Part shown: piece by piece, positions 1 to 64,000 of the stretch
Layout of the letters: each line of letters starts with the position of its first letter
How positions within the stretch are numbered: the stretch's first letter is position 1
Program-made: the position numbers and the translations under genes
The notes under the pieces: generated by a model
Database searches by the model: none
What the model was told of the DNA's origin: nothing
The model's input: only the letters and a program-made list of their open reading frames with translations
Assembly: GCF_021568905.1 (NCBI RefSeq)
Contig: NZ_JAKGSB010000002.1
Coordinates: forward strand, 434,001 to 498,000
From: Zavarzinia marina
GTDB taxonomy: Bacteria > Pseudomonadota > Alphaproteobacteria > Zavarziniales > Zavarziniaceae
Reading direction: 5' to 3'
DNA length: 64,000 nt

Positions 1-52
1 AATCGGTCCATGGCTCCAATCCGTCAATTCAATTCACATATTAGACCAACCG

Positions 53-66
53 TTCTCCTTTGTCGA
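53..66 (+). promoter_or_regulatory. Shared upstream motif, copy 1
   Basis: The 14-mer TTCTCCTTTGTCGA lies 56 nt upstream of the first DUF1127 start. It recurs exactly at 458-471, 55 nt upstream of the second DUF1127 start. Similar sequence and near-identical spacing suggest a common promoter or leader element. The CTCCTTTG core could also pair with purine-rich Shine-Dalgarno sequences. Function is inferred. Confidence 0.5.
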
Positions 67-122
67 ATTTGCCGGCATGCCTCATTTTCTGCGCATCGCA
101 AGCATTCGAACGGAGCACCGAG

Positions 123-368
123 ATGTACAATCAGGCTAACACCACGCACCTGCCCGCGGCGTCGGGCTTCCATCCCCTGCGCCGCCTCGCCGCCGTCGCG
201 CGGCGTGTCTGGACCTGGCACGCGCACCGCCGGGCCATGGCCCATCTGCTGACCCTCGACGACCGCTTGCTGCGCGACATCGGCGTCGAGCGGGCGACGG
301 TGGTGGGCCTCTACCGCAATCCCGCCGCCGGCCTTGCGCAGGACCGCGACCGGGTGCAGCGGGGCTGA
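123..368 (+). CDS. DUF1127 small basic protein, copy 1
   Basis: 81-residue Arg-rich protein. The C-terminal half carries the DUF1127 signature: an Arg/His-rich helix followed by LTLDDRLLRDIGVERATV (about residues 42-59). I chose the ATG at 123 because GGAG sits 7 nt upstream; the longer frame from 60 has no such site. DUF1127 proteins are typically 45-100 residues, and characterised members (Rhodobacter sphaeroides CcaF1, Agrobacterium members) bind RNA or affect sRNA turnover and phosphate/stress physiology. A second family member follows on the same strand. The role here is inferred from family only. Confidence 0.85.
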   Translation: MYNQANTTHLPAASGFHPLRRLAAVARRVWTWHAHRRAMAHLLTLDDRLLRDIGVERATVVGLYRNPAAGLAQDRDRVQRG

Positions 369-457
369 TCGCCTTGACGTCGAGGGGGTGGGGAAGGCGC
401 TCGGCGACCGTCCCGGGACGGCGATCTGTCAATCGGCTTCATATGTTGTCTCAAGCT

Positions 458-471
458 TTCTCCTTTGTCGA
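458..471 (+). promoter_or_regulatory. Shared upstream motif, copy 2
   Basis: Exact second copy of the 14-mer at 53-66. It is placed 55 nt before the ATG of the second DUF1127 gene, so each gene of the pair has its own copy. This argues for separate, parallel transcription or post-transcriptional control of the two genes. Confidence 0.5.
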
Positions 472-526
472 TGCCGGGACCATCCCCCATGTTCCCGGTA
501 TCACCCTCTCTCGGCGGAGCAGTGGA

Positions 527-778
527 ATGTTGAATCGGATCCATGGCGAAGGCCTGCCCCACCCCAAGACCCCGCTCCCCTCGGCCGGTCCGCGCGTCCT
601 GCCGCGCATCGGGGCGCTGTTCCGGCGCGCCCGGGCACGGCGCGACCAGCGCCGGTCCCTCGTCCATCTTCAGACCATCGATGCGCGCATGCTGGGCGAC
701 GTCGGCTTCGAGCGCGGCCTGCTCGCCGGACGCTTCCGGGGGCCCGGCCTCGAAATCGAACGGATCTGGTGGGGCTGA
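527..778 (+). CDS. DUF1127 small basic protein, copy 2
   Basis: 83-residue basic protein. The C-terminal segment LQTIDARMLGDVGFERGLL aligns with the DUF1127 core of the preceding gene. An Arg-rich stretch (RRARARRDQRRS) precedes it. The ATG at 527 is preferred because GGAG lies 7 nt upstream; in-frame ATGs at 374 and 443 would give longer forms without a good ribosome site. The two copies are clearly diverged outside the core, so the duplication is not recent. A nucleic-acid-binding role is inferred from characterised family members. Confidence 0.78.
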   Translation: MLNRIHGEGLPHPKTPLPSAGPRVLPRIGALFRRARARRDQRRSLVHLQTIDARMLGDVGFERGLLAGRFRGPGLEIERIWWG

Positions 779-781
779 CCC

Positions 782-2164
782 TCAGGCGCTTCGGGGCGGC
801 AGGACCAGCCTGAACAGGGCGCCGCCGCCGTCCCGATCGCATGCCTCGACGCGGCCGCCATGGCGGCGCGCGACGGTGGCGACGATGGCGAGGCCGAGTC
901 CGGCGTTGCCGCCGCCGCTCGGCGCCGTCGAGACGAAGGGCGCGAAGAGCTGGCCGGCCGGCCCCGGCGGCAGCCCCGGCCCCCGGTCGCGGACCTCGAT
1001 TGCCGCGCCACCCCCCGCTTCCGCCGCGACCTCGATCTCGACCATGGTGCCCGGCGCAGCGTGACGCACCGCATTGTCGATCAGATTGCGCAGGGCTTCC
1101 GCCAGCGCCGCCGCATCCCCATTCGTCGCGACCGCCCCCTCGGGTGCCCGAAAGTCCAGTTCGCGCCCCCGCGCCAGGGCCAGAGGCGCGCCCTCCGCCA
1201 CCACGTCGCGCGCCAGCGCCACCAGATCCAGCGCCACCAGGGGCGCCTGCGCCTGATCCAGCCGGGCCGAGGTCAGCAGCCGCTCGACGATCCGGCCGAG
1301 ACGCTCGACGTCGGCGCCGAGACGCGCCGCGATCTCGCGGTCGGCCAGCCCGTCGAGACGGGCACGCAGGACGGCGATCGGCGTCTTCAATTCATGGGCG
1401 GCATCGGCGACGAAACGACGTTCGTGGGCGAAAGCCGCCGCCACCCGGTCGAAGGCGTCGTTCACCGCCGCGACCAGAGGCGCCACTTCGCCCGGCACGG
1501 CGGCGGGATCGAGCCGGTCCCCGCCGCCCGTCGGATCGAGGACGGCGAGGCGGGCGGTCGCCGCCGCCACCGGCGCCATCGCTCGGCGCATGGCGATCCA
1601 GGCGAAGATCATGGAGACGGCGAGCGCCGGCACCGCCGCCGGCAGGATCTCGCCCCCCAATTCCCCGAAGACCCAGCGCGCCAGGTCCGGCCAATAGTGA
1701 TCGCTGCGCGCGACCGCGATCCGGACCGGCCGTCCCTCGACCGAGACCGTCAGCATGACGCCATGCACATTATCACCGCCCGGCGGCGTCAGGGTGAAAC
1801 GGCTCTCGCGCCAGTCGCGCAGCCAGGAATCGCCCAGCGCCGCCCGCAGGTCGACGCTGGACCCCGGCGTCAGCCGATCGCCGTCCGGATCATAGACGAC
1901 GTAGCGGAGATCCGGGATCGACGCCAGGCGTTCCGCCCAATCGTCTTCCGCCGTATCGAGGACGATGTGGCCGGCCGCATCGGCATGGACGGCGTCGGCG
2001 AGGTCGGAGGCCAGTTCCACGAGTCCCTCGTCCACCTGATTGTCGTGATCGGCGAGGCCCGAGATGATGAAGCCGGCCGAAATGCCGACGAGCGCGATCA
2101 GATTGGCGACGATCAGCGCCCGCAGGATGGCGCGCAGCAGGCTGCGGGGCGGGGCCGCGCTCAC
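782..2164 (-). CDS. QseC/PmrB-type sensor histidine kinase
   Basis: 460-residue inner-membrane kinase. Visible in order: N-terminal transmembrane helix (about 16-36), periplasmic sensor region (37-170), second helix (about 172-192), HAMP-like linker, HisKA with phospho-acceptor H257 in FVADAAHELKTP, and an HATPase domain with N box NLIDNAVRH (360-368), G1 box DRGPGLPPG and G2 box GLGLA. It starts at a GTG (2164) that overlaps the TGA of the upstream response regulator (GTGA), giving translational coupling. The longer open frame to 2953 is read-through over the regulator gene. The partner is the OmpR-type regulator; likely targets are the divergent PepSY and cytochrome b561 genes. The signal is unknown. 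Confidence 0.9.
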   Translation of the reverse strand: MSAAPPRSLLRAILRALIVANLIALVGISAGFIISGLADHDNQVDEGLVELASDLADAVHADAAGHIVLDTAEDDWAERLASIPDLRYVVYDPDGDRLTPGSSVDLRAALGDSWLRDWRESRFTLTPPGGDNVHGVMLTVSVEGRPVRIAVARSDHYWPDLARWVFGELGGEILPAAVPALAVSMIFAWIAMRRAMAPVAAATARLAVLDPTGGGDRLDPAAVPGEVAPLVAAVNDAFDRVAAAFAHERRFVADAAHELKTPIAVLRARLDGLADREIAARLGADVERLGRIVERLLTSARLDQAQAPLVALDLVALARDVVAEGAPLALARGRELDFRAPEGAVATNGDAAALAEALRNLIDNAVRHAAPGTMVEIEVAAEAGGGAAIEVRDRGPGLPPGPAGQLFAPFVSTAPSGGGNAGLGLAIVATVARRHGGRVEACDRDGGGALFRLVLPPRSA

Positions 2165-2835
2165 GCCGGGCCCCGCAGCATGTAGCCGACCCCGCGCACG
2201 GTGACGATCTCGACGTCGGCGCCGGCCTGGGCGAGATGGCGGCGCAGGCGCGAGACCACGGCTTCGAGGGCGTTCGGCTCCACCGCCTCGTCGAGGCCGT
2301 AGAGCGCATCGAGGGCGGCGTGCTTCTGCACCACCTTGCCGGCGCTGCGCATCAGGACCTGCAACAGGGCGCGTTCCCGCCGCGCCAGCGCCAAGGCCGC
2401 GCCCGAAACCGTCGCCTCCATATGAGTCGGATCGAATTCCACGCGGCCGAGCGCCAGCACCGGCGTCAGGCGGCCGCGCGGGCGACGCAGCAGGGCGCGC
2501 AGGCGGGCCACCAGTTCGGCATGGTCGAAGGGCTTGCCCATGTAGTCGTCGGCGCCCGCGTTCAGGCCCGCCACCCGGTCCGGCGTCGTGTCGCGCGCGG
2601 TCAGCGCCAGGATCGGCAGGCCGGGTTGGAGCCGGTGTAACGGCTCGACCAGGCTCAGTCCCTCCCCGTCCGGCAGGCGACGGTCGAGGACGGCGGCATC
2701 GAAGGCGCCGGCCTCGGCGAGCGCCAGGGCATCGGCGAGGCTCTGGGCGAGATCGACGGCGAAACCGTCGCGGCGAAGGTTTTCGGCGACGACGGGCCCC
2801 AGATCCCGATCGTCCTCCACCAGAAGAATGCGCAT
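2161..2835 (-). CDS. OmpR-family response regulator
   Basis: 224-residue two-domain regulator. The receiver domain (1-115) has acidic pocket E7/D8/D9, phospho-acceptor D51 (AVLDRRLPDGEG), T79 and K101 in GKPF. The C-terminal winged helix (about 130-222) ends in the usual VRGVGYML. It overlaps the sensor kinase by 4 nt, so both are one operon. It is divergent from the PepSY gene; three CCGTCA repeats in the shared intergenic region (2857-2888) are candidate operator half-sites. QseB/PmrA-like systems commonly sit next to PepSY/cytochrome b561 genes, supporting local control. Confidence 0.92.
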   Translation of the reverse strand: MRILLVEDDRDLGPVVAENLRRDGFAVDLAQSLADALALAEAGAFDAAVLDRRLPDGEGLSLVEPLHRLQPGLPILALTARDTTPDRVAGLNAGADDYMGKPFDHAELVARLRALLRRPRGRLTPVLALGRVEFDPTHMEATVSGAALALARRERALLQVLMRSAGKVVQKHAALDALYGLDEAVEPNALEAVVSRLRRHLAQAGADVEIVTVRGVGYMLRGPA

Positions 2836-2856
2836 GGCTCGAATGACCCCGTCGTT

Positions 2857-2888
2857 CCGTCAATCCGCGGTCCGTCAGGCAGCCGTCA
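2857..2888. promoter_or_regulatory. CCGTCA direct repeats between divergent regulator and PepSY gene
   Basis: CCGTCA occurs at 2857, 2872 and 2883, all in the same orientation. The last two are spaced 11 bp start to start, the helical-turn spacing usual for OmpR-family direct-repeat operators. They lie in the 128-bp divergent intergenic region. Assignment to the neighbouring regulator is inference. Confidence 0.4.
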
Positions 2889-2963
2889 GCTTGCCCGGCG
2901 ATAGTCCCGCTCGACGCCGAGCCATGCCCCACCCGGCCGGCGCACCATAGCAAGGAGCACGAG

Positions 2964-3230
2964 ATGCGTCACCTTCTCCCCATCGCCGCCGCCGCCCTGG
3001 TGCTGTCCGCCGGCGCCGCCTTCGCCGAGGACGACATGTGCAGGGGCGACGGCCCGATGAAGCCGGAGGCCGAAGTGAAGGCCCGGTTCGAGGGCCAGGG
3101 CTATCAGATCCGCAAGTTCGACGACGAGGACGGCTGCTACGAGCTCAAGGGCATCGCCCCCGACGGCAAGAAGGTCGAGATGTACATCAACCCCTGGACC
3201 GCCGAAGTGGTGAAGACCAAGACCTATTGA
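2964..3230 (+). CDS. Secreted PepSY-domain protein
   Basis: 88-residue exported protein. A cleavable signal peptide is visible (MRHLLPIAAAALVLSAGAAFA, processing after AFA at about 21). The mature part is a single short PepSY-like fold (YQIRKFDDEDGCYELKG...KKVEMYINPWTAEVV) with two cysteines. AAGGAG precedes the ATG. Small PepSY proteins usually sit in the periplasm next to a cytochrome b561 and a two-component system, as here. A role in periplasmic redox/haem or inhibition of a partner is speculative. Confidence 0.85.
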   Translation: MRHLLPIAAAALVLSAGAAFAEDDMCRGDGPMKPEAEVKARFEGQGYQIRKFDDEDGCYELKGIAPDGKKVEMYINPWTAEVVKTKTY

Positions 3231-3262
3231 GCCTTCCCCCTTCCGCATGACCTCGCGCCGGC

Positions 3263-3332
3263 AAGGGGTGTCGGCGCCTGGGGCCCTGTATCGGTCACCC
3301 CTGCCCCTCGATCGATACAGGGTTCACCCCTT
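3263..3332 (+). other. Two-tier inverted repeat in PepSY-b561 spacer
   Basis: Outer arms AAGGGGTG (3263-3270) and CACCCCTT (3325-3332) enclose inner perfect arms CCCTGTATCG (3284-3293) and CGATACAGGG (3313-3322). No U-tract follows, so it is not a plain intrinsic terminator. It could be an operator, an mRNA processing or stability element, or an attenuator between the two co-directional genes. Confidence 0.5.
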
Positions 3333-3373
3333 CCGCCCCCTATCCCCCTTCTCCATTGCCGAGGATTTCCGCC

Positions 3374-3901
3374 ATGACGTCGACGTCGCCGAAGACCGTG
3401 AAGGTCTGGGATCCGCTGGTCCGCCTGTTCCATTGGTCGCTGGTCGGCGCCATCGCCCTCGCCTGGCTGGTGGAGGAAGGCGAATGGCTGCACCGCAGGG
3501 CCGGCTATGTCGCGCTGGGTCTCGTCGCCTTCCGTATCGTCTGGGGCCTGATCGGCCCGCGCCACGCCCGTTTCGCAAATTTCGTCAAAAGCCCGTTCAC
3601 GGCCCTTCGCTATCTCTTCGACGAGATGCGCGGCGCGGGCCAACGCCATATCGGCCACAACCCCGCCGGCGGCGTGATGATCGTCGCCCTGATCCTGGAC
3701 GTCGCCGCCACCGGCCTCACCGGCTGGCTATCGACCACCGACGCCTTCTTCGGCGTCGACTGGATGGGCGGGGCGCATGAAATATTCGCCAACCTGATGC
3801 TGGCGCTGATCGGCCTGCATCTGGCGGGCGTCCTGTTCTCCAGCCTCCGCCACGGCGAGAATCTGGCGCGCGCCATGATCACCGGGCGAAAGCGCGCCTG
3901 A
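3374..3901 (+). CDS. Cytochrome b561-family membrane protein
   Basis: 175-residue integral membrane protein of the bacterial cytochrome b561 / Ni-Fe hydrogenase b-subunit fold. It starts VWDPLVRLFHWSL, typical of the family. Four transmembrane helices (about 19-34, 43-60, 98-118, 135-155) carry candidate haem-b ligands H20, H40, H135 and H149. The ATG at 3374 is preferred over 3356 because a GAGGA lies 9 nt upstream. It would shuttle electrons across the inner membrane between quinone and a periplasmic partner. It pairs with the PepSY gene upstream and the divergent two-component system. Confidence 0.88.
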   Translation: MTSTSPKTVKVWDPLVRLFHWSLVGAIALAWLVEEGEWLHRRAGYVALGLVAFRIVWGLIGPRHARFANFVKSPFTALRYLFDEMRGAGQRHIGHNPAGGVMIVALILDVAATGLTGWLSTTDAFFGVDWMGGAHEIFANLMLALIGLHLAGVLFSSLRHGENLARAMITGRKRA

Positions 3902-3905
3902 GGCG

Positions 3906-4505
3906 TCAGTTGCAGAAAGCGGCGACCTCCGAACGCGAGAGGGCGCCGTCGCCATTGGCGTCCAGCTTGGCGCCGCGCTCGGTCAGCTTGGTCTGGATCT
4001 CGGCCAGGGAAACGCGGAAGTCCAGGTCCGCGTCCGCCGACATCACCAGATCCGTCGTCACCGGCGTCAGCAGGAAGCGCCGCATTTCGGGATCCGGGAT
4101 CTCGGTCCCGCCGGGTGTCGTCGCCGGCGGTTCCGATGGCGGCATCGGGTTGGAAATCGCGCGACGGTATTCCGGCGGATAGGTCTTCACCCGGAAGTCG
4201 GTCAGTTCGACGGGCGTGACGAAGCCGTTCGCATCCGCGTCGACCGAGGCGAAGAAGCGGGCGGCGTCGAGTTTCGCCTCCGCGAGATCGACGACACCGT
4301 CGCCATTGCCGTCGGCGCGCTGGAACCAGCGGCCTTGCGCATCGCTGCAGCTTTCGCCGCTTTCGAACAGCAGCGGCTCGCCCGAGACGGCGACCGGCGG
4401 CCCGGCGCTGTAGGCGAGCCGAGAGCGGTTGCAGCCGCCGACCGCGAGGACCGACAGGACGGCGACCGCCGTCAGGCCCGCCACCCGGATTTTCACGCGA
4501 GACAT
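3906..4505 (-). CDS. EF-hand lipoprotein
   Basis: 199-residue exported protein. The signal peptide ends in lipobox AVGGC (Cys about 23), so it is probably lipid-anchored. Four EF-hand-like loops of the DxDxDG type are visible: DGNGDGVVDLAE, DADANGFVTPVE, DADLDFRVSLAE and DANGDGALSRSE; the third lacks the usual loop glycine. This is a calsymin-like calcium-binding periplasmic protein. GGGAGG precedes the ATG at 4505. It converges on cytochrome b561 with a 4-nt gap, so the two genes end back to back. Partner and function are unknown. Confidence 0.82.
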   Translation of the reverse strand: MSRVKIRVAGLTAVAVLSVLAVGGCNRSRLAYSAGPPVAVSGEPLLFESGESCSDAQGRWFQRADGNGDGVVDLAEAKLDAARFFASVDADANGFVTPVELTDFRVKTYPPEYRRAISNPMPPSEPPATTPGGTEIPDPEMRRFLLTPVTTDLVMSADADLDFRVSLAEIQTKLTERGAKLDANGDGALSRSEVAAFCN

Positions 4506-4676
4506 CGTTCCTCCCGCCCCGTTTCTTCCCAGGGGCGGGATCCTATGGCCCCGGCTCGCCGACGGCAAGCATGTGCCCGCACCCCGCCCGTCATTGCACT
4601 TTCGATCAGTAGACGGCGCCGCGCGGCCGGGCCCATGATCACCGTCAAGCGGCCGCAGAGCCGGGCGAGGATCGGC

Positions 4677-5876
4677 ATGGACGGAAACGAACCGGAAAAC
4701 AGCAAGGACAACGGCCCCGAAAACGGCCCCGGCGTCCGCCGGGCGACCAGCGAGGCGCCCCATGTCGAGGGCGCGGTGGCGGAGATCCTGTCGGGGATCG
4801 GGCCGGCGCCGGTCGCCTTCCTGCTGCTGTTCTGTTCGCCGAGCTATGATCTGGCGGGGGTCGCCGCCGGCCTGTCGCGGGCCGTGCCGGGCGCCACCAT
4901 CGCCGGCTGCACCACGGCGGGCGAAATCACGCCCCGGGGCTATCGCACCGGCACGGTCACCGCCGTCGCCTTTTCCGCCGATCGCTTCACCGTGACCGCG
5001 CGCCTGATCGAACCCATGTCGCGCTTTCGCTTCGAGGACGGCCAGGCCCTGGTCCACGCCATGCGCGAGGAGCACGCGGCGGCGCGCGGCGCGCGCAAGG
5101 GCCGCACCTTCGCCCTGCTGATCAGCGACGGGCTTTCCATGAGCGAGGAGATCCTGGTCTCGATCCTGGGCGATGCCTTCGCCGAAATCCCGCTGATCGG
5201 CGGTTCGGCCGGGGACGACCTGATGTTCCGCGAGACCCATGTCCTCCTCGGCGGCGAGACGCGGAAGGATGCCGCCATCGTCAGCCTGGTCTCGACCGAT
5301 CTGCCGTTCCAGACCTTCCAGACCCAGCATTTCGTCTCGTCCAGCGAGAAGCTTGTGGTCACGCGGGCCGATCCCGCGCGGCGTCTGGTGGCGGAGATCA
5401 ACGCCGAGCCGGCCGCCGCCGAATACGCCCGCCTGATCGGACTGCGCGCCGGCGACCTGACCCCCGCCGTCTTCGCCGCCCACCCCCTGGTGGTGCGCGC
5501 CGCCGGGCGCGACTATGTGCGTTCCATCCAGCGCGTCCACGACGACGGCAGCCTGTCCTTCTTCTGCGCCATCGACGAGGGCATCGTGATGACGGTGGCG
5601 GCGTCGATCGACCTGATCGCCAATCTGTCCGACACCTTCGACGACCTGAAGCGCGGCGTCGGCCCGATCGAGGCCGTGCTCGGCTTCGATTGCGTGTTCC
5701 GCTATCTCGAGATGGAACAGCGCCAGATCCTGGGCCCGGTGCAGAACCTGATGGTCGAGAACCGGGTGACCGGCTTTTCCACCTATGGCGAACAATTCGG
5801 CATGATGCATGTGAACCAGACCTTCACCGGCATCGCCTTTGGAACGGGTGGCGGCACGGGTGTCCGCCATGGCTGA
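4677..5876 (+). CDS. FIST-domain sensory protein (NosP-like)
   Basis: 399-residue soluble protein with FIST_N (about 30-225; motifs AGCTTAGEI, GGSAGDD) followed by FIST_C (about 235-385; DLKRGVGPIEAVLGFDCVFR, GFSTYGEQFGMMHVNQTF). FIST proteins are small-ligand sensors; the haem-binding subgroup NosP senses nitric oxide and controls a NahK kinase. The next gene has NahK architecture and starts inside this one's stop (8-nt overlap), so they are co-translated. I chose ATG 4677 for its GCGAGG ribosome site; ATG 4635 is an alternative. Haem binding is inferred from context and is not shown by the sequence; amino-acid sensing is the other option. Confidence 0.85.
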   Translation: MDGNEPENSKDNGPENGPGVRRATSEAPHVEGAVAEILSGIGPAPVAFLLLFCSPSYDLAGVAAGLSRAVPGATIAGCTTAGEITPRGYRTGTVTAVAFSADRFTVTARLIEPMSRFRFEDGQALVHAMREEHAAARGARKGRTFALLISDGLSMSEEILVSILGDAFAEIPLIGGSAGDDLMFRETHVLLGGETRKDAAIVSLVSTDLPFQTFQTQHFVSSSEKLVVTRADPARRLVAEINAEPAAAEYARLIGLRAGDLTPAVFAAHPLVVRAAGRDYVRSIQRVHDDGSLSFFCAIDEGIVMTVAASIDLIANLSDTFDDLKRGVGPIEAVLGFDCVFRYLEMEQRQILGPVQNLMVENRVTGFSTYGEQFGMMHVNQTFTGIAFGTGGGTGVRHG

Positions 5877-8472
5877 CGAGACCCGCGTGGCCGACCTGGA
5901 GCGGCGCATCGACAAGCTGACGGAGATCAACCGCGCCCTGATGGGCCGGGTGGAGCGCAGCCTGGATTTCCACGGCAATGCCTTCACCCTGTTCGAGGCG
6001 GCGATCTTCCTCGACCGCAAGGTGAACGACCGCACCCGCGAGCTGACCGAAACCATGCATTCGCTGGAGCGCACCAACGACGACCTGAATGCCGCGATCA
6101 TCGCCAGCCAGACCGCCCAGAACCGCCTGCACGACGCGATCGAGGCGATGTCGGAAGGCTTCGCCCTGTTCGACCGCGACGACCGCCTGATCCTGTTCAA
6201 CCAGAAATTCCTCGATTACTGGCCGTCCCAGCGCGAACGCATCCGCGCCGGCGTGACCTATCACGACCTGCTGACCCGGAGTTTTCGCGCCGGCGACATC
6301 GCCATGCCGGGAGAGCAGGCGGCGGATTGGATCAAGGCGCGTCTGGCGGAACGCGAGGCGGTGCGCCGGGGCCGGCCGGCGCGCGCCGTCCACGGCCTCG
6401 CCGACGGGCGCTGGGTGCAGATGAACGACCGCCTCTCGGCCGAGGGCGGCATCGCCACGGTGCTGACCGACATCACCGACCTGAAGCGCGCCGAGGACGA
6501 GATGCGCGAACAGGCCCTGGCCGAACGCTCCCGCCACCTGCAGGCGACGATCGAGAGCATGTCGCTGGGCGTCGCCGTGTTCGACGCCGGGGGCATCCTG
6601 GTCCATGCCAACGAACGCTTCTGGCGCATGCTGGACCTGCCGCCGGTCTTCGCCATGCCGGGCGCGCGTTTCGACGATTTCGTCGCCTTCAACCGGCGGC
6701 GCGGCGCCGATGCCCTCATCCCCGGCGCGTTGCTCCCCGGCGATCAGGCGACGGACGAATGCCCCTGGATGGGCCGCTGGTTCGCCATCAAGCGCGACCC
6801 CATGCCCGGCGGCGGCTTCGTCTGTACCTTCGAGGAAGTGACCGACCGCAAGGAAGCCGAGCTGGGCCTGCGCGACAGCGAACGCCGCATCCGCCTCGTC
6901 ACCGACGCCATGCCCGCCATGATCTGCTATGTCGATGCAGATCTCGTCTATCGCTTCAGCAATCGGCCCTACCGGGAAACTTTCGGCGACGGCCGCGATC
7001 CAGTGGGACTGCATGTATCGCAGATCCTGTCGCCCGCCGACTATGAGACGCGGCGCGCCCCGATGGCGCGGGCTCTCGGCGGTCAGGTCACCGCCTTCGA
7101 ACTGGCGCTGCCCGGCGCGGGCCGCTTCGGCATCGCCACCTATGTCCCCCATATCGCCGACGACGGCGACGTGATCGGCTTCTTCACCCTGATCCAGGAC
7201 ATCACGGAGCGGCGCCGGGCCGAACGCCTGCTGGCCGAAGCCAACGAGATGCTGGAACGCCGGGTCGCCGAGCGGACCGCCAGCCTCGTCACCCTGAACG
7301 AGACCCTGCGCAGCGAGATCGCCGAGCGCGAGCGCGTCTCGGTCGAGCTGGAACAGGCGAAGCTGGAGGCCGAACGCGCCAATCTGTCCAAGACCAAATT
7401 CCTGGCCGACGCCAGCCACGACCTGTTGCAACCCTTGAACGCGGCGCGTCTCTTCGTTTCGTCCCTGACCGATCAGGCCCTGCCCGGCCAGGGCGGCGCG
7501 CTGACCCGCAAGCTCGACAATTCGCTGGCGGCGGTCGAGGAACTGCTGGGCACCCTGCTCGACATCTCGAAGCTCGATGCCGGCCGGGTGACGGTGGAGA
7601 CGCGGGCGATCGCCCTGGGCCCCCTGCTGTCGGGCCTGATGGAGGAGATGGCGCCGATCGCGCGGGCCCGCGGCGTCGACCTGCGCATGGTGCCGTCATC
7701 GCTCTCGGCACGGACCGACCCGCGCCTGTTCCGCCGCATCCTGCAAAACCTCGTCTCCAACGCGATCCGCTATACGCCGCGCGGCCGCGTGCTGTTCGGC
7801 GTGCGGCGCCGGGAAGGACGGCTCAGGGTCTTCGTCCACGACACCGGCGTCGGCATTCCCGCCGACCGGCTGGAAGAAATCTTCGAGGAATTCCGCCGCC
7901 TCGATCAGCCGGACGGAACGGAGAACGGCTTCGGCCTGGGGCTCTCCATCGTGCGCCGCATCGCCCGCCTGCTCGATCACGACATCGCGGTTTCGTCGCA
8001 GCCCGGCCGTGGCTCCAGCTTCGCCATCGACCTGCCCGGGGCCGCCCCCATGGCGGCCCCGGCAAGGCCCGCGGCGGCCCCGGCCGTCGCCCCGGTGGCG
8101 CGCGCGGGTACCCGCGTCCTCGTCATCGACAACGAGCCGGCGATCCTGGACGGCATGCGCAGCCTGCTGGAGGGCTGGAGTTGCGAGGTCGCGGTGGCGC
8201 GGGGCCTGGGCGACGCCATCGCCCGCGCCGGCGATGTTCCGCCCGACATCGTGCTGGCGGATTTCCATCTGGACCGGGGCCGCACCGGGATCGAGGCCAT
8301 CGGCCTGCTCCGCCACCGTCTGGGCGGGACGGTGCCCGCCGCCCTCCTGACCGCCGACCGCAGCCTGGAGCTTCAGGCCAGCGTCCGCGCCATGGAACGC
8401 TGCGCCCTGCTCTACAAGCCGGTGAAGCCGGCCAAGCTGCGCGCCCTGATGACCGCGCTGCTGGACGGCTGA
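5869..8472 (+). CDS. Hybrid histidine kinase with three PAS domains (NahK/ErcS'-like)
   Basis: 867-residue cytoplasmic kinase without membrane helices. Order: N-terminal coiled coil (1-80, including RVADLERRIDKLTEINRALM), PAS1 (about 88-205), PAS2 (225-325), PAS3 (340-450), coiled coil (455-510), HisKA with H517 in the variant H-box SHDLLQPLNA, HATPase (N box NLVSNAIRY, G1 DTGVGIP, G2 GFGLGLSI), an Ala/Pro linker, and a receiver domain with D798 in ADFHLDRG. The N-terminal helix and the HDLLQPL box are hallmarks of the NahK/ErcS' group. The ATG overlaps the FIST stop (ATGGCTGA). The kinase likely takes its signal from the FIST protein and passes phosphate to a separate regulator, perhaps the convergent NarL-type gene. 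Confidence 0.9.
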   Translation: MADETRVADLERRIDKLTEINRALMGRVERSLDFHGNAFTLFEAAIFLDRKVNDRTRELTETMHSLERTNDDLNAAIIASQTAQNRLHDAIEAMSEGFALFDRDDRLILFNQKFLDYWPSQRERIRAGVTYHDLLTRSFRAGDIAMPGEQAADWIKARLAEREAVRRGRPARAVHGLADGRWVQMNDRLSAEGGIATVLTDITDLKRAEDEMREQALAERSRHLQATIESMSLGVAVFDAGGILVHANERFWRMLDLPPVFAMPGARFDDFVAFNRRRGADALIPGALLPGDQATDECPWMGRWFAIKRDPMPGGGFVCTFEEVTDRKEAELGLRDSERRIRLVTDAMPAMICYVDADLVYRFSNRPYRETFGDGRDPVGLHVSQILSPADYETRRAPMARALGGQVTAFELALPGAGRFGIATYVPHIADDGDVIGFFTLIQDITERRRAERLLAEANEMLERRVAERTASLVTLNETLRSEIAERERVSVELEQAKLEAERANLSKTKFLADASHDLLQPLNAARLFVSSLTDQALPGQGGALTRKLDNSLAAVEELLGTLLDISKLDAGRVTVETRAIALGPLLSGLMEEMAPIARARGVDLRMVPSSLSARTDPRLFRRILQNLVSNAIRYTPRGRVLFGVRRREGRLRVFVHDTGVGIPADRLEEIFEEFRRLDQPDGTENGFGLGLSIVRRIARLLDHDIAVSSQPGRGSSFAIDLPGAAPMAAPARPAAAPAVAPVARAGTRVLVIDNEPAILDGMRSLLEGWSCEVAVARGLGDAIARAGDVPPDIVLADFHLDRGRTGIEAIGLLRHRLGGTVPAALLTADRSLELQASVRAMERCALLYKPVKPAKLRALMTALLDG

Positions 8473-9126
8473 TCAGCCGCGCAGATCCGTCATGCGCCTG
8501 AGCGCCAATACGGCCTGGGTCCGGCTGGCGACGCCGAGCTTGTGCAGCACGGCCGAGACATGAGCCTTCACCGTGGTCTCGGAAACGCCGAGGATATGGC
8601 AGATTTCCTTGTTCAGGCGACCCTCGCCCATGAGATCGAGGACGCGGCGCTGCTGCGGCGTCAGGCTGGCGATACGGGTGAAGGGTTCGTCCGGCGCCGG
8701 GCTCCGGAGCGCCGTCTCGCCCGCGCCGTCGAGATGGGCGGCGTCGGGCACATAGATGCCGCCGGCCAGCACGTCCTCCACCGCCGCGCGGATCCGCTCC
8801 CTTCCGAGCGACTTCGGGATATAGCCGGCGGCACCGCAGGCCATGCAGCGGCTGACCGTATCGGGATCGGCCAGCGCCGAGACGATGACCACCGGCAGGT
8901 CGGGCCGCACTTTCCGGAGCGTCACCAGGCCTTCGAGCCCGTCCATGCCGGGCATGCGCAGATCGAGGAGGGCGAGGTCGAAATCATCGTCGTCCCGAAC
9001 GAGGTCGAGGACGCCGTCGAGACTGGCCGCCTCCACCACCAGCGCGTCCGCCCGGACCGCCGCGACGGCGCCCTGCAGGGCTTCGCGGAACAGGGGATGA
9101 TCGTCGGCGATCAGGACCTTCAGCAT
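8473..9126 (-). CDS. NarL/LuxR-type response regulator
   Basis: 217-residue regulator. The receiver domain has D8/D9, phospho-acceptor D55 (LALLDLRMPGMDG) and the PKS lysine (about K105). The C-terminal LuxR helix-turn-helix (about 152-212) contains LTPQQRRVLDLMGEGRLNKEI and TVKAHVSAVLHKLGV. Its stop abuts the kinase stop with no gap (TGATCA at 8470-8475). No kinase lies on its own strand, so the convergent hybrid kinase is the natural partner. In Pseudomonas, ErbR-type regulators near ErcS' control alcohol oxidation, which fits the aldehyde dehydrogenase upstream of this gene. Confidence 0.9.
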   Translation of the reverse strand: MLKVLIADDHPLFREALQGAVAAVRADALVVEAASLDGVLDLVRDDDDFDLALLDLRMPGMDGLEGLVTLRKVRPDLPVVIVSALADPDTVSRCMACGAAGYIPKSLGRERIRAAVEDVLAGGIYVPDAAHLDGAGETALRSPAPDEPFTRIASLTPQQRRVLDLMGEGRLNKEICHILGVSETTVKAHVSAVLHKLGVASRTQAVLALRRMTDLRG

Positions 9127-9224
9127 GCGTTTCCCCGTCGCGGCCTTTTTTCTTGTGATGGCCGCATCCCTCTATGACCCAGTCGCACTTTCGGGGCAAG
9201 GCGACTTAAGGCTGGAATTCGCGA

Positions 9225-9620
9225 TCAGGCCGGCACGCCTTCGGCCCAGACCTCGCCGGTGACGGGCGCCGGCAGATCGGCGGCCTCCGCATCGGTGAAG
9301 ACGCGGCTGCGGGTCAGGAAGCGCACGCCTTCCGGCGCCTCCAGCGAGAAGCCGGAGCCGCGCCCCGGCACCACGTCGATGATCAATTGGGTGTGGGACC
9401 AATATTCGAACTGGGCGGCGCCGATGAAGAAGGGCGTATCCGCGATCGTGCCGAGAAAGACGTCGCGCCCCCCGACGCGGAATTCGCCGCGCGGGTAGCA
9501 CATGGGGGCGGAGCCGTCGCAGCAGCCGCCCGATTGATGGAACAGCAGGGGCCCGTGCAGGGCCTTCAGCTTCTCGATCACCGCGACCGCGGCATCGGTC
9601 ACTTCGACGCGCGAGACCAT
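9225..9620 (-). CDS. DUF779 protein, aldehyde-dehydrogenase companion
   Basis: 131-residue cytoplasmic protein of the DUF779 family. The conserved cysteine cluster SGGCCDGSAPMC (residues 30-41, with C33, C34, C41) is intact and could bind metal. An Ile/Val-rich core (QLIIDVVPGRGSGFSLE) follows. DUF779 genes are almost always beside an ExaC/AcoD-type aldehyde dehydrogenase, as here (gene at 9786-11306, same strand). The biochemical role is not established; a cofactor or redox-protection role for the dehydrogenase cysteine is conjecture. Confidence 0.85.
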   Translation of the reverse strand: MVSRVEVTDAAVAVIEKLKALHGPLLFHQSGGCCDGSAPMCYPRGEFRVGGRDVFLGTIADTPFFIGAAQFEYWSHTQLIIDVVPGRGSGFSLEAPEGVRFLTRSRVFTDAEAADLPAPVTGEVWAEGVPA

Positions 9621-9642
9621 GGTGGTTCCTTTCCTAGGAGAA

Positions 9643-9729
9643 CTTCGTCATCCCGGCGAAGGCCGGGACCTCCATCAGGCAAAGGCGCCCTTCCGTCACG
9701 AGATCCCGGCCTCCGCCGGGATGACGAAG
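9643..9729. repeat. REP-like palindromic element, copy 1
   Basis: Two 26-nt arms (9643-9668 and 9704-9729) are inverted copies with one mismatch, separated by 35 nt. Each arm contains GTCATCCCGGCG then GGCCGGGA. A second element of the same design is at 59544-59624. Both are intergenic, as expected of a dispersed REP/BIME-type repeat. It lies between the aldehyde dehydrogenase and DUF779 genes and would form a strong RNA hairpin. Confidence 0.85.
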
Positions 9730-9785
9730 GGTATAAGGTGACGAAAGGGAAGGGCGGCGGCCTGAGGACCGCCGACCTTTCCGGA

Positions 9786-11306
9786 TCAGAAGAAGCCGAG
9801 CGCCTTCGGGCTGTAGCTGACCAGCAGGTTCTTGGTCTGCTGATAATGATCCAGCATCATCTTGTGGGTCTCGCGGCCGATGCCCGACTGCTTGTAACCG
9901 CCGAAGGCCGCATGGGCCGGATAGAGGTGGTAGCAGTTGGTCCAGACGCGGCCCGCCTCGATCGCGCGGCCGAAGCGATAGGCGCGGTTGCCGTCCCGGG
10001 TCCAGAGACCGGCGCCGAGGCCATAGAGCGTATCGTTGGCGATCGACAGCGCCTCGGCCTCGTCCTTGAAGGTGGTGACGGAGACGACGGGGCCGAAGAT
10101 CTCCTCCTGGAAGATCCGCATCTTGTTGTGGCCGCGAAACACGGTCGGTTTCACGTAATAGCCCGAGGCCAGCTCGCCCGGCAGCACGTTGCGCTCGCCG
10201 CCGATCAGCAGCTCGGCGCCTTCCGCCTTGCCGATGTCGATATAGGACATGATCTTCTCGAGCTGGTCGTTCGAGGCCTGGGCGCCGATCATGGTCGAAC
10301 CGTCCAGGGGATCGCCCTGCTTGATCGCGGCGACGCGGGCCAGCGCCTTTTCCATGAAGCGATCATAGATCTTTTCGTGGATCAGGGCGCGGCTGGGGCA
10401 GGTGCAGACTTCGCCCTGATTCAGCGCGAAGAGCACGAAGCCCTCGATCGCCTTGTCGAGATAATCGTCGTCCTCGGCCGCGACGTCGTCGAAGAAGATG
10501 TTCGGCGACTTGCCGCCCAGTTCCAGGGTCACCGGGATCAGGTTCTCGGAGGCATATTGCATGATCAGGCGGCCGGTGGTGGTCTCACCGGTGAAGGCGA
10601 TCTTGGAGATCCTCTTGTTGGACGCGAGCGGCTTGCCCGCTTCGATGCCGAAACCGTTGACGACGTTCAGGACGCCCGGCGGCAGGATGTCGCCGATCAG
10701 CTCGGCCCAGACCATGATCGACAGCGGGGTCTGTTCGGCGGGTTTCAACACCACGCAATTGCCGGCGGCAAGGGCGGGCGCAAGCTTCCAGCACGCCATC
10801 AGCAGCGGGAAGTTCCACGGGATGATCTGACCGACGACACCCAGCGGCTCGTGGAAGTGATAGGCGACCGTGTCGTGGTCGATTTCGGCCATCGTGCCTT
10901 CCTGCGCGCGGACGCAGGACGCGAAATAGCGGAAGTGATCGATCGCCAGCGGCAGGTCGGCGGCCTTGGTCTCGCGGATCGGCTTGCCGTTGTCGATGGT
11001 CTCGACCATGGCGAGGAGTTCGAGCTTCTCCTCCATGCGGTCGGCGATCTTGTTGAGGAGACGGGCGCGTTCGGCGACCGAGGTCCGGCCCCAGGCTTCC
11101 TTGGCGGCATGGGCGGCGTCGAGCGCCAGCTCGATGTCTTCCGCCGTGGAGCGCGCCATCTGCGCCACCGGCAGGCCGGTGATCGGCGTCACATTGTCGA
11201 AATACTGACCGCGCACGGGCGCCACCCACTTGCCGCCGATGAAGTTTTCATAGCGCGAGCGGAACGCGATGGATTTCGAGATTTCTTCGATGGTCTGGTG
11301 GATCAT
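9786..11306 (-). CDS. NAD-dependent aldehyde dehydrogenase (ExaC/AcoD/AldB type)
   Basis: 506-residue cytosolic ALDH, full family length. Visible motifs: [26 protein letters not shown], general base E262 in LELGGKSPN, and nucleophile C301 in [11 protein letters not shown], where the CxC pair is typical of this subgroup. The C-terminal [13 protein letters not shown] is intact. It oxidises acetaldehyde or related short aldehydes to acids with NAD. With DUF779 and the FIST/kinase/NarL genes nearby, the arrangement resembles the exa/erb/erc alcohol-oxidation region of Pseudomonas. The exact substrate cannot be read from sequence. Confidence 0.93.
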
Positions 11307-11379
11307 TGTTCGCTCCCTGGGCCGTTATGTCTGGTTGGGGCCACGGAGAAGCGATAGCCGAAAGCGAAGCCGGCCAGAA

Positions 11380-11395
11380 TAGCACTATGGTACTA
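11380..11395. promoter_or_regulatory. Imperfect inverted repeat upstream of aldehyde dehydrogenase
   Basis: TAGCAC (11380-11385) and GTACTA (11390-11395) flank TATG, a palindrome with one mismatch centred about 82 nt upstream of the ALDH start. It is a candidate operator for a dimeric regulator such as the NarL-type protein. No known consensus was matched. Confidence 0.3.
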
Positions 11396-11461
11396 GGCAC
11401 CGGCCGCCGCAGGCGCGAAGGAGCCTTCGCCGATGCGGCATCGAAACTGTAATCCCGTTGA

Positions 11462-12262
11462 TCACGAAAGGCCGAGGGCGGCGGAAAGATCCGCGGCGAA
11501 ACCCGGCGGCGGCGGCGGCAGGGGCTGCCCGTCGAGATGACTGACCGGCGCGATCAGGCGCAGGCTGTTGGTCAGGAACAGGGCATGGCCGGCGATCCGC
11601 TCCGGCGTCAGGCTGGCCTCGACGGCACCGGCCCCTTCGAGCAGACGGCGGCGGATGGTGCCGGGCCGGACGCCGTCCGCGACCGGCGGCGTGACCGCCC
11701 GGCCGTCGATCACGGCGAAGAGATTGGCCATCGCGCTGCCGGCGACGCCCCCCCGCGTGTTCAGGACCAGGGCATCGTCCGCGCCGAGGCGGCGGGCCTC
11801 GCCGTGCGCCAGTACATTGTCGAGATAGGACAGGCTCTTGATGCGCGACAGGGGCGAGGTCTCGTTGCGGCGAATGCCGACGGTCGCGAGCGCGACGGGC
11901 AGGAACGCCATGGCCGGCGTCCAGGGCGCCAGCGTGGCGAGGACGACCGGCGCAGGGTCCGGCGGCGGCCGCAGGCCGCGCGGTCCCGCCCCCCGACTGA
12001 CCGTCAGGCGGATCACGCCATGGTCGCCCGGCATCGCCGCGACCAGGTCCGCCACCGCCCGCCGCAGGGTTTCGGGCGGCGCCGCGAAACCGAGGGTTTC
12101 ACCGGCGGCGCGCAGCAGGCCCAGATGGGCCTCCAGATCGACCGGCCGGCGCCGAAGCACCAGGACGGTCTCGAACACCCCGTCGCCGAGCAGCAGGCCC
12201 CGGTCGCCGGGATCGAGGGGGATGGGCCCGGCGGGGCGGACGGTGCCGTCGAACCAGATCAT
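11462..12262 (-). CDS. pabC: Aminodeoxychorismate lyase-like, PLP class IV
   Basis: 266-residue fold-type IV PLP enzyme. The first gene-end of pabB-pabA-pabC argues for 4-amino-4-deoxychorismate lyase, which makes p-aminobenzoate for folate. The Schiff-base lysine is K142 (SRIKSLSYLDNVLA), and the N-terminal GDGVFET motif is present. The glutamate that normally contacts the PLP pyridine nitrogen (E in ExxxxN) is replaced by G175 in GSAMANLF. It overlaps pabA by 4 nt (ATGA). A branched-chain or D-amino acid transaminase is the alternative, but context favours PabC. Confidence 0.82.
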   Translation of the reverse strand: MIWFDGTVRPAGPIPLDPGDRGLLLGDGVFETVLVLRRRPVDLEAHLGLLRAAGETLGFAAPPETLRRAVADLVAAMPGDHGVIRLTVSRGAGPRGLRPPPDPAPVVLATLAPWTPAMAFLPVALATVGIRRNETSPLSRIKSLSYLDNVLAHGEARRLGADDALVLNTRGGVAGSAMANLFAVIDGRAVTPPVADGVRPGTIRRRLLEGAGAVEASLTPERIAGHALFLTNSLRLIAPVSHLDGQPLPPPPPGFAADLSAALGLS

Positions 12263-12834
12263 GCCGCCCGCTCCAGGAAGTTGCGCAGCAGGCCGTGACC
12301 GCCTTCGGTCAGGATGGATTCGGGATGGAACTGCACGCCGAAGGTCGGATGTTCGGCGTGGGCGAGCGCCATGACCTCGCCCTCGGCCGAGGTCGCGGTG
12401 ACCGTCAGGGGCTCGTCGCCGCTCAGTTCGACCACCAGGGAATGGTAGCGCCCGACCGTGAGCGGTGCCGGCAGGCCGGCGAAAAGGCCGGTGCCGTCAT
12501 GGGCGACCGGCGTCGCCTGACCGTGCAGCGGCCGCCGCGCCCGCACCACCCGCCCGCCGAAGGCCTGGCCGACGCATTGATGGCCGAGACAGACACCGAG
12601 AATGGGCAGCCGCCCCGAAAACGCCCTCACGAGATCGAGGGAGACCCCGGCCCGATCCGGCGCCAGCGGCCCGGGGGAGATGACCAAGGCCCGCGGCGCC
12701 ATCGCCTCGACCGCCGCCGGTGTCACGGTATCGTTGCGCAGCACGCGAACCTCCGCCCCCAGTTCCGTCAGGTAGCGGGCGACGTTGAAGACGAAGCTGT
12801 CGTAATTGTCGATCACGAGGATCACGGGCGGCAT
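12259..12834 (-). CDS. pabA: Aminodeoxychorismate synthase glutaminase subunit
   Basis: 191-residue class I glutamine amidotransferase. The triad is intact: C82 in GVCLGHQ, and H170/E172 in QFHPESI. The N-terminal NYDSFVFNV motif is typical of PabA/TrpG. It feeds ammonia to PabB. pabB lies 70 nt upstream and pabC overlaps downstream by 4 nt, so p-aminobenzoate synthesis is the likely role. TrpG activity could be shared, as in some bacteria. Confidence 0.92.
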   Translation of the reverse strand: MPPVILVIDNYDSFVFNVARYLTELGAEVRVLRNDTVTPAAVEAMAPRALVISPGPLAPDRAGVSLDLVRAFSGRLPILGVCLGHQCVGQAFGGRVVRARRPLHGQATPVAHDGTGLFAGLPAPLTVGRYHSLVVELSGDEPLTVTATSAEGEVMALAHAEHPTFGVQFHPESILTEGGHGLLRNFLERAA

Positions 12835-12904
12835 ATCCGCATCGTTGATTGCTGTGGTCCTTATCTAGACAAGAAACCCTCGGCAGGGAAATGGCCACGG
12901 GCCG

Positions 12905-14245
12905 TCAACGACGCCCGGTCGCGGACAGCACCCGTTCGCTCTTGGTCAGGGTCTCGCGATATTCCGCCGCCGGGTCGGAGAGGGCGGTGATGCCGCCGCC
13001 GGCCCGAAAGCGCGCCGTGCCGTCCGCGATTTCCACCGTGCGGATGGCGATGTTGAAGCCCGCCGAACCGTCGAAGCCGAGCCAGCCGATCGAACCGCAA
13101 TAGACGCCGCGCGGCCGGCCCTCGATCTCGGCGATCAGGCGCATGGCCTCGGGCTTGGGCGCGCCGGTGATGGAGCCGCCGGGAAAGGCGGCGGCCAGCA
13201 GGTCCAGGGCATCGCGGCCGGGCGAAAGCGCGCCCGTCACGGCCGAGACCATGTGATGCAGGCCGGCATAGGTTTCGATGGCGCAGAGTTCCGGCACCGC
13301 GACCGTGCCGGGCCGGCACACGCGCGACAGGTCGTTTCGCAGCAGGTCGACGATCATCACATTCTCCGCCCGGTCCTTGACCGAGGCGGCGAGGCGCTCG
13401 GCCCGCGCCGCGTCCGCCGCCGGATCCGGATCCCGCGCGATGGTGCCCTTGATCGGCCTGGTCTCCACCCGGCCGTCGGCGACGGTGACGAAACATTCGG
13501 GCGAGGTGGAGACGACGCCGATGCCGCAGAGATCGAGGCAGGCGGCGAAATCGCCGGGATTGGCCGCGCGCAGCACCCGGTGCAGGGACAGGAGATCGCC
13601 GTCCGCCGGCCAGGGCGCGGTGAAACCCTGGGCGATATTGGCCTGGAACAGGTCGCCGGCCAGGATCGCCTCGATCACGCGGGCGACAGCGGCGCGATAA
13701 TCCCCGGCCGAGACCTCGGCCCGCCAGTCGAGCCGGGGCGCCGGCCGTATTTCGGGCGCCGGCTCCGACAGCAGGGCACGGATTCGATCCGCCCGATCGG
13801 TCGGGCCATCGGGAAACAGGCCGGTGGCGAGCGTGGCCTCGCCCGTCGCGTGATCGAAGGCGATCAGCCAGTCATAAAGACCGAAGGCCATGTCCGGGAC
13901 CGGACCGTCGGGAAAGCGCGGCTGGACCTCGAACAGGCGCCCGGCCTCATAGGACAGAAAACCGACGGCCCCGCCCCGGAACGGCGCGAAATCCCCCGTC
14001 GCCGCCCGGCCGCGCGCCAGCAGGCCGCGCAGCACGTCGAGGGGCGCTCCCGCCATCGCCGTCCCCCGCCAGCGGGCCCCGCCGTCCCGCACCTCGAAGA
14101 TCCCGACCGGATCGGCGGTCAGATAGGAAAACCGTCCGAGCCTGGGGTGGCGCAGGGCACTGTCCAGAAAGACGAAGCCCGGCAGCGCCGCCAGCCGCGC
14201 GGCGGCCTGCATCGAATCGAGCGGGCCCAGGGAGAAGATCGCCAT
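12905..14245 (-). CDS. pabB: Aminodeoxychorismate synthase component I
   Basis: 446-residue chorismate-binding enzyme. The C-terminal half carries TRPIKGTIARD, DLLRNDLSRVC, FPGGSITGAPK and EYRETLTKSE, the standard ADC/anthranilate synthase signatures; the PIKGT lysine points to PabB rather than TrpE. It aminates chorismate to 4-amino-4-deoxychorismate. The ATG at 14245 (MAIFSLGPLD) is preceded by AAGGGGG. The longer frame upstream runs through a short tandem repeat and a neighbouring gene and is not used. First gene of the pabBAC operon. Confidence 0.92.
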   Translation of the reverse strand: MAIFSLGPLDSMQAAARLAALPGFVFLDSALRHPRLGRFSYLTADPVGIFEVRDGGARWRGTAMAGAPLDVLRGLLARGRAATGDFAPFRGGAVGFLSYEAGRLFEVQPRFPDGPVPDMAFGLYDWLIAFDHATGEATLATGLFPDGPTDRADRIRALLSEPAPEIRPAPRLDWRAEVSAGDYRAAVARVIEAILAGDLFQANIAQGFTAPWPADGDLLSLHRVLRAANPGDFAACLDLCGIGVVSTSPECFVTVADGRVETRPIKGTIARDPDPAADAARAERLAASVKDRAENVMIVDLLRNDLSRVCRPGTVAVPELCAIETYAGLHHMVSAVTGALSPGRDALDLLAAAFPGGSITGAPKPEAMRLIAEIEGRPRGVYCGSIGWLGFDGSAGFNIAIRTVEIADGTARFRAGGGITALSDPAAEYRETLTKSERVLSATGRR

Positions 14246-14273
14246 GCCCCCTTGTGGCAAGCACGGCGCCGCC

Positions 14274-14345
14274 GGGCAACCGTCGTCAGGAGGGCAACCG
14301 CCGTCAGAGGGACAACCGTCGTCAGGAAGACAGCCGTCGTCAGGA
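14274..14345. repeat. Four tandem 18-nt repeats
   Basis: Four consecutive 18-nt units at 14274, 14292, 14310 and 14328, consensus GGGCAACCGTCGTCAGGA with 1-4 substitutions each. They lie between the secreted-protein gene and pabB; the last unit covers the stop codon at 14340-14342. There are no spacers, so this is not CRISPR. Length variation between strains would be expected by slippage. Confidence 0.85.
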
Positions 14346-14891
14346 ACAGCCCTCGACCCAATGGATGGATTCGCCGCCCACGTGGATTTCGCTGACGTGA
14401 AGGTGCAACGGCTCGGACAGGTCGGCCGGATCCGCCGCCATGGTGACGAAGCGGATGCCCCGTCCCGCCCCCTCGTCCCAGACGACGACATCGTGGCCGT
14501 CGACATATTCCGCGGGCTGGATCTCGACGCTGTCACCATAGGCGGCGAGCACCTCGGCCTCGGTGCTGCCGATGGTGATGCCCCGATCGGTACCGGTGGA
14601 CAGCGGACCGGAATAGACCGAGACCCGGCTGATCCTGCCGTGCTCCACCATGAAGGTGATGTCCTCGCCCTCGAGGGCCGGGGCATGGAGGTGGTGGCAT
14701 TCGGGGTCCGGCGCCGCCACCGTGGGATCCGTCGGCGCCAGGGCCATGCCGAGCGCCAGGGCCGCTTCGGCCGGCGCCATGCCGATGCGGACCGGCCCGT
14801 AGCCGTCGGGCGAAAGGGTCCAGTCGACGGCCCCGGCGCGACCGCCGGCGACCAGCACGAGAGACAGCGCGACGGCGGCAAGTATTTTCAT
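14340..14891 (-). CDS. Secreted protein of unknown function
   Basis: 183-residue protein. The signal peptide MKILAAVALSLVLVAGGRAGA is clear. The mature part starts VDWTLSPDGYGPVRIGM and has a repeated DUF-like pattern (GxVRIGM...GITIGSTEAEVLAAYG) also seen in periplasmic proteins that begin with an SxDGxGPxRIGM repeat. Three cysteines are present, one near the C-terminus. GAGG lies 8 nt before the ATG. I do not recognise a catalytic motif. It is not obviously connected to the pab genes downstream. Confidence 0.75.
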   Translation of the reverse strand: MKILAAVALSLVLVAGGRAGAVDWTLSPDGYGPVRIGMAPAEAALALGMALAPTDPTVAAPDPECHHLHAPALEGEDITFMVEHGRISRVSVYSGPLSTGTDRGITIGSTEAEVLAAYGDSVEIQPAEYVDGHDVVVWDEGAGRGIRFVTMAADPADLSEPLHLHVSEIHVGGESIHWVEGCS

Positions 14892-15074
14892 GGCGTGACC
14901 TCATTTTCGACGCGACCGGACGCCATCATCGCCCCGATTCGGCCGTCCGGCCTGTGAGCGGCCTCACCCCCGCAGGCAGGCCATGGCGCCCCGACCGTAT
15001 CCCAGGTTCCAAATCGGCGGAAAAGGCACTAGATAAGCGGTCTGAAATCCGAAAGACCGCCGCGAAAGACCCTC

Positions 15075-15629
15075 ATGTCCATCCTGTCCGACATCGCGAT
15101 CCGCAAGCTGGTTCAAGAGCAGAAGATGATCGAGCCCTTCGTCGAGGGCCAGAAGCGCGATGGCGTGATTTCCTACGGGCTCTCGTCCTATGGCTATGAC
15201 GCGCGGGTGGCGGACGAGTTCAAGATCTTCACCAATGTCGACAGCGCCGTGGTCGACCCGAAGAATTTCTCGAGCAACAGCTTCGTCGACCGCAAGACCG
15301 ACGTCTGCGTGATCCCGCCCAATTCCTTCGCGCTGGCCCGCACGGTCGAATATTTCCGCATCCCGCGCGACGTGCTCGTCATCTGCCTCGGCAAGAGCAC
15401 CTATGCCCGCTGCGGCATCATCGTCAATGTGACGCCGCTGGAGCCGGAATGGGAAGGCCACGTCACGCTCGAATTCTCCAACACCACCCCCCTGCCGGCG
15501 AAGATCTACGCCAACGAAGGCGCCTGCCAGTTCCTGTTCCTGCAGGGCGACCAGCCGTGCGAAACCTCCTATGGCGACCGGGCGGGGAAATACATGGGCC
15601 AGCGGGGCGTGACCCTGCCCAAGCTTTGA
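15075..15629 (+). CDS. dcd: dCTP deaminase
   Basis: 184-residue homotrimeric enzyme, usual length. It converts dCTP to dUTP for thymidylate synthesis. Family landmarks are intact: [20 protein letters not shown], and [14 protein letters not shown] with the catalytic glutamate, then GQRGVTLP at the end. Located 13 nt upstream of murA on the same strand, so probably co-transcribed. The 183-nt region upstream of dcd contains no further gene. Confidence 0.96.
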
Positions 15630-15642
15630 AGCGAGAGAGACC

Positions 15643-16905
15643 TTGCAGCGTATCGTCATCCGCGGCGGCGGCGAACTCCACGGCGAAATCCCGATCTCCG
15701 GCGCCAAGAACGCGGCCCTGCCGCTGATCGCGGCCGGCCTGCTGACGGCGGAGACCCTGACCCTCGACAATCTGCCGGAACTGGCGGACGTCGGCTTCAT
15801 GCTGGGTCTCGTCGAACAGCATGGCGCCGCCCTGGTGCGCGGGCCGCGCCACGTCGAGATCACGGCGGCGGAAATCGCCAGCACCACCGCGCCCTATGAC
15901 ATCGTGCGCAAGATGCGCGCCAGCGTCCTGGTACTCGGCCCGCTGGTCGCGCGGATGGGCGAGGCGCGGGTATCGCTGCCCGGCGGCTGCGCCATCGGCA
16001 CGCGGCCGGTCGACCTGCACCTGAAGGGCCTGGAAGCCATGGGCGCCCATATCGAGCTGGCCGACGGCTATGTCCATGCGACGGCGCCGAAGGGCCTGAA
16101 GGGCGCCACCATCCGCTTTCCCTTCGTCTCGGTCGGCGCGACCGAGAATCTGCTGATGGCGGCGACGCTCGCGGACGGCGAGACCGTGCTCGACAATGCC
16201 GCGCGCGAGCCTGAGATCACCGACCTCGCCCTCTGCCTGAAGGCCATGGGCGCGGAGATCGAGGGCATCGGCACCGAACGCCTGACCGTGAAGGGCAAGG
16301 CGTCGCTCCATGGTGCCCGCTATTCGATCCTGCCGGACCGGATCGAGACCGGCACCTTCGCCATGGCGGTCGGCGTCGCCGGCGGCAGCGTCGAACTCGT
16401 GGGCGCGCGCCCCGATACGCTGGAGGACGTGATCGACGTCCTCGACCGCTGCGGGGTCGAGGCGATGGCGACCGAACGCGGCCTTCGGGTGAAACGGAAC
16501 GGTCACCGCGTGGTCGGCGTCGACGTCATGACCCAGCCCTATCCCGGCTTTCCGACCGACCTCCAGGCCCAGCTCATGGTCCTGATGGCGACGGCGGACG
16601 GGGCCGCCATGATCACCGAGACGATCTTCGAGAACCGCTTCATGCATGTGCCCGAACTGGCGCGCATGGGCGCGAATGTCACCGTCCACGGTGCCTCCGC
16701 CCTGGTGCGCGGCGTGCCGCGCCTGAAGGGGGCCCCGGTGATGGCGACCGATCTTCGCGCCTCGGTCGGGCTGGTGCTGGCCGGCCTCGCCGCCGAAGGC
16801 GAGACGGTGGTGAACCGGATCTATCACCTCGACCGCGGCTACGAGCGGGTCGAGGAGAAGCTGCGCGCCGTGGGCGCCGACATCCGGCGCGAAGCGGGCG
16901 AGTGA
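15643..16905 (+). CDS. murA: UDP-N-acetylglucosamine 1-carboxyvinyltransferase
   Basis: 420-residue EPSP-synthase-fold enzyme catalysing the first committed step of peptidoglycan synthesis. The active-site cysteine (fosfomycin target) is C116 in [16 protein letters not shown]22/N23 (GAKNA) and the C-terminal ILERGYxR-like [13 protein letters not shown] are present. It starts with TTG at 15643, preceded by GAGAGA; no ATG fits the expected N-terminus. Its stop overlaps the GTG of the DUF2948 gene (GTGA). Confidence 0.96.
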
Positions 16906-17354
16906 TCGTGACGGCGCCCCGGCTCCACCTCGGCTTCACCGACGCGGACGATCTCGCCATCGTCTCCGCCCTGGTGCAGGACGCGGTGGTCAAGACGGCG
17001 GATCTGATCTATCTGGGCACCGCCCGGCGCTTCGCCCTGGTCGCCAACCGCTTCTGCTGGGAGGCGGAAGAGACCGGGCACGACGGCGGCCTGCGGCGGC
17101 GCTGCGGCCTGCATTTCGACACGGTGCGCAAGGTGCGCACCCGTGGCATCGACCGCGACGCGGTCGAACAGGTATTGAACCTCCTCGCCATCGAGGCCGA
17201 GGAGACGGAAGACGCAGTCTCGATCGACCTCGTCTTCGCCGGCGACGCCCTGATCCGCCTGGAGGCGGAGACGATCGACGGCGGCATGAAGGATCTGACC
17301 GAGCCGTGGCCGACGCCGAGGGCGCCCAACCACGATATCGAGGAAAAAGCCTGA
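16902..17354 (+). CDS. DUF2948 protein
   Basis: 150-residue protein of the alphaproteobacterial DUF2948 family, always found between murA and hisG. Typical features: start [24 protein letters not shown], central [13 protein letters not shown], and the acidic stretch [26 protein letters not shown]. No catalytic motif or membrane segment is visible. GTG start overlaps the murA stop and its TGA overlaps the hisG ATG (TGATG), so expression is translationally coupled to both neighbours. Function unknown. Confidence 0.88.
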
Positions 17355-18025
17355 TGGTGACCCGTTCGCCCAACGAGGGGCTGGTACTCGCCCTGCCGAA
17401 GGGGCGCATCCTGAAGGAGTTGCGCCCCATCCTGGACAAGGTGGGCCTGACGCCGGAGCCCGATTTCGACAACGAGAAATCGCGCGCCCTGAAGTTCAGG
17501 ACCGCCCATCCCGGCGTCTCGCTGATCCGCGTGCGCGCCTTCGACGTCGCCACCTTCGTCGCCTTCGGCGCCGCCCATCTGGGGGTCGCGGGCAACGACG
17601 TCCTGATGGAATTCGACTATCCCGAAATCTATGCCCCCCTCGACCTCGACATCGGGCACTGTCGCCTGTCGGTCGCGGAACCGGCGGAAATCGCGGGCAG
17701 CGACGATCCGACGCGCTGGAGCCACGTCCGCGTCGCCACCAAATACCCCAACATCACCCGGCGCCATTTCGCGGCGCGCGGGGTGCAGGCGGAATGCATC
17801 AAGCTGAACGGGGCGATGGAGCTGGCGCCGACCCTGGGGCTGTGCCGGCGCATCGTCGACCTGGTCTCGACCGGCGACACGCTGCGCGCCAACGGCCTCG
17901 TCGAGGTCGAGAGGATCGCCCAGATCTCGTCCCGCCTCGTCGTCAACCGCGCCGCCTTCAAGACCAGGGTCGAGGAGATCGGGGGCTGGATGGACGCCTT
18001 CAAGGGAGCCGTCGATGCCGCGTGA
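17354..18025 (+). CDS. hisG: ATP phosphoribosyltransferase, short form
   Basis: 223-residue HisG_S, first enzyme of histidine synthesis. Family motifs: [11 protein letters not shown] near the start, [10 protein letters not shown], and the ribose-phosphate loop near VRVATKYPN. The regulatory C-terminal domain of long HisG is absent, so activity should require a HisZ subunit, which is not in this window. ATG at 17354 overlaps the upstream stop; the in-frame ATG at 17306 lies inside DUF2948 and is not needed. hisD overlaps the end by 11 nt. Confidence 0.94.
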
Positions 18026-19316
18026 CCTGACCACCAGATCGCCGGATTTCGCCGCCGAGTTCGAAGCCCTGATCTCGGCCAAGCGCGAGATGTCGGAGGA
18101 TGTCGACGCCGCCGTCGCCGCGATCGTCGCCGACGTGAAGGCGCGCGGCGATGCCGCCGTGCTGGATTACACCAACCGCTTCGACCGCGTCGCCTTCGAG
18201 GCGATCGAGGATCTGCGCATCGGCCCCAATGAGATCGACGAGGCGGTCGCCGGCGTCGACGACGACCTGCTGGCCGCGATCGACCTCGCCGCGACACGGA
18301 TCGAGAGTTTCCACGCCCGCCAGATGCCGCTGGACGATCACTATACCGACGCCGCCGGGGTCCGCCTCGGCATGCGCTGGACCTCGGTCGCGGCCGCCGG
18401 GCTCTATGTTCCGGGCGGCACCGCCGCCTATCCCTCATCCGTCCTGATGAATGCGCTGCCGGCCAAGGTGGCGGGCGTGCCCCGGATCGTCATGGTCGTG
18501 CCGACGCCGGAAGGCGTGGTCAATGCCGCCGTCATGGCCGCCGCCAAGCGCGCCGGCGTGACCGACATCTGGCGCATCGGCGGCGCCCAGGCCGTCGCCG
18601 CGCTGGCCCATGGCACCGAGGCGATCGCGCCGGTCGACAAGATCGTCGGCCCGGGCAATGCCTATGTCGCCGCCGCCAAGCGCCAGGTCTTCGGCCTCGT
18701 GGGCATCGATTCGATCGCCGGGCCGAGCGAGATCCTGGTGGTCGCCGACGGCGCCAACGACCCCGCCTGGATCGCCGCCGACCTCCTGTCCCAGGCAGAA
18801 CACGACGAGAGCGCCCAGTCGATCCTGCTGACCGACGACGGCGCCTTCGCCGATGCCGTGCTCGCCGCCATCGAGACCCATCTGGAGCGCCTGCCGCGCG
18901 CGGCGACGGCCCGCAAGAGTTGGGCGGATCACGGCGCCGTCATCCGCCTGCGCGGGCTCGAGGAAGCGCCGGCCCTGGTCGATGCCGTCGCGCCCGAGCA
19001 TCTGGAACTGGCGCTGGAGGACCCGGACGGTTTCGCCGCCAAGGTGCGCAATGCCGGCGCCATCTTCCTCGGCCGTCATACGCCGGAAGCGATCGGCGAT
19101 TACGTTGCCGGGCCGAACCACGTGCTGCCGACGGCGCGCACGGCGCGCTTCTCCTCGGGGCTGTCGGTCTTCGACTTCCTGAAGCGCACCACCCTGGTCG
19201 GCTGCGATGCCGATGCCGTCCGCGCCATCGGCCCGGCGGCGGTGACGCTGGCCCGGGCCGAGGGGCTGGACGCCCACGCCCTGTCGGTCGCCGTCCGCCT
19301 GGGAGCCGCCAACTAG
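18015..19316 (+). CDS. hisD: Histidinol dehydrogenase
   Basis: 433-residue NAD-dependent zinc enzyme for the last two steps of histidine synthesis. Landmarks: [57 protein letters not shown], catalytic [14 protein letters not shown] and GPNHVLPT. Start ATG lies 11 nt inside hisG. Followed after 15 nt by the UPF0262 gene, the standard alphaproteobacterial order. Confidence 0.96.
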
Positions 19317-19331
19317 GAAAGAGGAGGGCCG

Positions 19332-19808
19332 ATGTCCGCGGATACGAGGAAGCTGGTCGGCATCACCCTGGACGAGGGCACGGTCGCGCGCCGCAGCCCC
19401 GATGTGGAGCACGAGCGCAAGGTCGCCATCTACGACCTGCTGGACGAGAACAGTTTCTCGCCCATCGGCGATCACGACGGGCCCTATCACCTCCATCTCT
19501 CGATCGCCGAGACGCGCCTCGTCTTCGACATCCATGACGCGGAGAAACGCCCGCTCGGCAAGATCATCCTGGCGATGTCGCCCTTCCGCAGCCTGATCCG
19601 CGACTATCTGGCGGTCTGCACCTCCTATTACGCCGCGATCAAGACCGCGACGCCCCAGAAGATCGAGGCGATCGACATGGGCCGGCGCGGACTGCACAAC
19701 CAGGGTTCCGAACTGCTGATGGAACGGCTCCAGGGCAAGATCGAGGTCGATTTCGATACGGCGCGGCGCCTCTTCACCCTCATCTGCGTCCTCTTCATGA
19801 AGGGCTGA
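19332..19808 (+). CDS. UPF0262 family protein
   Basis: 158-residue soluble protein of UPF0262, conserved next to hisD in Alphaproteobacteria. Visible conserved blocks: LDEGTVARRSPDVEHERKVA, DHDGPYHLHLSI, and IDMGRRGLHNQGSELLMERL. GAGGAG lies upstream of the ATG. No known catalytic motif. Function is unknown; the invariant genomic position suggests a housekeeping role. Confidence 0.9.
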   Translation: MSADTRKLVGITLDEGTVARRSPDVEHERKVAIYDLLDENSFSPIGDHDGPYHLHLSIAETRLVFDIHDAEKRPLGKIILAMSPFRSLIRDYLAVCTSYYAAIKTATPQKIEAIDMGRRGLHNQGSELLMERLQGKIEVDFDTARRLFTLICVLFMKG

Positions 19809-19816
19809 GCGAGGCC

Positions 19817-20272
19817 GTGGTCGGGTTCGGAACCGATCTGCCGGGGGCGGTGCTGTTCTGCTGCACGCAGAACGCCATCCGCTCGCCCATGGCCATGGGC
19901 CTGATGCGCCATTTCTACGGCCGGGTGATCTTTTCCGACTGCGTCGGCGTTCGGGCCGGCGAACTCGATCATTTCGCCGTCGCCGTGATGGACGAGATGG
20001 GCATCGACATTTCGCGCTACCGCCCCAAGGCCTTCGACGATCTGGAGGACACCAGTTTCGACCTGATCGTCTCCCTCAGCCCCGAGGCCCAGCACAAGGC
20101 GGTGGACCTGACCCGGACCATGGCCTGCGACGTCGAATATTGGCCGACCTTCGATCCCAGTCTCGCCCAGGGCAGCCGGGAACAGGTTCTCGATGCCTAT
20201 CGCGAGGTGCGCGATCAATTGCTGAAGCGTATCCGGGGCCGTTTCGGCGTGGTGAAGGCCCCCACCGTCTGA
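19817..20272 (+). CDS. Low-molecular-weight phosphatase-fold protein
   Basis: 151-residue protein with the LMW-PTP/arsenate-reductase fold. The P-loop CX5R-S is C16-TQNAI-R22-S23, preceded by a second cysteine (C15). A candidate general-acid aspartate is in WPTFDPSLAQG. Starts with GTG 19817, 8 nt after the UPF0262 stop, with GAGG just upstream. Belongs to the conserved hisD-UPF0262-phosphatase-infA-maf string. Substrate unknown; tyrosine phosphatase is the default, and arsenate reduction is less likely given the genomic context. Confidence 0.85.
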   Translation: MVGFGTDLPGAVLFCCTQNAIRSPMAMGLMRHFYGRVIFSDCVGVRAGELDHFAVAVMDEMGIDISRYRPKAFDDLEDTSFDLIVSLSPEAQHKAVDLTRTMACDVEYWPTFDPSLAQGSREQVLDAYREVRDQLLKRIRGRFGVVKAPTV

Positions 20273-20401
20273 CATATTTTCTTCAAATGCGCGGCAGACA
20301 ACGCGGCAATGCGAGCGGAACACTTGCAAAAACCGGGATGCGGTCGCATGTTCCTCGCCTGAATTTCCCAAGCTGCGCCTTCGAGGCAACCAGGAGACCT
20401 T

Positions 20402-20620
20402 ATGCCCAAGGAAGAGTCGATCGAGTTTTCGGGGACCGTGACCGAACTTCTCCCCAACGCCCACTTCCGTGTCCGTCTCGACAATGATCACGAAGTGCTG
20501 GCCCATACCGCCGGCAAGATGCGCAAGCATCGCATCCGCGTCCTCGCGGGCGACAAGGTGCTGGTCGAAATGACCCCCTACGACCTGACCAAGGGTCGCA
20601 TCACCTTCCGCTTCAAGTAA
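20402..20620 (+). CDS. infA: Translation initiation factor IF-1
   Basis: 72-residue S1/OB-fold protein, exact family length. [20 protein letters not shown] and [20 protein letters not shown] are standard IF-1 sequence. AGGAG precedes the ATG. It binds the ribosomal A site during initiation. The 129-nt gap upstream probably contains its own promoter. maf follows after 21 nt. Confidence 0.97.
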
Positions 20621-20641
20621 GCACCCCAGGGGCTTTCGCCC

Positions 20642-21253
20642 ATGGGAGACAGGCTCATCTTCACCCTCGCCTCGGCCTCGCCGCGCCGGCGCGAGCTGCT
20701 GGGCCGACTCGGCCTGACGCCGGACCGAATCATCGCCGCCGATCTCGACGAGGCGCCCCGTCCGGGCGAATCGCCGGAGAAACTCGCCGTCCGCCTCGCC
20801 GAGGACAAGGCACGCGCCGTCGCGGCGCGGCTGGCCGCCGAAGGTGCCGCCCCCGGCTTCATCCTCGCCGCCGATACGGTGGTCGCCTGCGGCAGCCGCG
20901 TGTTGCCCAAGGCCGAGACCGAGGCGGAGGCGCGCCGCTGCCTCGCCCTGCTGTCGGGACGGCGCCACCGGGTCCTGACCGGGCTCGCCCTGATCCGGCC
21001 CGACGGCGCGCTGCGCAGCCGCCTCGGCCGGAGCACGGTCACCTTCAAGCGCCTCTCGGCCGAGGAGACGGCCTGGTATCTCGCCAGCGGCGAATGGCAG
21101 GGCAAGGCCGGCGGCTATGCCATCCAGGGCCGGGCGGAGGCATTGGTGCGCGCCCTCTCCGGCTCTCATTCCAACGTCGTCGGCCTCCCCCTCCACGAGA
21201 CCTGGCAATTGCTGAACGGCAACGGCCTGGCGCTCGCCGCGCCGCCGGCCTGA
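20642..21253 (+). CDS. maf: Maf-family nucleoside triphosphate pyrophosphatase
   Basis: 203-residue Maf/YhdE-like protein that hydrolyses non-canonical nucleotides (dTTP/UTP or methylated bases) to monophosphates. Signatures: LASASPRRRELL, ADTVVACGSRVLPKA, and GGYAIQGRAEALV with GSHSNVVGLPL. Co-directional with infA and the RNase E/G gene, 10 nt before the latter. The subfamily (YhdE versus YceF) cannot be fixed by eye. Confidence 0.93.
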   Translation: MGDRLIFTLASASPRRRELLGRLGLTPDRIIAADLDEAPRPGESPEKLAVRLAEDKARAVAARLAAEGAAPGFILAADTVVACGSRVLPKAETEAEARRCLALLSGRRHRVLTGLALIRPDGALRSRLGRSTVTFKRLSAEETAWYLASGEWQGKAGGYAIQGRAEALVRALSGSHSNVVGLPLHETWQLLNGNGLALAAPPA

Positions 21254-21263
21254 GGGCGCCGGG

Positions 21264-22394
21264 ATGGCACGGCGCCTCCTCGTCGAAAGCGGGCCGATCG
21301 AGACCCGTCTCGCCCTGATCGAGGATGGCGCGCCCGCCGAATTCCTGATCTGGCCCGCCGGCCACCGCCCCCGCCCGGGCGAGATCCGCCAGGGCCGCAT
21401 CATCGCGACCGAGGCGGCCCTGGGCGCCTATTTCATCGACATCGGCCTGGACCGCCCCGCCTTCCTGAAGCGGAAGGACGCCCCCGGCGCGACCGAGGGC
21501 AGCCTCCTCGCCGTCGAGATCCTGCGCGATGCCGACGGCGACAAGGCGGCCCGGGTCAGCGCCCGTACCCCCGCCGCCCTCGCCGCCGGGCTCGAGGGTG
21601 ATCGTCCCGCCGTCCTGTCACCGGCGCCCCATCCCGCCGCCCGCCATGCCGCCGGCCTTTCGGTCACATCGGCGCTGCTGGGCGGCACGATGCCCCAGCC
21701 GGCGCTGGCGGCCGCCCTCCGCGCCCTCGGCATCGCGGTCGAGACGGCCCATGGGTTCGCCGACCTCTTCGCCGCCGAAGGCATCGCCGATGATTTCGAG
21801 GCGAGCCTGCAACGGGTGGTGCCTCTCGTCCCGAGCGGACGCATCACCATCGACGAGACCGAGGCCCTGACCGCCATCGACATCGACGGCGGCGCCTTCG
21901 GTGCCCGCGCCGCCAACGAAGCGGGCGCGCGCATCGCCGCGCGCGAGATCCGCCGCCGCGACCTCTCGGGCCAGATCGTGATCGACTTCATCGGCGACCA
22001 TGCCGCGATCGCCGCCGGCCGCGCCGTCCTGAAGCAGGCGCTGGCCGCCGATCCGCGCCGGCCCGACCTCGCCGGCGGCAATCTCAACGGCATCGTCCTG
22101 ATCACCCGCGCGCGTCAGGGCGACAGCCTGCTGCGCGCCGCGACCGAGCCCTGCCCCTCGGCCTTCGGTCGCCGGTTTTCGCCCGCCCATCTGGCGGCGC
22201 GGCTCTGGCGCGAGGCCCTGACCCTGGCGCGCCATGCCCCCGGCCGGGCCCAGCGCGCCCTTGTGCCCGGCGACGTGCTCCGCTATCTCGAAGCAAAGGG
22301 CGCCCTGGCCGAGCTTTCCCTCGCCGTCGGCGCGCCCCTGACGGTCGAGGCGTCGGCCACGGGCCGTGCGATCACGGTAACGACGGCGCCCTGA
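21264..22394 (+). CDS. Ribonuclease E/G-like protein, short form
   Basis: 376-residue RNase E/G catalytic-domain protein. Matching motifs: LGAYFIDIGLDRPAFL (S1 region) and catalytic Mg-binding aspartates D206 (TEALTAIDID) and D241 (IVIDFIGD). It is about 100 residues shorter than RNase G. The zinc-link CPxCxG that bridges RNase E/G dimers is not present; only TEPCPSAFG is seen there. Conserved maf-RNase-yacG order supports orthology to the alphaproteobacterial gene annotated ribonuclease E/G. A full-length RNase E is presumably elsewhere. Confidence 0.88.
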   Translation: MARRLLVESGPIETRLALIEDGAPAEFLIWPAGHRPRPGEIRQGRIIATEAALGAYFIDIGLDRPAFLKRKDAPGATEGSLLAVEILRDADGDKAARVSARTPAALAAGLEGDRPAVLSPAPHPAARHAAGLSVTSALLGGTMPQPALAAALRALGIAVETAHGFADLFAAEGIADDFEASLQRVVPLVPSGRITIDETEALTAIDIDGGAFGARAANEAGARIAAREIRRRDLSGQIVIDFIGDHAAIAAGRAVLKQALAADPRRPDLAGGNLNGIVLITRARQGDSLLRAATEPCPSAFGRRFSPAHLAARLWREALTLARHAPGRAQRALVPGDVLRYLEAKGALAELSLAVGAPLTVEASATGRAITVTTAP

Positions 22395-22450
22395 CGAAAG
22401 AAGCGGCAAGCGTTCGAGGACAGACCGGACCCCATGAGCAGACGTGCCCC

Positions 22451-22663
22451 ATGACCAAACCTGCCCCGGCCAACGACAATCCCCGCCCCTGCCCGATCTG
22501 CGGGCGGCCCTCGATGGAACGCCATCGCCCCTTCTGCTCGCCGCGTTGCGCCGACGTCGACCTGAGCCGCTGGCTGGGCGGCCATTACGCCATCCCGGCG
22601 GCGGAGAGCGAGATTCCGGGCGACGACGGCTTCGCCCCGGGCGATTCCGAGGACGGCCGCTGA
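22451..22663 (+). CDS. yacG: Zinc-binding DNA gyrase inhibitor YacG
   Basis: 70-residue protein with a four-cysteine zinc site CPICG...CSPRC (residues 14-33) and the following DLSRWLGGHYAIP, typical of YacG. The C-terminal tail is acidic (EIPGDDGFAPGDSED). YacG binds GyrB and blocks DNA binding. Last gene of the murA-to-yacG string; a terminator hairpin covers its stop. Confidence 0.94.
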   Translation: MTKPAPANDNPRPCPICGRPSMERHRPFCSPRCADVDLSRWLGGHYAIPAAESEIPGDDGFAPGDSEDGR

Positions 22664-22688
22664 CCCCGGCCGGCGGCCGTCGGTTTTT
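22652..22688 (+). terminator. Intrinsic terminator after yacG
   Basis: Perfect 9-bp stem GACGGCCGC (22652-22660) with GCGGCCGTC (22673-22681), 12-nt loop, then GGTTTTT. The left arm overlaps the yacG stop codon. It would end the long infA-maf-yacG transcript before the tRNA gene. Confidence 0.6.
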
Positions 22689-22701
22689 CCGGAATGGGCG
22701 A

Positions 22702-22730
22702 TTGACGCCCCCGGCCCTTTCCTCTAAATA
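22702..22730 (+). promoter_or_regulatory. Candidate sigma-70 promoter for tRNA-Phe
   Basis: TTGACG at 22702-22707 and a TCTAAATA -10-like stretch ending at 22730, with about 15-17 nt between. It ends 42 nt before the tRNA 5' end and after the yacG terminator, where a tRNA promoter is needed. Confidence 0.5.
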
Positions 22731-22772
22731 CGGCGTCCTCGCCGACCGGTGGCGACTCTTCCACCGTCCAGG

Positions 22773-22848
22773 GCCCAGGTAGCTCAGTTGGTAGAGCAGC
22801 GGATTGAAAATCCGCGTGTCGGTGGTTCGAATCCGCCCCTGGGCACCA
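22773..22848 (+). tRNA. tRNA-Phe (GAA)
   Basis: 76-nt cloverleaf with perfect 7-bp acceptor stem GCCCAGG/CCTGGGC, D arm AGCTCAGTTGGTAGAGC, anticodon loop TTGAAAA with GAA at 22806-22808, T arm GGTTCGAATCC and encoded ACCA at 22845-22848. The 3' flank holds the remains of a DUF4160 gene starting about 20 nt away. Confidence 0.97.
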
Positions 22849-22863
22849 TTTCCCGAGTCATAG

Positions 22864-23034
22864 TGCTTCGTCGACAAAGCAGGCGCTTCGGCCAATACAT
22901 GGCTCGACGAGATTGCCTTGGCGCGCAACATAGGCTTCGACGCCAAGGCGCTTTCCCGGATCGTCGCGATGGTCCGGGATCATCGGGGGGCCCTGTTGGG
23001 AGCGTGGCATGAGTATTTCGGTACTGGCGGCTGA
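22864..23034 (+). pseudogene. DUF4160 gene remnant, 5'-truncated
   Basis: In the frame ending at TGA 23032-23034 the translation contains KAGASANTWLDEIALARN, then GFDAKALSRIVAMVRDH and LLGAWHEYFG, which is the C-terminal two-thirds of a DUF4160 protein. An in-frame TAG at 22861-22863 and the absence of a suitable start codon show that the N-terminus is missing. The missing part would lie where tRNA-Phe now ends (22848). Its end overlaps the DUF2442 start by 26 nt, the normal arrangement of the intact gene pair. DUF4160/DUF2442 pairs are widespread mobile, toxin-antitoxin-like cassettes. Confidence 0.8.
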
Positions 23035-23269
23035 TATTCGGGTGCGCGGGGTTGCGCTGACCGATGACACGCTTTCGGTCGACCTGATGGACGGTCGCAC
23101 CATCGCCGTGCCGATCGCCCGGTATCCGCGCCTGGCCAAGGCCAGCCCCGAAGCGCGGGCACATTGGGTGATCGCGGGCGGCGGTTACGGAATCCATTGG
23201 CCGGATCTCGACGAGGATCTCTCGACCGAGGGTCTGTTGCGCGGCGCGCCGGCGCCGATGCATCGCTGA
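23009..23269 (+). CDS. DUF2442 protein
   Basis: 86-residue protein. DUF2442 features: short beta strands LTDDTLSVDLMDGRTIAVPI followed by YPRLAKASPEARAHW and GGYGIHWPDLDEDLSTEGLL. The partner DUF4160 gene upstream is only a fragment, so this member is orphaned. The ATG lies within the DUF4160 remnant reading frame. Family members are suspected antitoxin or DNA-binding partners; function unproven. Confidence 0.88.
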   Translation: MSISVLAADIRVRGVALTDDTLSVDLMDGRTIAVPIARYPRLAKASPEARAHWVIAGGGYGIHWPDLDEDLSTEGLLRGAPAPMHR

Positions 23270-23292
23270 GGCCCCGCCCTTATCCTGTGCTC

Positions 23293-23979
23293 ATGTGCGG
23301 ACGCTATACAATCCGGATCGACTGGCGGCGGGTTCACGATCTCTATGGGCTCACGGTGCCCGTCGAGCCGGCGCCCGAAGGGATCGGGGCGCGCTATAAT
23401 GCGGCGCCGGGACAGAAGCTGCCGATCATCGGGGAGAACGGCGACCGGCGCTCCCTGATCGCCAGTCGCTGGGGCATGATCCCGCCCTGGGTGGCGTCTC
23501 TGTCGGAAATCAAGATATCGACCATCAATGCGCGGGCCGAGACCCTGGACGGCTCGCGCCTCTATGGCGAGCCGTGGCGGCGGCGGCGCTGCCTGGTGCC
23601 GGCGGACGGCTGGTACGAATGGTCGGCACCGCCGGCGGGCGAGAAGCAGAAGCCGGTCCATTTCATCGAACGGCCCGAATCGCGGCCCTTCGCCTTCGCC
23701 GGGCTCTGGAGCCTGTGGCGGGACGGCGACGGCAACGCGATCGTCTCCCACGCCATCGTCACGACCGAGGCGGTGCCCGAACTGGCACCGCTGCACCCGC
23801 GCATGCCCGTGGTGCTGGACGCGGCGGATTTCGACGCCTGGCTGCGGGCCGAAACGCCGCCCCACGCCTTGCTGCGCCCCCATCCCGGGCCCTGGCGGTT
23901 CCACCGGGTGGACAACCGGGTCGGCAAGGTGAGCGAGGACGATGCCGGCCTCACCACGGCCCTGGCGGCCGCGTCGTGA
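23293..23979 (+). CDS. yedK: SRAP/HMCES-family abasic-site protein
   Basis: 228-residue SRAP protein. The catalytic C2 becomes the N-terminal residue after Met removal (MCGRYT). N36 (RYNAAP), E109 (WYEW) and H168 (HPRMPVVL) complete the active site. It crosslinks covalently to abasic sites in single-stranded DNA and protects them. The ATG at 23293 is fixed by the need for Cys2, so the longer upstream frame is wrong. Follows DUF2442 by 23 nt with no clear functional link. Confidence 0.94.
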   Translation: MCGRYTIRIDWRRVHDLYGLTVPVEPAPEGIGARYNAAPGQKLPIIGENGDRRSLIASRWGMIPPWVASLSEIKISTINARAETLDGSRLYGEPWRRRRCLVPADGWYEWSAPPAGEKQKPVHFIERPESRPFAFAGLWSLWRDGDGNAIVSHAIVTTEAVPELAPLHPRMPVVLDAADFDAWLRAETPPHALLRPHPGPWRFHRVDNRVGKVSEDDAGLTTALAAAS

Positions 23980-24090
23980 CAGGGGGTCCCAACCGGGGTG
24001 CCAGCCGGCCGCCGCGCCGGTTTGCGCATTGACTTGGCACTGAATCGCGTATCTTAAGCAGTCTGGCCGAGGCTGCGGGGCGGGGGTTAA

Positions 24091-25893
24091 ATGGAATTTC
24101 TGGGGCTCGAGAGCTATGCCCCCGTGGCGGCGTTGATCGTCATCGGTCTGATGCTGGTCGGTTTCGCGACCGAAGCCTATCCCCCAGCCGCCATCGCGGT
24201 CATGGGCATGGCGACCACCCTGGGCCTCGGCCTGATCGCACCCGCCGACATGCTGGACGTCATGTCCAACAACGCGCCCTGGACGATCATGCCCATGTTC
24301 ATCCTGAGCGCCGCGCTGGTGCGCACCGGGGTGCTGGACGCCCTGATCTTCCGCCTGGAACAATTGCCGCTTCGCCGGGCCGGCGTGATGGTCGGCGCCA
24401 TCGTGCTGATCGCCTGCTGCGCCTCCGCCTTCATCAACAACACGCCCCTCGTGGTGCTGATGATCCCGATCGTGGTGGCGCTCGCCAACAAGTCGGGAAT
24501 AGCCATCTCGAAGCTGCTGATCCCGCTCTCCTTCGCCGCCATCCTGGGCGGCACCACCACATTGGTCGGCACCTCCACCAACCTGCTGGTCGACGGCGTC
24601 GCCCAGGCCAACGGGCTCGAACCCTTCGGCATGTTCGAGATTTCCCTGGTCGGCCTGCCGGTCGCCGCGGTCGGGCTGCTCTACATGATCTTCATCGGGC
24701 GCCGCTTCCTGCCCGAACACGGCTCGCTGACCGGGGCCCAGGGCAAGGCGGGGCGCTTCCTGGTCGAGGTGCTGATCCCGCCCGACAGCCCGACCATCGG
24801 CCAGGCACCCTCGGCGATCCGCGTCTTCCAGGGCCCCGACCGGCGGGTGATCGACGTCGTCCGGGGCGACCTTTCGCTGCGCCGCGACCTCGATGCCGTG
24901 GTGCTGCAGGCCGGCGACATCGTCGTCCTGAAGACCGGCGCCGCCAATGTCCTGACCATCCGCGATCGCGCCGGGGTCGAGGTCGGCCGCGCCGCCCAGG
25001 CCGCCAGCGACGGCGAGGAACTGGCTCCCGTGGCCAGCCGCTCCACCATCGTCGCCGAGGCGCTGATCGGTCCCAATTCGCGCCTGATCGGGCGCACGCT
25101 GCGCCATGCCCGCCTGCGCCGGCGCTATGGCGTCTATCCGATCGCGCTCCACCATGCGGGCGAGAATCTGGCCGACCGGCTGGAGACCGTCGAGATGCAG
25201 GTGGGCGACAGCCTGCTGTTGGAAGGCGCGCCCGACGACCTCGCCCGTCTCGCCACCGACAACGGCCTGATCAACCTGAACGTGCCCGCCGACAAGGCGC
25301 TGCGCATGGAGAAGGCGCCGGCCGCCATCGTCGCCCTCGGCCTCGTCATCGCGGGCGGCGCCTTCGGCGTCCTGCCCATCGTGGCGCTGGCCTGGATCGG
25401 CGTCGCCTTCGTCTTCCTGACCCGCTGCATCGACAGCGACGAAGCCTTCGCCACCGTCGACTGGCAGATCATCATCATGATCTTCGCCATGCTGGCGGTC
25501 GGCCGCGCCCTCGAATCGACCGGCGCCGTCGAACTGCTGGTCGAACAGGCCGTGCCCTGGCTGCGCGAGATGCCGCCGCTGATCCAGTTGTTCACCGTCT
25601 TCCTGATCGGCTCGGCCCTGACGGAGATCGTCACCAACAATGCCGTCGGCGTCGTGGTGACACCGATCGCCATCGCGCTCGCCCAGTCCCTGGGGCTGGA
25701 CCCGCGCCCCTTCGTCGTCGTCGTCATGTTCGCGGCCAGCGCCAGCTTCGCCACCCCCATCGGCTATCAGACCAATACGCTGGTCTATTCCGCCGGCGGC
25801 TATCGCTTCCTGGATTTCGTCCGCGTGGGGGCGCCGCTGAACCTGCTCTGCGGCGTCGTCGCCGTCACCTCCGTCTATCTTCTGTGGTTCTGA
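24091..25893 (+). CDS. SLC13/DASS-type anion carrier with two RCK_C domains
   Basis: 600-residue inner-membrane protein. Two transporter halves (about 1-205 and 410-600) carry the DASS pair motifs INNTPLVVLMIPIV/GTSTNLL and TNNAVGVVVTP/YQTNTL. Between them lie two RCK_C (TrkA_C) regulatory domains (about 216-300 and 313-398) with QAGDIVVLK and QVGDSLLLEG motifs. This is the YbhI/SAC1-like group, which moves sulphate, dicarboxylates or tellurite. Substrate cannot be assigned. Standalone gene with 111 nt upstream. Confidence 0.9.
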   Translation: MEFLGLESYAPVAALIVIGLMLVGFATEAYPPAAIAVMGMATTLGLGLIAPADMLDVMSNNAPWTIMPMFILSAALVRTGVLDALIFRLEQLPLRRAGVMVGAIVLIACCASAFINNTPLVVLMIPIVVALANKSGIAISKLLIPLSFAAILGGTTTLVGTSTNLLVDGVAQANGLEPFGMFEISLVGLPVAAVGLLYMIFIGRRFLPEHGSLTGAQGKAGRFLVEVLIPPDSPTIGQAPSAIRVFQGPDRRVIDVVRGDLSLRRDLDAVVLQAGDIVVLKTGAANVLTIRDRAGVEVGRAAQAASDGEELAPVASRSTIVAEALIGPNSRLIGRTLRHARLRRRYGVYPIALHHAGENLADRLETVEMQVGDSLLLEGAPDDLARLATDNGLINLNVPADKALRMEKAPAAIVALGLVIAGGAFGVLPIVALAWIGVAFVFLTRCIDSDEAFATVDWQIIIMIFAMLAVGRALESTGAVELLVEQAVPWLREMPPLIQLFTVFLIGSALTEIVTNNAVGVVVTPIAIALAQSLGLDPRPFVVVVMFAASASFATPIGYQTNTLVYSAGGYRFLDFVRVGAPLNLLCGVVAVTSVYLLWF

Positions 25894-25982
25894 CCCCGCC
25901 GCCTCCGCAAAAGGTGGTGGTTGAGGCGCCGCGCCCGCCGTGCCACCCATAGGCACGAAAAAAACCAAACGGGGAGACGGCC

Positions 25983-27638
25983 ATGGCCGAGGCGCGGCTG
26001 GAGGGAGATTGGGCCCGGGGAGACTGGGACTACATCGTCGTCGGGGCCGGCACCGCCGGCTGCATCGTCGCCAACCGTCTCTCGGCCGATCCCGGCACAC
26101 GGGTGCTTCTCCTCGAAGCCGGCGGGCGCGACGACTGGATCTGGTTCCACATTCCCGTCGGCTATCTCTTCGCCATCGGCAATCCGCGCGCCGACTGGAT
26201 GTTCAGGACCGAGGCGGAACCAGGTCTGAACGGCCGATCCCTGATCTATCCGCGCGGCAAGGTGATCGGCGGCTGTTCCGCGATCAACGCCATGATCTCC
26301 ATGCGCGGCCAGGCCGCCGACTACGACCATTGGCGGCAACTGGGCCTCGCGGGCTGGGGCTACGACGACGTCCTGCCCCATTTCCTGTCGCTGGAAGACC
26401 ACTTCATGGGGCCCGGCGAACATCACGGCTCCGGCGGCGGCTGGCGCATCGAACCGCCGCGCGTGCGCTGGGACGTACTGGATGCCGTGCGCGAGGCGGC
26501 GGTCGAGATGGGCGTGCCCGCCATCGACGATTTCAACACCGGCGACAATGAAGGCGTCTCCTATTTCCACGTGAACCAGAAGAACGGCCGGCGCTGGTCC
26601 GCCGCCCGGGGGTTCCTGAAACCGGCGCTGAGCCGGCCGAACCTGCGGCTCGAAACCGGCGTCCAGGTCGAACGCCTTCTGTTCGCGGCAGGGCGCGCCA
26701 CGGGTGTCCGCTTTTCGAAGGGCGAGACCGGCTTCGAGGCCCGCACGAAGGGCGAGGTGATCCTGTGCGCCGGCGCGATCGGCACACCCCAGATCCTGAT
26801 GCTGTCCGGCGTCGGCCCCGGCGACGAGCTGGCGCGCCACGGCATCGATGTCGCCCTGGATCATCCCGGCATCGGCCGCAACCTGCAGGATCACCTGCAG
26901 CAGCGCGCGATCTACAAGGTCACGGGCGTGCGCACCTTGAACGAGACCTATCACAATCTGGTCCGGCGCGGCCTCATGGGCCTCGACTATCTGTTCCGCC
27001 GGCGCGGGCCGTTGACCATGGCGCCGAGCCAGATGGGCCTGTTCACCCGCTCGGACCCGTCTCGGGAACGGGCGAACATCCAGTTCCACGTCCAGCCGCT
27101 GTCGCTCGACAAATTCGGCGATCCCCTGCATCGCTTCCCGGCGATCACGGTCAGTGCCTGCAACCTGCGGCCGACGTCGCGCGGGACGGTCACCCTGCGC
27201 GGTGCCGACTTCCGCCAGGCGCCGGTGATCGCGCCCCATTACCTATCGACCGAGGACGACCGCCGGGTGGCGGCGGACGCCATCCGCGTCACCCGCCGCC
27301 TTATGGCGCAGCCCTGCCTGGCGCCCTATCGGCCGGAGGAATATCTGCCGGGTGCCACGGTCGGCGACGACGACGAAAGTCTCGCCCGGGCGGCGGGCGA
27401 CATCGGCACCACGATCTTCCACCCCGTGGGCACGGCGAAGATGGGGCGCGCGGACGATCCCACCGCCGCCGTCGACGAGAGACTGCGCTTCTTCGGCATC
27501 GCGGGCCTGCGCGTCATCGACGCCTCGGTCATGCCGACCATCACCTCGGGCAATACCAATACGCCGACCGCCATGATCGCCGAGAAGGGGGCTGCCATGG
27601 CCCGGGAAGACCGGCAGGGCGGCCTCAACGCCCGATGA
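25983..27638 (+). CDS. GMC oxidoreductase (choline/alcohol dehydrogenase-like)
   Basis: 551-residue FAD enzyme. N-terminal dinucleotide fold DYIVVGAGTAGCIVANRL (16-33) with LLLEAGG. GMC signature 1 is near GKVIGGCSAINAMISMRG, signature 2 is GAIGTPQILMLSGVGP, and the C-terminal active-site pair is H in IFHPVGTAKMG and N in SGNTNTPTAMI. GGGGAGAC precedes the ATG. AlkJ-like alcohol dehydrogenases and BetA are the nearest functional types. No betB, PQQ or alkane genes adjoin. The DUF1330 and GNAT genes follow on the same strand. Confidence 0.92.
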   Translation: MAEARLEGDWARGDWDYIVVGAGTAGCIVANRLSADPGTRVLLLEAGGRDDWIWFHIPVGYLFAIGNPRADWMFRTEAEPGLNGRSLIYPRGKVIGGCSAINAMISMRGQAADYDHWRQLGLAGWGYDDVLPHFLSLEDHFMGPGEHHGSGGGWRIEPPRVRWDVLDAVREAAVEMGVPAIDDFNTGDNEGVSYFHVNQKNGRRWSAARGFLKPALSRPNLRLETGVQVERLLFAAGRATGVRFSKGETGFEARTKGEVILCAGAIGTPQILMLSGVGPGDELARHGIDVALDHPGIGRNLQDHLQQRAIYKVTGVRTLNETYHNLVRRGLMGLDYLFRRRGPLTMAPSQMGLFTRSDPSRERANIQFHVQPLSLDKFGDPLHRFPAITVSACNLRPTSRGTVTLRGADFRQAPVIAPHYLSTEDDRRVAADAIRVTRRLMAQPCLAPYRPEEYLPGATVGDDDESLARAAGDIGTTIFHPVGTAKMGRADDPTAAVDERLRFFGIAGLRVIDASVMPTITSGNTNTPTAMIAEKGAAMAREDRQGGLNAR

Positions 27639-27707
27639 GAAATCCTCACCCGCACGCGGGGCCGGTCCGGCCGATACTGGCCGGAACGACAGGGAGGAGA
27701 GATCGCC

Positions 27708-28001
27708 GTGACCGTCTATGCCATCGCCCAGATCCGGATCCACGACCGGCCCACCTACGACCGTTATGCCGCGCGTTTCATGGCGGTGCTGCAACGCCAT
27801 GGCGGGCGCCTTCTGGCGGCGGACGAAGCGCCCCTGGTGGTCGAGGGCGAATGGACGGCGGACAAGCTCGTCCTCATCGCCTTCGCCGACCGGACCGCTT
27901 TCGAAACCTGGGCCGGCTCGCCCGACTATGTCGAGATCTCGCGCGACCGCTTGGCGGCGACCACCGGCACGGTCATTCTGGCGTCGGGAATCGGCGGCTG
28001 A
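27708..28001 (+). CDS. DUF1330 protein
   Basis: 97-residue dimeric ferredoxin-like (dabb-fold) protein. DUF1330 pattern: YAIAQIRIHDRPTYDRYAAR, VVEGEW, LVLIAFADRTAFETWAGSPDY. GTG start at 27708 preceded by AGGGAGGAGAG. Lies 69 nt after the GMC oxidoreductase and is probably co-transcribed. Role unknown. Confidence 0.9.
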   Translation: MTVYAIAQIRIHDRPTYDRYAARFMAVLQRHGGRLLAADEAPLVVEGEWTADKLVLIAFADRTAFETWAGSPDYVEISRDRLAATTGTVILASGIGG

Positions 28002-28038
28002 GCGGCATCGCCGCCGGCTCGAGCCCCGAGGAGAGAGG

Positions 28039-28530
28039 ATGATGGAGATCAGGGACGCCACGGAAGCCGATCTGGCCGGCATCATGGCGATCTACAACGA
28101 CGCCGTCCTGAACACGACGGCGATCTGGAATGATACGTTGGTGGATCTCGACAATCGCCGTGCCTGGTGGTTCGCGCGCGTCGATCACGGCTATCCGGTG
28201 CTGGTCGCGGCGGAGGACGGACGGGTTCTCGGCTACGCCAGCTTCGGCGACTGGCGTGCCTTCGACGGTTACCGCCACACGGTCGAGCATTCGGTCTATG
28301 TCGCGGCCGAGGCGCGGGGGCGCGGTATCGGTCCGGCGCTGATGGTGCCCCTGATCGACCGGGCGGCCCATCTCGGCAAGCATGTCATGGTGGCGGGGAT
28401 CGAGGCCGGCAACGAGGCGTCGATCCGCATGCACGAGAAGCTGGGCTTCGCCCACGTCGGCCTGATGCCCGAGGTGGGCGTGAAATTCGGCCGCTGGCTC
28501 GACCTCGCCTTCCTGCAGAAGATGCTGTGA
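28039..28530 (+). CDS. GNAT acetyltransferase, phosphinothricin-acetyltransferase type
   Basis: 163-residue GNAT enzyme. N-terminal RDATEADLAGIMAIYNDAV and the acetyl-CoA loop ARGRGIG, then GNEASIRMHEKLGF, place it in the Pat/Bar/MnaT (YncA) group, which acetylates methionine sulfone/sulfoximine or phosphinothricin. Two consecutive ATGs (28039, 28042); GAGAGAGG precedes the first. Follows DUF1330 by 37 nt. Confidence 0.9.
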   Translation: MMEIRDATEADLAGIMAIYNDAVLNTTAIWNDTLVDLDNRRAWWFARVDHGYPVLVAAEDGRVLGYASFGDWRAFDGYRHTVEHSVYVAAEARGRGIGPALMVPLIDRAAHLGKHVMVAGIEAGNEASIRMHEKLGFAHVGLMPEVGVKFGRWLDLAFLQKML

Positions 28531-28537
28531 AGGGCTC

Positions 28538-29722
28538 TCAGGCCTCTTTCAGGTCGCGCTGGAGGAGACCGAGGACGACCGCCCCGAACAATGTCAGGGC
28601 GGAGCCCCAGAGCCCGGCGGAGACGGCGCCGAGCGCGTCGGTGACGGCGCCCGAGACCACGGGGCCGAGCGTCTGCCCCAGGCCGAAGGCGGTGGTGAAG
28701 GCGCCGATGCCGGCGGTGATGGCGCCGGGCGCCAGGTTGCGGCGCACGAATTGCGTGGTCGACGACACCACGGTCAGGAACGATCCCCCGAAACAGAGAC
28801 CGGAGACGACCAGCGCCACCGGGGCCGTGGTCACCAGCGGCAGGATGGCGGCGGCGGCGACGACGGCATTGGCGACCGCGAAGCCATGGCCGTGGCGAAG
28901 CCGCGACTGCAGCGCGGCCCAGGCCCAGGGCGCCCCCATGACGCCGACGCCGATCGACAGCCAGAACACGACCTGGAAGCCGAGCCCGGCCCCCAGCCCC
29001 CGGACATAGGCGAACATGAAGGTCATATAGGCGATGTAGCCGGCCCCGAAGCAGAAATATCCGGCCAGCATGGGGGCCATGGGCATGATCCGCGCCCGCC
29101 CGCCGGCCAGCGCGGCCTGCCCGCCGCCGCTGCGCCGTGCCCTGGCCAGCAGCAGGATCATCGGCAGGCACAGGACCGCGAGCAGCACCCAGGCGCCGCG
29201 CCACGAACCGCCCCCCGCGCCGCCCAGCATGACCGGCACCGCGAGCCCCGACAGCACGATGCCGAGCCCGGGCCCGGCATAGAACAGGCCGAGCAGGAAA
29301 GTGCCCCGTTCGGGATGGCGCGCGGCGATGCCCGCGGCCAGCACGCCGCCGCCGACGAAGGCGAAGGCCCCGCCCACGCCCGAGACCAGGCGCGCCGCGT
29401 TGAGGGCCGGCACGCCGTCGAACAGGGCGCAGGCGAGAACGCCGAGGGCGCAGGCGACACTGCCCCACCAGGTGGCGGCGAAGGCGCCGACGGCGGCGAT
29501 CAGGCGCGACGCCACCATGGCGCCCAGCAGATAGCCGACGGCGTTGCTGGCGTTCAGCCAGCCGGCGAGGGCATAGCTCCAGCCGAGGTCGTCGCGCATG
29601 TCGGGCAGGATCAGGGCATAGGCGAAACGCGAGATGCCGAGGGCGATGGCCGGCGCCAGTGCCAGGGCCGCGACCATGGCGGTCTCGCCCGCGATGGACT
29701 TCTGTCCGGCGCCTTCGGTCAT
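28538..29722 (-). CDS. MFS transporter, YbfB/YjiJ type
   Basis: 394-residue membrane protein with about 12 hydrophobic helices. Starts around GISRFAYALILPDMRDDLGWSYALAGWLNASNAVGYLLGA, the characteristic motif of the YbfB/YjiJ MFS subgroup. ATG at 29722 (MTEGAGQKSIAGE) preceded by GGGAGAC; the longer frame to 29815 lacks a site. Converges on the GNAT gene with 7 nt between stops and is divergent from a TetR regulator, which probably controls it. Substrate unknown. Confidence 0.88.
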   Translation of the reverse strand: MTEGAGQKSIAGETAMVAALALAPAIALGISRFAYALILPDMRDDLGWSYALAGWLNASNAVGYLLGAMVASRLIAAVGAFAATWWGSVACALGVLACALFDGVPALNAARLVSGVGGAFAFVGGGVLAAGIAARHPERGTFLLGLFYAGPGLGIVLSGLAVPVMLGGAGGGSWRGAWVLLAVLCLPMILLLARARRSGGGQAALAGGRARIMPMAPMLAGYFCFGAGYIAYMTFMFAYVRGLGAGLGFQVVFWLSIGVGVMGAPWAWAALQSRLRHGHGFAVANAVVAAAAILPLVTTAPVALVVSGLCFGGSFLTVVSSTTQFVRRNLAPGAITAGIGAFTTAFGLGQTLGPVVSGAVTDALGAVSAGLWGSALTLFGAVVLGLLQRDLKEA

Positions 29723-29930
29723 GCCGTCTCCCTTCCGCACGGGCCTGTCGCCCCTGGGCCTACGGTTCCCCGTCGCGCGTATCAAGGCAATGGCCGAGCC
29801 ATGCTCCCGGCACACGGGCCCATTCGGCTTTCGGGAATCAGGCGAAGCGATCCCGGTCGGGCCCGCAAGCTTCGACAGGCGGGCGGTGGCCTGCTATGAA
29901 AGGCAAGTTGACATTTTTTCAGCGAGTGCC

Positions 29931-30605
29931 GTGACGGACATCCCGACCAAGACGACCCGCAAGCGCGCGTCCCGCCAGAAGGCCGACCTGCAGCCCAATC
30001 TGCGCGAGGCCATTCTGCTGGCCGCCATGCAGGAATTCGCCTGCGCCGGCTTCGATGCCGCGTCGATCCTGCGCATCGCGGCGGCGGCGGGCGTGCACCA
30101 CCCCCATATCTACTATTACTTCAAGAACAAGGAGCAGCTCTGGCGCGAGGCCGCGACCCGGGCCTTCGCGCCGCTGCGGACACAGGTCGAGACCGGGCGC
30201 CCGCTGCTGGCCCAGGTGCCGCCGCTCGACGCCTTCGCCGTCGCCATCCGCCAGTTCGCCCATTTCTCGGCCGACAACCGCATGGCGGCCCTGATCGTCG
30301 CGCGCGAGACCCTGGCGCCCGGCACGCGACTCGACTGGCTGGCGGAAAACATTCTGCTGCCGCTGCACCAGATCCTGATCGACATCCTGGGGGACGCGAT
30401 CGACAAGGGCATCATCCGCCCGGTGCCCATCACCAGCGTGATCCAGGCCATGATCGGCGCCGTGGTCACCTATTTCGGCGGCGGCGCCGCCCTCGTTCGC
30501 CTGCACGGCGTCGACCCCCTGAGCCCGCTGTCGATCGAGACCCACACGGAATTCCTGGTCGATCTCTTCGTCAACGGCCTCAGGACGAAACAGCCGCCCG
30601 TCTGA
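29931..30605 (+). CDS. TetR-family transcriptional regulator
   Basis: 224-residue regulator. N-terminal HTH (about 22-70): AILLAAMQEFACAGFDAASI, then RIAAAAGVHHPHIYYYFKNKEQLW. The C-terminal half resembles the TetR_C ligand domain of CerR/YbiH-like proteins (DNRMAALIVARETLAPG). GTG start at 29931; no ATG is available in frame nearby. The basic leader TKTTRKRASRQK precedes the HTH. Divergent from the MFS gene across 208 nt, so local repression is likely. TTGACA at 29908 could be part of its own promoter but would put the start site within the gene. Confidence 0.88.
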   Translation: MTDIPTKTTRKRASRQKADLQPNLREAILLAAMQEFACAGFDAASILRIAAAAGVHHPHIYYYFKNKEQLWREAATRAFAPLRTQVETGRPLLAQVPPLDAFAVAIRQFAHFSADNRMAALIVARETLAPGTRLDWLAENILLPLHQILIDILGDAIDKGIIRPVPITSVIQAMIGAVVTYFGGGAALVRLHGVDPLSPLSIETHTEFLVDLFVNGLRTKQPPV

Positions 30606-30614
30606 CCGGCGCCG

Positions 30615-32135
30615 TCAGGCCGTGCCGAGAAACAGGCGATAGGCGGGATTGTCGGTCTCGTCCTCGTAAGGATAGCCGAGCGCCGCGAGCTGGCGTTCGA
30701 GTCGCGGCCGGTCGGCCATGGCCACCTGAAGCCCGACCAGCACCCGGCCATAGTCGGCGCCGTGGTTGCGGTAGTGGAACAGGGTGATGTTCCAGTCCGG
30801 CCCGACACCGTCGAGGAAGCGCAGCAGGGCGCCCGGCCGTTCCGGAAACTCGAAGCGCAGCAGCAGTTCGTCGGCGAGGCCGGCCGGCGCGCGGCCGCCG
30901 ACCATGTAGCGGATGTGCAGCTTCGCCGTCTCATCCGCCGAAATGTCGAGCACGCGATGGCCGAGGCCCTCCAGCGCCGCGATGATCGGCGGCTTGTCGC
31001 GCCGCGCGTCCGCCAGCTTGATGCCGACGAAGACATGGGCATCGCCGCCCGCCGCGTAGCGGTAGTTGAATTCGGTGATGCTGCGGTCGCCCAGCACCTG
31101 GATGAAACGGCGATAGGATCCCGGCCGTTCCGGGATGGTGACCGCCAGCAGGATCTCCCGCGCCTCGCCGATCTCGGCCCGTTCGGCGACATGGCGCAGG
31201 CGGTCGAAATTCATGTTGGCGCCGCTGGCGATGGCGACCAGGGCCCCCGTCCGCTCCGGCACCCGGGCGGCATAGGCCTTGAGCCCCGCGAGCGACAATG
31301 CCCCCGCCGGCTCGGCGATGACGCGGACATCCTCGAACACGTCCTTCACGGCGGCGCAGATGGCGTCCGTATCGGCGGTGATCACATCGTCCAGCAGATC
31401 CCGGCACAGGCGGAAGGTCTCTTCCCCCGCCTGGCGCACGGCAACGCCGTCGGCGAAGAGGCCGACCCGGTCCAGCACCACCCGGTGCCCGGCCTCGATC
31501 GCCGCCTTCATCGAGGCGGCATCGACCGGCTCGACCCCGATCACCCTGGTCTCGGGCCGCAGGAACTTGACGTAGGAGGCGATGCCGGCGGCCAGCCCGC
31601 CGCCGCCGACGGGCACGAAGATCGCCTCGATCGGATCGGGGTGCTGATGCAGGATCTCCATGCCCACGGTGCCCTGGCCGGCGATCACGTCCGGATCGTC
31701 GTAAGGGTGGACGAAGGTCAGGCCCTGTTCGGCCTCGAGCGCGCGGGCGTGTTCATGGGCGACGTCGAAGGTATCGCCCGTCAGCACGATCTCCGCGCCG
31801 TGATAGCGCACCGCCTCGACCTTGATCGGGGGCGTGGTGACCGGCATGACGATGACCGCCCGGCAGCCCAGGCGCTTCGCGGAGAGGGCGACGCCCTGGG
31901 CGTGATTGCCGGCCGAGGCGCAGACCACGCCCGCCGCCCGCGCCTCGGGCGTCATGCGCACCAGCTTGTTGTAGGCGCCGCGGATCTTGAACGAGAAGAT
32001 GGGCTGCAGATCCTCGCGCTTCAGAAAGACGGAAGCGCCGATCCGCCCGCCGAGGCGCGGGAGCGGATCGAGCGGCGTCTGCTCCGCGACGTCATAGACG
32101 CGGGCATCGAGGATCTTGCGGACGTAGTCGGTCAA
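30615..32135 (-). CDS. ilvA: Threonine dehydratase (deaminase), biosynthetic
   Basis: 506-residue PLP enzyme making 2-oxobutyrate for isoleucine. Catalytic K50 in FSFKIRGAYNKL; the glycine-rich PLP phosphate loop is GGGGLAAG. Two ACT-like regulatory domains follow (about 330-410 and 425-505; motifs RPGSYRRFIQVLG and RPGALLRFLDGVG), as in E. coli IlvA, so isoleucine feedback inhibition is expected. Converges on TetR with a 9-nt gap. Divergent from the nickel transporter operon. Confidence 0.95.
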   Translation of the reverse strand: MTDYVRKILDARVYDVAEQTPLDPLPRLGGRIGASVFLKREDLQPIFSFKIRGAYNKLVRMTPEARAAGVVCASAGNHAQGVALSAKRLGCRAVIVMPVTTPPIKVEAVRYHGAEIVLTGDTFDVAHEHARALEAEQGLTFVHPYDDPDVIAGQGTVGMEILHQHPDPIEAIFVPVGGGGLAAGIASYVKFLRPETRVIGVEPVDAASMKAAIEAGHRVVLDRVGLFADGVAVRQAGEETFRLCRDLLDDVITADTDAICAAVKDVFEDVRVIAEPAGALSLAGLKAYAARVPERTGALVAIASGANMNFDRLRHVAERAEIGEAREILLAVTIPERPGSYRRFIQVLGDRSITEFNYRYAAGGDAHVFVGIKLADARRDKPPIIAALEGLGHRVLDISADETAKLHIRYMVGGRAPAGLADELLLRFEFPERPGALLRFLDGVGPDWNITLFHYRNHGADYGRVLVGLQVAMADRPRLERQLAALGYPYEDETDNPAYRLFLGTA

Positions 32136-32214
32136 AATCGGCTCTCCTGGACAGAGCGCCGGTATAGCGCATGCGCGCCGTCCTGTCGCCGCGATGCGGT
32201 ATTTCCCCTTGCCG

Positions 32215-32242
32215 GTATGACGAATCTCCTAAATCATCATAC
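32215..32242. promoter_or_regulatory. NikR-type operator
   Basis: GTATGA (32215-32220) and TCATAC (32237-32242) are perfect inverted half-sites separated by exactly 16 nt. This is the operator of nickel-responsive NikR as defined in E. coli. It lies 28 nt upstream of the first gene of the nickel transporter operon, in the ilvA-nik divergent region. It predicts repression under sufficient nickel. No nikR gene is in this window. Confidence 0.85.
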
Positions 32243-32270
32243 CGTCATCGCCAGGGGAGTTCAGATCGAC

Positions 32271-33050
32271 ATGCGCGCCGCCCTTCTCGCCTTCGCCCTT
32301 TCGACGGGCGCCCTTTCGACGGGCTTCACCGCGCCGGCCTTCGCCCATTTCCAGGAATTGCTGCCGAGCGCCGACGTCCTGCCCGAGGGCGGCACGGTCG
32401 ATCTCGATCTCGTCTTCACCCATCCGATGGACGGCGGTCCGCAGATGCGCATGGAACGCCCCGCGCGCTTCGCCATGCTGCGCGACGGCGAGACGGTCGA
32501 TCTGGCGGGCGCCCTGGTCGAGGTGCTGGCCGGCGGCGAGCGCGCGTGGCGCGCCAGCGTCGACCTGAAGACGCCCGGCGCCGCCGTCTTCTTCGTCGAA
32601 CCCCGGCCCTATTGGGAACCGGCGGAAGGCAAATACATCGTCCACTACACCAAGGTGATCGTCGACAGTTACGCCACCGGCGAGGGTTGGGACGCCATGG
32701 TCGGCCTGCCGGTGGAAATCCGTCCCCTGACCCGTCCGACCGGGCTCTGGACCGGCAATCTCTTCACCGGCGTCGTCACCAAGGCCGGCGCGCCGGTGCC
32801 CTTCGCCGAGATCGAGGTCGAATACGTCAACGACGGCACGGTCACCGCGCCCAACGACGCCTTCGTGACCCAGGTGATCACGGCCGACGCCGACGGCACC
32901 TTTTCCTACGCCATGCCGCGCGCCGGCTGGTGGGGCTTCGCCGCCCTGACCGAGGCCGACGCCACGATGAAGAACCCGGCAGGCGAGGACGTGCCGGTCG
33001 AGGAAGGCGCCCTGATCTGGGTGAAGGCAACCGATATGGGCGGGCCCTGA
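32271..33050 (+). CDS. nikK: DUF4198 periplasmic nickel-uptake protein (NikK-like)
   Basis: 259-residue exported protein. Signal peptide ends TAPAFAHFQE, leaving a His near the mature N-terminus. DUF4198 fold: HFQELLPSADVL, FTHPMDGGPQMRM, KYIVHYTKVIVDSY, and VYxxN-like ending FAALTEAD. Proteins of this family (NikK) accompany nickel ECF transporters and bind the metal outside the membrane. ATG at 32271, with a GGGGAG about 12 nt upstream. First gene of the nikKMLQO operon under the NikR palindrome. Confidence 0.85.
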   Translation: MRAALLAFALSTGALSTGFTAPAFAHFQELLPSADVLPEGGTVDLDLVFTHPMDGGPQMRMERPARFAMLRDGETVDLAGALVEVLAGGERAWRASVDLKTPGAAVFFVEPRPYWEPAEGKYIVHYTKVIVDSYATGEGWDAMVGLPVEIRPLTRPTGLWTGNLFTGVVTKAGAPVPFAEIEVEYVNDGTVTAPNDAFVTQVITADADGTFSYAMPRAGWWGFAALTEADATMKNPAGEDVPVEEGALIWVKATDMGGP

Positions 33051-33065
33051 GACGGAGGCGGCACC

Positions 33066-33677
33066 ATGGCCCATATCCCCGACGGCGTCCTGTCCCTGCC
33101 GGTCGCGGCGGCCGGCTGGGCCGGGGCCGTCGCCATGGCGGGCGTCGCGCTCCGCCGGCTGGAGGAAGAGCGCATTCCCGAGACCGCGATCCTGGCCGCC
33201 GTCTTCTTCACCGTCTCCCTGGTCGCGGTGCCGGTCGGGCCGTCCAGCGTGCATCTCCTGCTGTCGGCGTTGATGGGATTGATGATCGGGCCGCTCGTCA
33301 CCGTGGCGGTCATGGTCGGGCTCGCCCTGCAGTTGCTGCTCTTCGGCTTTGGCGGGCTGACCAGTTTCGGCGTCAATACGGTGAACATCGCCCTGCCGGG
33401 CGTCGTCGCGGCGCTGGTGCTGGCGGGCCCGGTGGCTCGCGCGGCACCGGGCCGGGCCGCTCTTCTGGCCGGGATCGCCGGCGCCGTTTCGGTGCTGGCG
33501 ACCGGGGGCGGAGTCGCCCTCGCCCTCGCCCTGTCGTCGGGAGACTACGTGCCGTCGGCCCGGGTGGTGGTGGTCACCTATCTGCCGCTGGCGGCGGCGG
33601 AAGCCCTGGTCACCGGTTTCGCGATCGGCTTCCTGAAACGGGTCAAGCCCGACGCCCTGATGGGCGCCACTCCATGA
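33066..33677 (+). CDS. nikM: Nickel ECF transporter substrate-binding component
   Basis: 203-residue CbiM/NikM protein with about 6-7 hydrophobic helices. N-terminus MAHIPDGVLS: removal of Met leaves Ala-His, keeping the second-position His needed for the square-planar metal site of this family. The HLLLSALMGLMIGP helix and the FGGLTSFGVNTVNIALPG stretch are conserved. Nickel rather than cobalt is inferred from the NikR site and NikK/NikL genes. Stop overlaps the nikL start (ATGA). Confidence 0.92.
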   Translation: MAHIPDGVLSLPVAAAGWAGAVAMAGVALRRLEEERIPETAILAAVFFTVSLVAVPVGPSSVHLLLSALMGLMIGPLVTVAVMVGLALQLLLFGFGGLTSFGVNTVNIALPGVVAALVLAGPVARAAPGRAALLAGIAGAVSVLATGGGVALALALSSGDYVPSARVVVVTYLPLAAAEALVTGFAIGFLKRVKPDALMGATP

Positions 33678-34267
33678 TCCGCCGTCTCATCCTGGCCCTC
33701 GCCCTCGTGCTGGCGGCAACGGCGCCGGCGGCGGCGCACCGCCTGAAACTCTTCGCCACGGTGGAGGACGGCGTCATCACCGGCTATGCCTTCTTCATCG
33801 GCGGCGGCAGGCCCCAGGGGGCCGAGATCGTGATCCGCGACGCGGCGGGTCGGGAGGCTCACCGCACGACGACCGACGCCGAAGGCGGCTTTGCCTGGAG
33901 GCCGCCCGCGCCGGGCGACTTCACCGTGACCGTCGATGCCCGGGACGGCCATGTGGCGACGGCCGCGATCGGCCCGACCCGCTTCGCCGCCATTCCCACC
34001 CCCGCCGCGCCGGCGCCCGCAAGTCCCGAGTCGCCCGCAAATTCCGGGGCGCCCGCAAATTCAGGTGCACCCGCAAATTCGGGTGCGGCGGCGATCGAGC
34101 AGGCTGTCGACCGGGCCGTGGCGCGCCAGATCCGCCCCCTCCTCGAAGCCTGTGACGCGGCGGAGGGGCGGATCCGCTTCAACGACGTGGTCGGCGGCAT
34201 CGGCATGATCGTCGGCCTCGGCGGCATGGCACTCTGGTTCGCCGGGCGCCGGGGAAAGCGGCGATGA
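33674..34267 (+). CDS. nikL: Nickel ECF transporter accessory membrane protein (NikL-like)
   Basis: 197-residue protein. Signal peptide ending APAAAH, so the mature part begins with His; a carboxypeptidase-like beta domain ([33 protein letters not shown]), a low-complexity linker built of three 18-nt repeats, a helix [20 protein letters not shown], and a single C-terminal membrane helix ([18 protein letters not shown]). This is the usual NikL layout. Both ends overlap neighbours by 4 nt. It likely aids metal delivery to NikM. Confidence 0.85.
34033..34086 (+). repeat. Three tandem 18-nt repeats in nikL linker
   Basis: Three units at 34033, 34051 and 34069 (GCCCGCAAATTC followed by six variable bases). 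They encode the peptide repeat PANSGA in the linker between the beta domain and the membrane region. The frame is kept, so copy-number change would lengthen the linker without a frameshift. Confidence 0.9.
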
Positions 34268-34983
34268 TCGCCGGCGTGGCGCCCGCCGCGCGGCTGTTCG
34301 CCGCCTTGGTCCTGGTGACGGCGATCGCGGCCCTGCGCCATCCCATGGCCCAGGGCGTGGCGTTGATCGGGGCATTCGTCCTCGTGTTGCTCGCGGGCAG
34401 GCCGCCTGCGGTCCTGCTGCATCGGCTGCGCCATGTCGAGGGGTTTCTCGTGCTGCTGCTGGTCATGCTGCCGTTCACGGTCGAAGGTACATCCCTGGTC
34501 GCCATCGGGCCGCTGGACGCGAGCGCGGAGGGGCTGTGGCGCGCCTTCGGCATCGTCATGAAGGTGAATGCCGCCGCGGCATTGCTCTTCGCCCTGATCG
34601 GCGATCTGGATCCCGTGCGCCTCGGCCATGCGGCGCGGCGCCTGGGGGTGCCGCTGCGGCTGGTGCAGGTGTTCGTTTTCACCGCGCGTTACGTCGACCT
34701 GTTCCGGGACGAGATCCGCCGTCTGCGCGAGGCGATGCGCGCCCGCGCCTTCACCGCCGGAACCTCGCTGCACGCCTTCCGCAGCTACGGCAACATGGCC
34801 GGGATGGTGCTGGTCCGCGCCCTCGAGCGGGCGAAGCGGGTGGAGGAGGCGATGCGCTGCCGAGCCTTCGACGGGCGCCTGCCGGCGATCGGCCCGCCCG
34901 AATCCCGGGCGGGCGCGGCCGCCTGCACCGCCATGGCCCTGGTCGCGGCCGGCACCCTGCTGGCCCTGGACCTGATGCCGTGA
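34264..34983 (+). CDS. nikQ: Nickel ECF transporter transmembrane (T) component
   Basis: 239-residue CbiQ-family protein with about 5 helices. The cytoplasmic coupling motifs ARA/CRA are visible as [11 protein letters not shown] and [35 protein letters not shown] matches the family core. It links NikM to the ATPase NikO. ATG overlaps the nikL stop and its TGA overlaps the nikO GTG. Confidence 0.92.
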
Positions 34984-35723
34984 CCCCGCTGCTCGCCCTG
35001 TCGGACGTAACGGTCGAGCGCGGCGGGCGGGCGGTGCTGGCGAACGCCTGCCTCGAACTTCGAGCGGGGGAGCGCCTGGCCCTCGTCGGGGCCAATGGTG
35101 CCGGCAAGACCACCTTGCTGCGCACCCTGATCGGTCTCGAAAAGCCGGTGCGCGGCACGGTGAGCGCCTTCGGCACGCCACGCCGGGCGGAGAAGGATTT
35201 CCGCGCCGTCCGCGCCAGGGCGGGCTTCCTGTTCCAGGACGCGGATGATCAATTGTTCTGCCCGACCGTGATCGACGACGTCGCCTTCGGTCCCCTGAAC
35301 CTCGGGCTCGACGCCCGCGACGCCGCCGACAAGGCACGGGATATCCTCGATCGACTGCGCCTCGGCCATCTCGCCGAGCGCGTCACCCACGGACTTTCCG
35401 GCGGGGAGAAACGGCTGGTGGCGCTGGCCGGCGTGCTGGCCATGGAACCCGAGGCATTATTGCTGGACGAGCCGACCAACGCCCTCGACCATGATCATTA
35501 CCTGCGCCTGCTCGACATCCTGACCGGCCTGCCGATGGCGATGATCGTCGTCTCCCACGACCGGCGCTTCCTGCACCGGCTGGCGACGCGGGTGGTGGCG
35601 TTGCAGGGCGGGCGGCTGTGGCCCGCGGCCTTTCACAGCCACCCCCACACCCACGACCATCTGCATCTTCACGTCGAAGATGCCGGGCACACCGAAAGCC
35701 CCGTGGCCGATCACCGCCACTGA
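34980..35723 (+). CDS. nikO: Nickel ECF transporter ATPase with His-rich tail
   Basis: 247-residue CbiO-type ABC ATPase. Walker [10 protein letters not shown] (K43), Q-loop [10 protein letters not shown], signature LSGGEKRL, Walker [13 protein letters not shown], and switch histidine SHDRR are intact. The last 30 residues are metal-ligand rich ([13 protein letters not shown], then GHTE and DHRH), about ten His, which is not part of the catalytic fold. GTG start overlaps the nikQ stop. Drives uptake of nickel with NikQ and NikM. Confidence 0.93.
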
Positions 35724-35730
35724 ACGGCCG

Positions 35731-36141
35731 TCAGCCCGCCTTGCGCCGCCCCATCGTCAGCGCGAAGAGCGCGCCGCCGCCGACGAAGAGGGGGAAGGAC
35801 ACCAAGGCACCGCGCTTCACGAAATCGAGGGCGCGGTCGATCAGCTTGGCAATGCCGTCGGGATCGCCATGATCGCTGAGCACCGCGAAGATGAAATGCC
35901 CGACGAAGAGCGCCAGCACCCCGAGCCCGACACCTTGATGCAGGCGGACGGGACGGCCCTTGTTGATCAGCATGACGACCAGCGCGGTCGCGAAGCTTGC
36001 AACCCCGGCCCCGACCAGGGTCGCCACATCGTGCCGCCCGAAGACGCCGCCGGGCCACAGTGCCTCGGCGGCGGCATGGGAAAGCCCGGCCATGACGAGG
36101 CCGAAGACGAGCGGCGGCAGGATCAGTCGTGTGAAGCTCAC
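35731..36141 (-). CDS. Small membrane protein of unknown function
   Basis: 136 residues, four hydrophobic helices (about 6-24, 40-60, 68-88, 108-128), Lys/Arg-rich C-terminus MGRRKAG. No motif recognised. Starts at GTG 36141, overlapping the stop of the upstream membrane-protein gene (GTGA). Converges on nikO with a 7-nt gap. Belongs to a group of three short membrane-protein genes on the minus strand. Confidence 0.65.
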   Translation of the reverse strand: MSFTRLILPPLVFGLVMAGLSHAAAEALWPGGVFGRHDVATLVGAGVASFATALVVMLINKGRPVRLHQGVGLGVLALFVGHFIFAVLSDHGDPDGIAKLIDRALDFVKRGALVSFPLFVGGGALFALTMGRRKAG

Positions 36142-36563
36142 TCTTCCTCCTTCGGCCGAAAGCGCCAGAGGCGGCTGGCCATTGCGAAGACGACGGAATA
36201 GACGATGCCGGCGAGGAGAGCGTGGCGCCCCACCACGACCAGCGACAGAAAGACGATCCAGAGCGCACCGCTGACCAGATCCACAGGTTTGTCGCCGGCC
36301 TCGACGCCGGCATAAAGGAGCAATTGGATCGCGGCGAAGAGATGGAAGGCGCAGACCACGGCGATACCGATCAGGGCGGCGAAGCCTGGATGGACGAGCC
36401 CTGAACGGTCGATCGCGACCGCCCAGGCACCGACGGCGAACAGCGTGGTGCCGGCCATCAGCCACAGGGGCACTTCGTCTTCCGCCCCGCCCAGCGCCAC
36501 CACCAGAAAGGCGGCGACGAGGCCGAAGCCGAGCGACTCGAGGAAGAAGCCGATCCGCGTCAT
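36138..36563 (-). CDS. Small membrane protein of unknown function
   Basis: 141 residues with four predicted helices (about 8-26, 32-52, 60-84, 96-128) and a charged C-terminus RFRPKEEE. No recognised domain. Overlaps the next membrane-protein gene by 4 nt, suggesting the two products work together. Confidence 0.65.
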   Translation of the reverse strand: MTRIGFFLESLGFGLVAAFLVVALGGAEDEVPLWLMAGTTLFAVGAWAVAIDRSGLVHPGFAALIGIAVVCAFHLFAAIQLLLYAGVEAGDKPVDLVSGALWIVFLSLVVVGRHALLAGIVYSVVFAMASRLWRFRPKEEE

Positions 36564-36608
36564 GGCGGCATCATGCGACGTCGCGGGCCGCCGGCGCTGT
36601 GAAGCGCC

Positions 36609-37196
36609 TCACTTGCGCTGCGGCCGCCATTGCAGGGACAGGCGGCGCACCACGAAGCCGGCGGCGATACCGACCGGCCAGGCGACCACGACGGCATAGG
36701 CGATGCCGCCCACGAAACTGCCGAAAACCGTGAGCACGCCGCCGCCGGCAAGGACGCTCTTCGCCGCCGCATAGGCGAGCCAGCCGGCGAGCGCCGAGGC
36801 CAGGGCCGCGACGAAGATGGTGCCATTGTCGATGGCGCCGCGCCGGGGCGCGATGGCGAACCAGGCGCCGGCGGCGATGGCGAAACCGAGCACGAAATAG
36901 GGCATGGCCGCCGCCGGCCGCTCCAGGAGAAGGGCGACGAGGCCGAAGATGAAGCCGAAGCAGACCGCCTCGACGGTGCGCAGGCGCGCCGCCACCCGAT
37001 TGCGCGGGCCGATGACCGGGCCGCGCCCCATGGGTTGCGGCTTCGGCTTCGGCGGGCGGGGACGAAAGGGAATGATCTCCGCCCCGGCCGTCCCGGGCTG
37101 GCCAGTGTCCGGCCGGACGGTGTCTGGCGGGCCGGACACTGGCCGGCCGGCGTCTGGCGAGTCTGGCTCGTCGGGCTGCCGGCCGGTCATGGTCAC
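36609..37196 (-). CDS. Membrane protein with Pro/Asp/Gly-rich N-terminus
   Basis: 195 residues. Residues 1-70 are disordered (repeats of [13 protein letters not shown] type, then a basic Pro-rich [15 protein letters not shown]). Four hydrophobic helices fill the rest (about 76-94, 98-114, 125-146, 155-180). GTG start at 37196 overlaps the lpd stop (GTGA), so it is the last gene of the suc operon by position; ATG at 37190 is an alternative. The early coding region contains a perfect 14-bp inverted repeat. Function unknown. Confidence 0.7.
37100..37144 (-). other. 14-bp inverted repeat inside start of membrane-protein gene
   Basis: GGCCAGTGTCCGGC (37100-37113) and GCCGGACACTGGCC (37131-37144) are perfect inverted copies with a 17-nt loop. 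They lie about 50 nt downstream of the lpd stop on the transcribed strand and inside the next gene. No U-tract. It could stabilise the upstream mRNA end or limit read-through. Confidence 0.55.
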
Positions 37197-38974
37197 ATCT
37201 GCCTTGTGCCGCCGTTGACGCCCAGCGCCGCCTCGCGCACCGCTTCCATCTCGGTCGGATGGGCGTGGCTGGTGCGGGCCAGATCCTCGGCGGCGCCGCC
37301 GAACTCCATGGCGGTGACGATCTCGGCGATCATGTTGCCGGCATCGGCGCCGATGATATGGGCACCGAGGATGCGGTCGGTCGCGGCATCGGCGATCACC
37401 TTGACGAAGCCTTCGGTCTGGCTGTTGGCCTTGGCCCGCGAATTCGCCGTGAAGGGGAACTTGCCGGTCTTGTAGGCGATGCCCGCCGCCTTCAGGCTTT
37501 CCTCGGTGGCGCCGACATTGGCGACTTCCGGCATGGTGTAGATGACGCCAGGGATCGACTCGTAGTTCACGTGGCCGTGCTGGCCGGCCATGATCTCCAC
37601 CGCCGCGACGCCCTCTTCCTCGGCCTTATGGGCCAGCATCAGGCCGCCGATGACGTCGCCCACGGCATAGATGTGGCCGACGTTGGTGGCGTAATGGGCA
37701 TCGACCGGGATGAAGCCGCGATCCGTGGTCTCCACGCCGGCGGCGTCGAGGCCGAGATTGTCGGTATAGGGACGGCGGCCGACGGCGACGAGGACGATAT
37801 CGGCTTCGAGGGTCTTGGCCTCGCCGCCGTCGCGCGGCTCCACCGTGACCTTGGCGCCCTTCTTGCCGGGCTTCACCGCCGTCACCTTGTGGGACAGCAT
37901 GAATTCGAAGCCCTGCTTGCCCAGGATGCGCTGGAAATTCTTGGAAACCTCGCCGTCCATGGCCGGGGTGATGCGGTCGAGGAATTCGACCACCGTGACC
38001 TCGGCGCCGAGACGCTTCCAGACCGAGCCGAGCTCGAGACCGATGACGCCGCCGCCGATGACGATCAGCTTGCCCGGCACCTTGTCGAGGGCGAGCGCGC
38101 CGGTCGAGGACACCACGGTCTTCTCGTCGATCTCGATGCCCGGCAGGGAGGAGACGTCGGAGCCGGTGGCGATCAGCGTGCGGGCCGCCTTGATCTCCTT
38201 CGTGCCGCCGTCGTTCAGCGTAACCTCGATGGTATCGGCAGACTTGAAGCGGCCGGCGCCGGCGAGATAGGTCACCTTGTTCTTCTTCATGAGGAACTCG
38301 ATGCCCTTGGTCAGCTCGGTCACCACCTTGGCCTTGTGGGCCATCATGGCCGGCAGATCGACCGAGACGCCGTCCGCCTTGATGCCGAATTTGGCGAAGC
38401 CGTGCTGGGCTTCGTCGAACAATTCGGTGGCATGCAGCAGCGCCTTCGAGGGGATGCAGCCGACGTTCAGGCAGGTCCCGCCAAGCGTGCCGCGCTTCTC
38501 GACGATCGCCGTCTTGAAGCCGAGTTGGCCGGCGCGGATCGCCGCCGTGTAACCGGCCGGGCCGCCGCCGATGATGACGAGGTCATAGGCATCCTCGCCC
38601 GAGACCGCGGCGACGGCGGGGCCGGCCGCGACGGCGGGAGCGGGCGCAGGGGCCGGCGCGGGAGTCGGTTCGGGCGCGGGTGCCGGTTCGGGCGCGGGTG
38701 CCGGGGCGGCGGCGGCCGAGGCGCCGGCGGCCTTGCCGGTCTCGTCGATCATGCCGAGGACCTGGCCGATGACCACGGTCTCGCCTTCCTTGGCGGCGAT
38801 CGAGGCGAGCACGCCGGCCTCGGGGGCCGAGACCTCGACCGCGACCTTGTCGGTCTCGAGCGAGACCAGGACTTCGTCCTTCTTCACGGATTCGCCGATC
38901 CGCTTGTTCCAGGCGCCCACCGTGGCTTCGGTGATCGATTCGCCGAGGGTCGGCACTTTGAGTTCGATGGTCAT
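37193..38974 (-). CDS. lpdA: Dihydrolipoyl dehydrogenase (E3) with N-terminal lipoyl domain
   Basis: 593-residue fusion. Residues 1-80 form a lipoyl domain (lipoylated K43 in [10 protein letters not shown]), followed by an Ala/Pro linker (about 85-125) and a complete E3: FAD site [13 protein letters not shown], redox disulphide [16 protein letters not shown] site [13 protein letters not shown]-terminal base HAHPTE. It reoxidises dihydrolipoamide of 2-oxoglutarate dehydrogenase. ATG at 38974 is set by homology to the sucB lipoyl start ([13 protein letters not shown]) and an AAGG upstream. Third subunit gene after sucA and sucB. Confidence 0.95.
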
Positions 38975-38996
38975 GATCCAAGCCTTCGAATGCAAA

Positions 38997-39027
38997 CCCC
39001 CACCCTTCGACAAGCTCGGGGTGGGGG
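38997..39027 (-). other. Hairpin between sucB and lpdA
   Basis: CCCCCACCC (38997-39005) pairs with GGGTGGGGG (39019-39027) around a 13-nt loop containing TTCGACAAGCTCG, a motif common in alphaproteobacterial intergenic repeats. It is 22 nt upstream of the lpdA start and 54 nt past sucB. It may reduce read-through or mark an RNA processing site between E2 and E3. Confidence 0.55.
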
Positions 39028-39080
39028 CTTATGAAACCGTTGCCGTTCCGAGCTTGCCAGGAACGGTGGGTATTCCGTGA

Positions 39081-40298
39081 TCAGACGCCGAAGAGCAGGC
39101 GTGCCGGATCCTCGATCGCTTCCTTGATGCGGACGAGGAAGGTCACGGCCTCGCGGCCGTCGATCAGGCGGTGGTCGTAGGATACGGCCAGATACATCAT
39201 CGGCCGCGACACGATCTGCTTGTTCACCACCATCGGCCGGTCCTGGATCTTGTGCATGCCGAGGATCGCCGACTGGGGCGGGTTGATGATCGGGGTCGAC
39301 ATCAGCGAGCCGAAGACACCGCCGTTCGAGATGGTGAAGGTGCCGCCCTGCATGTCCTCGATCGCGAGCTTGCCGTCACGCGCCTTGGCGCCGAGACGGG
39401 CGATCTCCTTCTCGATCTCGTGGAAGCCGAGCTTGTCGGCATCGCGCACCACCGGCACGACGAGGCCGCTGGGCGAGGAGACCGCGACCGAGATGTCGTA
39501 GTAGTTCTTGTAGACGATCTCGTCGCCATAGATCTCGGCATTGACCGCCGGCACTTCCTTGAGCGCCTGGACCGCCGCCTTCACGAAGAAGGACATGAAG
39601 CCCATCTTCACGCCGTGCTTCTTCTCGAAGAGTTCCTTGTACTGGTTGCGCGCCTCCATGAGGTTGGTCATGTCCACCTCGTTGAAGGTGGTGAGCATGG
39701 CGGCGGTATCCTGCGCCTCCTTCAGGCGCTCGGCGATCCGCTTGCGCAGGCGGGTCATCTTCACGCGCTCTTCGCGCGGATCCTCGGGACGCGGCGGCAG
39801 CACCTTGGCCGCCGGCTTCGGCGGGTTGGCGACGGCGGCCAGCACGTCGCCCTTGGTCACGCGGCCGCCCGGGCCGGTGGCCGGCACGGTGGCCGGGTCG
39901 AGACCGGATTCGGACAGCAGCTTGCGCGCGGCCGGGCCCGGGGTGGCGCCCGCGGGCGCAGCGACCGGGGCCGGGGCCGCCGGAGCGGGCGCGGGTGCCG
40001 GCGCGGCGACCGGCGCCGGGGCAGCGGCGGCGGGCTTCGCGGCCGGGGCGGCGGCGGTCGCCGTCTCGTCGATGGCGCCGATGATCTGGCCGATCACGAC
40101 ATTGTCGCCCTCGGCGGCGTCGATCCGGGTCAGCACGCCCGATTCCGGTGCATTGACCTCGACCGCGACCTTGTCGGTCTCGAGTTCGACCAGGGTCTCG
40201 TCCTTCTTCACGGCTTCCCCGACCTTGCGGTGCCACTTGCCGATGGTCGCCTCGGTGACGGACTCGCCGAGTGTCGGGACCTTGAGTTCGATCGTCAT
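39081..40298 (-). CDS. sucB: 2-oxoglutarate dehydrogenase E2, succinyltransferase
   Basis: 405 residues. Lipoyl domain 1-75 (K43 in [10 protein letters not shown]), Ala/Pro linker, peripheral subunit-binding domain (about 122-158; [17 protein letters not shown]), linker, and catalytic core with [13 protein letters not shown] containing the active His. Lipoyl region closely resembles that of lpdA. Central step of the TCA cycle: transfer of succinyl to CoA. 48 nt after sucA. Confidence 0.96.
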
Positions 40299-40346
40299 TC
40301 TTCAGCCTCTTCGGCGTTTCTCTTCAATTCGCTCGTGACGGACGGT

Positions 40347-43265
40347 TCAGGCGGTCAGCGCATCGCCGACCAGCTTCGCCTGTTCCTCGACATGCTTGCG
40401 CAGGAGACCGGTCGCCGGCGAGGCGGCGGCGGCGCGCCCGGCATAGGCGGCGCGGCCGGGCTTGCCCCGGGCCTTGCCGATCACCCATTCGATCCAGGGC
40501 TCGACGAAGAACCAGGCGCCCATGTTGCGCGGCTCTTCCTGGCACCACACCACGTCCGCCTTGGGGAAACGCTGCAGCAGATTGACCAGGGTCTTGGCCG
40601 GGAAGGGATAGAGCTGCTCGACGCGGGCGATGTAGACCTTGTCCAGGCCGCGCTTCTCGCGATCCGCCAGCAGGTCGTAATAGACCTTGCCGGTGCACAT
40701 GACGACGCGCCTGATGTCCTCGTCCTTGGCCAGTCGGAAGTCCCCGGTGATCTTGGGGAATTCCGCCTTGGTGTCGAAATCGTCCTCGAGCACGCGGTGG
40801 AACGAGGTGCCGGGGCCCATCTCTTCCAGCCTGGAGACCGCGCGCGGATGGCGCAGCAGCGACTTCGGCGTCATCAGGACCAGCGGCTTGCGGAACTTGC
40901 GGTGGATCTGGCGGCGCAGGATGTGGAAATAATTCGCCGGCGTCGTGCAGTTGGCGACCTGCATGTTGTCCTCGGCACAGAGCTGGAGGTAGCGCTCCAG
41001 CCGGGCCGACGAATGCTCCGGCCCCTGGCCCTCGTAGCCGTGCGGCAGCAGCACGACGAGGCCCGACATGCGCAGCCATTTCGATTCGCCGGATGCGATG
41101 AACTGGTCGAACACCACCTGGGCGCCGTTGGCGAAATCGCCGAACTGCGCCTCCCAGAGCACGAGGGCGTTCGGTTCCGCCATCGAGTAGCCGTATTCGA
41201 AGCCGAGCACGGCGGCTTCCGACAGCATGCTGTCGTGCACCTCGAAGCTCTGCGCCTTGGGCCCCAGGTTCTGCAGCGGCAGGTAACGGCTCTCGTCCAC
41301 CTGATCGACCCAGACGGCATGGCGCTGTGAGAAGGTGCCGCGGCCCGAATCCTGGCCCGACAGCCGGACATGCACGTCCTCGAGAAGGAGCGAGCCGAAG
41401 GCCAGCGCCTCGCCGGTCGCCCAGTCGATGCCTTCGCCGGTCTCGAACATCTTGCGCTTGGCGTCGAGCACGCGGCGCAGCGTGCGGTGCGGGTTGAAAT
41501 CCTCGGGGATCGTGGTCAGAACCTTGCCGATCTCCTTCAGGGTCTTCATCGACTCGTCGGTCTCGCCCCGGCGCACGTCGCCGCGCGCGACCGTCATGCC
41601 GGCCCAGCGGCCTTCCAGCCAGTCGGCCTTGTTGGCCTTGTAGTTCTTCGAGGTCTCGAGATCGGCGTCGAGCTGGGCATAGAAGTCGTCCACCGCCCTG
41701 GTCGCCTCGTCCGCCGTCAGCACGCCTTCGGCCACCAGACGGTTGGCATAGAGTTCGCGCACGCCCGGATGGCCGGTGATCTTCGAATACATCAGCGGCT
41801 GGGTGAACATCGGCTCGTCGGTCTCGTTGTGACCGAAGCGGCGATAGCAGAACAGGTCGATGACCACGTCCTTGTGGAACATCTGGCGATATTCCGTCGC
41901 GATCTTGGCGACGTGGCAGACCGCTTCCGGATCGTCGCCGTTCACGTGGAAGATCGGGGCCGCCACCATCTTCGCCATGTCGGACGGATAGGGCGAGGAG
42001 CGCGAGAAATGGGGCGCCGTGGTGAAGCCGATCTGGTTGTTCACGATGATGTGGATGGTGCCGCCGGTGCGGTAGCCGCGCAGCCCCGAAAGGCCGAAGC
42101 ATTCCGCCACCACGCCCTGGCCGGCGAAGGCGGCGTCGCCGTGCAGCAGGATCGGCATGACCTGGACCCGGTCGACGTCGTTCTTCTGCCATTGCTTGGC
42201 GCGGGCCTTGCCGATGACCACGGGATCGACGATCTCGAGGTGGGACGGGTTGGCGGCCAGCGACAGATGGACCTTGTTGCCGTCGAATTCGCGGTCCGAC
42301 GAGGTGCCGAGGTGATACTTCACGTCACCCGAGCCCTGGACGTCGTCCGGATTGGCCGAACCGCCCTGGAACTCCGAGAAGATCACCGTGTAGGGCTTGC
42401 TCATCACGTTGGCGAGCACGTTCAGGCGGCCGCGGTGGGCCATGCCGAGCACGATCTCGTTGCAGCCGAGATTGCCGGCACGCTTGATGATGCCTTCCAT
42501 CGCCGGGATCAGCGCCTCGCCGCCGTCGAGGCCGAAACGCTTGGTGCCGGTGAAGCGCTTGTTCAGGAAGTGCTCGAAGCCCTCGGCCTCGACGAGCTTG
42601 TTGTAGATCGCCTTCTTGCCCTCGACGGTGAAGGAGATTTCCTTCTCGGCGCCTTCGATGCGGGCTTGGATCCACGATTTCTCGGCGGGATCGGCGATAT
42701 GCATGAATTCGACGCCGACGCTGCCGCAATAGGTGCGCCGCAGGATCTCGAGGATCTGGCGCATGGTCGCGGTTTCGAGACCGAGCACGAAGTCGAGGAA
42801 GATCGGCCGGTCCATGTCGGCATCGGTGAAGCCGTAGGTCGCGGGCTCGAGTTCCGGGTGGTGGCGCGGCGGCGCGAGGCCGAGCGGATCGAGATTGGCG
42901 ATCAGATGGCCGCGGATGCGGTAGGCGCGGATCAGCATGATCGCGCGGACGGAATCGAGGGTCGCGGCCCGGATGTCGGCCGCGCTGGGCGCCGGGGCGG
43001 CGGCGGGCTTGGCGGCGGCCTTGCCGTTGGTCGCGGGTTTTTCCTCGTCCTCGAGGCCGTTCTTCACGATCGGCCAGTCGGGCCGGGCCCAGCTCGGGCC
43101 CTTGCTGGTCGACAGGCTGTCGCCGATGGCGTCGAAATAGCGTGCCCAGGAAGGGTCGACCGAAGCGGGATCCTGCTGGTAACGGGCGAGAAGGTCCTCG
43201 ATGAACGCACTGTTGGCGCCGTTGAGGAACGAGAGTTCGTCGAGCTGGGTCGTCATGTCCGTCAA
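40347..43265 (-). CDS. sucA: 2-oxoglutarate dehydrogenase E1
   Basis: 972-residue thiamine-diphosphate decarboxylase. N-terminal E2-binding helix LDELSFLNGANSAFIEDLL, low-complexity linker (about 80-95), active-site HRGRLN, the TPP/Mg segment GDAAFAGQG, and C-terminal EEPRNMGAW. Full family length. A 367-nt spacer separates it from sucD upstream, so it may have its own promoter. Confidence 0.96.
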   Translation of the reverse strand: MTDMTTQLDELSFLNGANSAFIEDLLARYQQDPASVDPSWARYFDAIGDSLSTSKGPSWARPDWPIVKNGLEDEEKPATNGKAAAKPAAAPAPSAADIRAATLDSVRAIMLIRAYRIRGHLIANLDPLGLAPPRHHPELEPATYGFTDADMDRPIFLDFVLGLETATMRQILEILRRTYCGSVGVEFMHIADPAEKSWIQARIEGAEKEISFTVEGKKAIYNKLVEAEGFEHFLNKRFTGTKRFGLDGGEALIPAMEGIIKRAGNLGCNEIVLGMAHRGRLNVLANVMSKPYTVIFSEFQGGSANPDDVQGSGDVKYHLGTSSDREFDGNKVHLSLAANPSHLEIVDPVVIGKARAKQWQKNDVDRVQVMPILLHGDAAFAGQGVVAECFGLSGLRGYRTGGTIHIIVNNQIGFTTAPHFSRSSPYPSDMAKMVAAPIFHVNGDDPEAVCHVAKIATEYRQMFHKDVVIDLFCYRRFGHNETDEPMFTQPLMYSKITGHPGVRELYANRLVAEGVLTADEATRAVDDFYAQLDADLETSKNYKANKADWLEGRWAGMTVARGDVRRGETDESMKTLKEIGKVLTTIPEDFNPHRTLRRVLDAKRKMFETGEGIDWATGEALAFGSLLLEDVHVRLSGQDSGRGTFSQRHAVWVDQVDESRYLPLQNLGPKAQSFEVHDSMLSEAAVLGFEYGYSMAEPNALVLWEAQFGDFANGAQVVFDQFIASGESKWLRMSGLVVLLPHGYEGQGPEHSSARLERYLQLCAEDNMQVANCTTPANYFHILRRQIHRKFRKPLVLMTPKSLLRHPRAVSRLEEMGPGTSFHRVLEDDFDTKAEFPKITGDFRLAKDEDIRRVVMCTGKVYYDLLADREKRGLDKVYIARVEQLYPFPAKTLVNLLQRFPKADVVWCQEEPRNMGAWFFVEPWIEWVIGKARGKPGRAAYAGRAAAASPATGLLRKHVEEQAKLVGDALTA

Positions 43266-43632
43266 GCCGCGACCGTGATCTGGCCGCTCTCTCTGCCTGG
43301 CCGCGAAGCCGTTGTTGGCCGCGAAGCCGTTGCCTGAACCGCCGATGGCGCCCCGCCACCGGGTACCGAATTTCTGCCCCGCGGGACTCCCCCGCCGGTT
43401 GCGTGCCCACCGGTCGCGTGCCGGGAGGCACCCTCTTGCGGGGGCGGCGATCCGGCACGTTGCATGCCGAACGGCGCGCCCTTCAAAATTGGCCGTTCCC
43501 CCGCTTTAATCAACCCGCTAATGGCCGCTTTCGACCAATGACGGGTGATCAGTTTAGACGGCCGAAGGCGGCACGCAACCGGCGCGCCGCCTCCAAGTCA
43601 TGCGTGGCCGGCAATCCTGCCGACCGTCCACG
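43266..43632. other. Non-coding spacer between sucD and sucA
   Basis: 367 nt without a credible gene. It contains two tandem 18-nt units (GGCCGCGAAGCCGTTG core at 43299 and 43317) and two 15-nt units (CCGGTTGCGTGCCCA at 43395 and CCGGTCGCGTGCCGG at 43410). An 83-codon minus frame (43262-43513) is Pro/Gly/Arg-rich and judged spurious. Probably holds a sucA promoter; no -35/-10 pair was convincing. Confidence 0.6.
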
Positions 43633-44508
43633 TCAGCCGCGCAGCAGGTCGACCAGCGTGGTGCCCAGCGCCGCCGGCGAATCGGCGACGCGGATGCCCG
43701 CCGACTTCAGGGCCGCGACCTTGAAGTCCGCCGTGTCGTTGCCGCCCGAGATGACCGCGCCGGCATGGCCCATGCGGCGGCCCGGAGGGGCGGTGCGGCC
43801 GGCGATGAAACCGACGGTCGGCTTCTTCACCTTGTTGGCTTTCAGGAACTCGGCGCCCATCACCTCGGCGTCGCCGCCGATCTCGCCGATCATGATGATC
43901 GACTCGGTCTCCGGGTCGGCCAGGAAGAGTTCCAGGCTGTCGACGAAGTTGGTGCCGTTCACCGGATCGCCGCCGATGCCGATGCAGGTGGTCTGGCCGA
44001 GGCCGGCCGCCGTGGTCTGCGCCACCGCCTCATAGGTCAGGGTGCCCGAACGGGACACGATGCCGACCTTGCCGCGCTGGTGGATGTGACCCGGCATGAT
44101 GCCGATCTTGCATTCGCCCGGCGTGATCACACCCGGGCAGTTCGGGCCGATCAGGCGGCTGGCCGAACCGTTCAGGGCGCGCTTCACCTTCACCATGTCG
44201 AGGACGGGAATGCCCTCGGTGATGCAGACGATGAGCGGGATCTCGGCGTCGATGGCTTCCAGGATCGCGTCGGCCGCGAAGGGCGGTGGGACATAGATCA
44301 CGGAGGCGTTGGCGCCGGTCTTCTCGACCGCGTCGTAGACGGTGTCGAACACGGGCAGGCCCAGATGGGTGCCGCCGCCCTTGCCCGGGGTCACGCCGCC
44401 GACCATCTTGGTGCCGTAGGCGATCGCCTGTTCGGAGTGGAAGGTCCCCTGCGCGCCGGTGAAGCCCTGGCAGATGACCTTGGTGTCTTTATTGACGAGG
44501 ACGGACAT
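43633..44508 (-). CDS. sucD: Succinyl-CoA ligase alpha subunit
   Basis: 291 residues. CoA-binding [14 protein letters not shown], and phosphorylated H248 in [11 protein letters not shown]. Forms ADP/GDP-forming succinyl-CoA synthetase with SucC. The stop of sucC and start of sucD share one base (44508). Confidence 0.97.
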
Positions 44509-45677
44509 CAGGCAGCTTCCTTCACGGCCTTGACGACCTTCTCGGCGGCATCCGCCAGATCGTCACCAGAGGTGATGGGGAGACCGGACTCGGCCAGCAG
44601 CTTCTTGCCGAGTTCGACGTTGGTGCCGGCGAGGCGAACCACCAGCGGCACCGAAAGGGAGACTTCGCGGGCCGCCGCGATCACGCCTTCGGCGATGACG
44701 TCGCAACGCATGATGCCGCCGAAGATGTTGACCAGGATGCCTTCGACGTTCGGATCCGAGAGGATGATCTTGAAGGCTTCGGTCACGCGCTCACGCGTGG
44801 CGCCGCCGCCGACGTCGAGGAAGTTGGCCGGTTCGCCGCCGTAGAGCTTGATGATGTCCATGGTCGCCATGGCGAGGCCGGCGCCGTTCACCATGCAGCC
44901 GATGTTGCCGTCCAGCTTCACGTAGGACAGCTCGTGCTTGGCCGCCTCGCGTTCCATCGGGTCTTCTTCGTCCGGATCGCGCAGTTCCTGGATGTCCTTG
45001 TGACGGAAGAGCGCGTTGTCGTCGAAGTTCATCTTGCAGTCGAGGGCGATCAGGTCGCCGTCTTCCGTGATGACCAGCGGGTTGATCTCCAGCAGCGAGG
45101 CATCGGTGTCGATCATCGCCTTGTAGATCGCCTGGACCATCTTCACGCAGGTGCCGACCTGCTTGCCCTCGAGGCCGAGCGAGAAGGCGATGCGCCGCCC
45201 GTGATAGGCCTGGATGCCGGCGGCCGGGTCGATCGGCAGGCCCAGGATCTTCTCCGGGGTCTCATGGGCGACGGTCTCGATGTCCATGCCGCCTTCGGTC
45301 GAGGCGATGAAGGCGATGCGGCCGGTCTTGCGATCCAGGAGGGCGGCGAGATAGAGCTCGTTCGCGATCTTGGAGCCGTCCTCGATGTAGACGCGCTTCA
45401 CTTCCTTGCCTTCGGGGCCGGTCTGATGCGTGACGAGCGTCATGCCCAGCATCTTGGCGGCGGTGGCCTTCACGTCCTCGATCGACTTCACGACCTTGAC
45501 GCCGCCGGCCTTGCCGCGGCCGCCGGCATGGATCTGCGCCTTCACGACCCACACGGGACCGGGCAGTTCCTTGGCGACCTTTTCGGCCTCGTCGGGGGTA
45601 TAGGCAACGCCGCCCTTGGGCACGGCGACACCGTATTTGGCCAGCAGAGCCTTGGCCTGATATTCATGGATGTTCAT
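44508..45677 (-). CDS. sucC: Succinyl-CoA ligase beta subunit
   Basis: 389 residues. N-terminal ATP-grasp ([42 protein letters not shown]) and C-terminal ligase domain with [10 protein letters not shown] and [14 protein letters not shown]. Converts succinyl-CoA to succinate with NTP formation. Follows mdh by 132 nt. Confidence 0.97.
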
Positions 45678-45809
45678 GGGGCATCCTGGGTTGGGCTTCC
45701 GGGGAGGGCCGCTGTCAAGCGGAGTGGATGCGGGGCAGAGCCGTTATATTCGCTGGTGCCGCACCGCGCAACCGACATGGCCTGACGACCTGGCTTCAAG
45801 GATTTCACC

Positions 45810-46850
<1,041 letters not shown>

Positions 46851-46984
46851 TCACGTGGGGCCGTTACCTAGCGCGATTTGCCGCAGGCCACAAGGTTGGC
46901 AAAGGTCGAATCTGGGGGGATGTCCAGGGGGGGCCGCTCCGACCGATCGGGATTCCCGATCCCGCGGGGCGGCGAAGCCGGTCG

Positions 46985-47761
46985 CTAACGTCCCGCGAGG
47001 CCGTCAAGCACGGCGCAATAGGTTTCGATCCATTCGGTCCGCCGGGCCGAAAGCCGGTCGTAGCAGGCGATGGTGGACTCTTCCGCCGCCACCCGCCGCC
47101 CTTCGGCGTGGCGCCGGGCGAAGACCCGCGCCAGCCGCACCCCCAGGCGCCGCTCCTCCTCGGTCGAAGGCGGCAGGCCGAGGTGGCGTCCGCCGTTCTG
47201 GCCGGCGAGCAGGGCTTCGAGGTCCAGGGGTTCGAAGCCGAGGCGCCAGCCCCGCTCGAAGCTCAGCCACTGCATGTCCTCGGCCGCCGCCTCGACGGTG
47301 AAGTCGATGGTCTCCCAGCCGTAGTTCAGATCGCGCATATAGGTGCCGATCATGGTGTTGCCCACGTCGCTGGCTTCGTGTTCCGGACCGCTGTAGGCGG
47401 TATGGAAACCGACCGCCGCATCGACGGACATCATGCGCTCGACGCCGGCGGCCCAGATCAGCGCGCAGGCCGAGGCGCAGACCGCCCAGGGCCCGGCGAC
47501 CGTGCGCGCTCCGCCGCGATAGATCATGCGCCCCATCGCCAGGGCTTCGACGAGGTCGCCGCCGGTGCTGTCGAGAAGGACGAAGGAAATGCCGCCCGGG
47601 CGCTTCATGATGCGGTCGAGAGTCGCCTGGTCGCCCGCCTCGATGCTGCCCTGGACGACCACCGCGTCCGCGCCGCGCCCCGATTCGAGCACGGTGAAGT
47701 CTGCCGCCCGCAACGGCCCGGCGACGAGGCAGAGCAGAACGAGCAACAGGGCCCGGATCAC
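46985..47761 (-). CDS. Secreted ClpP/crotonase-fold protein (COG3904-like)
   Basis: 258 residues. Signal peptide ending GPLRA. A ClpP-like core: VVQGSIEAGD, DSTGGDLVEALAMGRMI, and CASACALIWAAG, whose serine is the candidate nucleophile, followed by FHTAYS with a candidate His. These match periplasmic COG3904 proteins of unknown substrate. Start overlaps the zapE stop by 4 nt (ATGA), so it is translated with zapE. Confidence 0.8.
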   Translation of the reverse strand: MIRALLLVLLCLVAGPLRAADFTVLESGRGADAVVVQGSIEAGDQATLDRIMKRPGGISFVLLDSTGGDLVEALAMGRMIYRGGARTVAGPWAVCASACALIWAAGVERMMSVDAAVGFHTAYSGPEHEASDVGNTMIGTYMRDLNYGWETIDFTVEAAAEDMQWLSFERGWRLGFEPLDLEALLAGQNGGRHLGLPPSTEEERRLGVRLARVFARRHAEGRRVAAEESTIACYDRLSARRTEWIETYCAVLDGLAGR

Positions 47762-48915
47762 GGCCCCGCCGCCTCGCCGGAACCATGCCCCAGTGCCAGA
47801 TAATCGTCCGACTGCATCTCGTTGAGGCGGCTGGCCGTGCGTTCGAATTCGAAGGCGCCGTCGCCTTCGGGATAGAGGCTTTCAGGGGGAGCGGCGGCGG
47901 AACAGACGAGTTTCACCCGGGCTTCGTAGAGGGCGTCGATCAGGGTGACGAAGCGCTTGGCCTCGTTCCGCTTCTCGGGCGTCAGGCTGGGGATGTCGTC
48001 CAGCACCAGGGTGTGGAACTCGCGGGCGATCGCCAGATAGTCGGCGGGGCCGAGGGGCTTGGCGCAGAGGTCGTCGAAATGGGCCCGGGCGACGCCATAG
48101 GCGGCCTTGGGCACCACCACCTTGCGGCCCTGGACATCCAGTTCGACGGAATCGGTGTCGTCGCTCCGGGTGAGATCCGAGAAGGCTTCGTCCAGCGCCT
48201 GGTCGGCCTCGGGCCCGAGGGGGCTGAAATAGACCCGATGGCCGGCGAGCCGGGCCATGCGCCAGTCCCGCGCGCCTTCGAGATGAAGGACGTCGAGGGT
48301 CTTCTCCAATTCCTCGATGAAGGGGATGAAGAGCGGACGGTTCAGCCCGCCGAGATAGAGATCGCGCGGCGCCCGGTTGGAGGTCGCGACCACCACCACC
48401 TGTTCGGACCAGAGGTGATGGAACAGCCGGCCCAGGATCATGGCGTCGGCGACATAGGTCACCTGGAATTCGTCGAAGCACAGCAGGCGCGCCTCGGCCG
48501 CGATGTCGCGGGCGACGGCGGGGATGGGATCGTCGCCGCCCCGCGCCGCCCGTTCCGCGTCCGACAATTGGCGGTGGGCGTTGATGCGGGCATGGATCTC
48601 CTGCATGAAGGCGTGGAAATGGACCCGGCGCTTCTTCTCGACCGGGGCGCCCCTGAAGAACAGGTCCATCAGCATCGACTTGCCGCGCCCGACGCCGCCG
48701 TAGAGATAGAGGCCTTCCGGCGGTTCCTCGTGGCTCTTCCGGGCGCCGGTCAGCCAGCCGAACAGGCCGCGCGCGGCGCGCGCCTCCGCCGGGGTCCAGA
48801 GCGCGAGGCGCTGATGCAGGATCTCCAGCTTCTCGATCGCGAGGCGCTGCGCCGGATCGGATTCCACCGTGCCGGCCGCGACGAGGGCCGCATAGGCATC
48901 GAGCGGCCCGCTCAT
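47758..48915 (-). CDS. zapE: AFG1/ZapE-family ATPase
   Basis: 385-residue P-loop ATPase. Walker A LYGGVGRGKS (K79), Walker B RLLCFDEFQV, sensor VVATSNRAP and arginine-rich NEAKRFVTLID at the end. ZapE interacts with FtsZ at the septum; mitochondrial AFG1 aids protein turnover. In Alphaproteobacteria it sits just before mdh, as here with one extra gene between. ATG at 48915 (MSGPLDAY). Confidence 0.93.
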   Translation of the reverse strand: MSGPLDAYAALVAAGTVESDPAQRLAIEKLEILHQRLALWTPAEARAARGLFGWLTGARKSHEEPPEGLYLYGGVGRGKSMLMDLFFRGAPVEKKRRVHFHAFMQEIHARINAHRQLSDAERAARGGDDPIPAVARDIAAEARLLCFDEFQVTYVADAMILGRLFHHLWSEQVVVVATSNRAPRDLYLGGLNRPLFIPFIEELEKTLDVLHLEGARDWRMARLAGHRVYFSPLGPEADQALDEAFSDLTRSDDTDSVELDVQGRKVVVPKAAYGVARAHFDDLCAKPLGPADYLAIAREFHTLVLDDIPSLTPEKRNEAKRFVTLIDALYEARVKLVCSAAAPPESLYPEGDGAFEFERTASRLNEMQSDDYLALGHGSGEAAGP

Positions 48916-49089
48916 GCCGTCATCCCGAAATCGAACATGGACGCCTCCAGCTACTGCCTCCGAATAGCCGGGCCGGGCGGCGGGCACAAGCCCCTGCCGG
49001 ACCCGTCGTCCGCCCCGCAGATGAATACTGGTCGGTTGATAAGGAAAGTGCTTCACTCCGGCCCGCAACGAAGAAACCGGAGGGGAGCC

Positions 49090-50232
49090 ATGGCCATCGA
49101 TCCCGAGACGCGGGCGCAATTCATCGAAACCCTGGACCGTTTCGTGCGCGAGCGCCTGCGCCCCGCCGAAGCGCGGGTCGCCGAGGAAGACGCCGTCCCC
49201 GCCGAGATCCTGGCCGAGATGCGCGACCTCGGCCTCTACGGCCTCTCGATCCCGGAGGAATATGGCGGTCTCGGCCTCGCCATGAGCGACGAGATCGAGG
49301 TGATGTTCACTTTCTGCAAGACCTCGCCCGCCTTCCGTTCCGCCTTCGGCACCAATGTCGGCATCGGCGCGCAGGGCCTGATCATCGACGGCACCGAGGA
49401 CCAGAAGGCGAAATATCTGCCGAAGCTCGCGACCGGCGAACTCACCTCCTCCTTCTGCCTGACCGAGCCGGACGCCGGCTCCGACGCCGCCTCGCTGAAG
49501 ACCAGCGCGCGGCGCGACGGCGACGCCTATGTCCTGAACGGCACCAAGCGCTACATCACCAATGCCCCGACCGCCGGCCTGTTCACCGTGATGGCCAGGA
49601 CCGATGCCGCCAACAGGGGCGCCGGCGGCATTTCCGCCTTCGTGGTCGAGGCCGGCACCCCGGGCATCCGCATCGGCAAGCCCGAGAAGAAGATGGGCCA
49701 GCAGGGCGCCAAGATCGCCGACGTGATCTTCGAGGACGCCCGCGTGCCGGCCGAAAACCTGATCGGCGGTGTCGAGGGCAAGGGCTTCAAGACCGCGATG
49801 AAGGTTCTCGACCGGGGCCGCCTGCACATATCCTCGGTCTGCGTCGGGGTCGCCTTGCGTCTTCTCGAGGACAGCATCGCCTATGCCACAGACCGCAAGC
49901 AGTTCGGCCAGCGCATCGCCGATTTCCAGCTCGTCCAGGCCATGCTGGCCGACTGCCGGACCGAGATCTATGCCGCCCAATGCATGGTGCGCGACGCCGC
50001 CGCCCGCTTCGACGCCGGCGAGACCGTCTCGACCGATGCCGCCTGCTGCAAATATTTCGCCTCCGAGATGGTCGGCCGCGTCGCCGACCGCGCGGTGCAG
50101 ATCTTCGGCGGCGCCGGTTACGTGGCGGATTACGGCATCGAGCGCTTCTACCGCGACGTCCGCATCTTCCGCATCTACGAAGGCACCAGCCAGATCCAGC
50201 AGATGGTCATCGCCCGCAGCCTGACGCGGTGA
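49090..50232 (+). CDS. Acyl-CoA dehydrogenase
   Basis: 380-residue flavoprotein. FAD/substrate segments CLTEPDAGSDAAS and FGGAGYVADYGIERFYRD, catalytic base E364 in YEGTSQIQ. Oxidises acyl-CoA at the alpha-beta bond, passing electrons to ETF. AGGGGAG precedes the ATG. Chain-length specificity is not readable. Divergent from zapE. Confidence 0.95.
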   Translation: MAIDPETRAQFIETLDRFVRERLRPAEARVAEEDAVPAEILAEMRDLGLYGLSIPEEYGGLGLAMSDEIEVMFTFCKTSPAFRSAFGTNVGIGAQGLIIDGTEDQKAKYLPKLATGELTSSFCLTEPDAGSDAASLKTSARRDGDAYVLNGTKRYITNAPTAGLFTVMARTDAANRGAGGISAFVVEAGTPGIRIGKPEKKMGQQGAKIADVIFEDARVPAENLIGGVEGKGFKTAMKVLDRGRLHISSVCVGVALRLLEDSIAYATDRKQFGQRIADFQLVQAMLADCRTEIYAAQCMVRDAAARFDAGETVSTDAACCKYFASEMVGRVADRAVQIFGGAGYVADYGIERFYRDVRIFRIYEGTSQIQQMVIARSLTR

Positions 50233-50246
50233 TGGGCTGAGCGGTC

Positions 50247-51059
50247 GTGACGGGCCTCGCCCATATCCGCCTGCCGAACCGGTCTTTGACGCCGAGCCCT
50301 CCGGGCATGGGTCTAGGCGCGACGCTGCTCAAGGCGGTGATCATGCTCGGGATCGCGATGCTGGCGGTCGCGGTCGCGGTCTGGCTGGGGCCTGAACTGG
50401 TGGCGGACCTGCCTCTGCGCGACGGTGCGCCGCCGATCGAAGCCGGCGTGGCGCGGGAGGCGCGCTGCGGCAATGTCCGCGTTCTGCACCATTGCCGTTT
50501 CGTGCTGGAGGCACCGGGCGCGGACGGCGCGGTGATGCGCAGCCGCTCCGCTCTCCTGTTCCTCGCGGGGGCGGCGCCGGACCTTTCCTACCGGGTGGTG
50601 GCGGATCCGGCGCGGCCCGGGCGCCTGACCACGTCCCTCGCGCTGGCACGCTATTGGAGTCGGGCGGGGACCTTCGCGGCGATCGAGGCCCTGCTTCTCT
50701 TCATCACCATCGCCGGCGCGCGTCACGTGATCGCCGACCGCTTCCGGGGCAAGGCCCTGATCCGCGCCTTTCGGGAAGGCCGCGCGCGGCCCGCCGTGCT
50801 GATCCTGGAAAAACGTCACCTCTTCAACTGGCGGGTCCGCGTCGGCGATCCGAAACAGGGCGGCGAGCGCCGCAAATGGCTGGTCGACACCAAGGACGAG
50901 CCGATCTGGCTGGACCCCGCCAGCGGCGCCATCCTGGGCATCACGCCCGATGGCGTGCACTTCATGCCGGTCGACGCCCGGGGCCGCTTCCTCGGTCTCG
51001 ACAGCAATGAAGCGATGGCGCTTCTCGCCAGCGTCGCCGACTATCAGCGTCATGGATGA
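50247..51059 (+). CDS. Membrane protein of unknown function
   Basis: 270 residues. Two hydrophobic helices (about 22-46 and 140-160) flank a periplasmic segment with two Cys (GNVRVLHHCRF). The C-terminal 100 residues are soluble and basic. No domain recognised. GTG start 50247, with ATG 50307 (M21) as alternative. The stop overlaps the TRIC gene start by 8 nt (51052-51059), so the two are coupled. Confidence 0.7.
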   Translation: MTGLAHIRLPNRSLTPSPPGMGLGATLLKAVIMLGIAMLAVAVAVWLGPELVADLPLRDGAPPIEAGVAREARCGNVRVLHHCRFVLEAPGADGAVMRSRSALLFLAGAAPDLSYRVVADPARPGRLTTSLALARYWSRAGTFAAIEALLLFITIAGARHVIADRFRGKALIRAFREGRARPAVLILEKRHLFNWRVRVGDPKQGGERRKWLVDTKDEPIWLDPASGAILGITPDGVHFMPVDARGRFLGLDSNEAMALLASVADYQRHG

Positions 51060-51705
51060 TCTGGCGCCGCTGCATGATTCCGTGACCTGGCTGATCCTGG
51101 CCCTCGATTCGGTCGGGATCTTCGTCTTCGCGATCTCGGGCGCCGCGCTGGCGCTGCGCCAGCGGTTCGACCTGTTCGGCGTGCTGCTGCTCGCCTTCGT
51201 CACGGCCCTGGCCGGCGGCATATTGCGCGACCTGATCCTGGGGGCGACGCCACCCGAGACCTTCCAGTCGGGCTGGAACGCCGCCGTCGCCCTTTCGGGC
51301 GGTGTCTTCACCATCGCGGCGGGCGGCTGGATCGCGCGGCTGGGAAAGCCCGTGCGCCTGTTCGATGCCATCGGCCTCGGGCTCTTCGCCGCGGCCGGCA
51401 CCGGCAAGGCACTGACCTTCGGGGTCGATCCCTGGATGGCGCCGGCGGTCGGCATGGTGGTCGGCATCGGCGGCGGCATGCTGCGCGATCTTCTCGTGGT
51501 CCGCGCCCCCCTGGTGCTCCAGGCCGAGATCTATGCCGTCGCCGCCCTGGTCGGCGGCTTTGCGGTCGTCGCCGCCGAACGGCTGGCCGGCCTGCCACCG
51601 CTGGCCGCGCTGATCCTGGGTGCCGCGCTGTGCGTGGCGCTGCGCCTGCTCGCGCTCTATCGCGGCTGGACGCTGTGGCATCCGCCGGCACCGCCGGATC
51701 TTTGA
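51052..51705 (+). CDS. TRIC-family cation channel (UPF0126)
   Basis: 217-residue membrane protein with seven helices in two similar halves. Both halves carry the conserved Gly-rich kink: AFVTALAGGILRDLIL and GMVVGIGGGMLRDLLVV. Bacterial homotrimers of this fold conduct monovalent cations (prokaryotic TRIC). Start ATG lies inside the preceding membrane-protein gene. Physiological role unknown. Confidence 0.92.
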   Translation: MDDLAPLHDSVTWLILALDSVGIFVFAISGAALALRQRFDLFGVLLLAFVTALAGGILRDLILGATPPETFQSGWNAAVALSGGVFTIAAGGWIARLGKPVRLFDAIGLGLFAAAGTGKALTFGVDPWMAPAVGMVVGIGGGMLRDLLVVRAPLVLQAEIYAVAALVGGFAVVAAERLAGLPPLAALILGAALCVALRLLALYRGWTLWHPPAPPDL

Positions 51706-51738
51706 GCCCACCGATGGCCGCGCGCGACCGAATGGACG

Positions 51739-51768
51739 CTTGACCTTCCGCCCCCCGGACGCGATAGA
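51739..51768 (+). promoter_or_regulatory. Candidate promoter for SDR gene
   Basis: CTTGAC (TTGACC hexamer 51740-51745) and GATAGA (51763-51768) separated by 17 nt, about 54 nt before the SDR ATG. The CTTGAC -35 form is common in Alphaproteobacteria. Confidence 0.5.
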
Positions 51769-51821
51769 ACGCCCCGGGCCTGTATTGCTGCTTTTAAAGA
51801 CAGATAAGAGGGAGAGTCCGC

Positions 51822-52706
51822 ATGTCCATTCGCTTCGACAATCGCGTCGCCATCGTCACCGGTGCCGGTGGCGGCCTGGGTCGCAGCCACGCCCTCGAGC
51901 TCGCCAAGCGCGGCGCCAAGGTGGTGGTGAACGACCTCGGCGGCGCCGTCGACGGTTCGGGTTCCTCGGCCGGTGCCGCCCAGCGCGTCGTCGACGAGAT
52001 CAAGGCGGCCGGCGGCGAAGCGGTGGCCGACACCAATTCGGTCTCGACCCCCGAGACCGCCGAAGCCCTGGTGAAGACCGCGATCGACACCTATGGCAAG
52101 CTCGACATCGTCATCAACAACGCCGGCATCCTGCGCGACAAGAGCTTCGCCAAGGGCGAACTGGCCGACTTCAAGCTGGTGATCGAAGTCCATCTGATGG
52201 GTTCGGTCTATGTCACCAAGGCCGCCTGGCCGCACCTGCAGGCCAACAACTACGGCCGCGTGGTCATGACCTCCTCGGCGTCCGGCCTCTACGGCAACTT
52301 CGGCCAGGCCAACTACGGCTCGGCCAAGATGGGCCTGGTCGGCCTGATGAACACCCTGAAGCTGGAAGGCCAGAAGAACGACATCCGCGTGAACACCATC
52401 GCGCCGGTCGCCGCCACCCGCATGACCGAGAACCTGCTGCCGCCGGCGGTGCTCGAGACCCTGAAGCCGGAACTCGTCACCTCGGGCGTCATGCACCTCG
52501 TCCAGGAGAACGGCCCGAACGGCGTGATCCTGGAAGCCGGTGCCGGCTATTTCTCGACCGTGCAGATCGTCGAGGGCACGGGCGCCAAGCTGGGCGCCGA
52601 AGCGACCGCGGAAGACGTCGCCGCCGCCTGGGACAAGATCGCGGACATGAGCGGCGCCACCCCGGCCTTCTCGTCCAACGAAAAGCTGGCGCTGATCTTC
52701 GCCTGA
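51822..52706 (+). CDS. SDR 3-hydroxyacyl-CoA dehydrogenase-like
   Basis: 294 residues. NAD site VTGAGGGLGRSHALELAKRGA, NAG motif, and Ser/Tyr/Lys triad in TSSASGLYGNFGQANYGSAK. The VVNDLGGAVDGSG segment marks the 17-beta-HSD type 4 / MFE-2 dehydrogenase group, usually (3R)-hydroxyacyl-CoA dehydrogenase. Followed by a strong intrinsic terminator. Likely acts with acyl-CoA dehydrogenase and thiolase in the same window, though not in one operon. Confidence 0.92.
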   Translation: MSIRFDNRVAIVTGAGGGLGRSHALELAKRGAKVVVNDLGGAVDGSGSSAGAAQRVVDEIKAAGGEAVADTNSVSTPETAEALVKTAIDTYGKLDIVINNAGILRDKSFAKGELADFKLVIEVHLMGSVYVTKAAWPHLQANNYGRVVMTSSASGLYGNFGQANYGSAKMGLVGLMNTLKLEGQKNDIRVNTIAPVAATRMTENLLPPAVLETLKPELVTSGVMHLVQENGPNGVILEAGAGYFSTVQIVEGTGAKLGAEATAEDVAAAWDKIADMSGATPAFSSNEKLALIFA

Positions 52707-52721
52707 TCGCGTTTCGATGGG

Positions 52722-52753
52722 AAAACGGCCCGGCTGTGTCCGGGCCGTTTTTC
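52722..52753. terminator. Bidirectional intrinsic terminator
   Basis: Perfect 12-bp stem AAAACGGCCCGG / CCGGGCCGTTTT (52722-52733, 52740-52751) with a 6-nt loop, lying between the convergent SDR and matB genes. T and A tracts on both sides let it serve both strands. Confidence 0.88.
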
Positions 52754-52756
52754 GTT

Positions 52757-54274
52757 TCAGGCGCCGTAGAGATCGCGAAAGCGTTCTCGCAATGCGTTCT
52801 TCTGCACCTTGCCCATGGTGTTGCGCGGCAATTCGTCGACGAAGACGACCGCCTTCGGCTGCTTGAACCTGGCGAGCCGGCCCGAAAGCGCCGCCAGGAT
52901 CCCCGCTTCGTCCGGCGCGGCCCCCTTTTCCGGCACCACCACCGCCGTCACCCCCTCGCCGAAATCGGGATGGGGGACGCCGATCACCGCGCTTTCGAGG
53001 ACGCCGGGCAGGGCGTCGATCTCGCCCTCGACTTCCTTCGGATAGACGTTGAAGCCGCCGGTGATCACCAGATCCTTGCCCCGGCCGACGATATGGACAT
53101 AGCCATCCGCATCGATCCGGCCGAGATCGCCGGTGATGAAGAAACCATCCGGGCGGAATTCCGTCGCCGTCTTCTCGGGCATGCGCCAATAGCCCTTGAA
53201 GACGTTCGGGCCCGCGACCTCGATCATGCCGATCGCGCCGGGCGCCACGGCGGCGCCGGTCTCGGGATCGGCGATGCGGAGCGAAACCCCCGGCAACGGA
53301 AAGCCGACGGTGCCCGGCACCCGCGCCCCGTCATAGGGGTTGGAGGTGTTCATATTGGTCTCGGTCATGCCATAGCGTTCCAGGATGGCATGGCCGGTGC
53401 GGGCTTCGAAGGCGCGGTGGGTCTCGGCCAGCAGCGGCGCCGAGCCCGAGATGAAGAGGCGCATGGAAGCGACCGCGTCCCGCGTCAGCCCGCCCTCGGC
53501 GAGGAGGCGGGTATAGAAGGTCGGCACCCCCATCAGGCTGGTCGCGCGCGGCATCAGGGCGATCGCCTCCGCCGGATCGAAGCGCGGCAGGAAGAACATC
53601 GACGCCTTGGCCATCAGGATCACGTTGCTGGCGACGAAGAGGCCGTGGGTGTGGAAGATCGGCAGGGCGTGGATCAAGACGTCCTGGCCCGAGAAGCGCC
53701 AATGATCGACCAGGGTCGCGGCATTGGAGGCGAGATTGGCGTGGGACAGCATCGCCCCCTTGGAGCGCCCCGTGGTGCCCGAGGTATAGAGAATGGCGGC
53801 GAGATCGTCCGGCCCGCGCGGGATGTCCTCAAAAGCGTCCGGCGCGCCGGCCGCCCGTTCCATCAGACTGCCGTCGCCCGCCGCGCCCAGCGTCATGCAG
53901 CATGCGCCGACGGCTTTCGCCAGCGGTGCCACCACCGCCTCGCGATCCGGCGCCACCACCACCACGCGGGGTTCGGCATCGCCCAGGAAATAGGCCAGTT
54001 CGTTGGCCGTATAGGCGGTGTTCAGGGGCAGGAACACGGCGCCCGCACGCACGCAGGCGAGATAGAGCATGAGGGCGTCGACACTCTTCTCGACCTGGAC
54101 CGCGACCCGATCGCCCGGCACCACGCCGAGCCCGACCAGAGCCTGGGCGAGGCGGGCCGTTCGCGCCGGGATCTCGCCATGGGTCATGGCGGGCGCACCG
54201 CCATGGGCCTGGATGAAGACCCGCGCCCCGTCCCCCGGGCCCGGCTTCAGCAGGTCGTAGAGGTGATTGCTCAC
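52757..54274 (-). CDS. matB: Malonyl-CoA synthetase
   Basis: 505-residue acyl-adenylate enzyme. ATP/AMP motif YTSGTTGRSKGAM, ERYGMTETNMNTSNPY, ITGDLGRIDADGY and the terminal PRNTMGKVQKNALRE lysine. The NMNTSNPYDG stretch and pairing with matA point to malonate rather than long-chain acids. GTG start 54274 overlaps the matA stop (GTGA). The 1120-codon frame that continues upstream is read-through over matA. Confidence 0.92.
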   Translation of the reverse strand: MSNHLYDLLKPGPGDGARVFIQAHGGAPAMTHGEIPARTARLAQALVGLGVVPGDRVAVQVEKSVDALMLYLACVRAGAVFLPLNTAYTANELAYFLGDAEPRVVVVAPDREAVVAPLAKAVGACCMTLGAAGDGSLMERAAGAPDAFEDIPRGPDDLAAILYTSGTTGRSKGAMLSHANLASNAATLVDHWRFSGQDVLIHALPIFHTHGLFVASNVILMAKASMFFLPRFDPAEAIALMPRATSLMGVPTFYTRLLAEGGLTRDAVASMRLFISGSAPLLAETHRAFEARTGHAILERYGMTETNMNTSNPYDGARVPGTVGFPLPGVSLRIADPETGAAVAPGAIGMIEVAGPNVFKGYWRMPEKTATEFRPDGFFITGDLGRIDADGYVHIVGRGKDLVITGGFNVYPKEVEGEIDALPGVLESAVIGVPHPDFGEGVTAVVVPEKGAAPDEAGILAALSGRLARFKQPKAVVFVDELPRNTMGKVQKNALRERFRDLYGA

Positions 54275-55713
54275 GATTGGGCTTCCTTCGCCCGGCCCTC
54301 CCCACGGGTGCGGCCGAAGCCGCCGATGCGGAACCGCCCGCCGCCGCTGGTGCCGGTCTCCGGCTCCGGCGGCGGGCGCAGCAGGGCGTGGACGGCGGGC
54401 GAGGCCATGACCTCGCCCCGCGTCACCAGGGCTTCGTGATTGGCCTCGATCTGGTCGAGATCGTAGAGGTAGTTGACCATGACGCCGAAGGACTGGCGCA
54501 GGCCATTGGCCGAGCGGTCGCCCAGGGGATTGATCCGCTCGAGCCGCGCGCCATTGCCCAGGTGGAAGCGCGCCACCGGGTCGATCACGCGGCCCTCGCG
54601 GCTGCGCGCCTTCAGCATGTAATGGGCGCAGGCCCGCGCCAGCGCCGCATTGGCGCCCCGCGTGGCCTCTTGATCCAGATACCAGTCCGGCCGGTCGAGG
54701 GCGTCGAGCGCGGTCCGCTCCCACGGCGTCAGGAAGGCGCCGTCGCCATCCTCGTCGGCGCGGACGCGGGCGATCCAGCGCGCCAGGCCCGGCACCGGCG
54801 ACAGGGTGACGAAGGTGCGCACGTTCGGCAGTTCGCGGCGCAGCTCCTCGACCACCTGCTTGATCAGGAAATTGCCGAAGGAAATGCCGCGCAGCCCCTC
54901 CTGGCAGTTGGAGATCGAATAGAACACGGCCGTCGTCGCCGCCGTCGGGTCGATCTGCTCGCGCTGTTCCGCCAGCACGCCCTGAATGTCGCCCGGAATG
55001 GCGCCGGCCAGCGCCACTTCGACGAAGATCAGCGGATCGTCCACCAGTTGCGGATGGAAGAAGGCATAGAGCCGGCGGTCGGCCGGCGCCAGGCGGCGGC
55101 GCAGGTCGTCCCAGTCGTGGATCTGATGCACCGCCTCGTAGCGGATGATGCGTTCGAGGACATTGGCCGGCGTCGACCAGTCGATGCGGCGCAGCACCAG
55201 GAAGCCGCGGTTGAACCAGGAGACGAAGAGATGCTCGAAATCCGCGTCCAGCGCCGGCAGGGTCGGATCCTGGGCGCGGATCTTCAGGAGGAAGGCGCGC
55301 ATCTCGACCAGCAGGGCGGTACCCCCGGGGGCGAGGTTCAGGCGGCGCATGACCTCCTGGCGGCGCGGCTCCGACGCGCGCTGGAGCGCGGCCAGGGTGG
55401 AGGGCCCGGGGTTGTGGCGATAATCCTCGATCGCGGCCTCCAGCCGGTCGATGCGGGGGCCATAGGCGCGCCCCAGCAGCAGCAGGAAATCCGCCTTGCC
55501 CTCGTCGCCGGCATTGCGCCACAGCTCGAGGATGCGGCGTGCCAGCGCGATGCCCGAAGCCTCGCCCCGGCCCGACAGCAGGGCTTCGACCAGGGGCGCG
55601 AAATCGGGCCGCGCGGCGCCCGGCAGCGCCCCGCCCGAGCGCCGTTCCCCGAGGCCGCGGCCACGGTTGCGGATCGTTTCCAGAAGGTCGGAGAAGAAAC
55701 CCGACGTACTCAT
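54271..55713 (-). CDS. matA: Malonyl-CoA decarboxylase
   Basis: 480-residue enzyme releasing CO2 and acetyl-CoA. Conserved segments YEAVHQIHDWDDLRRRL, FHPQLVDDPLIFVEVAL, FYSISNCQEGLRGISFGNFLIK (catalytic Ser region), and DPVARFHLGNGARLERIN (catalytic His). ATG at 55713 with GAGGAGAC upstream. In operon with matB. No malonate transporter (matC/mdcF) or GntR regulator (matR) is adjacent. Confidence 0.94.
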   Translation of the reverse strand: MSTSGFFSDLLETIRNRGRGLGERRSGGALPGAARPDFAPLVEALLSGRGEASGIALARRILELWRNAGDEGKADFLLLLGRAYGPRIDRLEAAIEDYRHNPGPSTLAALQRASEPRRQEVMRRLNLAPGGTALLVEMRAFLLKIRAQDPTLPALDADFEHLFVSWFNRGFLVLRRIDWSTPANVLERIIRYEAVHQIHDWDDLRRRLAPADRRLYAFFHPQLVDDPLIFVEVALAGAIPGDIQGVLAEQREQIDPTAATTAVFYSISNCQEGLRGISFGNFLIKQVVEELRRELPNVRTFVTLSPVPGLARWIARVRADEDGDGAFLTPWERTALDALDRPDWYLDQEATRGANAALARACAHYMLKARSREGRVIDPVARFHLGNGARLERINPLGDRSANGLRQSFGVMVNYLYDLDQIEANHEALVTRGEVMASPAVHALLRPPPEPETGTSGGGRFRIGGFGRTRGEGRAKEAQS

Positions 55714-55898
55714 GACCGTCTCCTCGCTCTGCGCCGCCAGCATGCGGGGCCCGGCGCCCGCCTTCAAGCCCCGCGCGGCGCATGACCGCCTCCCGTCCCG
55801 CCATCGGAACCGACGGCGCCGGCCAGGGTTTCTCCTGAACATGGAAAGCTCCTCTTTCCGCCTTGCTTTGGCCCATCTGGTGAACCACCTTGCGCCCC

Positions 55899-56582
55899 AT
55901 GACGACCACGAACGATCCGCGAGACAACGCCTTCGCCATCCCGACGCGCCGCAACCTGCTCGGCCTCGCGCTCGGCTTCGGCGCGCTCGCCGCCGCCCTC
56001 CGGCCGGGGGCCGCCCTTGCCGCCCTCGGCGACCGCGACAAGGCCGACATCGCCCGCGTCGAGACGCTGTTCAACGGCATCGAGACGATGGAGGCGCGCT
56101 TCACCCAGGTCGATTCCAACGGCGGCTATGCCCAGGGCCGGCTGCTGCTGCGCCGCCCGGGGCGCCTGCGCTTCGAATATGACGCGCCGACGCCCCTGCT
56201 GATCGTCGCCGACGGCACCTGGCTGGTCGTCTACGACAAGGAGATCAAGCAGGTCGACCGCTATCCCCTGGGGCGGACGCCGATCGGCGTCCTGGTGCGG
56301 GACCATGTCTCCTTCGCCGACGGGCTCGAGGTGACCGAGATCCAGCGCGACGCCCAGGCCTTCGCCGTCTCGGTGATCGATCCCGACCACAAGGACGACG
56401 GCAAGCTGACCCTGGTCTTCACCGAGAACCCCTTCGAATTCCGCCAGTGGCAGGTGCTGGACGCCCAGGGCATCACCACCGTCGTCTCGCTGGAGGATAT
56501 CCGCCGGGGCGGCAGCTTCGATCCGAAGCTCTTCACCTTCATCGACCCGCCGGGCGCGACCGCCAGCCGCCACGACCGCTGA
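55899..56582 (+). CDS. lolA: Outer-membrane lipoprotein carrier LolA
   Basis: 227-residue periplasmic carrier. LolA fold: FNGIETMEARFTQVDSNGG, GRLLLRRPGRLRFEYDAP, and GxWLVVYDKEIKQVDRYPL. The leader is unusual in carrying a twin-arginine-like PTRRNLLGLALG before the hydrophobic stretch and AALA cleavage site, so export may be by Tat. ATG at 55899 preferred over TTG 55890. Divergent from matA. Confidence 0.9.
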   Translation: MTTTNDPRDNAFAIPTRRNLLGLALGFGALAAALRPGAALAALGDRDKADIARVETLFNGIETMEARFTQVDSNGGYAQGRLLLRRPGRLRFEYDAPTPLLIVADGTWLVVYDKEIKQVDRYPLGRTPIGVLVRDHVSFADGLEVTEIQRDAQAFAVSVIDPDHKDDGKLTLVFTENPFEFRQWQVLDAQGITTVVSLEDIRRGGSFDPKLFTFIDPPGATASRHDR

Positions 56583-56667
56583 CCGTCGCCGGCCCGCCGC
56601 CGGGCGCAGGGCGGACCCGCGAGCGATCCGCTTGCCGCCTCTTCCGGCGCCGTGGTAGCGATTGCAC

Positions 56668-57453
56668 ATGGCAAGATCCTTCGCTCCCATCATCGGCATT
56701 CCGGCCTGCACGCGGGCGCTGGACGGCCACCCCTTCAACGTCGTCGGCGAGAAATACATCGCCGCCGCGGCCTATGCCGCCAGGGGCCTGCCCCTGCTGA
56801 TCCCGAGCCTGCCCGAGCCCCTGGCGCCCGAGGCCGTGCTCGACGCGATCGACGCCCTGCTGGTCACCGGCAGCCCGTCCAACATCCACCCCGCCCGCTA
56901 CCAGGGCGAGGCCAGCCGCCCCGGCACCCAGCACGACGAACAGCGCGACGCCACCACCCTGCCCCTGATCGCCGCCGCGATCGCGCGCGGCATGCCGGTC
57001 TTCGCCATCTGCCGGGGCCATCAGGAACTGAACGTGACCCTAGGCGGCACGCTGTTCCAGCATGTCCACGAGTTGCCCGGCCGGCTGGACCACCGCGCGC
57101 CCGAGGGCAAGCCGATCCCCGAGCAATACGGCCCGGCCCACAAGATCACGGTGACGCCCGGCGGCCTGCTGGAACGCCTGATCGGCGCGCCGGAGGCCAT
57201 GGTCAATTCCCTTCACGGCCAGGCGATCGACCGCCTCGCCCCGTCCCTGAAGGTCGAGGCGGTGGCGCCCGACGGCACGATCGAGGCGGTCTCGGCGCCG
57301 GACGCGCCCGGCTTCCTCGTCTCGGTGCAATGGCATCCGGAATGGCGCGCCCTGGAAAATCCGGTTTCCATGCGGCTCTTTGATGCATTCGGCGCCGCCG
57401 CCCGGCACTATGCCGAAAGGCGCAAGGAAGAGGGCGGTCATGTCGCAGCTTGA
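56668..57453 (+). CDS. puuD: Class I glutamine amidotransferase-like hydrolase (PuuD type)
   Basis: 261-residue hydrolase with C115 (FAICRGHQEL), H223 and E225 (VQWHPEW) and the VTGSPSNIHP motif, as in gamma-glutamyl-GABA hydrolase PuuD of the putrescine pathway. ATG at 56668; the upstream TTG at 56662 is a weaker choice. Overlaps the glutamine-synthetase-like gene by 14 nt, which supports polyamine or amine catabolism. Confidence 0.87.
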   Translation: MARSFAPIIGIPACTRALDGHPFNVVGEKYIAAAAYAARGLPLLIPSLPEPLAPEAVLDAIDALLVTGSPSNIHPARYQGEASRPGTQHDEQRDATTLPLIAAAIARGMPVFAICRGHQELNVTLGGTLFQHVHELPGRLDHRAPEGKPIPEQYGPAHKITVTPGGLLERLIGAPEAMVNSLHGQAIDRLAPSLKVEAVAPDGTIEAVSAPDAPGFLVSVQWHPEWRALENPVSMRLFDAFGAAARHYAERRKEEGGHVAA

Positions 57454-58780
57454 TGTCTGGCTTCGGGAACGGCACATCACCGAGGTCGAGTGTCTGGTCC
57501 CTGATATTTCGGGCGTCGCCCGCGGCAAGATCCTGCCGACATCGAAATTCCTGAAGAACCAGGCGGACAGTTCGTTGCGCCTGCCGGAATCGATCTTCTC
57601 CCAGACCGTCACCGGCGACTTCATCGACAGCGAAGTGACCAATCCGACCGAGCCCGACATCATGCTGCGGCCGGATCCGGACACGCTCTCCCTCGTGCCC
57701 TGGTACGAGGATCCGACGGCCCAGGTGATCAACGACTGCGTCTATCGCGACGGCGAGCCGGTGCCCTTCGCGCCGCGCCAGGTGCTGCGCCGGGTGATCG
57801 ATCTCTATGCCGCCAAGGGCTGGAAGGCGATCGTGGCACCCGAGCTGGAATTCTATCTCTGCGCCCAGAACATCGACCCCGACTATCCGCTGCAGCCGCC
57901 GATCGGCCGTTCCGGCAGGGCCGAGACGGGCAGCCAGTCCTACGGCATCGACGCGGTCAACGAGTTCGACCCGATCTTCGAGGACGTCTATCAATATTGC
58001 GACGCCCAGGAGTTGGACGTCGACACGCTGATCCACGAGGCCGGCCGCGCCCAGTGCGAGATCAACTTCAATCACGCCGACCCGATGTCCATGGCCGACC
58101 AGGCCTTCATGTTCAAGCGGACGGTGCGCCAGGCGGCGCTGCGCCACGGCGTCTACGCCACCTTCATGGCCAAGCCCTATTCCGAGGAACCGGGCAGCGC
58201 CATGCACATCCACCAGTCGGTGGTGGACGTGAAGACCGGCCGCAACCTGTTCTCGGATGCGGACGGCAACGATACCAAGCTCTTCCACGCCCATATCGCC
58301 GGCTTGCAGAAATTCCTGCCGGCGGCCATGCCGCTGATCGCGCCCAACGTGAATTCCTATCGCCGGCTGACCCGCTTCATGTCGGCGCCGATCAACCTGC
58401 ATTGGGCGCGGGAGAACCGGACGGCGGGTCTGCGGGTGCCGGAATCCGGGCCCGAAGCCCGCCGGGTCGAGAACCGCGTGCCGGGCGCGGATGCGAATCC
58501 CTATCTCGTCATCGCGGCTTCTCTGGCCTGCGGCTATATCGGCATGGTAAACCTTCTGGAGCCGACCGATCCGATCAGCGGCAGTGCTTACAGCCGGAAA
58601 TTCGCCTTGCCCCGCTATCTCCCCGATGCTTTGAACAAGCTGAAGGGCGCGTCGGAGCTGGCCGAGGTTCTGGGAGAGAAATTCGTGACCCTGCTCATGG
58701 AAGTGAAGCAGGCAGAGCACGACGAATATCAACAGGTGATCTCCGCATGGGAACGCGAACATCTACTGCTGAACGTCTGA
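57440..58780 (+). CDS. puuA: Glutamine-synthetase-family ligase (PuuA type)
   Basis: 446-residue GS-fold ligase. PELEFYL, EAGRAQCEINFNH, GSAMHIHQSV, and NRTAGLRVP (ATP/glutamate sites). The short N-terminal domain and partner puuD suggest gamma-glutamylputrescine synthetase or a related gamma-glutamyl-amine ligase. The puuB and puuC genes are not nearby. ATG 57440 lies inside puuD. Confidence 0.9.
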   Translation: MSQLDVWLRERHITEVECLVPDISGVARGKILPTSKFLKNQADSSLRLPESIFSQTVTGDFIDSEVTNPTEPDIMLRPDPDTLSLVPWYEDPTAQVINDCVYRDGEPVPFAPRQVLRRVIDLYAAKGWKAIVAPELEFYLCAQNIDPDYPLQPPIGRSGRAETGSQSYGIDAVNEFDPIFEDVYQYCDAQELDVDTLIHEAGRAQCEINFNHADPMSMADQAFMFKRTVRQAALRHGVYATFMAKPYSEEPGSAMHIHQSVVDVKTGRNLFSDADGNDTKLFHAHIAGLQKFLPAAMPLIAPNVNSYRRLTRFMSAPINLHWARENRTAGLRVPESGPEARRVENRVPGADANPYLVIAASLACGYIGMVNLLEPTDPISGSAYSRKFALPRYLPDALNKLKGASELAEVLGEKFVTLLMEVKQAEHDEYQQVISAWEREHLLLNV

Positions 58781-58800
58781 GCCCGGATCTGGATGGGGAC

Positions 58801-59523
58801 ATGACCCCGTCGCGCCTGGACGTTCCCCTGCGGGAACGTCTGATCGTCGCCCTGGACCTGCCCCGCGTGCTCGACGCGCGCAACATGGTCGCGGCCCTCG
58901 GCGACGAGGTGGTGTTCTACAAGCTCGGCCTGCAGCAGGTGTTCGGCGGCGGTCTCGGCCTCGTCGACGAATTGTTCCGCCTCGGCAAGAAAGTGTTCCT
59001 GGACGCCAAGCTGACCGACATCGCGGCGACCGTCGGCAACGCGGTCACCAATATCTCGCGCAGCGGCGCCGAATTCCTGACCGTGACCGGCGATGCCCCG
59101 ATCGTCCGCGCGGCGGCGGACGCCCGCAGCAAGGCGGGCGCGCGCAAGCCCCTGATCCTGGCCGTGACCGTGCTCACCTCCCTCGACCAGCAGGATCTGG
59201 CCGACATGGGCTTTTCCATGCCGCTGGAGGATCTGGTGGCCCATCGCGCCCTGAAGGCCAAGGAAGCCGGCGCCGACGGCGTCATCGCGTCGGGCTTCGA
59301 GGCGGCGAAGCTGCGCGCCCTGCTCGGCCCCGACATGCGCATCGTCACCCCGGGCATCCGCTCCGCCGACAGTCCGAAGGACGACCAGAAGCGCGTCATG
59401 ACCGCCGGGGAGGCGATCCGCGCCGGCGCCGATCATGTAGTGGTCGGCCGCGACATCCTGCGCAGCCCCGATCCCGCGAAGAAGGCCCGCGCCATCCTCG
59501 ACGACATCGCCGGGGCGCTTTAA
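58801..59523 (+). CDS. pyrF: Orotidine 5'-phosphate decarboxylase
   Basis: 240 residues. Active site LDAKLTDIAATV (K70, D73), and IVTPGIR for phosphate binding. Last step of UMP synthesis. ATG 58801; an in-frame ATG at 58747 inside puuA would add 18 residues but is less family-like. 20 nt after puuA. Confidence 0.95.
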   Translation: MTPSRLDVPLRERLIVALDLPRVLDARNMVAALGDEVVFYKLGLQQVFGGGLGLVDELFRLGKKVFLDAKLTDIAATVGNAVTNISRSGAEFLTVTGDAPIVRAAADARSKAGARKPLILAVTVLTSLDQQDLADMGFSMPLEDLVAHRALKAKEAGADGVIASGFEAAKLRALLGPDMRIVTPGIRSADSPKDDQKRVMTAGEAIRAGADHVVVGRDILRSPDPAKKARAILDDIAGAL

Positions 59524-59543
59524 GCCCGGCTCCCCTCCATACG

Positions 59544-59624
59544 CGTCATCCCGGCGCAGGCCGGGATCTCATGACGAGAGAGGCGCCTCCTCCTGCCGAA
59601 GGTCCCGGCCTGCGCCGGGACGAC
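59544..59624. repeat. REP-like palindromic element, copy 2
   Basis: Arms 59544-59566 and 59603-59624 are inverted copies with one mismatch and share the GTCATCCCGGCG...GGCCGGGA core with the element at 9643-9729. Loop 36 nt. Lies between the convergent pyrF and thiolase genes. Confidence 0.85.
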
Positions 59625-59650
59625 CGCAGAAATTAGAGACGCCCCTTCCC

Positions 59651-60829
<1,179 letters not shown>

Positions 60830-60913
60830 CACCATCTCCTCTTTCTTGTCGGCGGGACTATACACAGCGCCCGGCAGGCGCCAAACCGTCCAAACGAGTG
60901 GGGTATGGGCAAG

Positions 60914-60945
60914 AAAAACCCCGCCCGGCGGCACCGGGCGGGGTT
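60914..60945 (-). terminator. Intrinsic terminator after acidic mini-protein gene
   Basis: Perfect 12-bp stem AACCCCGCCCGG (60917-60928) / CCGGGCGGGGTT (60934-60945), 5-nt loop. On the minus strand it is followed by TTTTTCTT, and it lies 28 nt after the stop of the 71-residue gene. Confidence 0.88.
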
Positions 60946-60972
60946 CGAACCCTTGGACCTTCCGGTCGGGGA

Positions 60973-61188
60973 TCAATCGTCGTTGTCGGCTTCCTCGTCG
61001 AACAGCTCGTCCTCGTATTCGAGTTCGGCGATCAGCAGCACCGCCGAGTCGCCCTGGTCGTCCTCGATCACGTCGATCGCGCCGATCTCGTAGACGTCCA
61101 CCTCGTCCTCGTCGAACGGCATGGCGAGACGCAGCTCGGTGTCGCCGTCGACCTTCGACAGTTCGGCAATCAGCTCGGAAACCTTCAT
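60973..61188 (-). CDS. Small acidic protein of unknown function
   Basis: 71 residues, strongly acidic (about 25 Asp/Glu). MKVSELIAELSKVDGDTELRL resembles the start of small proteins found in bacteria and phages. A C-terminal run ELEYEDELFDEEADNDD. AGGGATT precedes the ATG. Ends before a strong terminator, so it is likely a real monocistronic gene. Function unknown. Confidence 0.72.
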   Translation of the reverse strand: MKVSELIAELSKVDGDTELRLAMPFDEDEVDVYEIGAIDVIEDDQGDSAVLLIAELEYEDELFDEEADNDD

Positions 61189-61285
61189 AGCCCCAATCCC
61201 TTCTAGGCAGGATTCGCGATCCTTCGGCCGACCATAGCCGAGCCTTGTTGCAAGTCGAGGACTATCTGAGAGCGCCGGTACATTC

Positions 61286-62116
61286 TCAATCGAGGCGCCG
61301 CAGATGGGCCGGCGTAACCCCCTTGCAAGATCCGCCCATGACTTTCGTCAGGTGCGGCGGGAAGGTCATGACCACCGTGCTTTCGAGGTCGATCGCCCCC
61401 GGCGCGGCCACGGCGACCACGAAGCCCATGTCCATGGTGAAGGCCTGTTCGGTCACCATGTCGGACAGGTCGCCGACACCGCGCCAGCGGTTCGGCCCCT
61501 CGCGCGTCCAGGTGACATTGTAGTCGGCGCCGAACATCACCTGTTCCGGTTCGAACGGATGCTTGAAGGTCAGGGCGCGGGTTTCCGCCGGCATGGCCCG
61601 GCCCGACAGAAGCTGCGACACCATGGTACGGATCGACTCGTTGCAGCCCGAGAAATCGGTGGTGCCCTGGGTCAGTTTCCAGGTGCCGTCGCGCGGCTGG
61701 ATCGCCCCCGCCATGCCGGCCTCGGCGGGTGCCGGATCGTCGAAGAGGTCGATCGGCTGCGCCTCGGTCTCGCGGGCGATGGGGGCGGGATCGGCATCCG
61801 GCTTGGTCAGGTCCCTGGCCATGGGCTTGCCCGTGCCGCCATAGCCCCGGTCGACGGCGTCCGGCGCGTCGTTCGACCAGCGCGCCGGCTTGCCGGGTTC
61901 CAGGATCAGGATCGTGGCACCCCCGCCTTCGGGCGGCGGCGTGATCCCGGTCAGGGCGGCGTAATCCTGATCGGTCATGCCGGGGCGGGTATAGACGGTC
62001 ACCCCCTGACCATCGTCGCGCGGGACCGCGATCACCAGGGGTTCCGCCGCGAGGGCGGAGGTGCCACCGAGCAGCAGGCCGGCAAGGGCGAAAATCCGGG
62101 TATTGCGCATCATCAT
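61286..62116 (-). CDS. Secreted protein of unknown function
   Basis: 276 residues. Signal peptide (MMMRNTRIFALAGLLLGGTSALA). Mature part is Pro/Asp-rich to about residue 135, then a folded domain starting GTWKLTQGTTDFSGCNESI with two Cys (second in GGSCKGV). No recognised enzyme motif. Overlaps the stop of the VWA protein by 4 nt, so the two are an operon and may act together at the envelope. Confidence 0.75.
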   Translation of the reverse strand: MMMRNTRIFALAGLLLGGTSALAAEPLVIAVPRDDGQGVTVYTRPGMTDQDYAALTGITPPPEGGGATILILEPGKPARWSNDAPDAVDRGYGGTGKPMARDLTKPDADPAPIARETEAQPIDLFDDPAPAEAGMAGAIQPRDGTWKLTQGTTDFSGCNESIRTMVSQLLSGRAMPAETRALTFKHPFEPEQVMFGADYNVTWTREGPNRWRGVGDLSDMVTEQAFTMDMGFVVAVAAPGAIDLESTVVMTFPPHLTKVMGGSCKGVTPAHLRRLD

Positions 62117-64000
62117 TCTCCCTTCGCGGCGGCGTTCAGCAGGGCATCGATATCGGCGGGGGTGAGCTTGCGGCCCTCGCTCAGGGATTTGCCTTTCAGG
62201 GAGGCGGCGATCGCATCGAAGGCGACGGCGGCCTCATCCGGCACCTGGGCGCTGCGGCACAGGCGGCCGGCGCCAGTCTCCGCGCAATGGGGCACGGCCA
62301 TGGCCGCCGCCGGCGGGTTGAGGACGAAGGTTTCCGGCGCGACGCCGGGCCCGGTGAAGCGGGCCGTCACCCCGTCCGGCCCCTCGGCCGGATAATCGGT
62401 GAACCAGCCGCCCGGCAGGGTGAAGGCGATGCCCGTCGGCTCATCGGTCACCGTGCAGGCATCGGGGCCGGGGCAGGCATGGCCGACATCCTCGCCCAGC
62501 CCCATCTCGCTCATGTCCTCGCCCTCGGGCGCGGGTGCCGCGGGCGCTGCGGGTGCGGTCGGGACCGCGGCCCGTGCCTTGGCCGCCGCATCCACAGCCG
62601 CGGCTGCGCCGCCGTCAATGGCGGGAACGGCGGCGGCGCCGGGCGACACCGAAAGGCTTGCGGTCGCGATCGCCACCCGCTTGCCATTGGGGCCTTCGAG
62701 GATATAGCGAACCTGATAGGTGCCGGGCGCATCCGGCGCGGTCAGCGTGCCGGGCCCCGAAACGTCGCGGGTGTAGAAATAGGAAAGTTCGCCACTGGTG
62801 TCGGTGTAACCCTCGGGCACGAGATCGACGTAATCGCCATGTTCCGCCGGCCCCGACCACTGGACCGGGAATGCGGCGCCCGGCCGGACGGCGGAAGGCA
62901 GAGCCAGCGTGGCCTTGGCCTGCGTCACCGAAAGCGGCGCCGTATAGCGCACATGGCGCCCGTCCGCTCCTTCCAGAACCAGGCGGATATCATAGTCGCC
63001 GGCATCCACCGGGGCCTGGATGGTCAGCGGATTGCCGGCCGACAGATAGGTATAGGACAATTCGCCCGAGGTTTCGGTGTAACCATGGGGAACGATGTCG
63101 ATGTAATCCTGATAATCACCACCGCCGCCGTCACGGCCGCGCCACGAGATCTCGAAGCTCTGGCCGCCATTGGCCTTGGCCGGGGCGTCGAGATAGAATT
63201 CGAGGTCGGTGATCTCGATCGCCGTCTCGGCCAGGACCGTATGCTGGCTTTCGCTGTCATGGACATAGCGGATGACGAAGGCGCCGGTCTGGGCCGGCAG
63301 CTTCAGCTTGGCCGGCTGGCCGTCGCGGACATAGGCCCAGGACAGGGAACGCCTGGCGTCCGTTCCCGGCACCACCACGTCGATGTAATCGTCCTTGCCG
63401 GCGGGACCGGTCCAGGCGACCTCGATCACCGAGGTCATGGGGGCCTTGGCCGGCGCCGTCACCGTCGCGGGCGGCGGCGGGGGCGGTTCGGGGGCCGGCG
63501 GCGGCTCGGGCGGCGACGGCGGCGCCTCCGCCAGCACGGTTTCCGTCATCGCTTCGGCCAGCGTGGCGGCATCGCCCGCCTCGATGTAGCGCCCGCCCGT
63601 ATTTTCGGCGAGACAGGCGACCTGCCTGCCCTCGTCCTTCGACAGGCCGAAGCCGATGACATGGGCGGTGAAGTCCAGCCCCGCTTCCTCGAGCGTGCGG
63701 CCCAGGGCGCAGGGGTCGGCGCCGCAGGTCTCCAGCCCGTCGGTGACCAGCACCACGGTCGCCTTGTTCTCGGTATAGCGAAGGGATTCGGCGGCCCGGC
63801 GCACCGCTTCGGAGAGCGGCGTCTTGCCGAGAAACTTCATGCCGTTGACGGCCGTCAGGATGGCATCCGCCGTGCCCTTGGCCGCCGGCACCACCAGTTC
63901 GATATCGGCGCAATTGCCCTTCTCGCGGTGGCCATAGGCAAGGAGGCCCAACTCCCGCTCCGCCGGCAGGCGCGACAGCACGTCGGCCACGGTCTCGCGC
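62113..64000 (-). CDS. VWA-domain protein with three beta-sandwich repeats (partial)
   Basis: Runs off the right edge, so the N-terminus is missing; the ATG at 63990 is not likely the start. Visible: C-terminal part of a von Willebrand A domain (KTPLSEAVRRAAESL, VVLVTDGLETCG), a Pro-rich linker, three repeats of about 90 residues each beginning with a W-x-G and DYxDxVPxG motif (about 63450, 63180 and 62900), an Ala/Pro linker, and a C-terminal domain with two Cys. Likely secreted or surface-exposed. Related repeats occur in envelope VWA proteins. Co-transcribed with the secreted protein at 61286-62116. Confidence 0.85.
   Translation of the reverse strand, partial: RETVADVLSRLPAERELGLLAYGHREKGNCADIELVVPAAKGTADAILTAVNGMKFLGKTPLSEAVRRAAESLRYTENKATVVLVTDGLETCGADPCALGRTLEEAGLDFTAHVIGFGLSKDEGRQVACLAENTGGRYIEAGDAATLAEAMTETVLAEAPPSPPEPPPAPEPPPPPPATVTAPAKAPMTSVIEVAWTGPAGKDDYIDVVVPGTDARRSLSWAYVRDGQPAKLKLPAQTGAFVIRYVHDSESQHTVLAETAIEITDLEFYLDAPAKANGGQSFEISWRGRDGGGGDYQDYIDIVPHGYTETSGELSYTYLSAGNPLTIQAPVDAGDYDIRLVLEGADGRHVRYTAPLSVTQAKATLALPSAVRPGAAFPVQWSGPAEHGDYVDLVPEGYTDTSGELSYFYTRDVSGPGTLTAPDAPGTYQVRYILEGPNGKRVAIATASLSVSPGAAAVPAIDGGAAAAVDAAAKARAAVPTAPAAPAAPAPEGEDMSEMGLGEDVGHACPGPDACTVTDEPTGIAFTLPGGWFTDYPAEGPDGVTARFTGPGVAPETFVLNPPAAAMAVPHCAETGAGRLCRSAQVPDEAAVAFDAIAASLKGKSLSEGRKLTPADIDALLNAAAKGE

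Follow-up and report, generated by a model that had tools for sequence, protein, structure and literature searches.

Which metal does the CbiMQO-type ECF transporter encoded at this locus of Zavarzinia marina take up, and what controls its expression? A preliminary description of the 64,000-nucleotide stretch analysed here (the window) had proposed a nickel, not cobalt, uptake system: a nikKMLQO operon with an exact GTATGA-N16-TCATAC, taken to be the E. coli NikR operator, 28 nt before nikK, and with nikR itself outside the window. We followed up these proposals by profile searches of the genes, by pattern scans of the genome and by comparison with orthologous operons.

The predicted operator and the operon

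The palindrome before nikK, GTATGACGAATCTCCTAAATCATCATAC, matches GTATGA-N16-TCATAC with 0 mismatches, and the nikK ATG follows after a gap of 28 nt (32243-32270), just as had been described (Table 1). The pattern is the textbook enterobacterial NikR consensus (PMC7055735), and it stands just before nikK, where an operator of the E. coli-type NikR regulon would be placed. Its equation with the E. coli operator held in part. That operator, GTATGACGAATACTTAAAATCGTCATAC, which precedes the nikA start by 37 nt and was checked in 5250/5426 E. coli genomes, has the identical half-sites and N16 spacing, but the whole sites agree at only 22 of 28 positions. In the window, 0.25 matches with up to two mismatches would be expected by chance. 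Across the whole genome (3.95 Mb), the window operator was the sole match with at most one mismatch; allowing two yielded ten places, the same number as a reversed control pattern, so that the remaining genomic matches are background.

An invariant CnCTTG lies directly 5′ of the palindrome in the alignment of six family genomes. Judged by its sequence, this conserved CTTGCCG-type stretch is a possible −35 element, in which case NikR would cover the promoter core. A scan around the operator for sigma-70 consensus promoters and terminators found none.

The five genes of the proposed operon were all recognized by Pfam or NCBIfam profiles. Three of the four gene junctions are 4-nt overlaps, and the contiguous K, M, L, Q and O subunits place the system among the NikKMLQO ECF transporters. 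The best NCBIfam models for nikO are cbiO-like. NikM, with the N-terminus MAHIPDG, is related to the solved T. tengcongensis-type CbiM/NikM structures 4m5b/4m58. Two of its histidines, His3 and the one in SSVHLLL, coincide in the alignment with histidines of these structures; after loss of the first Met, the former would be residue 2.

Three further features of the region may be recorded. The His-rich tail of NikO, ending ...HRH, is kept in the sister species and possibly serves in metal binding or sensing. In the periplasmic linker of NikL there is a short tandem repeat of PANSGA. Convergent to the operon, 3′ of nikO, are two small predicted membrane-type proteins, for which Pfam and NCBIfam gave no match.

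Table 1 Coordinates of features in the window and at other loci
Feature	Location	Coordinates	Strand	Evidence or remark
tRNA	Window	22773-22845		RNA search
ilvA	Window	30615-32135	-	divergent from nikK
Conserved CTTGCCG-type stretch, possible −35 element	Window	32206-32214	+	abuts predicted operator
Predicted NikR operator, GTATGA-N16-TCATAC	Window	32215-32242	.	exact match; conserved in orthologues
nikK-M-L-Q-O operon	Window	32271-35723	+	
nikK, secreted DUF4198 protein	Window	32271-33050	+	PF10670, 200 bits
nikM, metal-specific S component of ECF transporter (CbiM/NikM family)	Window	33066-33677	+	PF01891, 167 bits; NF004903, 263 bits, above cut-off
nikL, accessory membrane subunit	Window	33674-34267	+	NF058648 (NikL family), 171 bits, above cut-off
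NikL periplasmic linker	Window	34020-34090		
nikQ, T component (CbiQ)	Window	34264-34983	+	TIGR02454, 140.6 bits; PF02361, 96 bits
nikO, ATPase, GTG start, His-rich C-terminal tail	Window	34980-35723	+	PF00005, 102.8 bits
NikO His-rich tail	Window	35636-35723		
Two small predicted membrane-type proteins	Window	35731-36563	-	
NikR	Contig G000:C9	about 1134405-1134860	-	PF08753, 100.7 bits
Cobalamin riboswitch	Locus L031	6402-6620	-	
Cobalamin riboswitch	Locus L031	6689-6899	+	
Second K-M-L-Q-O operon	Locus L031	7058-10477		
K	Locus L031	7058-7855		
M	Locus L031	7867-8490		
L	Locus L031	8487-9047		
O	Locus L031	9833-10477		
5_ureB_sRNA match	Locus L033	7587-7858	+	Rfam
5_ureB_sRNA match	Locus L075	8962-9253	-	Rfam

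NikR and the conservation of its site

As stated in the preliminary description, nikR is not in the window; a search elsewhere, proposed there as a check, located a single NikR in the genome, on a different contig. The protein aligns with E. coli NikR at 52% identity; an independent search of solved structures gives the same alignment, with E. coli NikR as the best PDB match (1q5v/2hzv, E 9e-39). E. coli NikR reads its operator through the strand QRVTITLDD. This strand is identical in the Zavarzinia protein, and the metal ligands H76, H87, H89 and C95 are all retained; the genome encodes a NikR with the RHH strand and the complete metal site that mark a NikR regulon.

We then considered orthologous operons, the second proposed check. 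Genus, family and order scopes all give the same group (at most 7), and the family comparison comprised these seven genomes. Six of them carry both nikK and NikR, and in each of the six a scan at up to one mismatch gives a single site, immediately in front of nikK. Neither gene is present in G002, the seventh genome; its one exact palindrome, located inside a monooxygenase coding sequence, was rejected as a chance occurrence. The wider set consisted of 80 named nikK loci, mostly from Alphaproteobacteria, with 300 nt upstream scanned. An exact site was present at 33 and a site with at most one mismatch at 41, as against 0/80 for the reversed control in either count. M-L-Q-O follow nikK in order at 63 of the 80 loci, and nikR is found near nikK, within the fetched flank, at about half, often divergent and immediately upstream. 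Since exact palindromes do arise by chance, as in G002, the window site could in principle be another such match, but its conservation directly before nikK, in the family and in the wider set, has already refuted that explanation, to which we assign a negligible probability.

The site also tracks its presumed regulator. NikR was found in 44 of 50 genomes drawn from the wider nikK set, and sites with at most three mismatches occur in 32 of these 44 versus none of the six genomes without NikR. Three mismatch thresholds were tried in this one-sided Fisher test (p 0.037, 0.008 and, for the counts just given, 0.001), and the p values are only indicative because the genomes were hand-chosen, not random, and are mutually related. 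In the other 12 NikR-bearing genomes, the 300 nt upstream of nikK contain nothing recognisable as a site; thus, the link between NikR and the site is not universal. A site that is conserved in orthologues and absent where NikR is absent is nevertheless what a NikR regulon presents. Neither of the two outcomes named beforehand as refuting the proposal, a genome lacking NikR or an unconserved site, was observed.

In some Beijerinckiaceae/Rhodoblastus-type genomes, variant operators (TTATGTAAAA...TTCATAA; GTATGA...GTGCTTAT) precede nikK (loci L068, L070, L071 and L118; L086, L104 and L105), which suggests a drift of NikR specificity.

NikR is known to act as an activator in H. pylori, and the operator sits between nikK and the divergent ilvA, so that NikR might activate the operon, or the site might also serve ilvA. 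We regard this as very improbable, given that the site keeps its position relative to nikK (22-30 nt or more ahead of it) in taxa whose upstream neighbours differ, and that an E. coli-type NikR favours repression of nikK.

Nickel or cobalt

No cobalamin riboswitch was detected in the window, as had been claimed; the RNA search there gave only a tRNA. A second K-M-L-Q-O operon of the same genome, at locus L031 (G000:C15:126000-140000), adjoins B12 biosynthesis (cob) genes and a BtuB-like receptor and has a cobalamin riboswitch (RF00174; 117 bits) in front of it. Two divergent cobalamin riboswitches lie about 70 nt apart at this locus, and the pair serves the BtuB-like receptor and the cobalt-type transporter. 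The genome scan found no NikR site at the L031 operon, whose M subunit is 45% identical to that of the window operon. In the other family genomes searched, no second K was found at E<=1e-10. The Caenispirillum orthologues (L106 and L115) are without NikR and have a cobalamin riboswitch before K. Given that K-M-L-Q-O operons also occur under B12 riboswitches, K and L alone do not mark nickel; it is the regulatory element that discriminates.

The existence of such cobalt-type operons, here, in Caenispirillum and in a few proteobacteria (PMC2667541), lends some weight to the view that the window encodes a cobalt or mixed Ni/Co importer merely placed behind a NikR site, as does the label of cobalt transporter that NCBI CbiM-family models give the M subunit. 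We consider this improbable: the window operon has neither a cobalamin riboswitch nor a B12 gene, but a NikR operator instead, and the separate cobalt-type paralogue already fills the role in this genome. The proposal of nickel rather than cobalt is accordingly favoured by the NikR site versus the riboswitch-linked paralogue, with the substrate itself predicted from these sequence features. The two paralogous importers probably split nickel (NikR) and cobalt (riboswitch) between them, forming a natural pair for mapping the metal choice of M, K and L.

The NikR operator and a full urease cluster (ureDABCEFG) elsewhere in the genome link the operon to nickel rather than to B12, and urease is the likely nickel client. 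A second PF00449 match, on contig C15, was partial and weak and belongs to another protein. We rejected [NiFe] hydrogenase as a client, its model giving only a sub-threshold, 68-position partial match (21.7 bits; cut-off, 25.8), probably to complex I. No NicO-family transporter was found in the genome. Rfam 5_ureB_sRNA matches were seen at two loci; the one at L033 is antisense to ureC/ureB coding sequence, and both probably reflect coding conservation.

Proposed regulation and relation to known systems

We conclude that the window operon is very probably a nickel-repressed nickel-uptake system under NikR; NikR binding, repression, the nickel substrate and the urease client are each predicted. 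NikK-M-L-Q-O would assemble as an ECF-type importer. NikR, supplied from its unlinked gene on another contig, would bind the palindrome before nikK as Ni-NikR and block transcription once the cytoplasm has enough Ni(II); under nickel scarcity the operon would be expressed and nickel imported, most probably for urease. Several observations count against this reading. The spacer differs from that of E. coli at 6/16 positions, the inner operator arms are less symmetric than in the sister species, NCBIfam names the M subunit 'cobalt transporter CbiM', and ECF NikM/CbiM proteins are able to carry both Ni and Co.

The arrangement resembles NikR-nikABCDE of E. coli in its half-sites, spacing and NikR strand, and in having the operator just before the first gene of the importer. 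It differs in that the importer is the ECF transporter NikKMLQO rather than NikABCDE, that nikR is unlinked to its target and that the client is probably urease, not hydrogenase. In delta-proteobacteria, predicted NikR palindromes at nikKMLQO or nikMQO operons have the consensus GTGTTAC-N13/14-GTAACAC (PMC545781); both have the five-subunit transporter behind a palindrome predicted to bind NikR, but the window site is of the enterobacterial type. Alphaproteobacterial NikKMLQO systems include B12-riboswitch versions, such as NikK1ML1QO of Rhodopseudomonas palustris (PMC2667541), which has the same architecture and to which the L031 operon corresponds; its regulation is of the cobalt type, whereas the window operon has predicted NikR control. 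Both modes of control of nikKMLQO have already been published (PMC545781, PMC2667541), and the window operon is a clear but ordinary addition to a known regulatory system. Standard annotation would name its transporter a cobalt transporter; the present analysis assigns it a metal and a regulator, and the pairing of the operon with the L031 paralogue offers a good test system for the metal specificity of ECF S components. At the strength given above, the reach of the E. coli-type NikR code would come to include Zavarzinia and an ECF importer.
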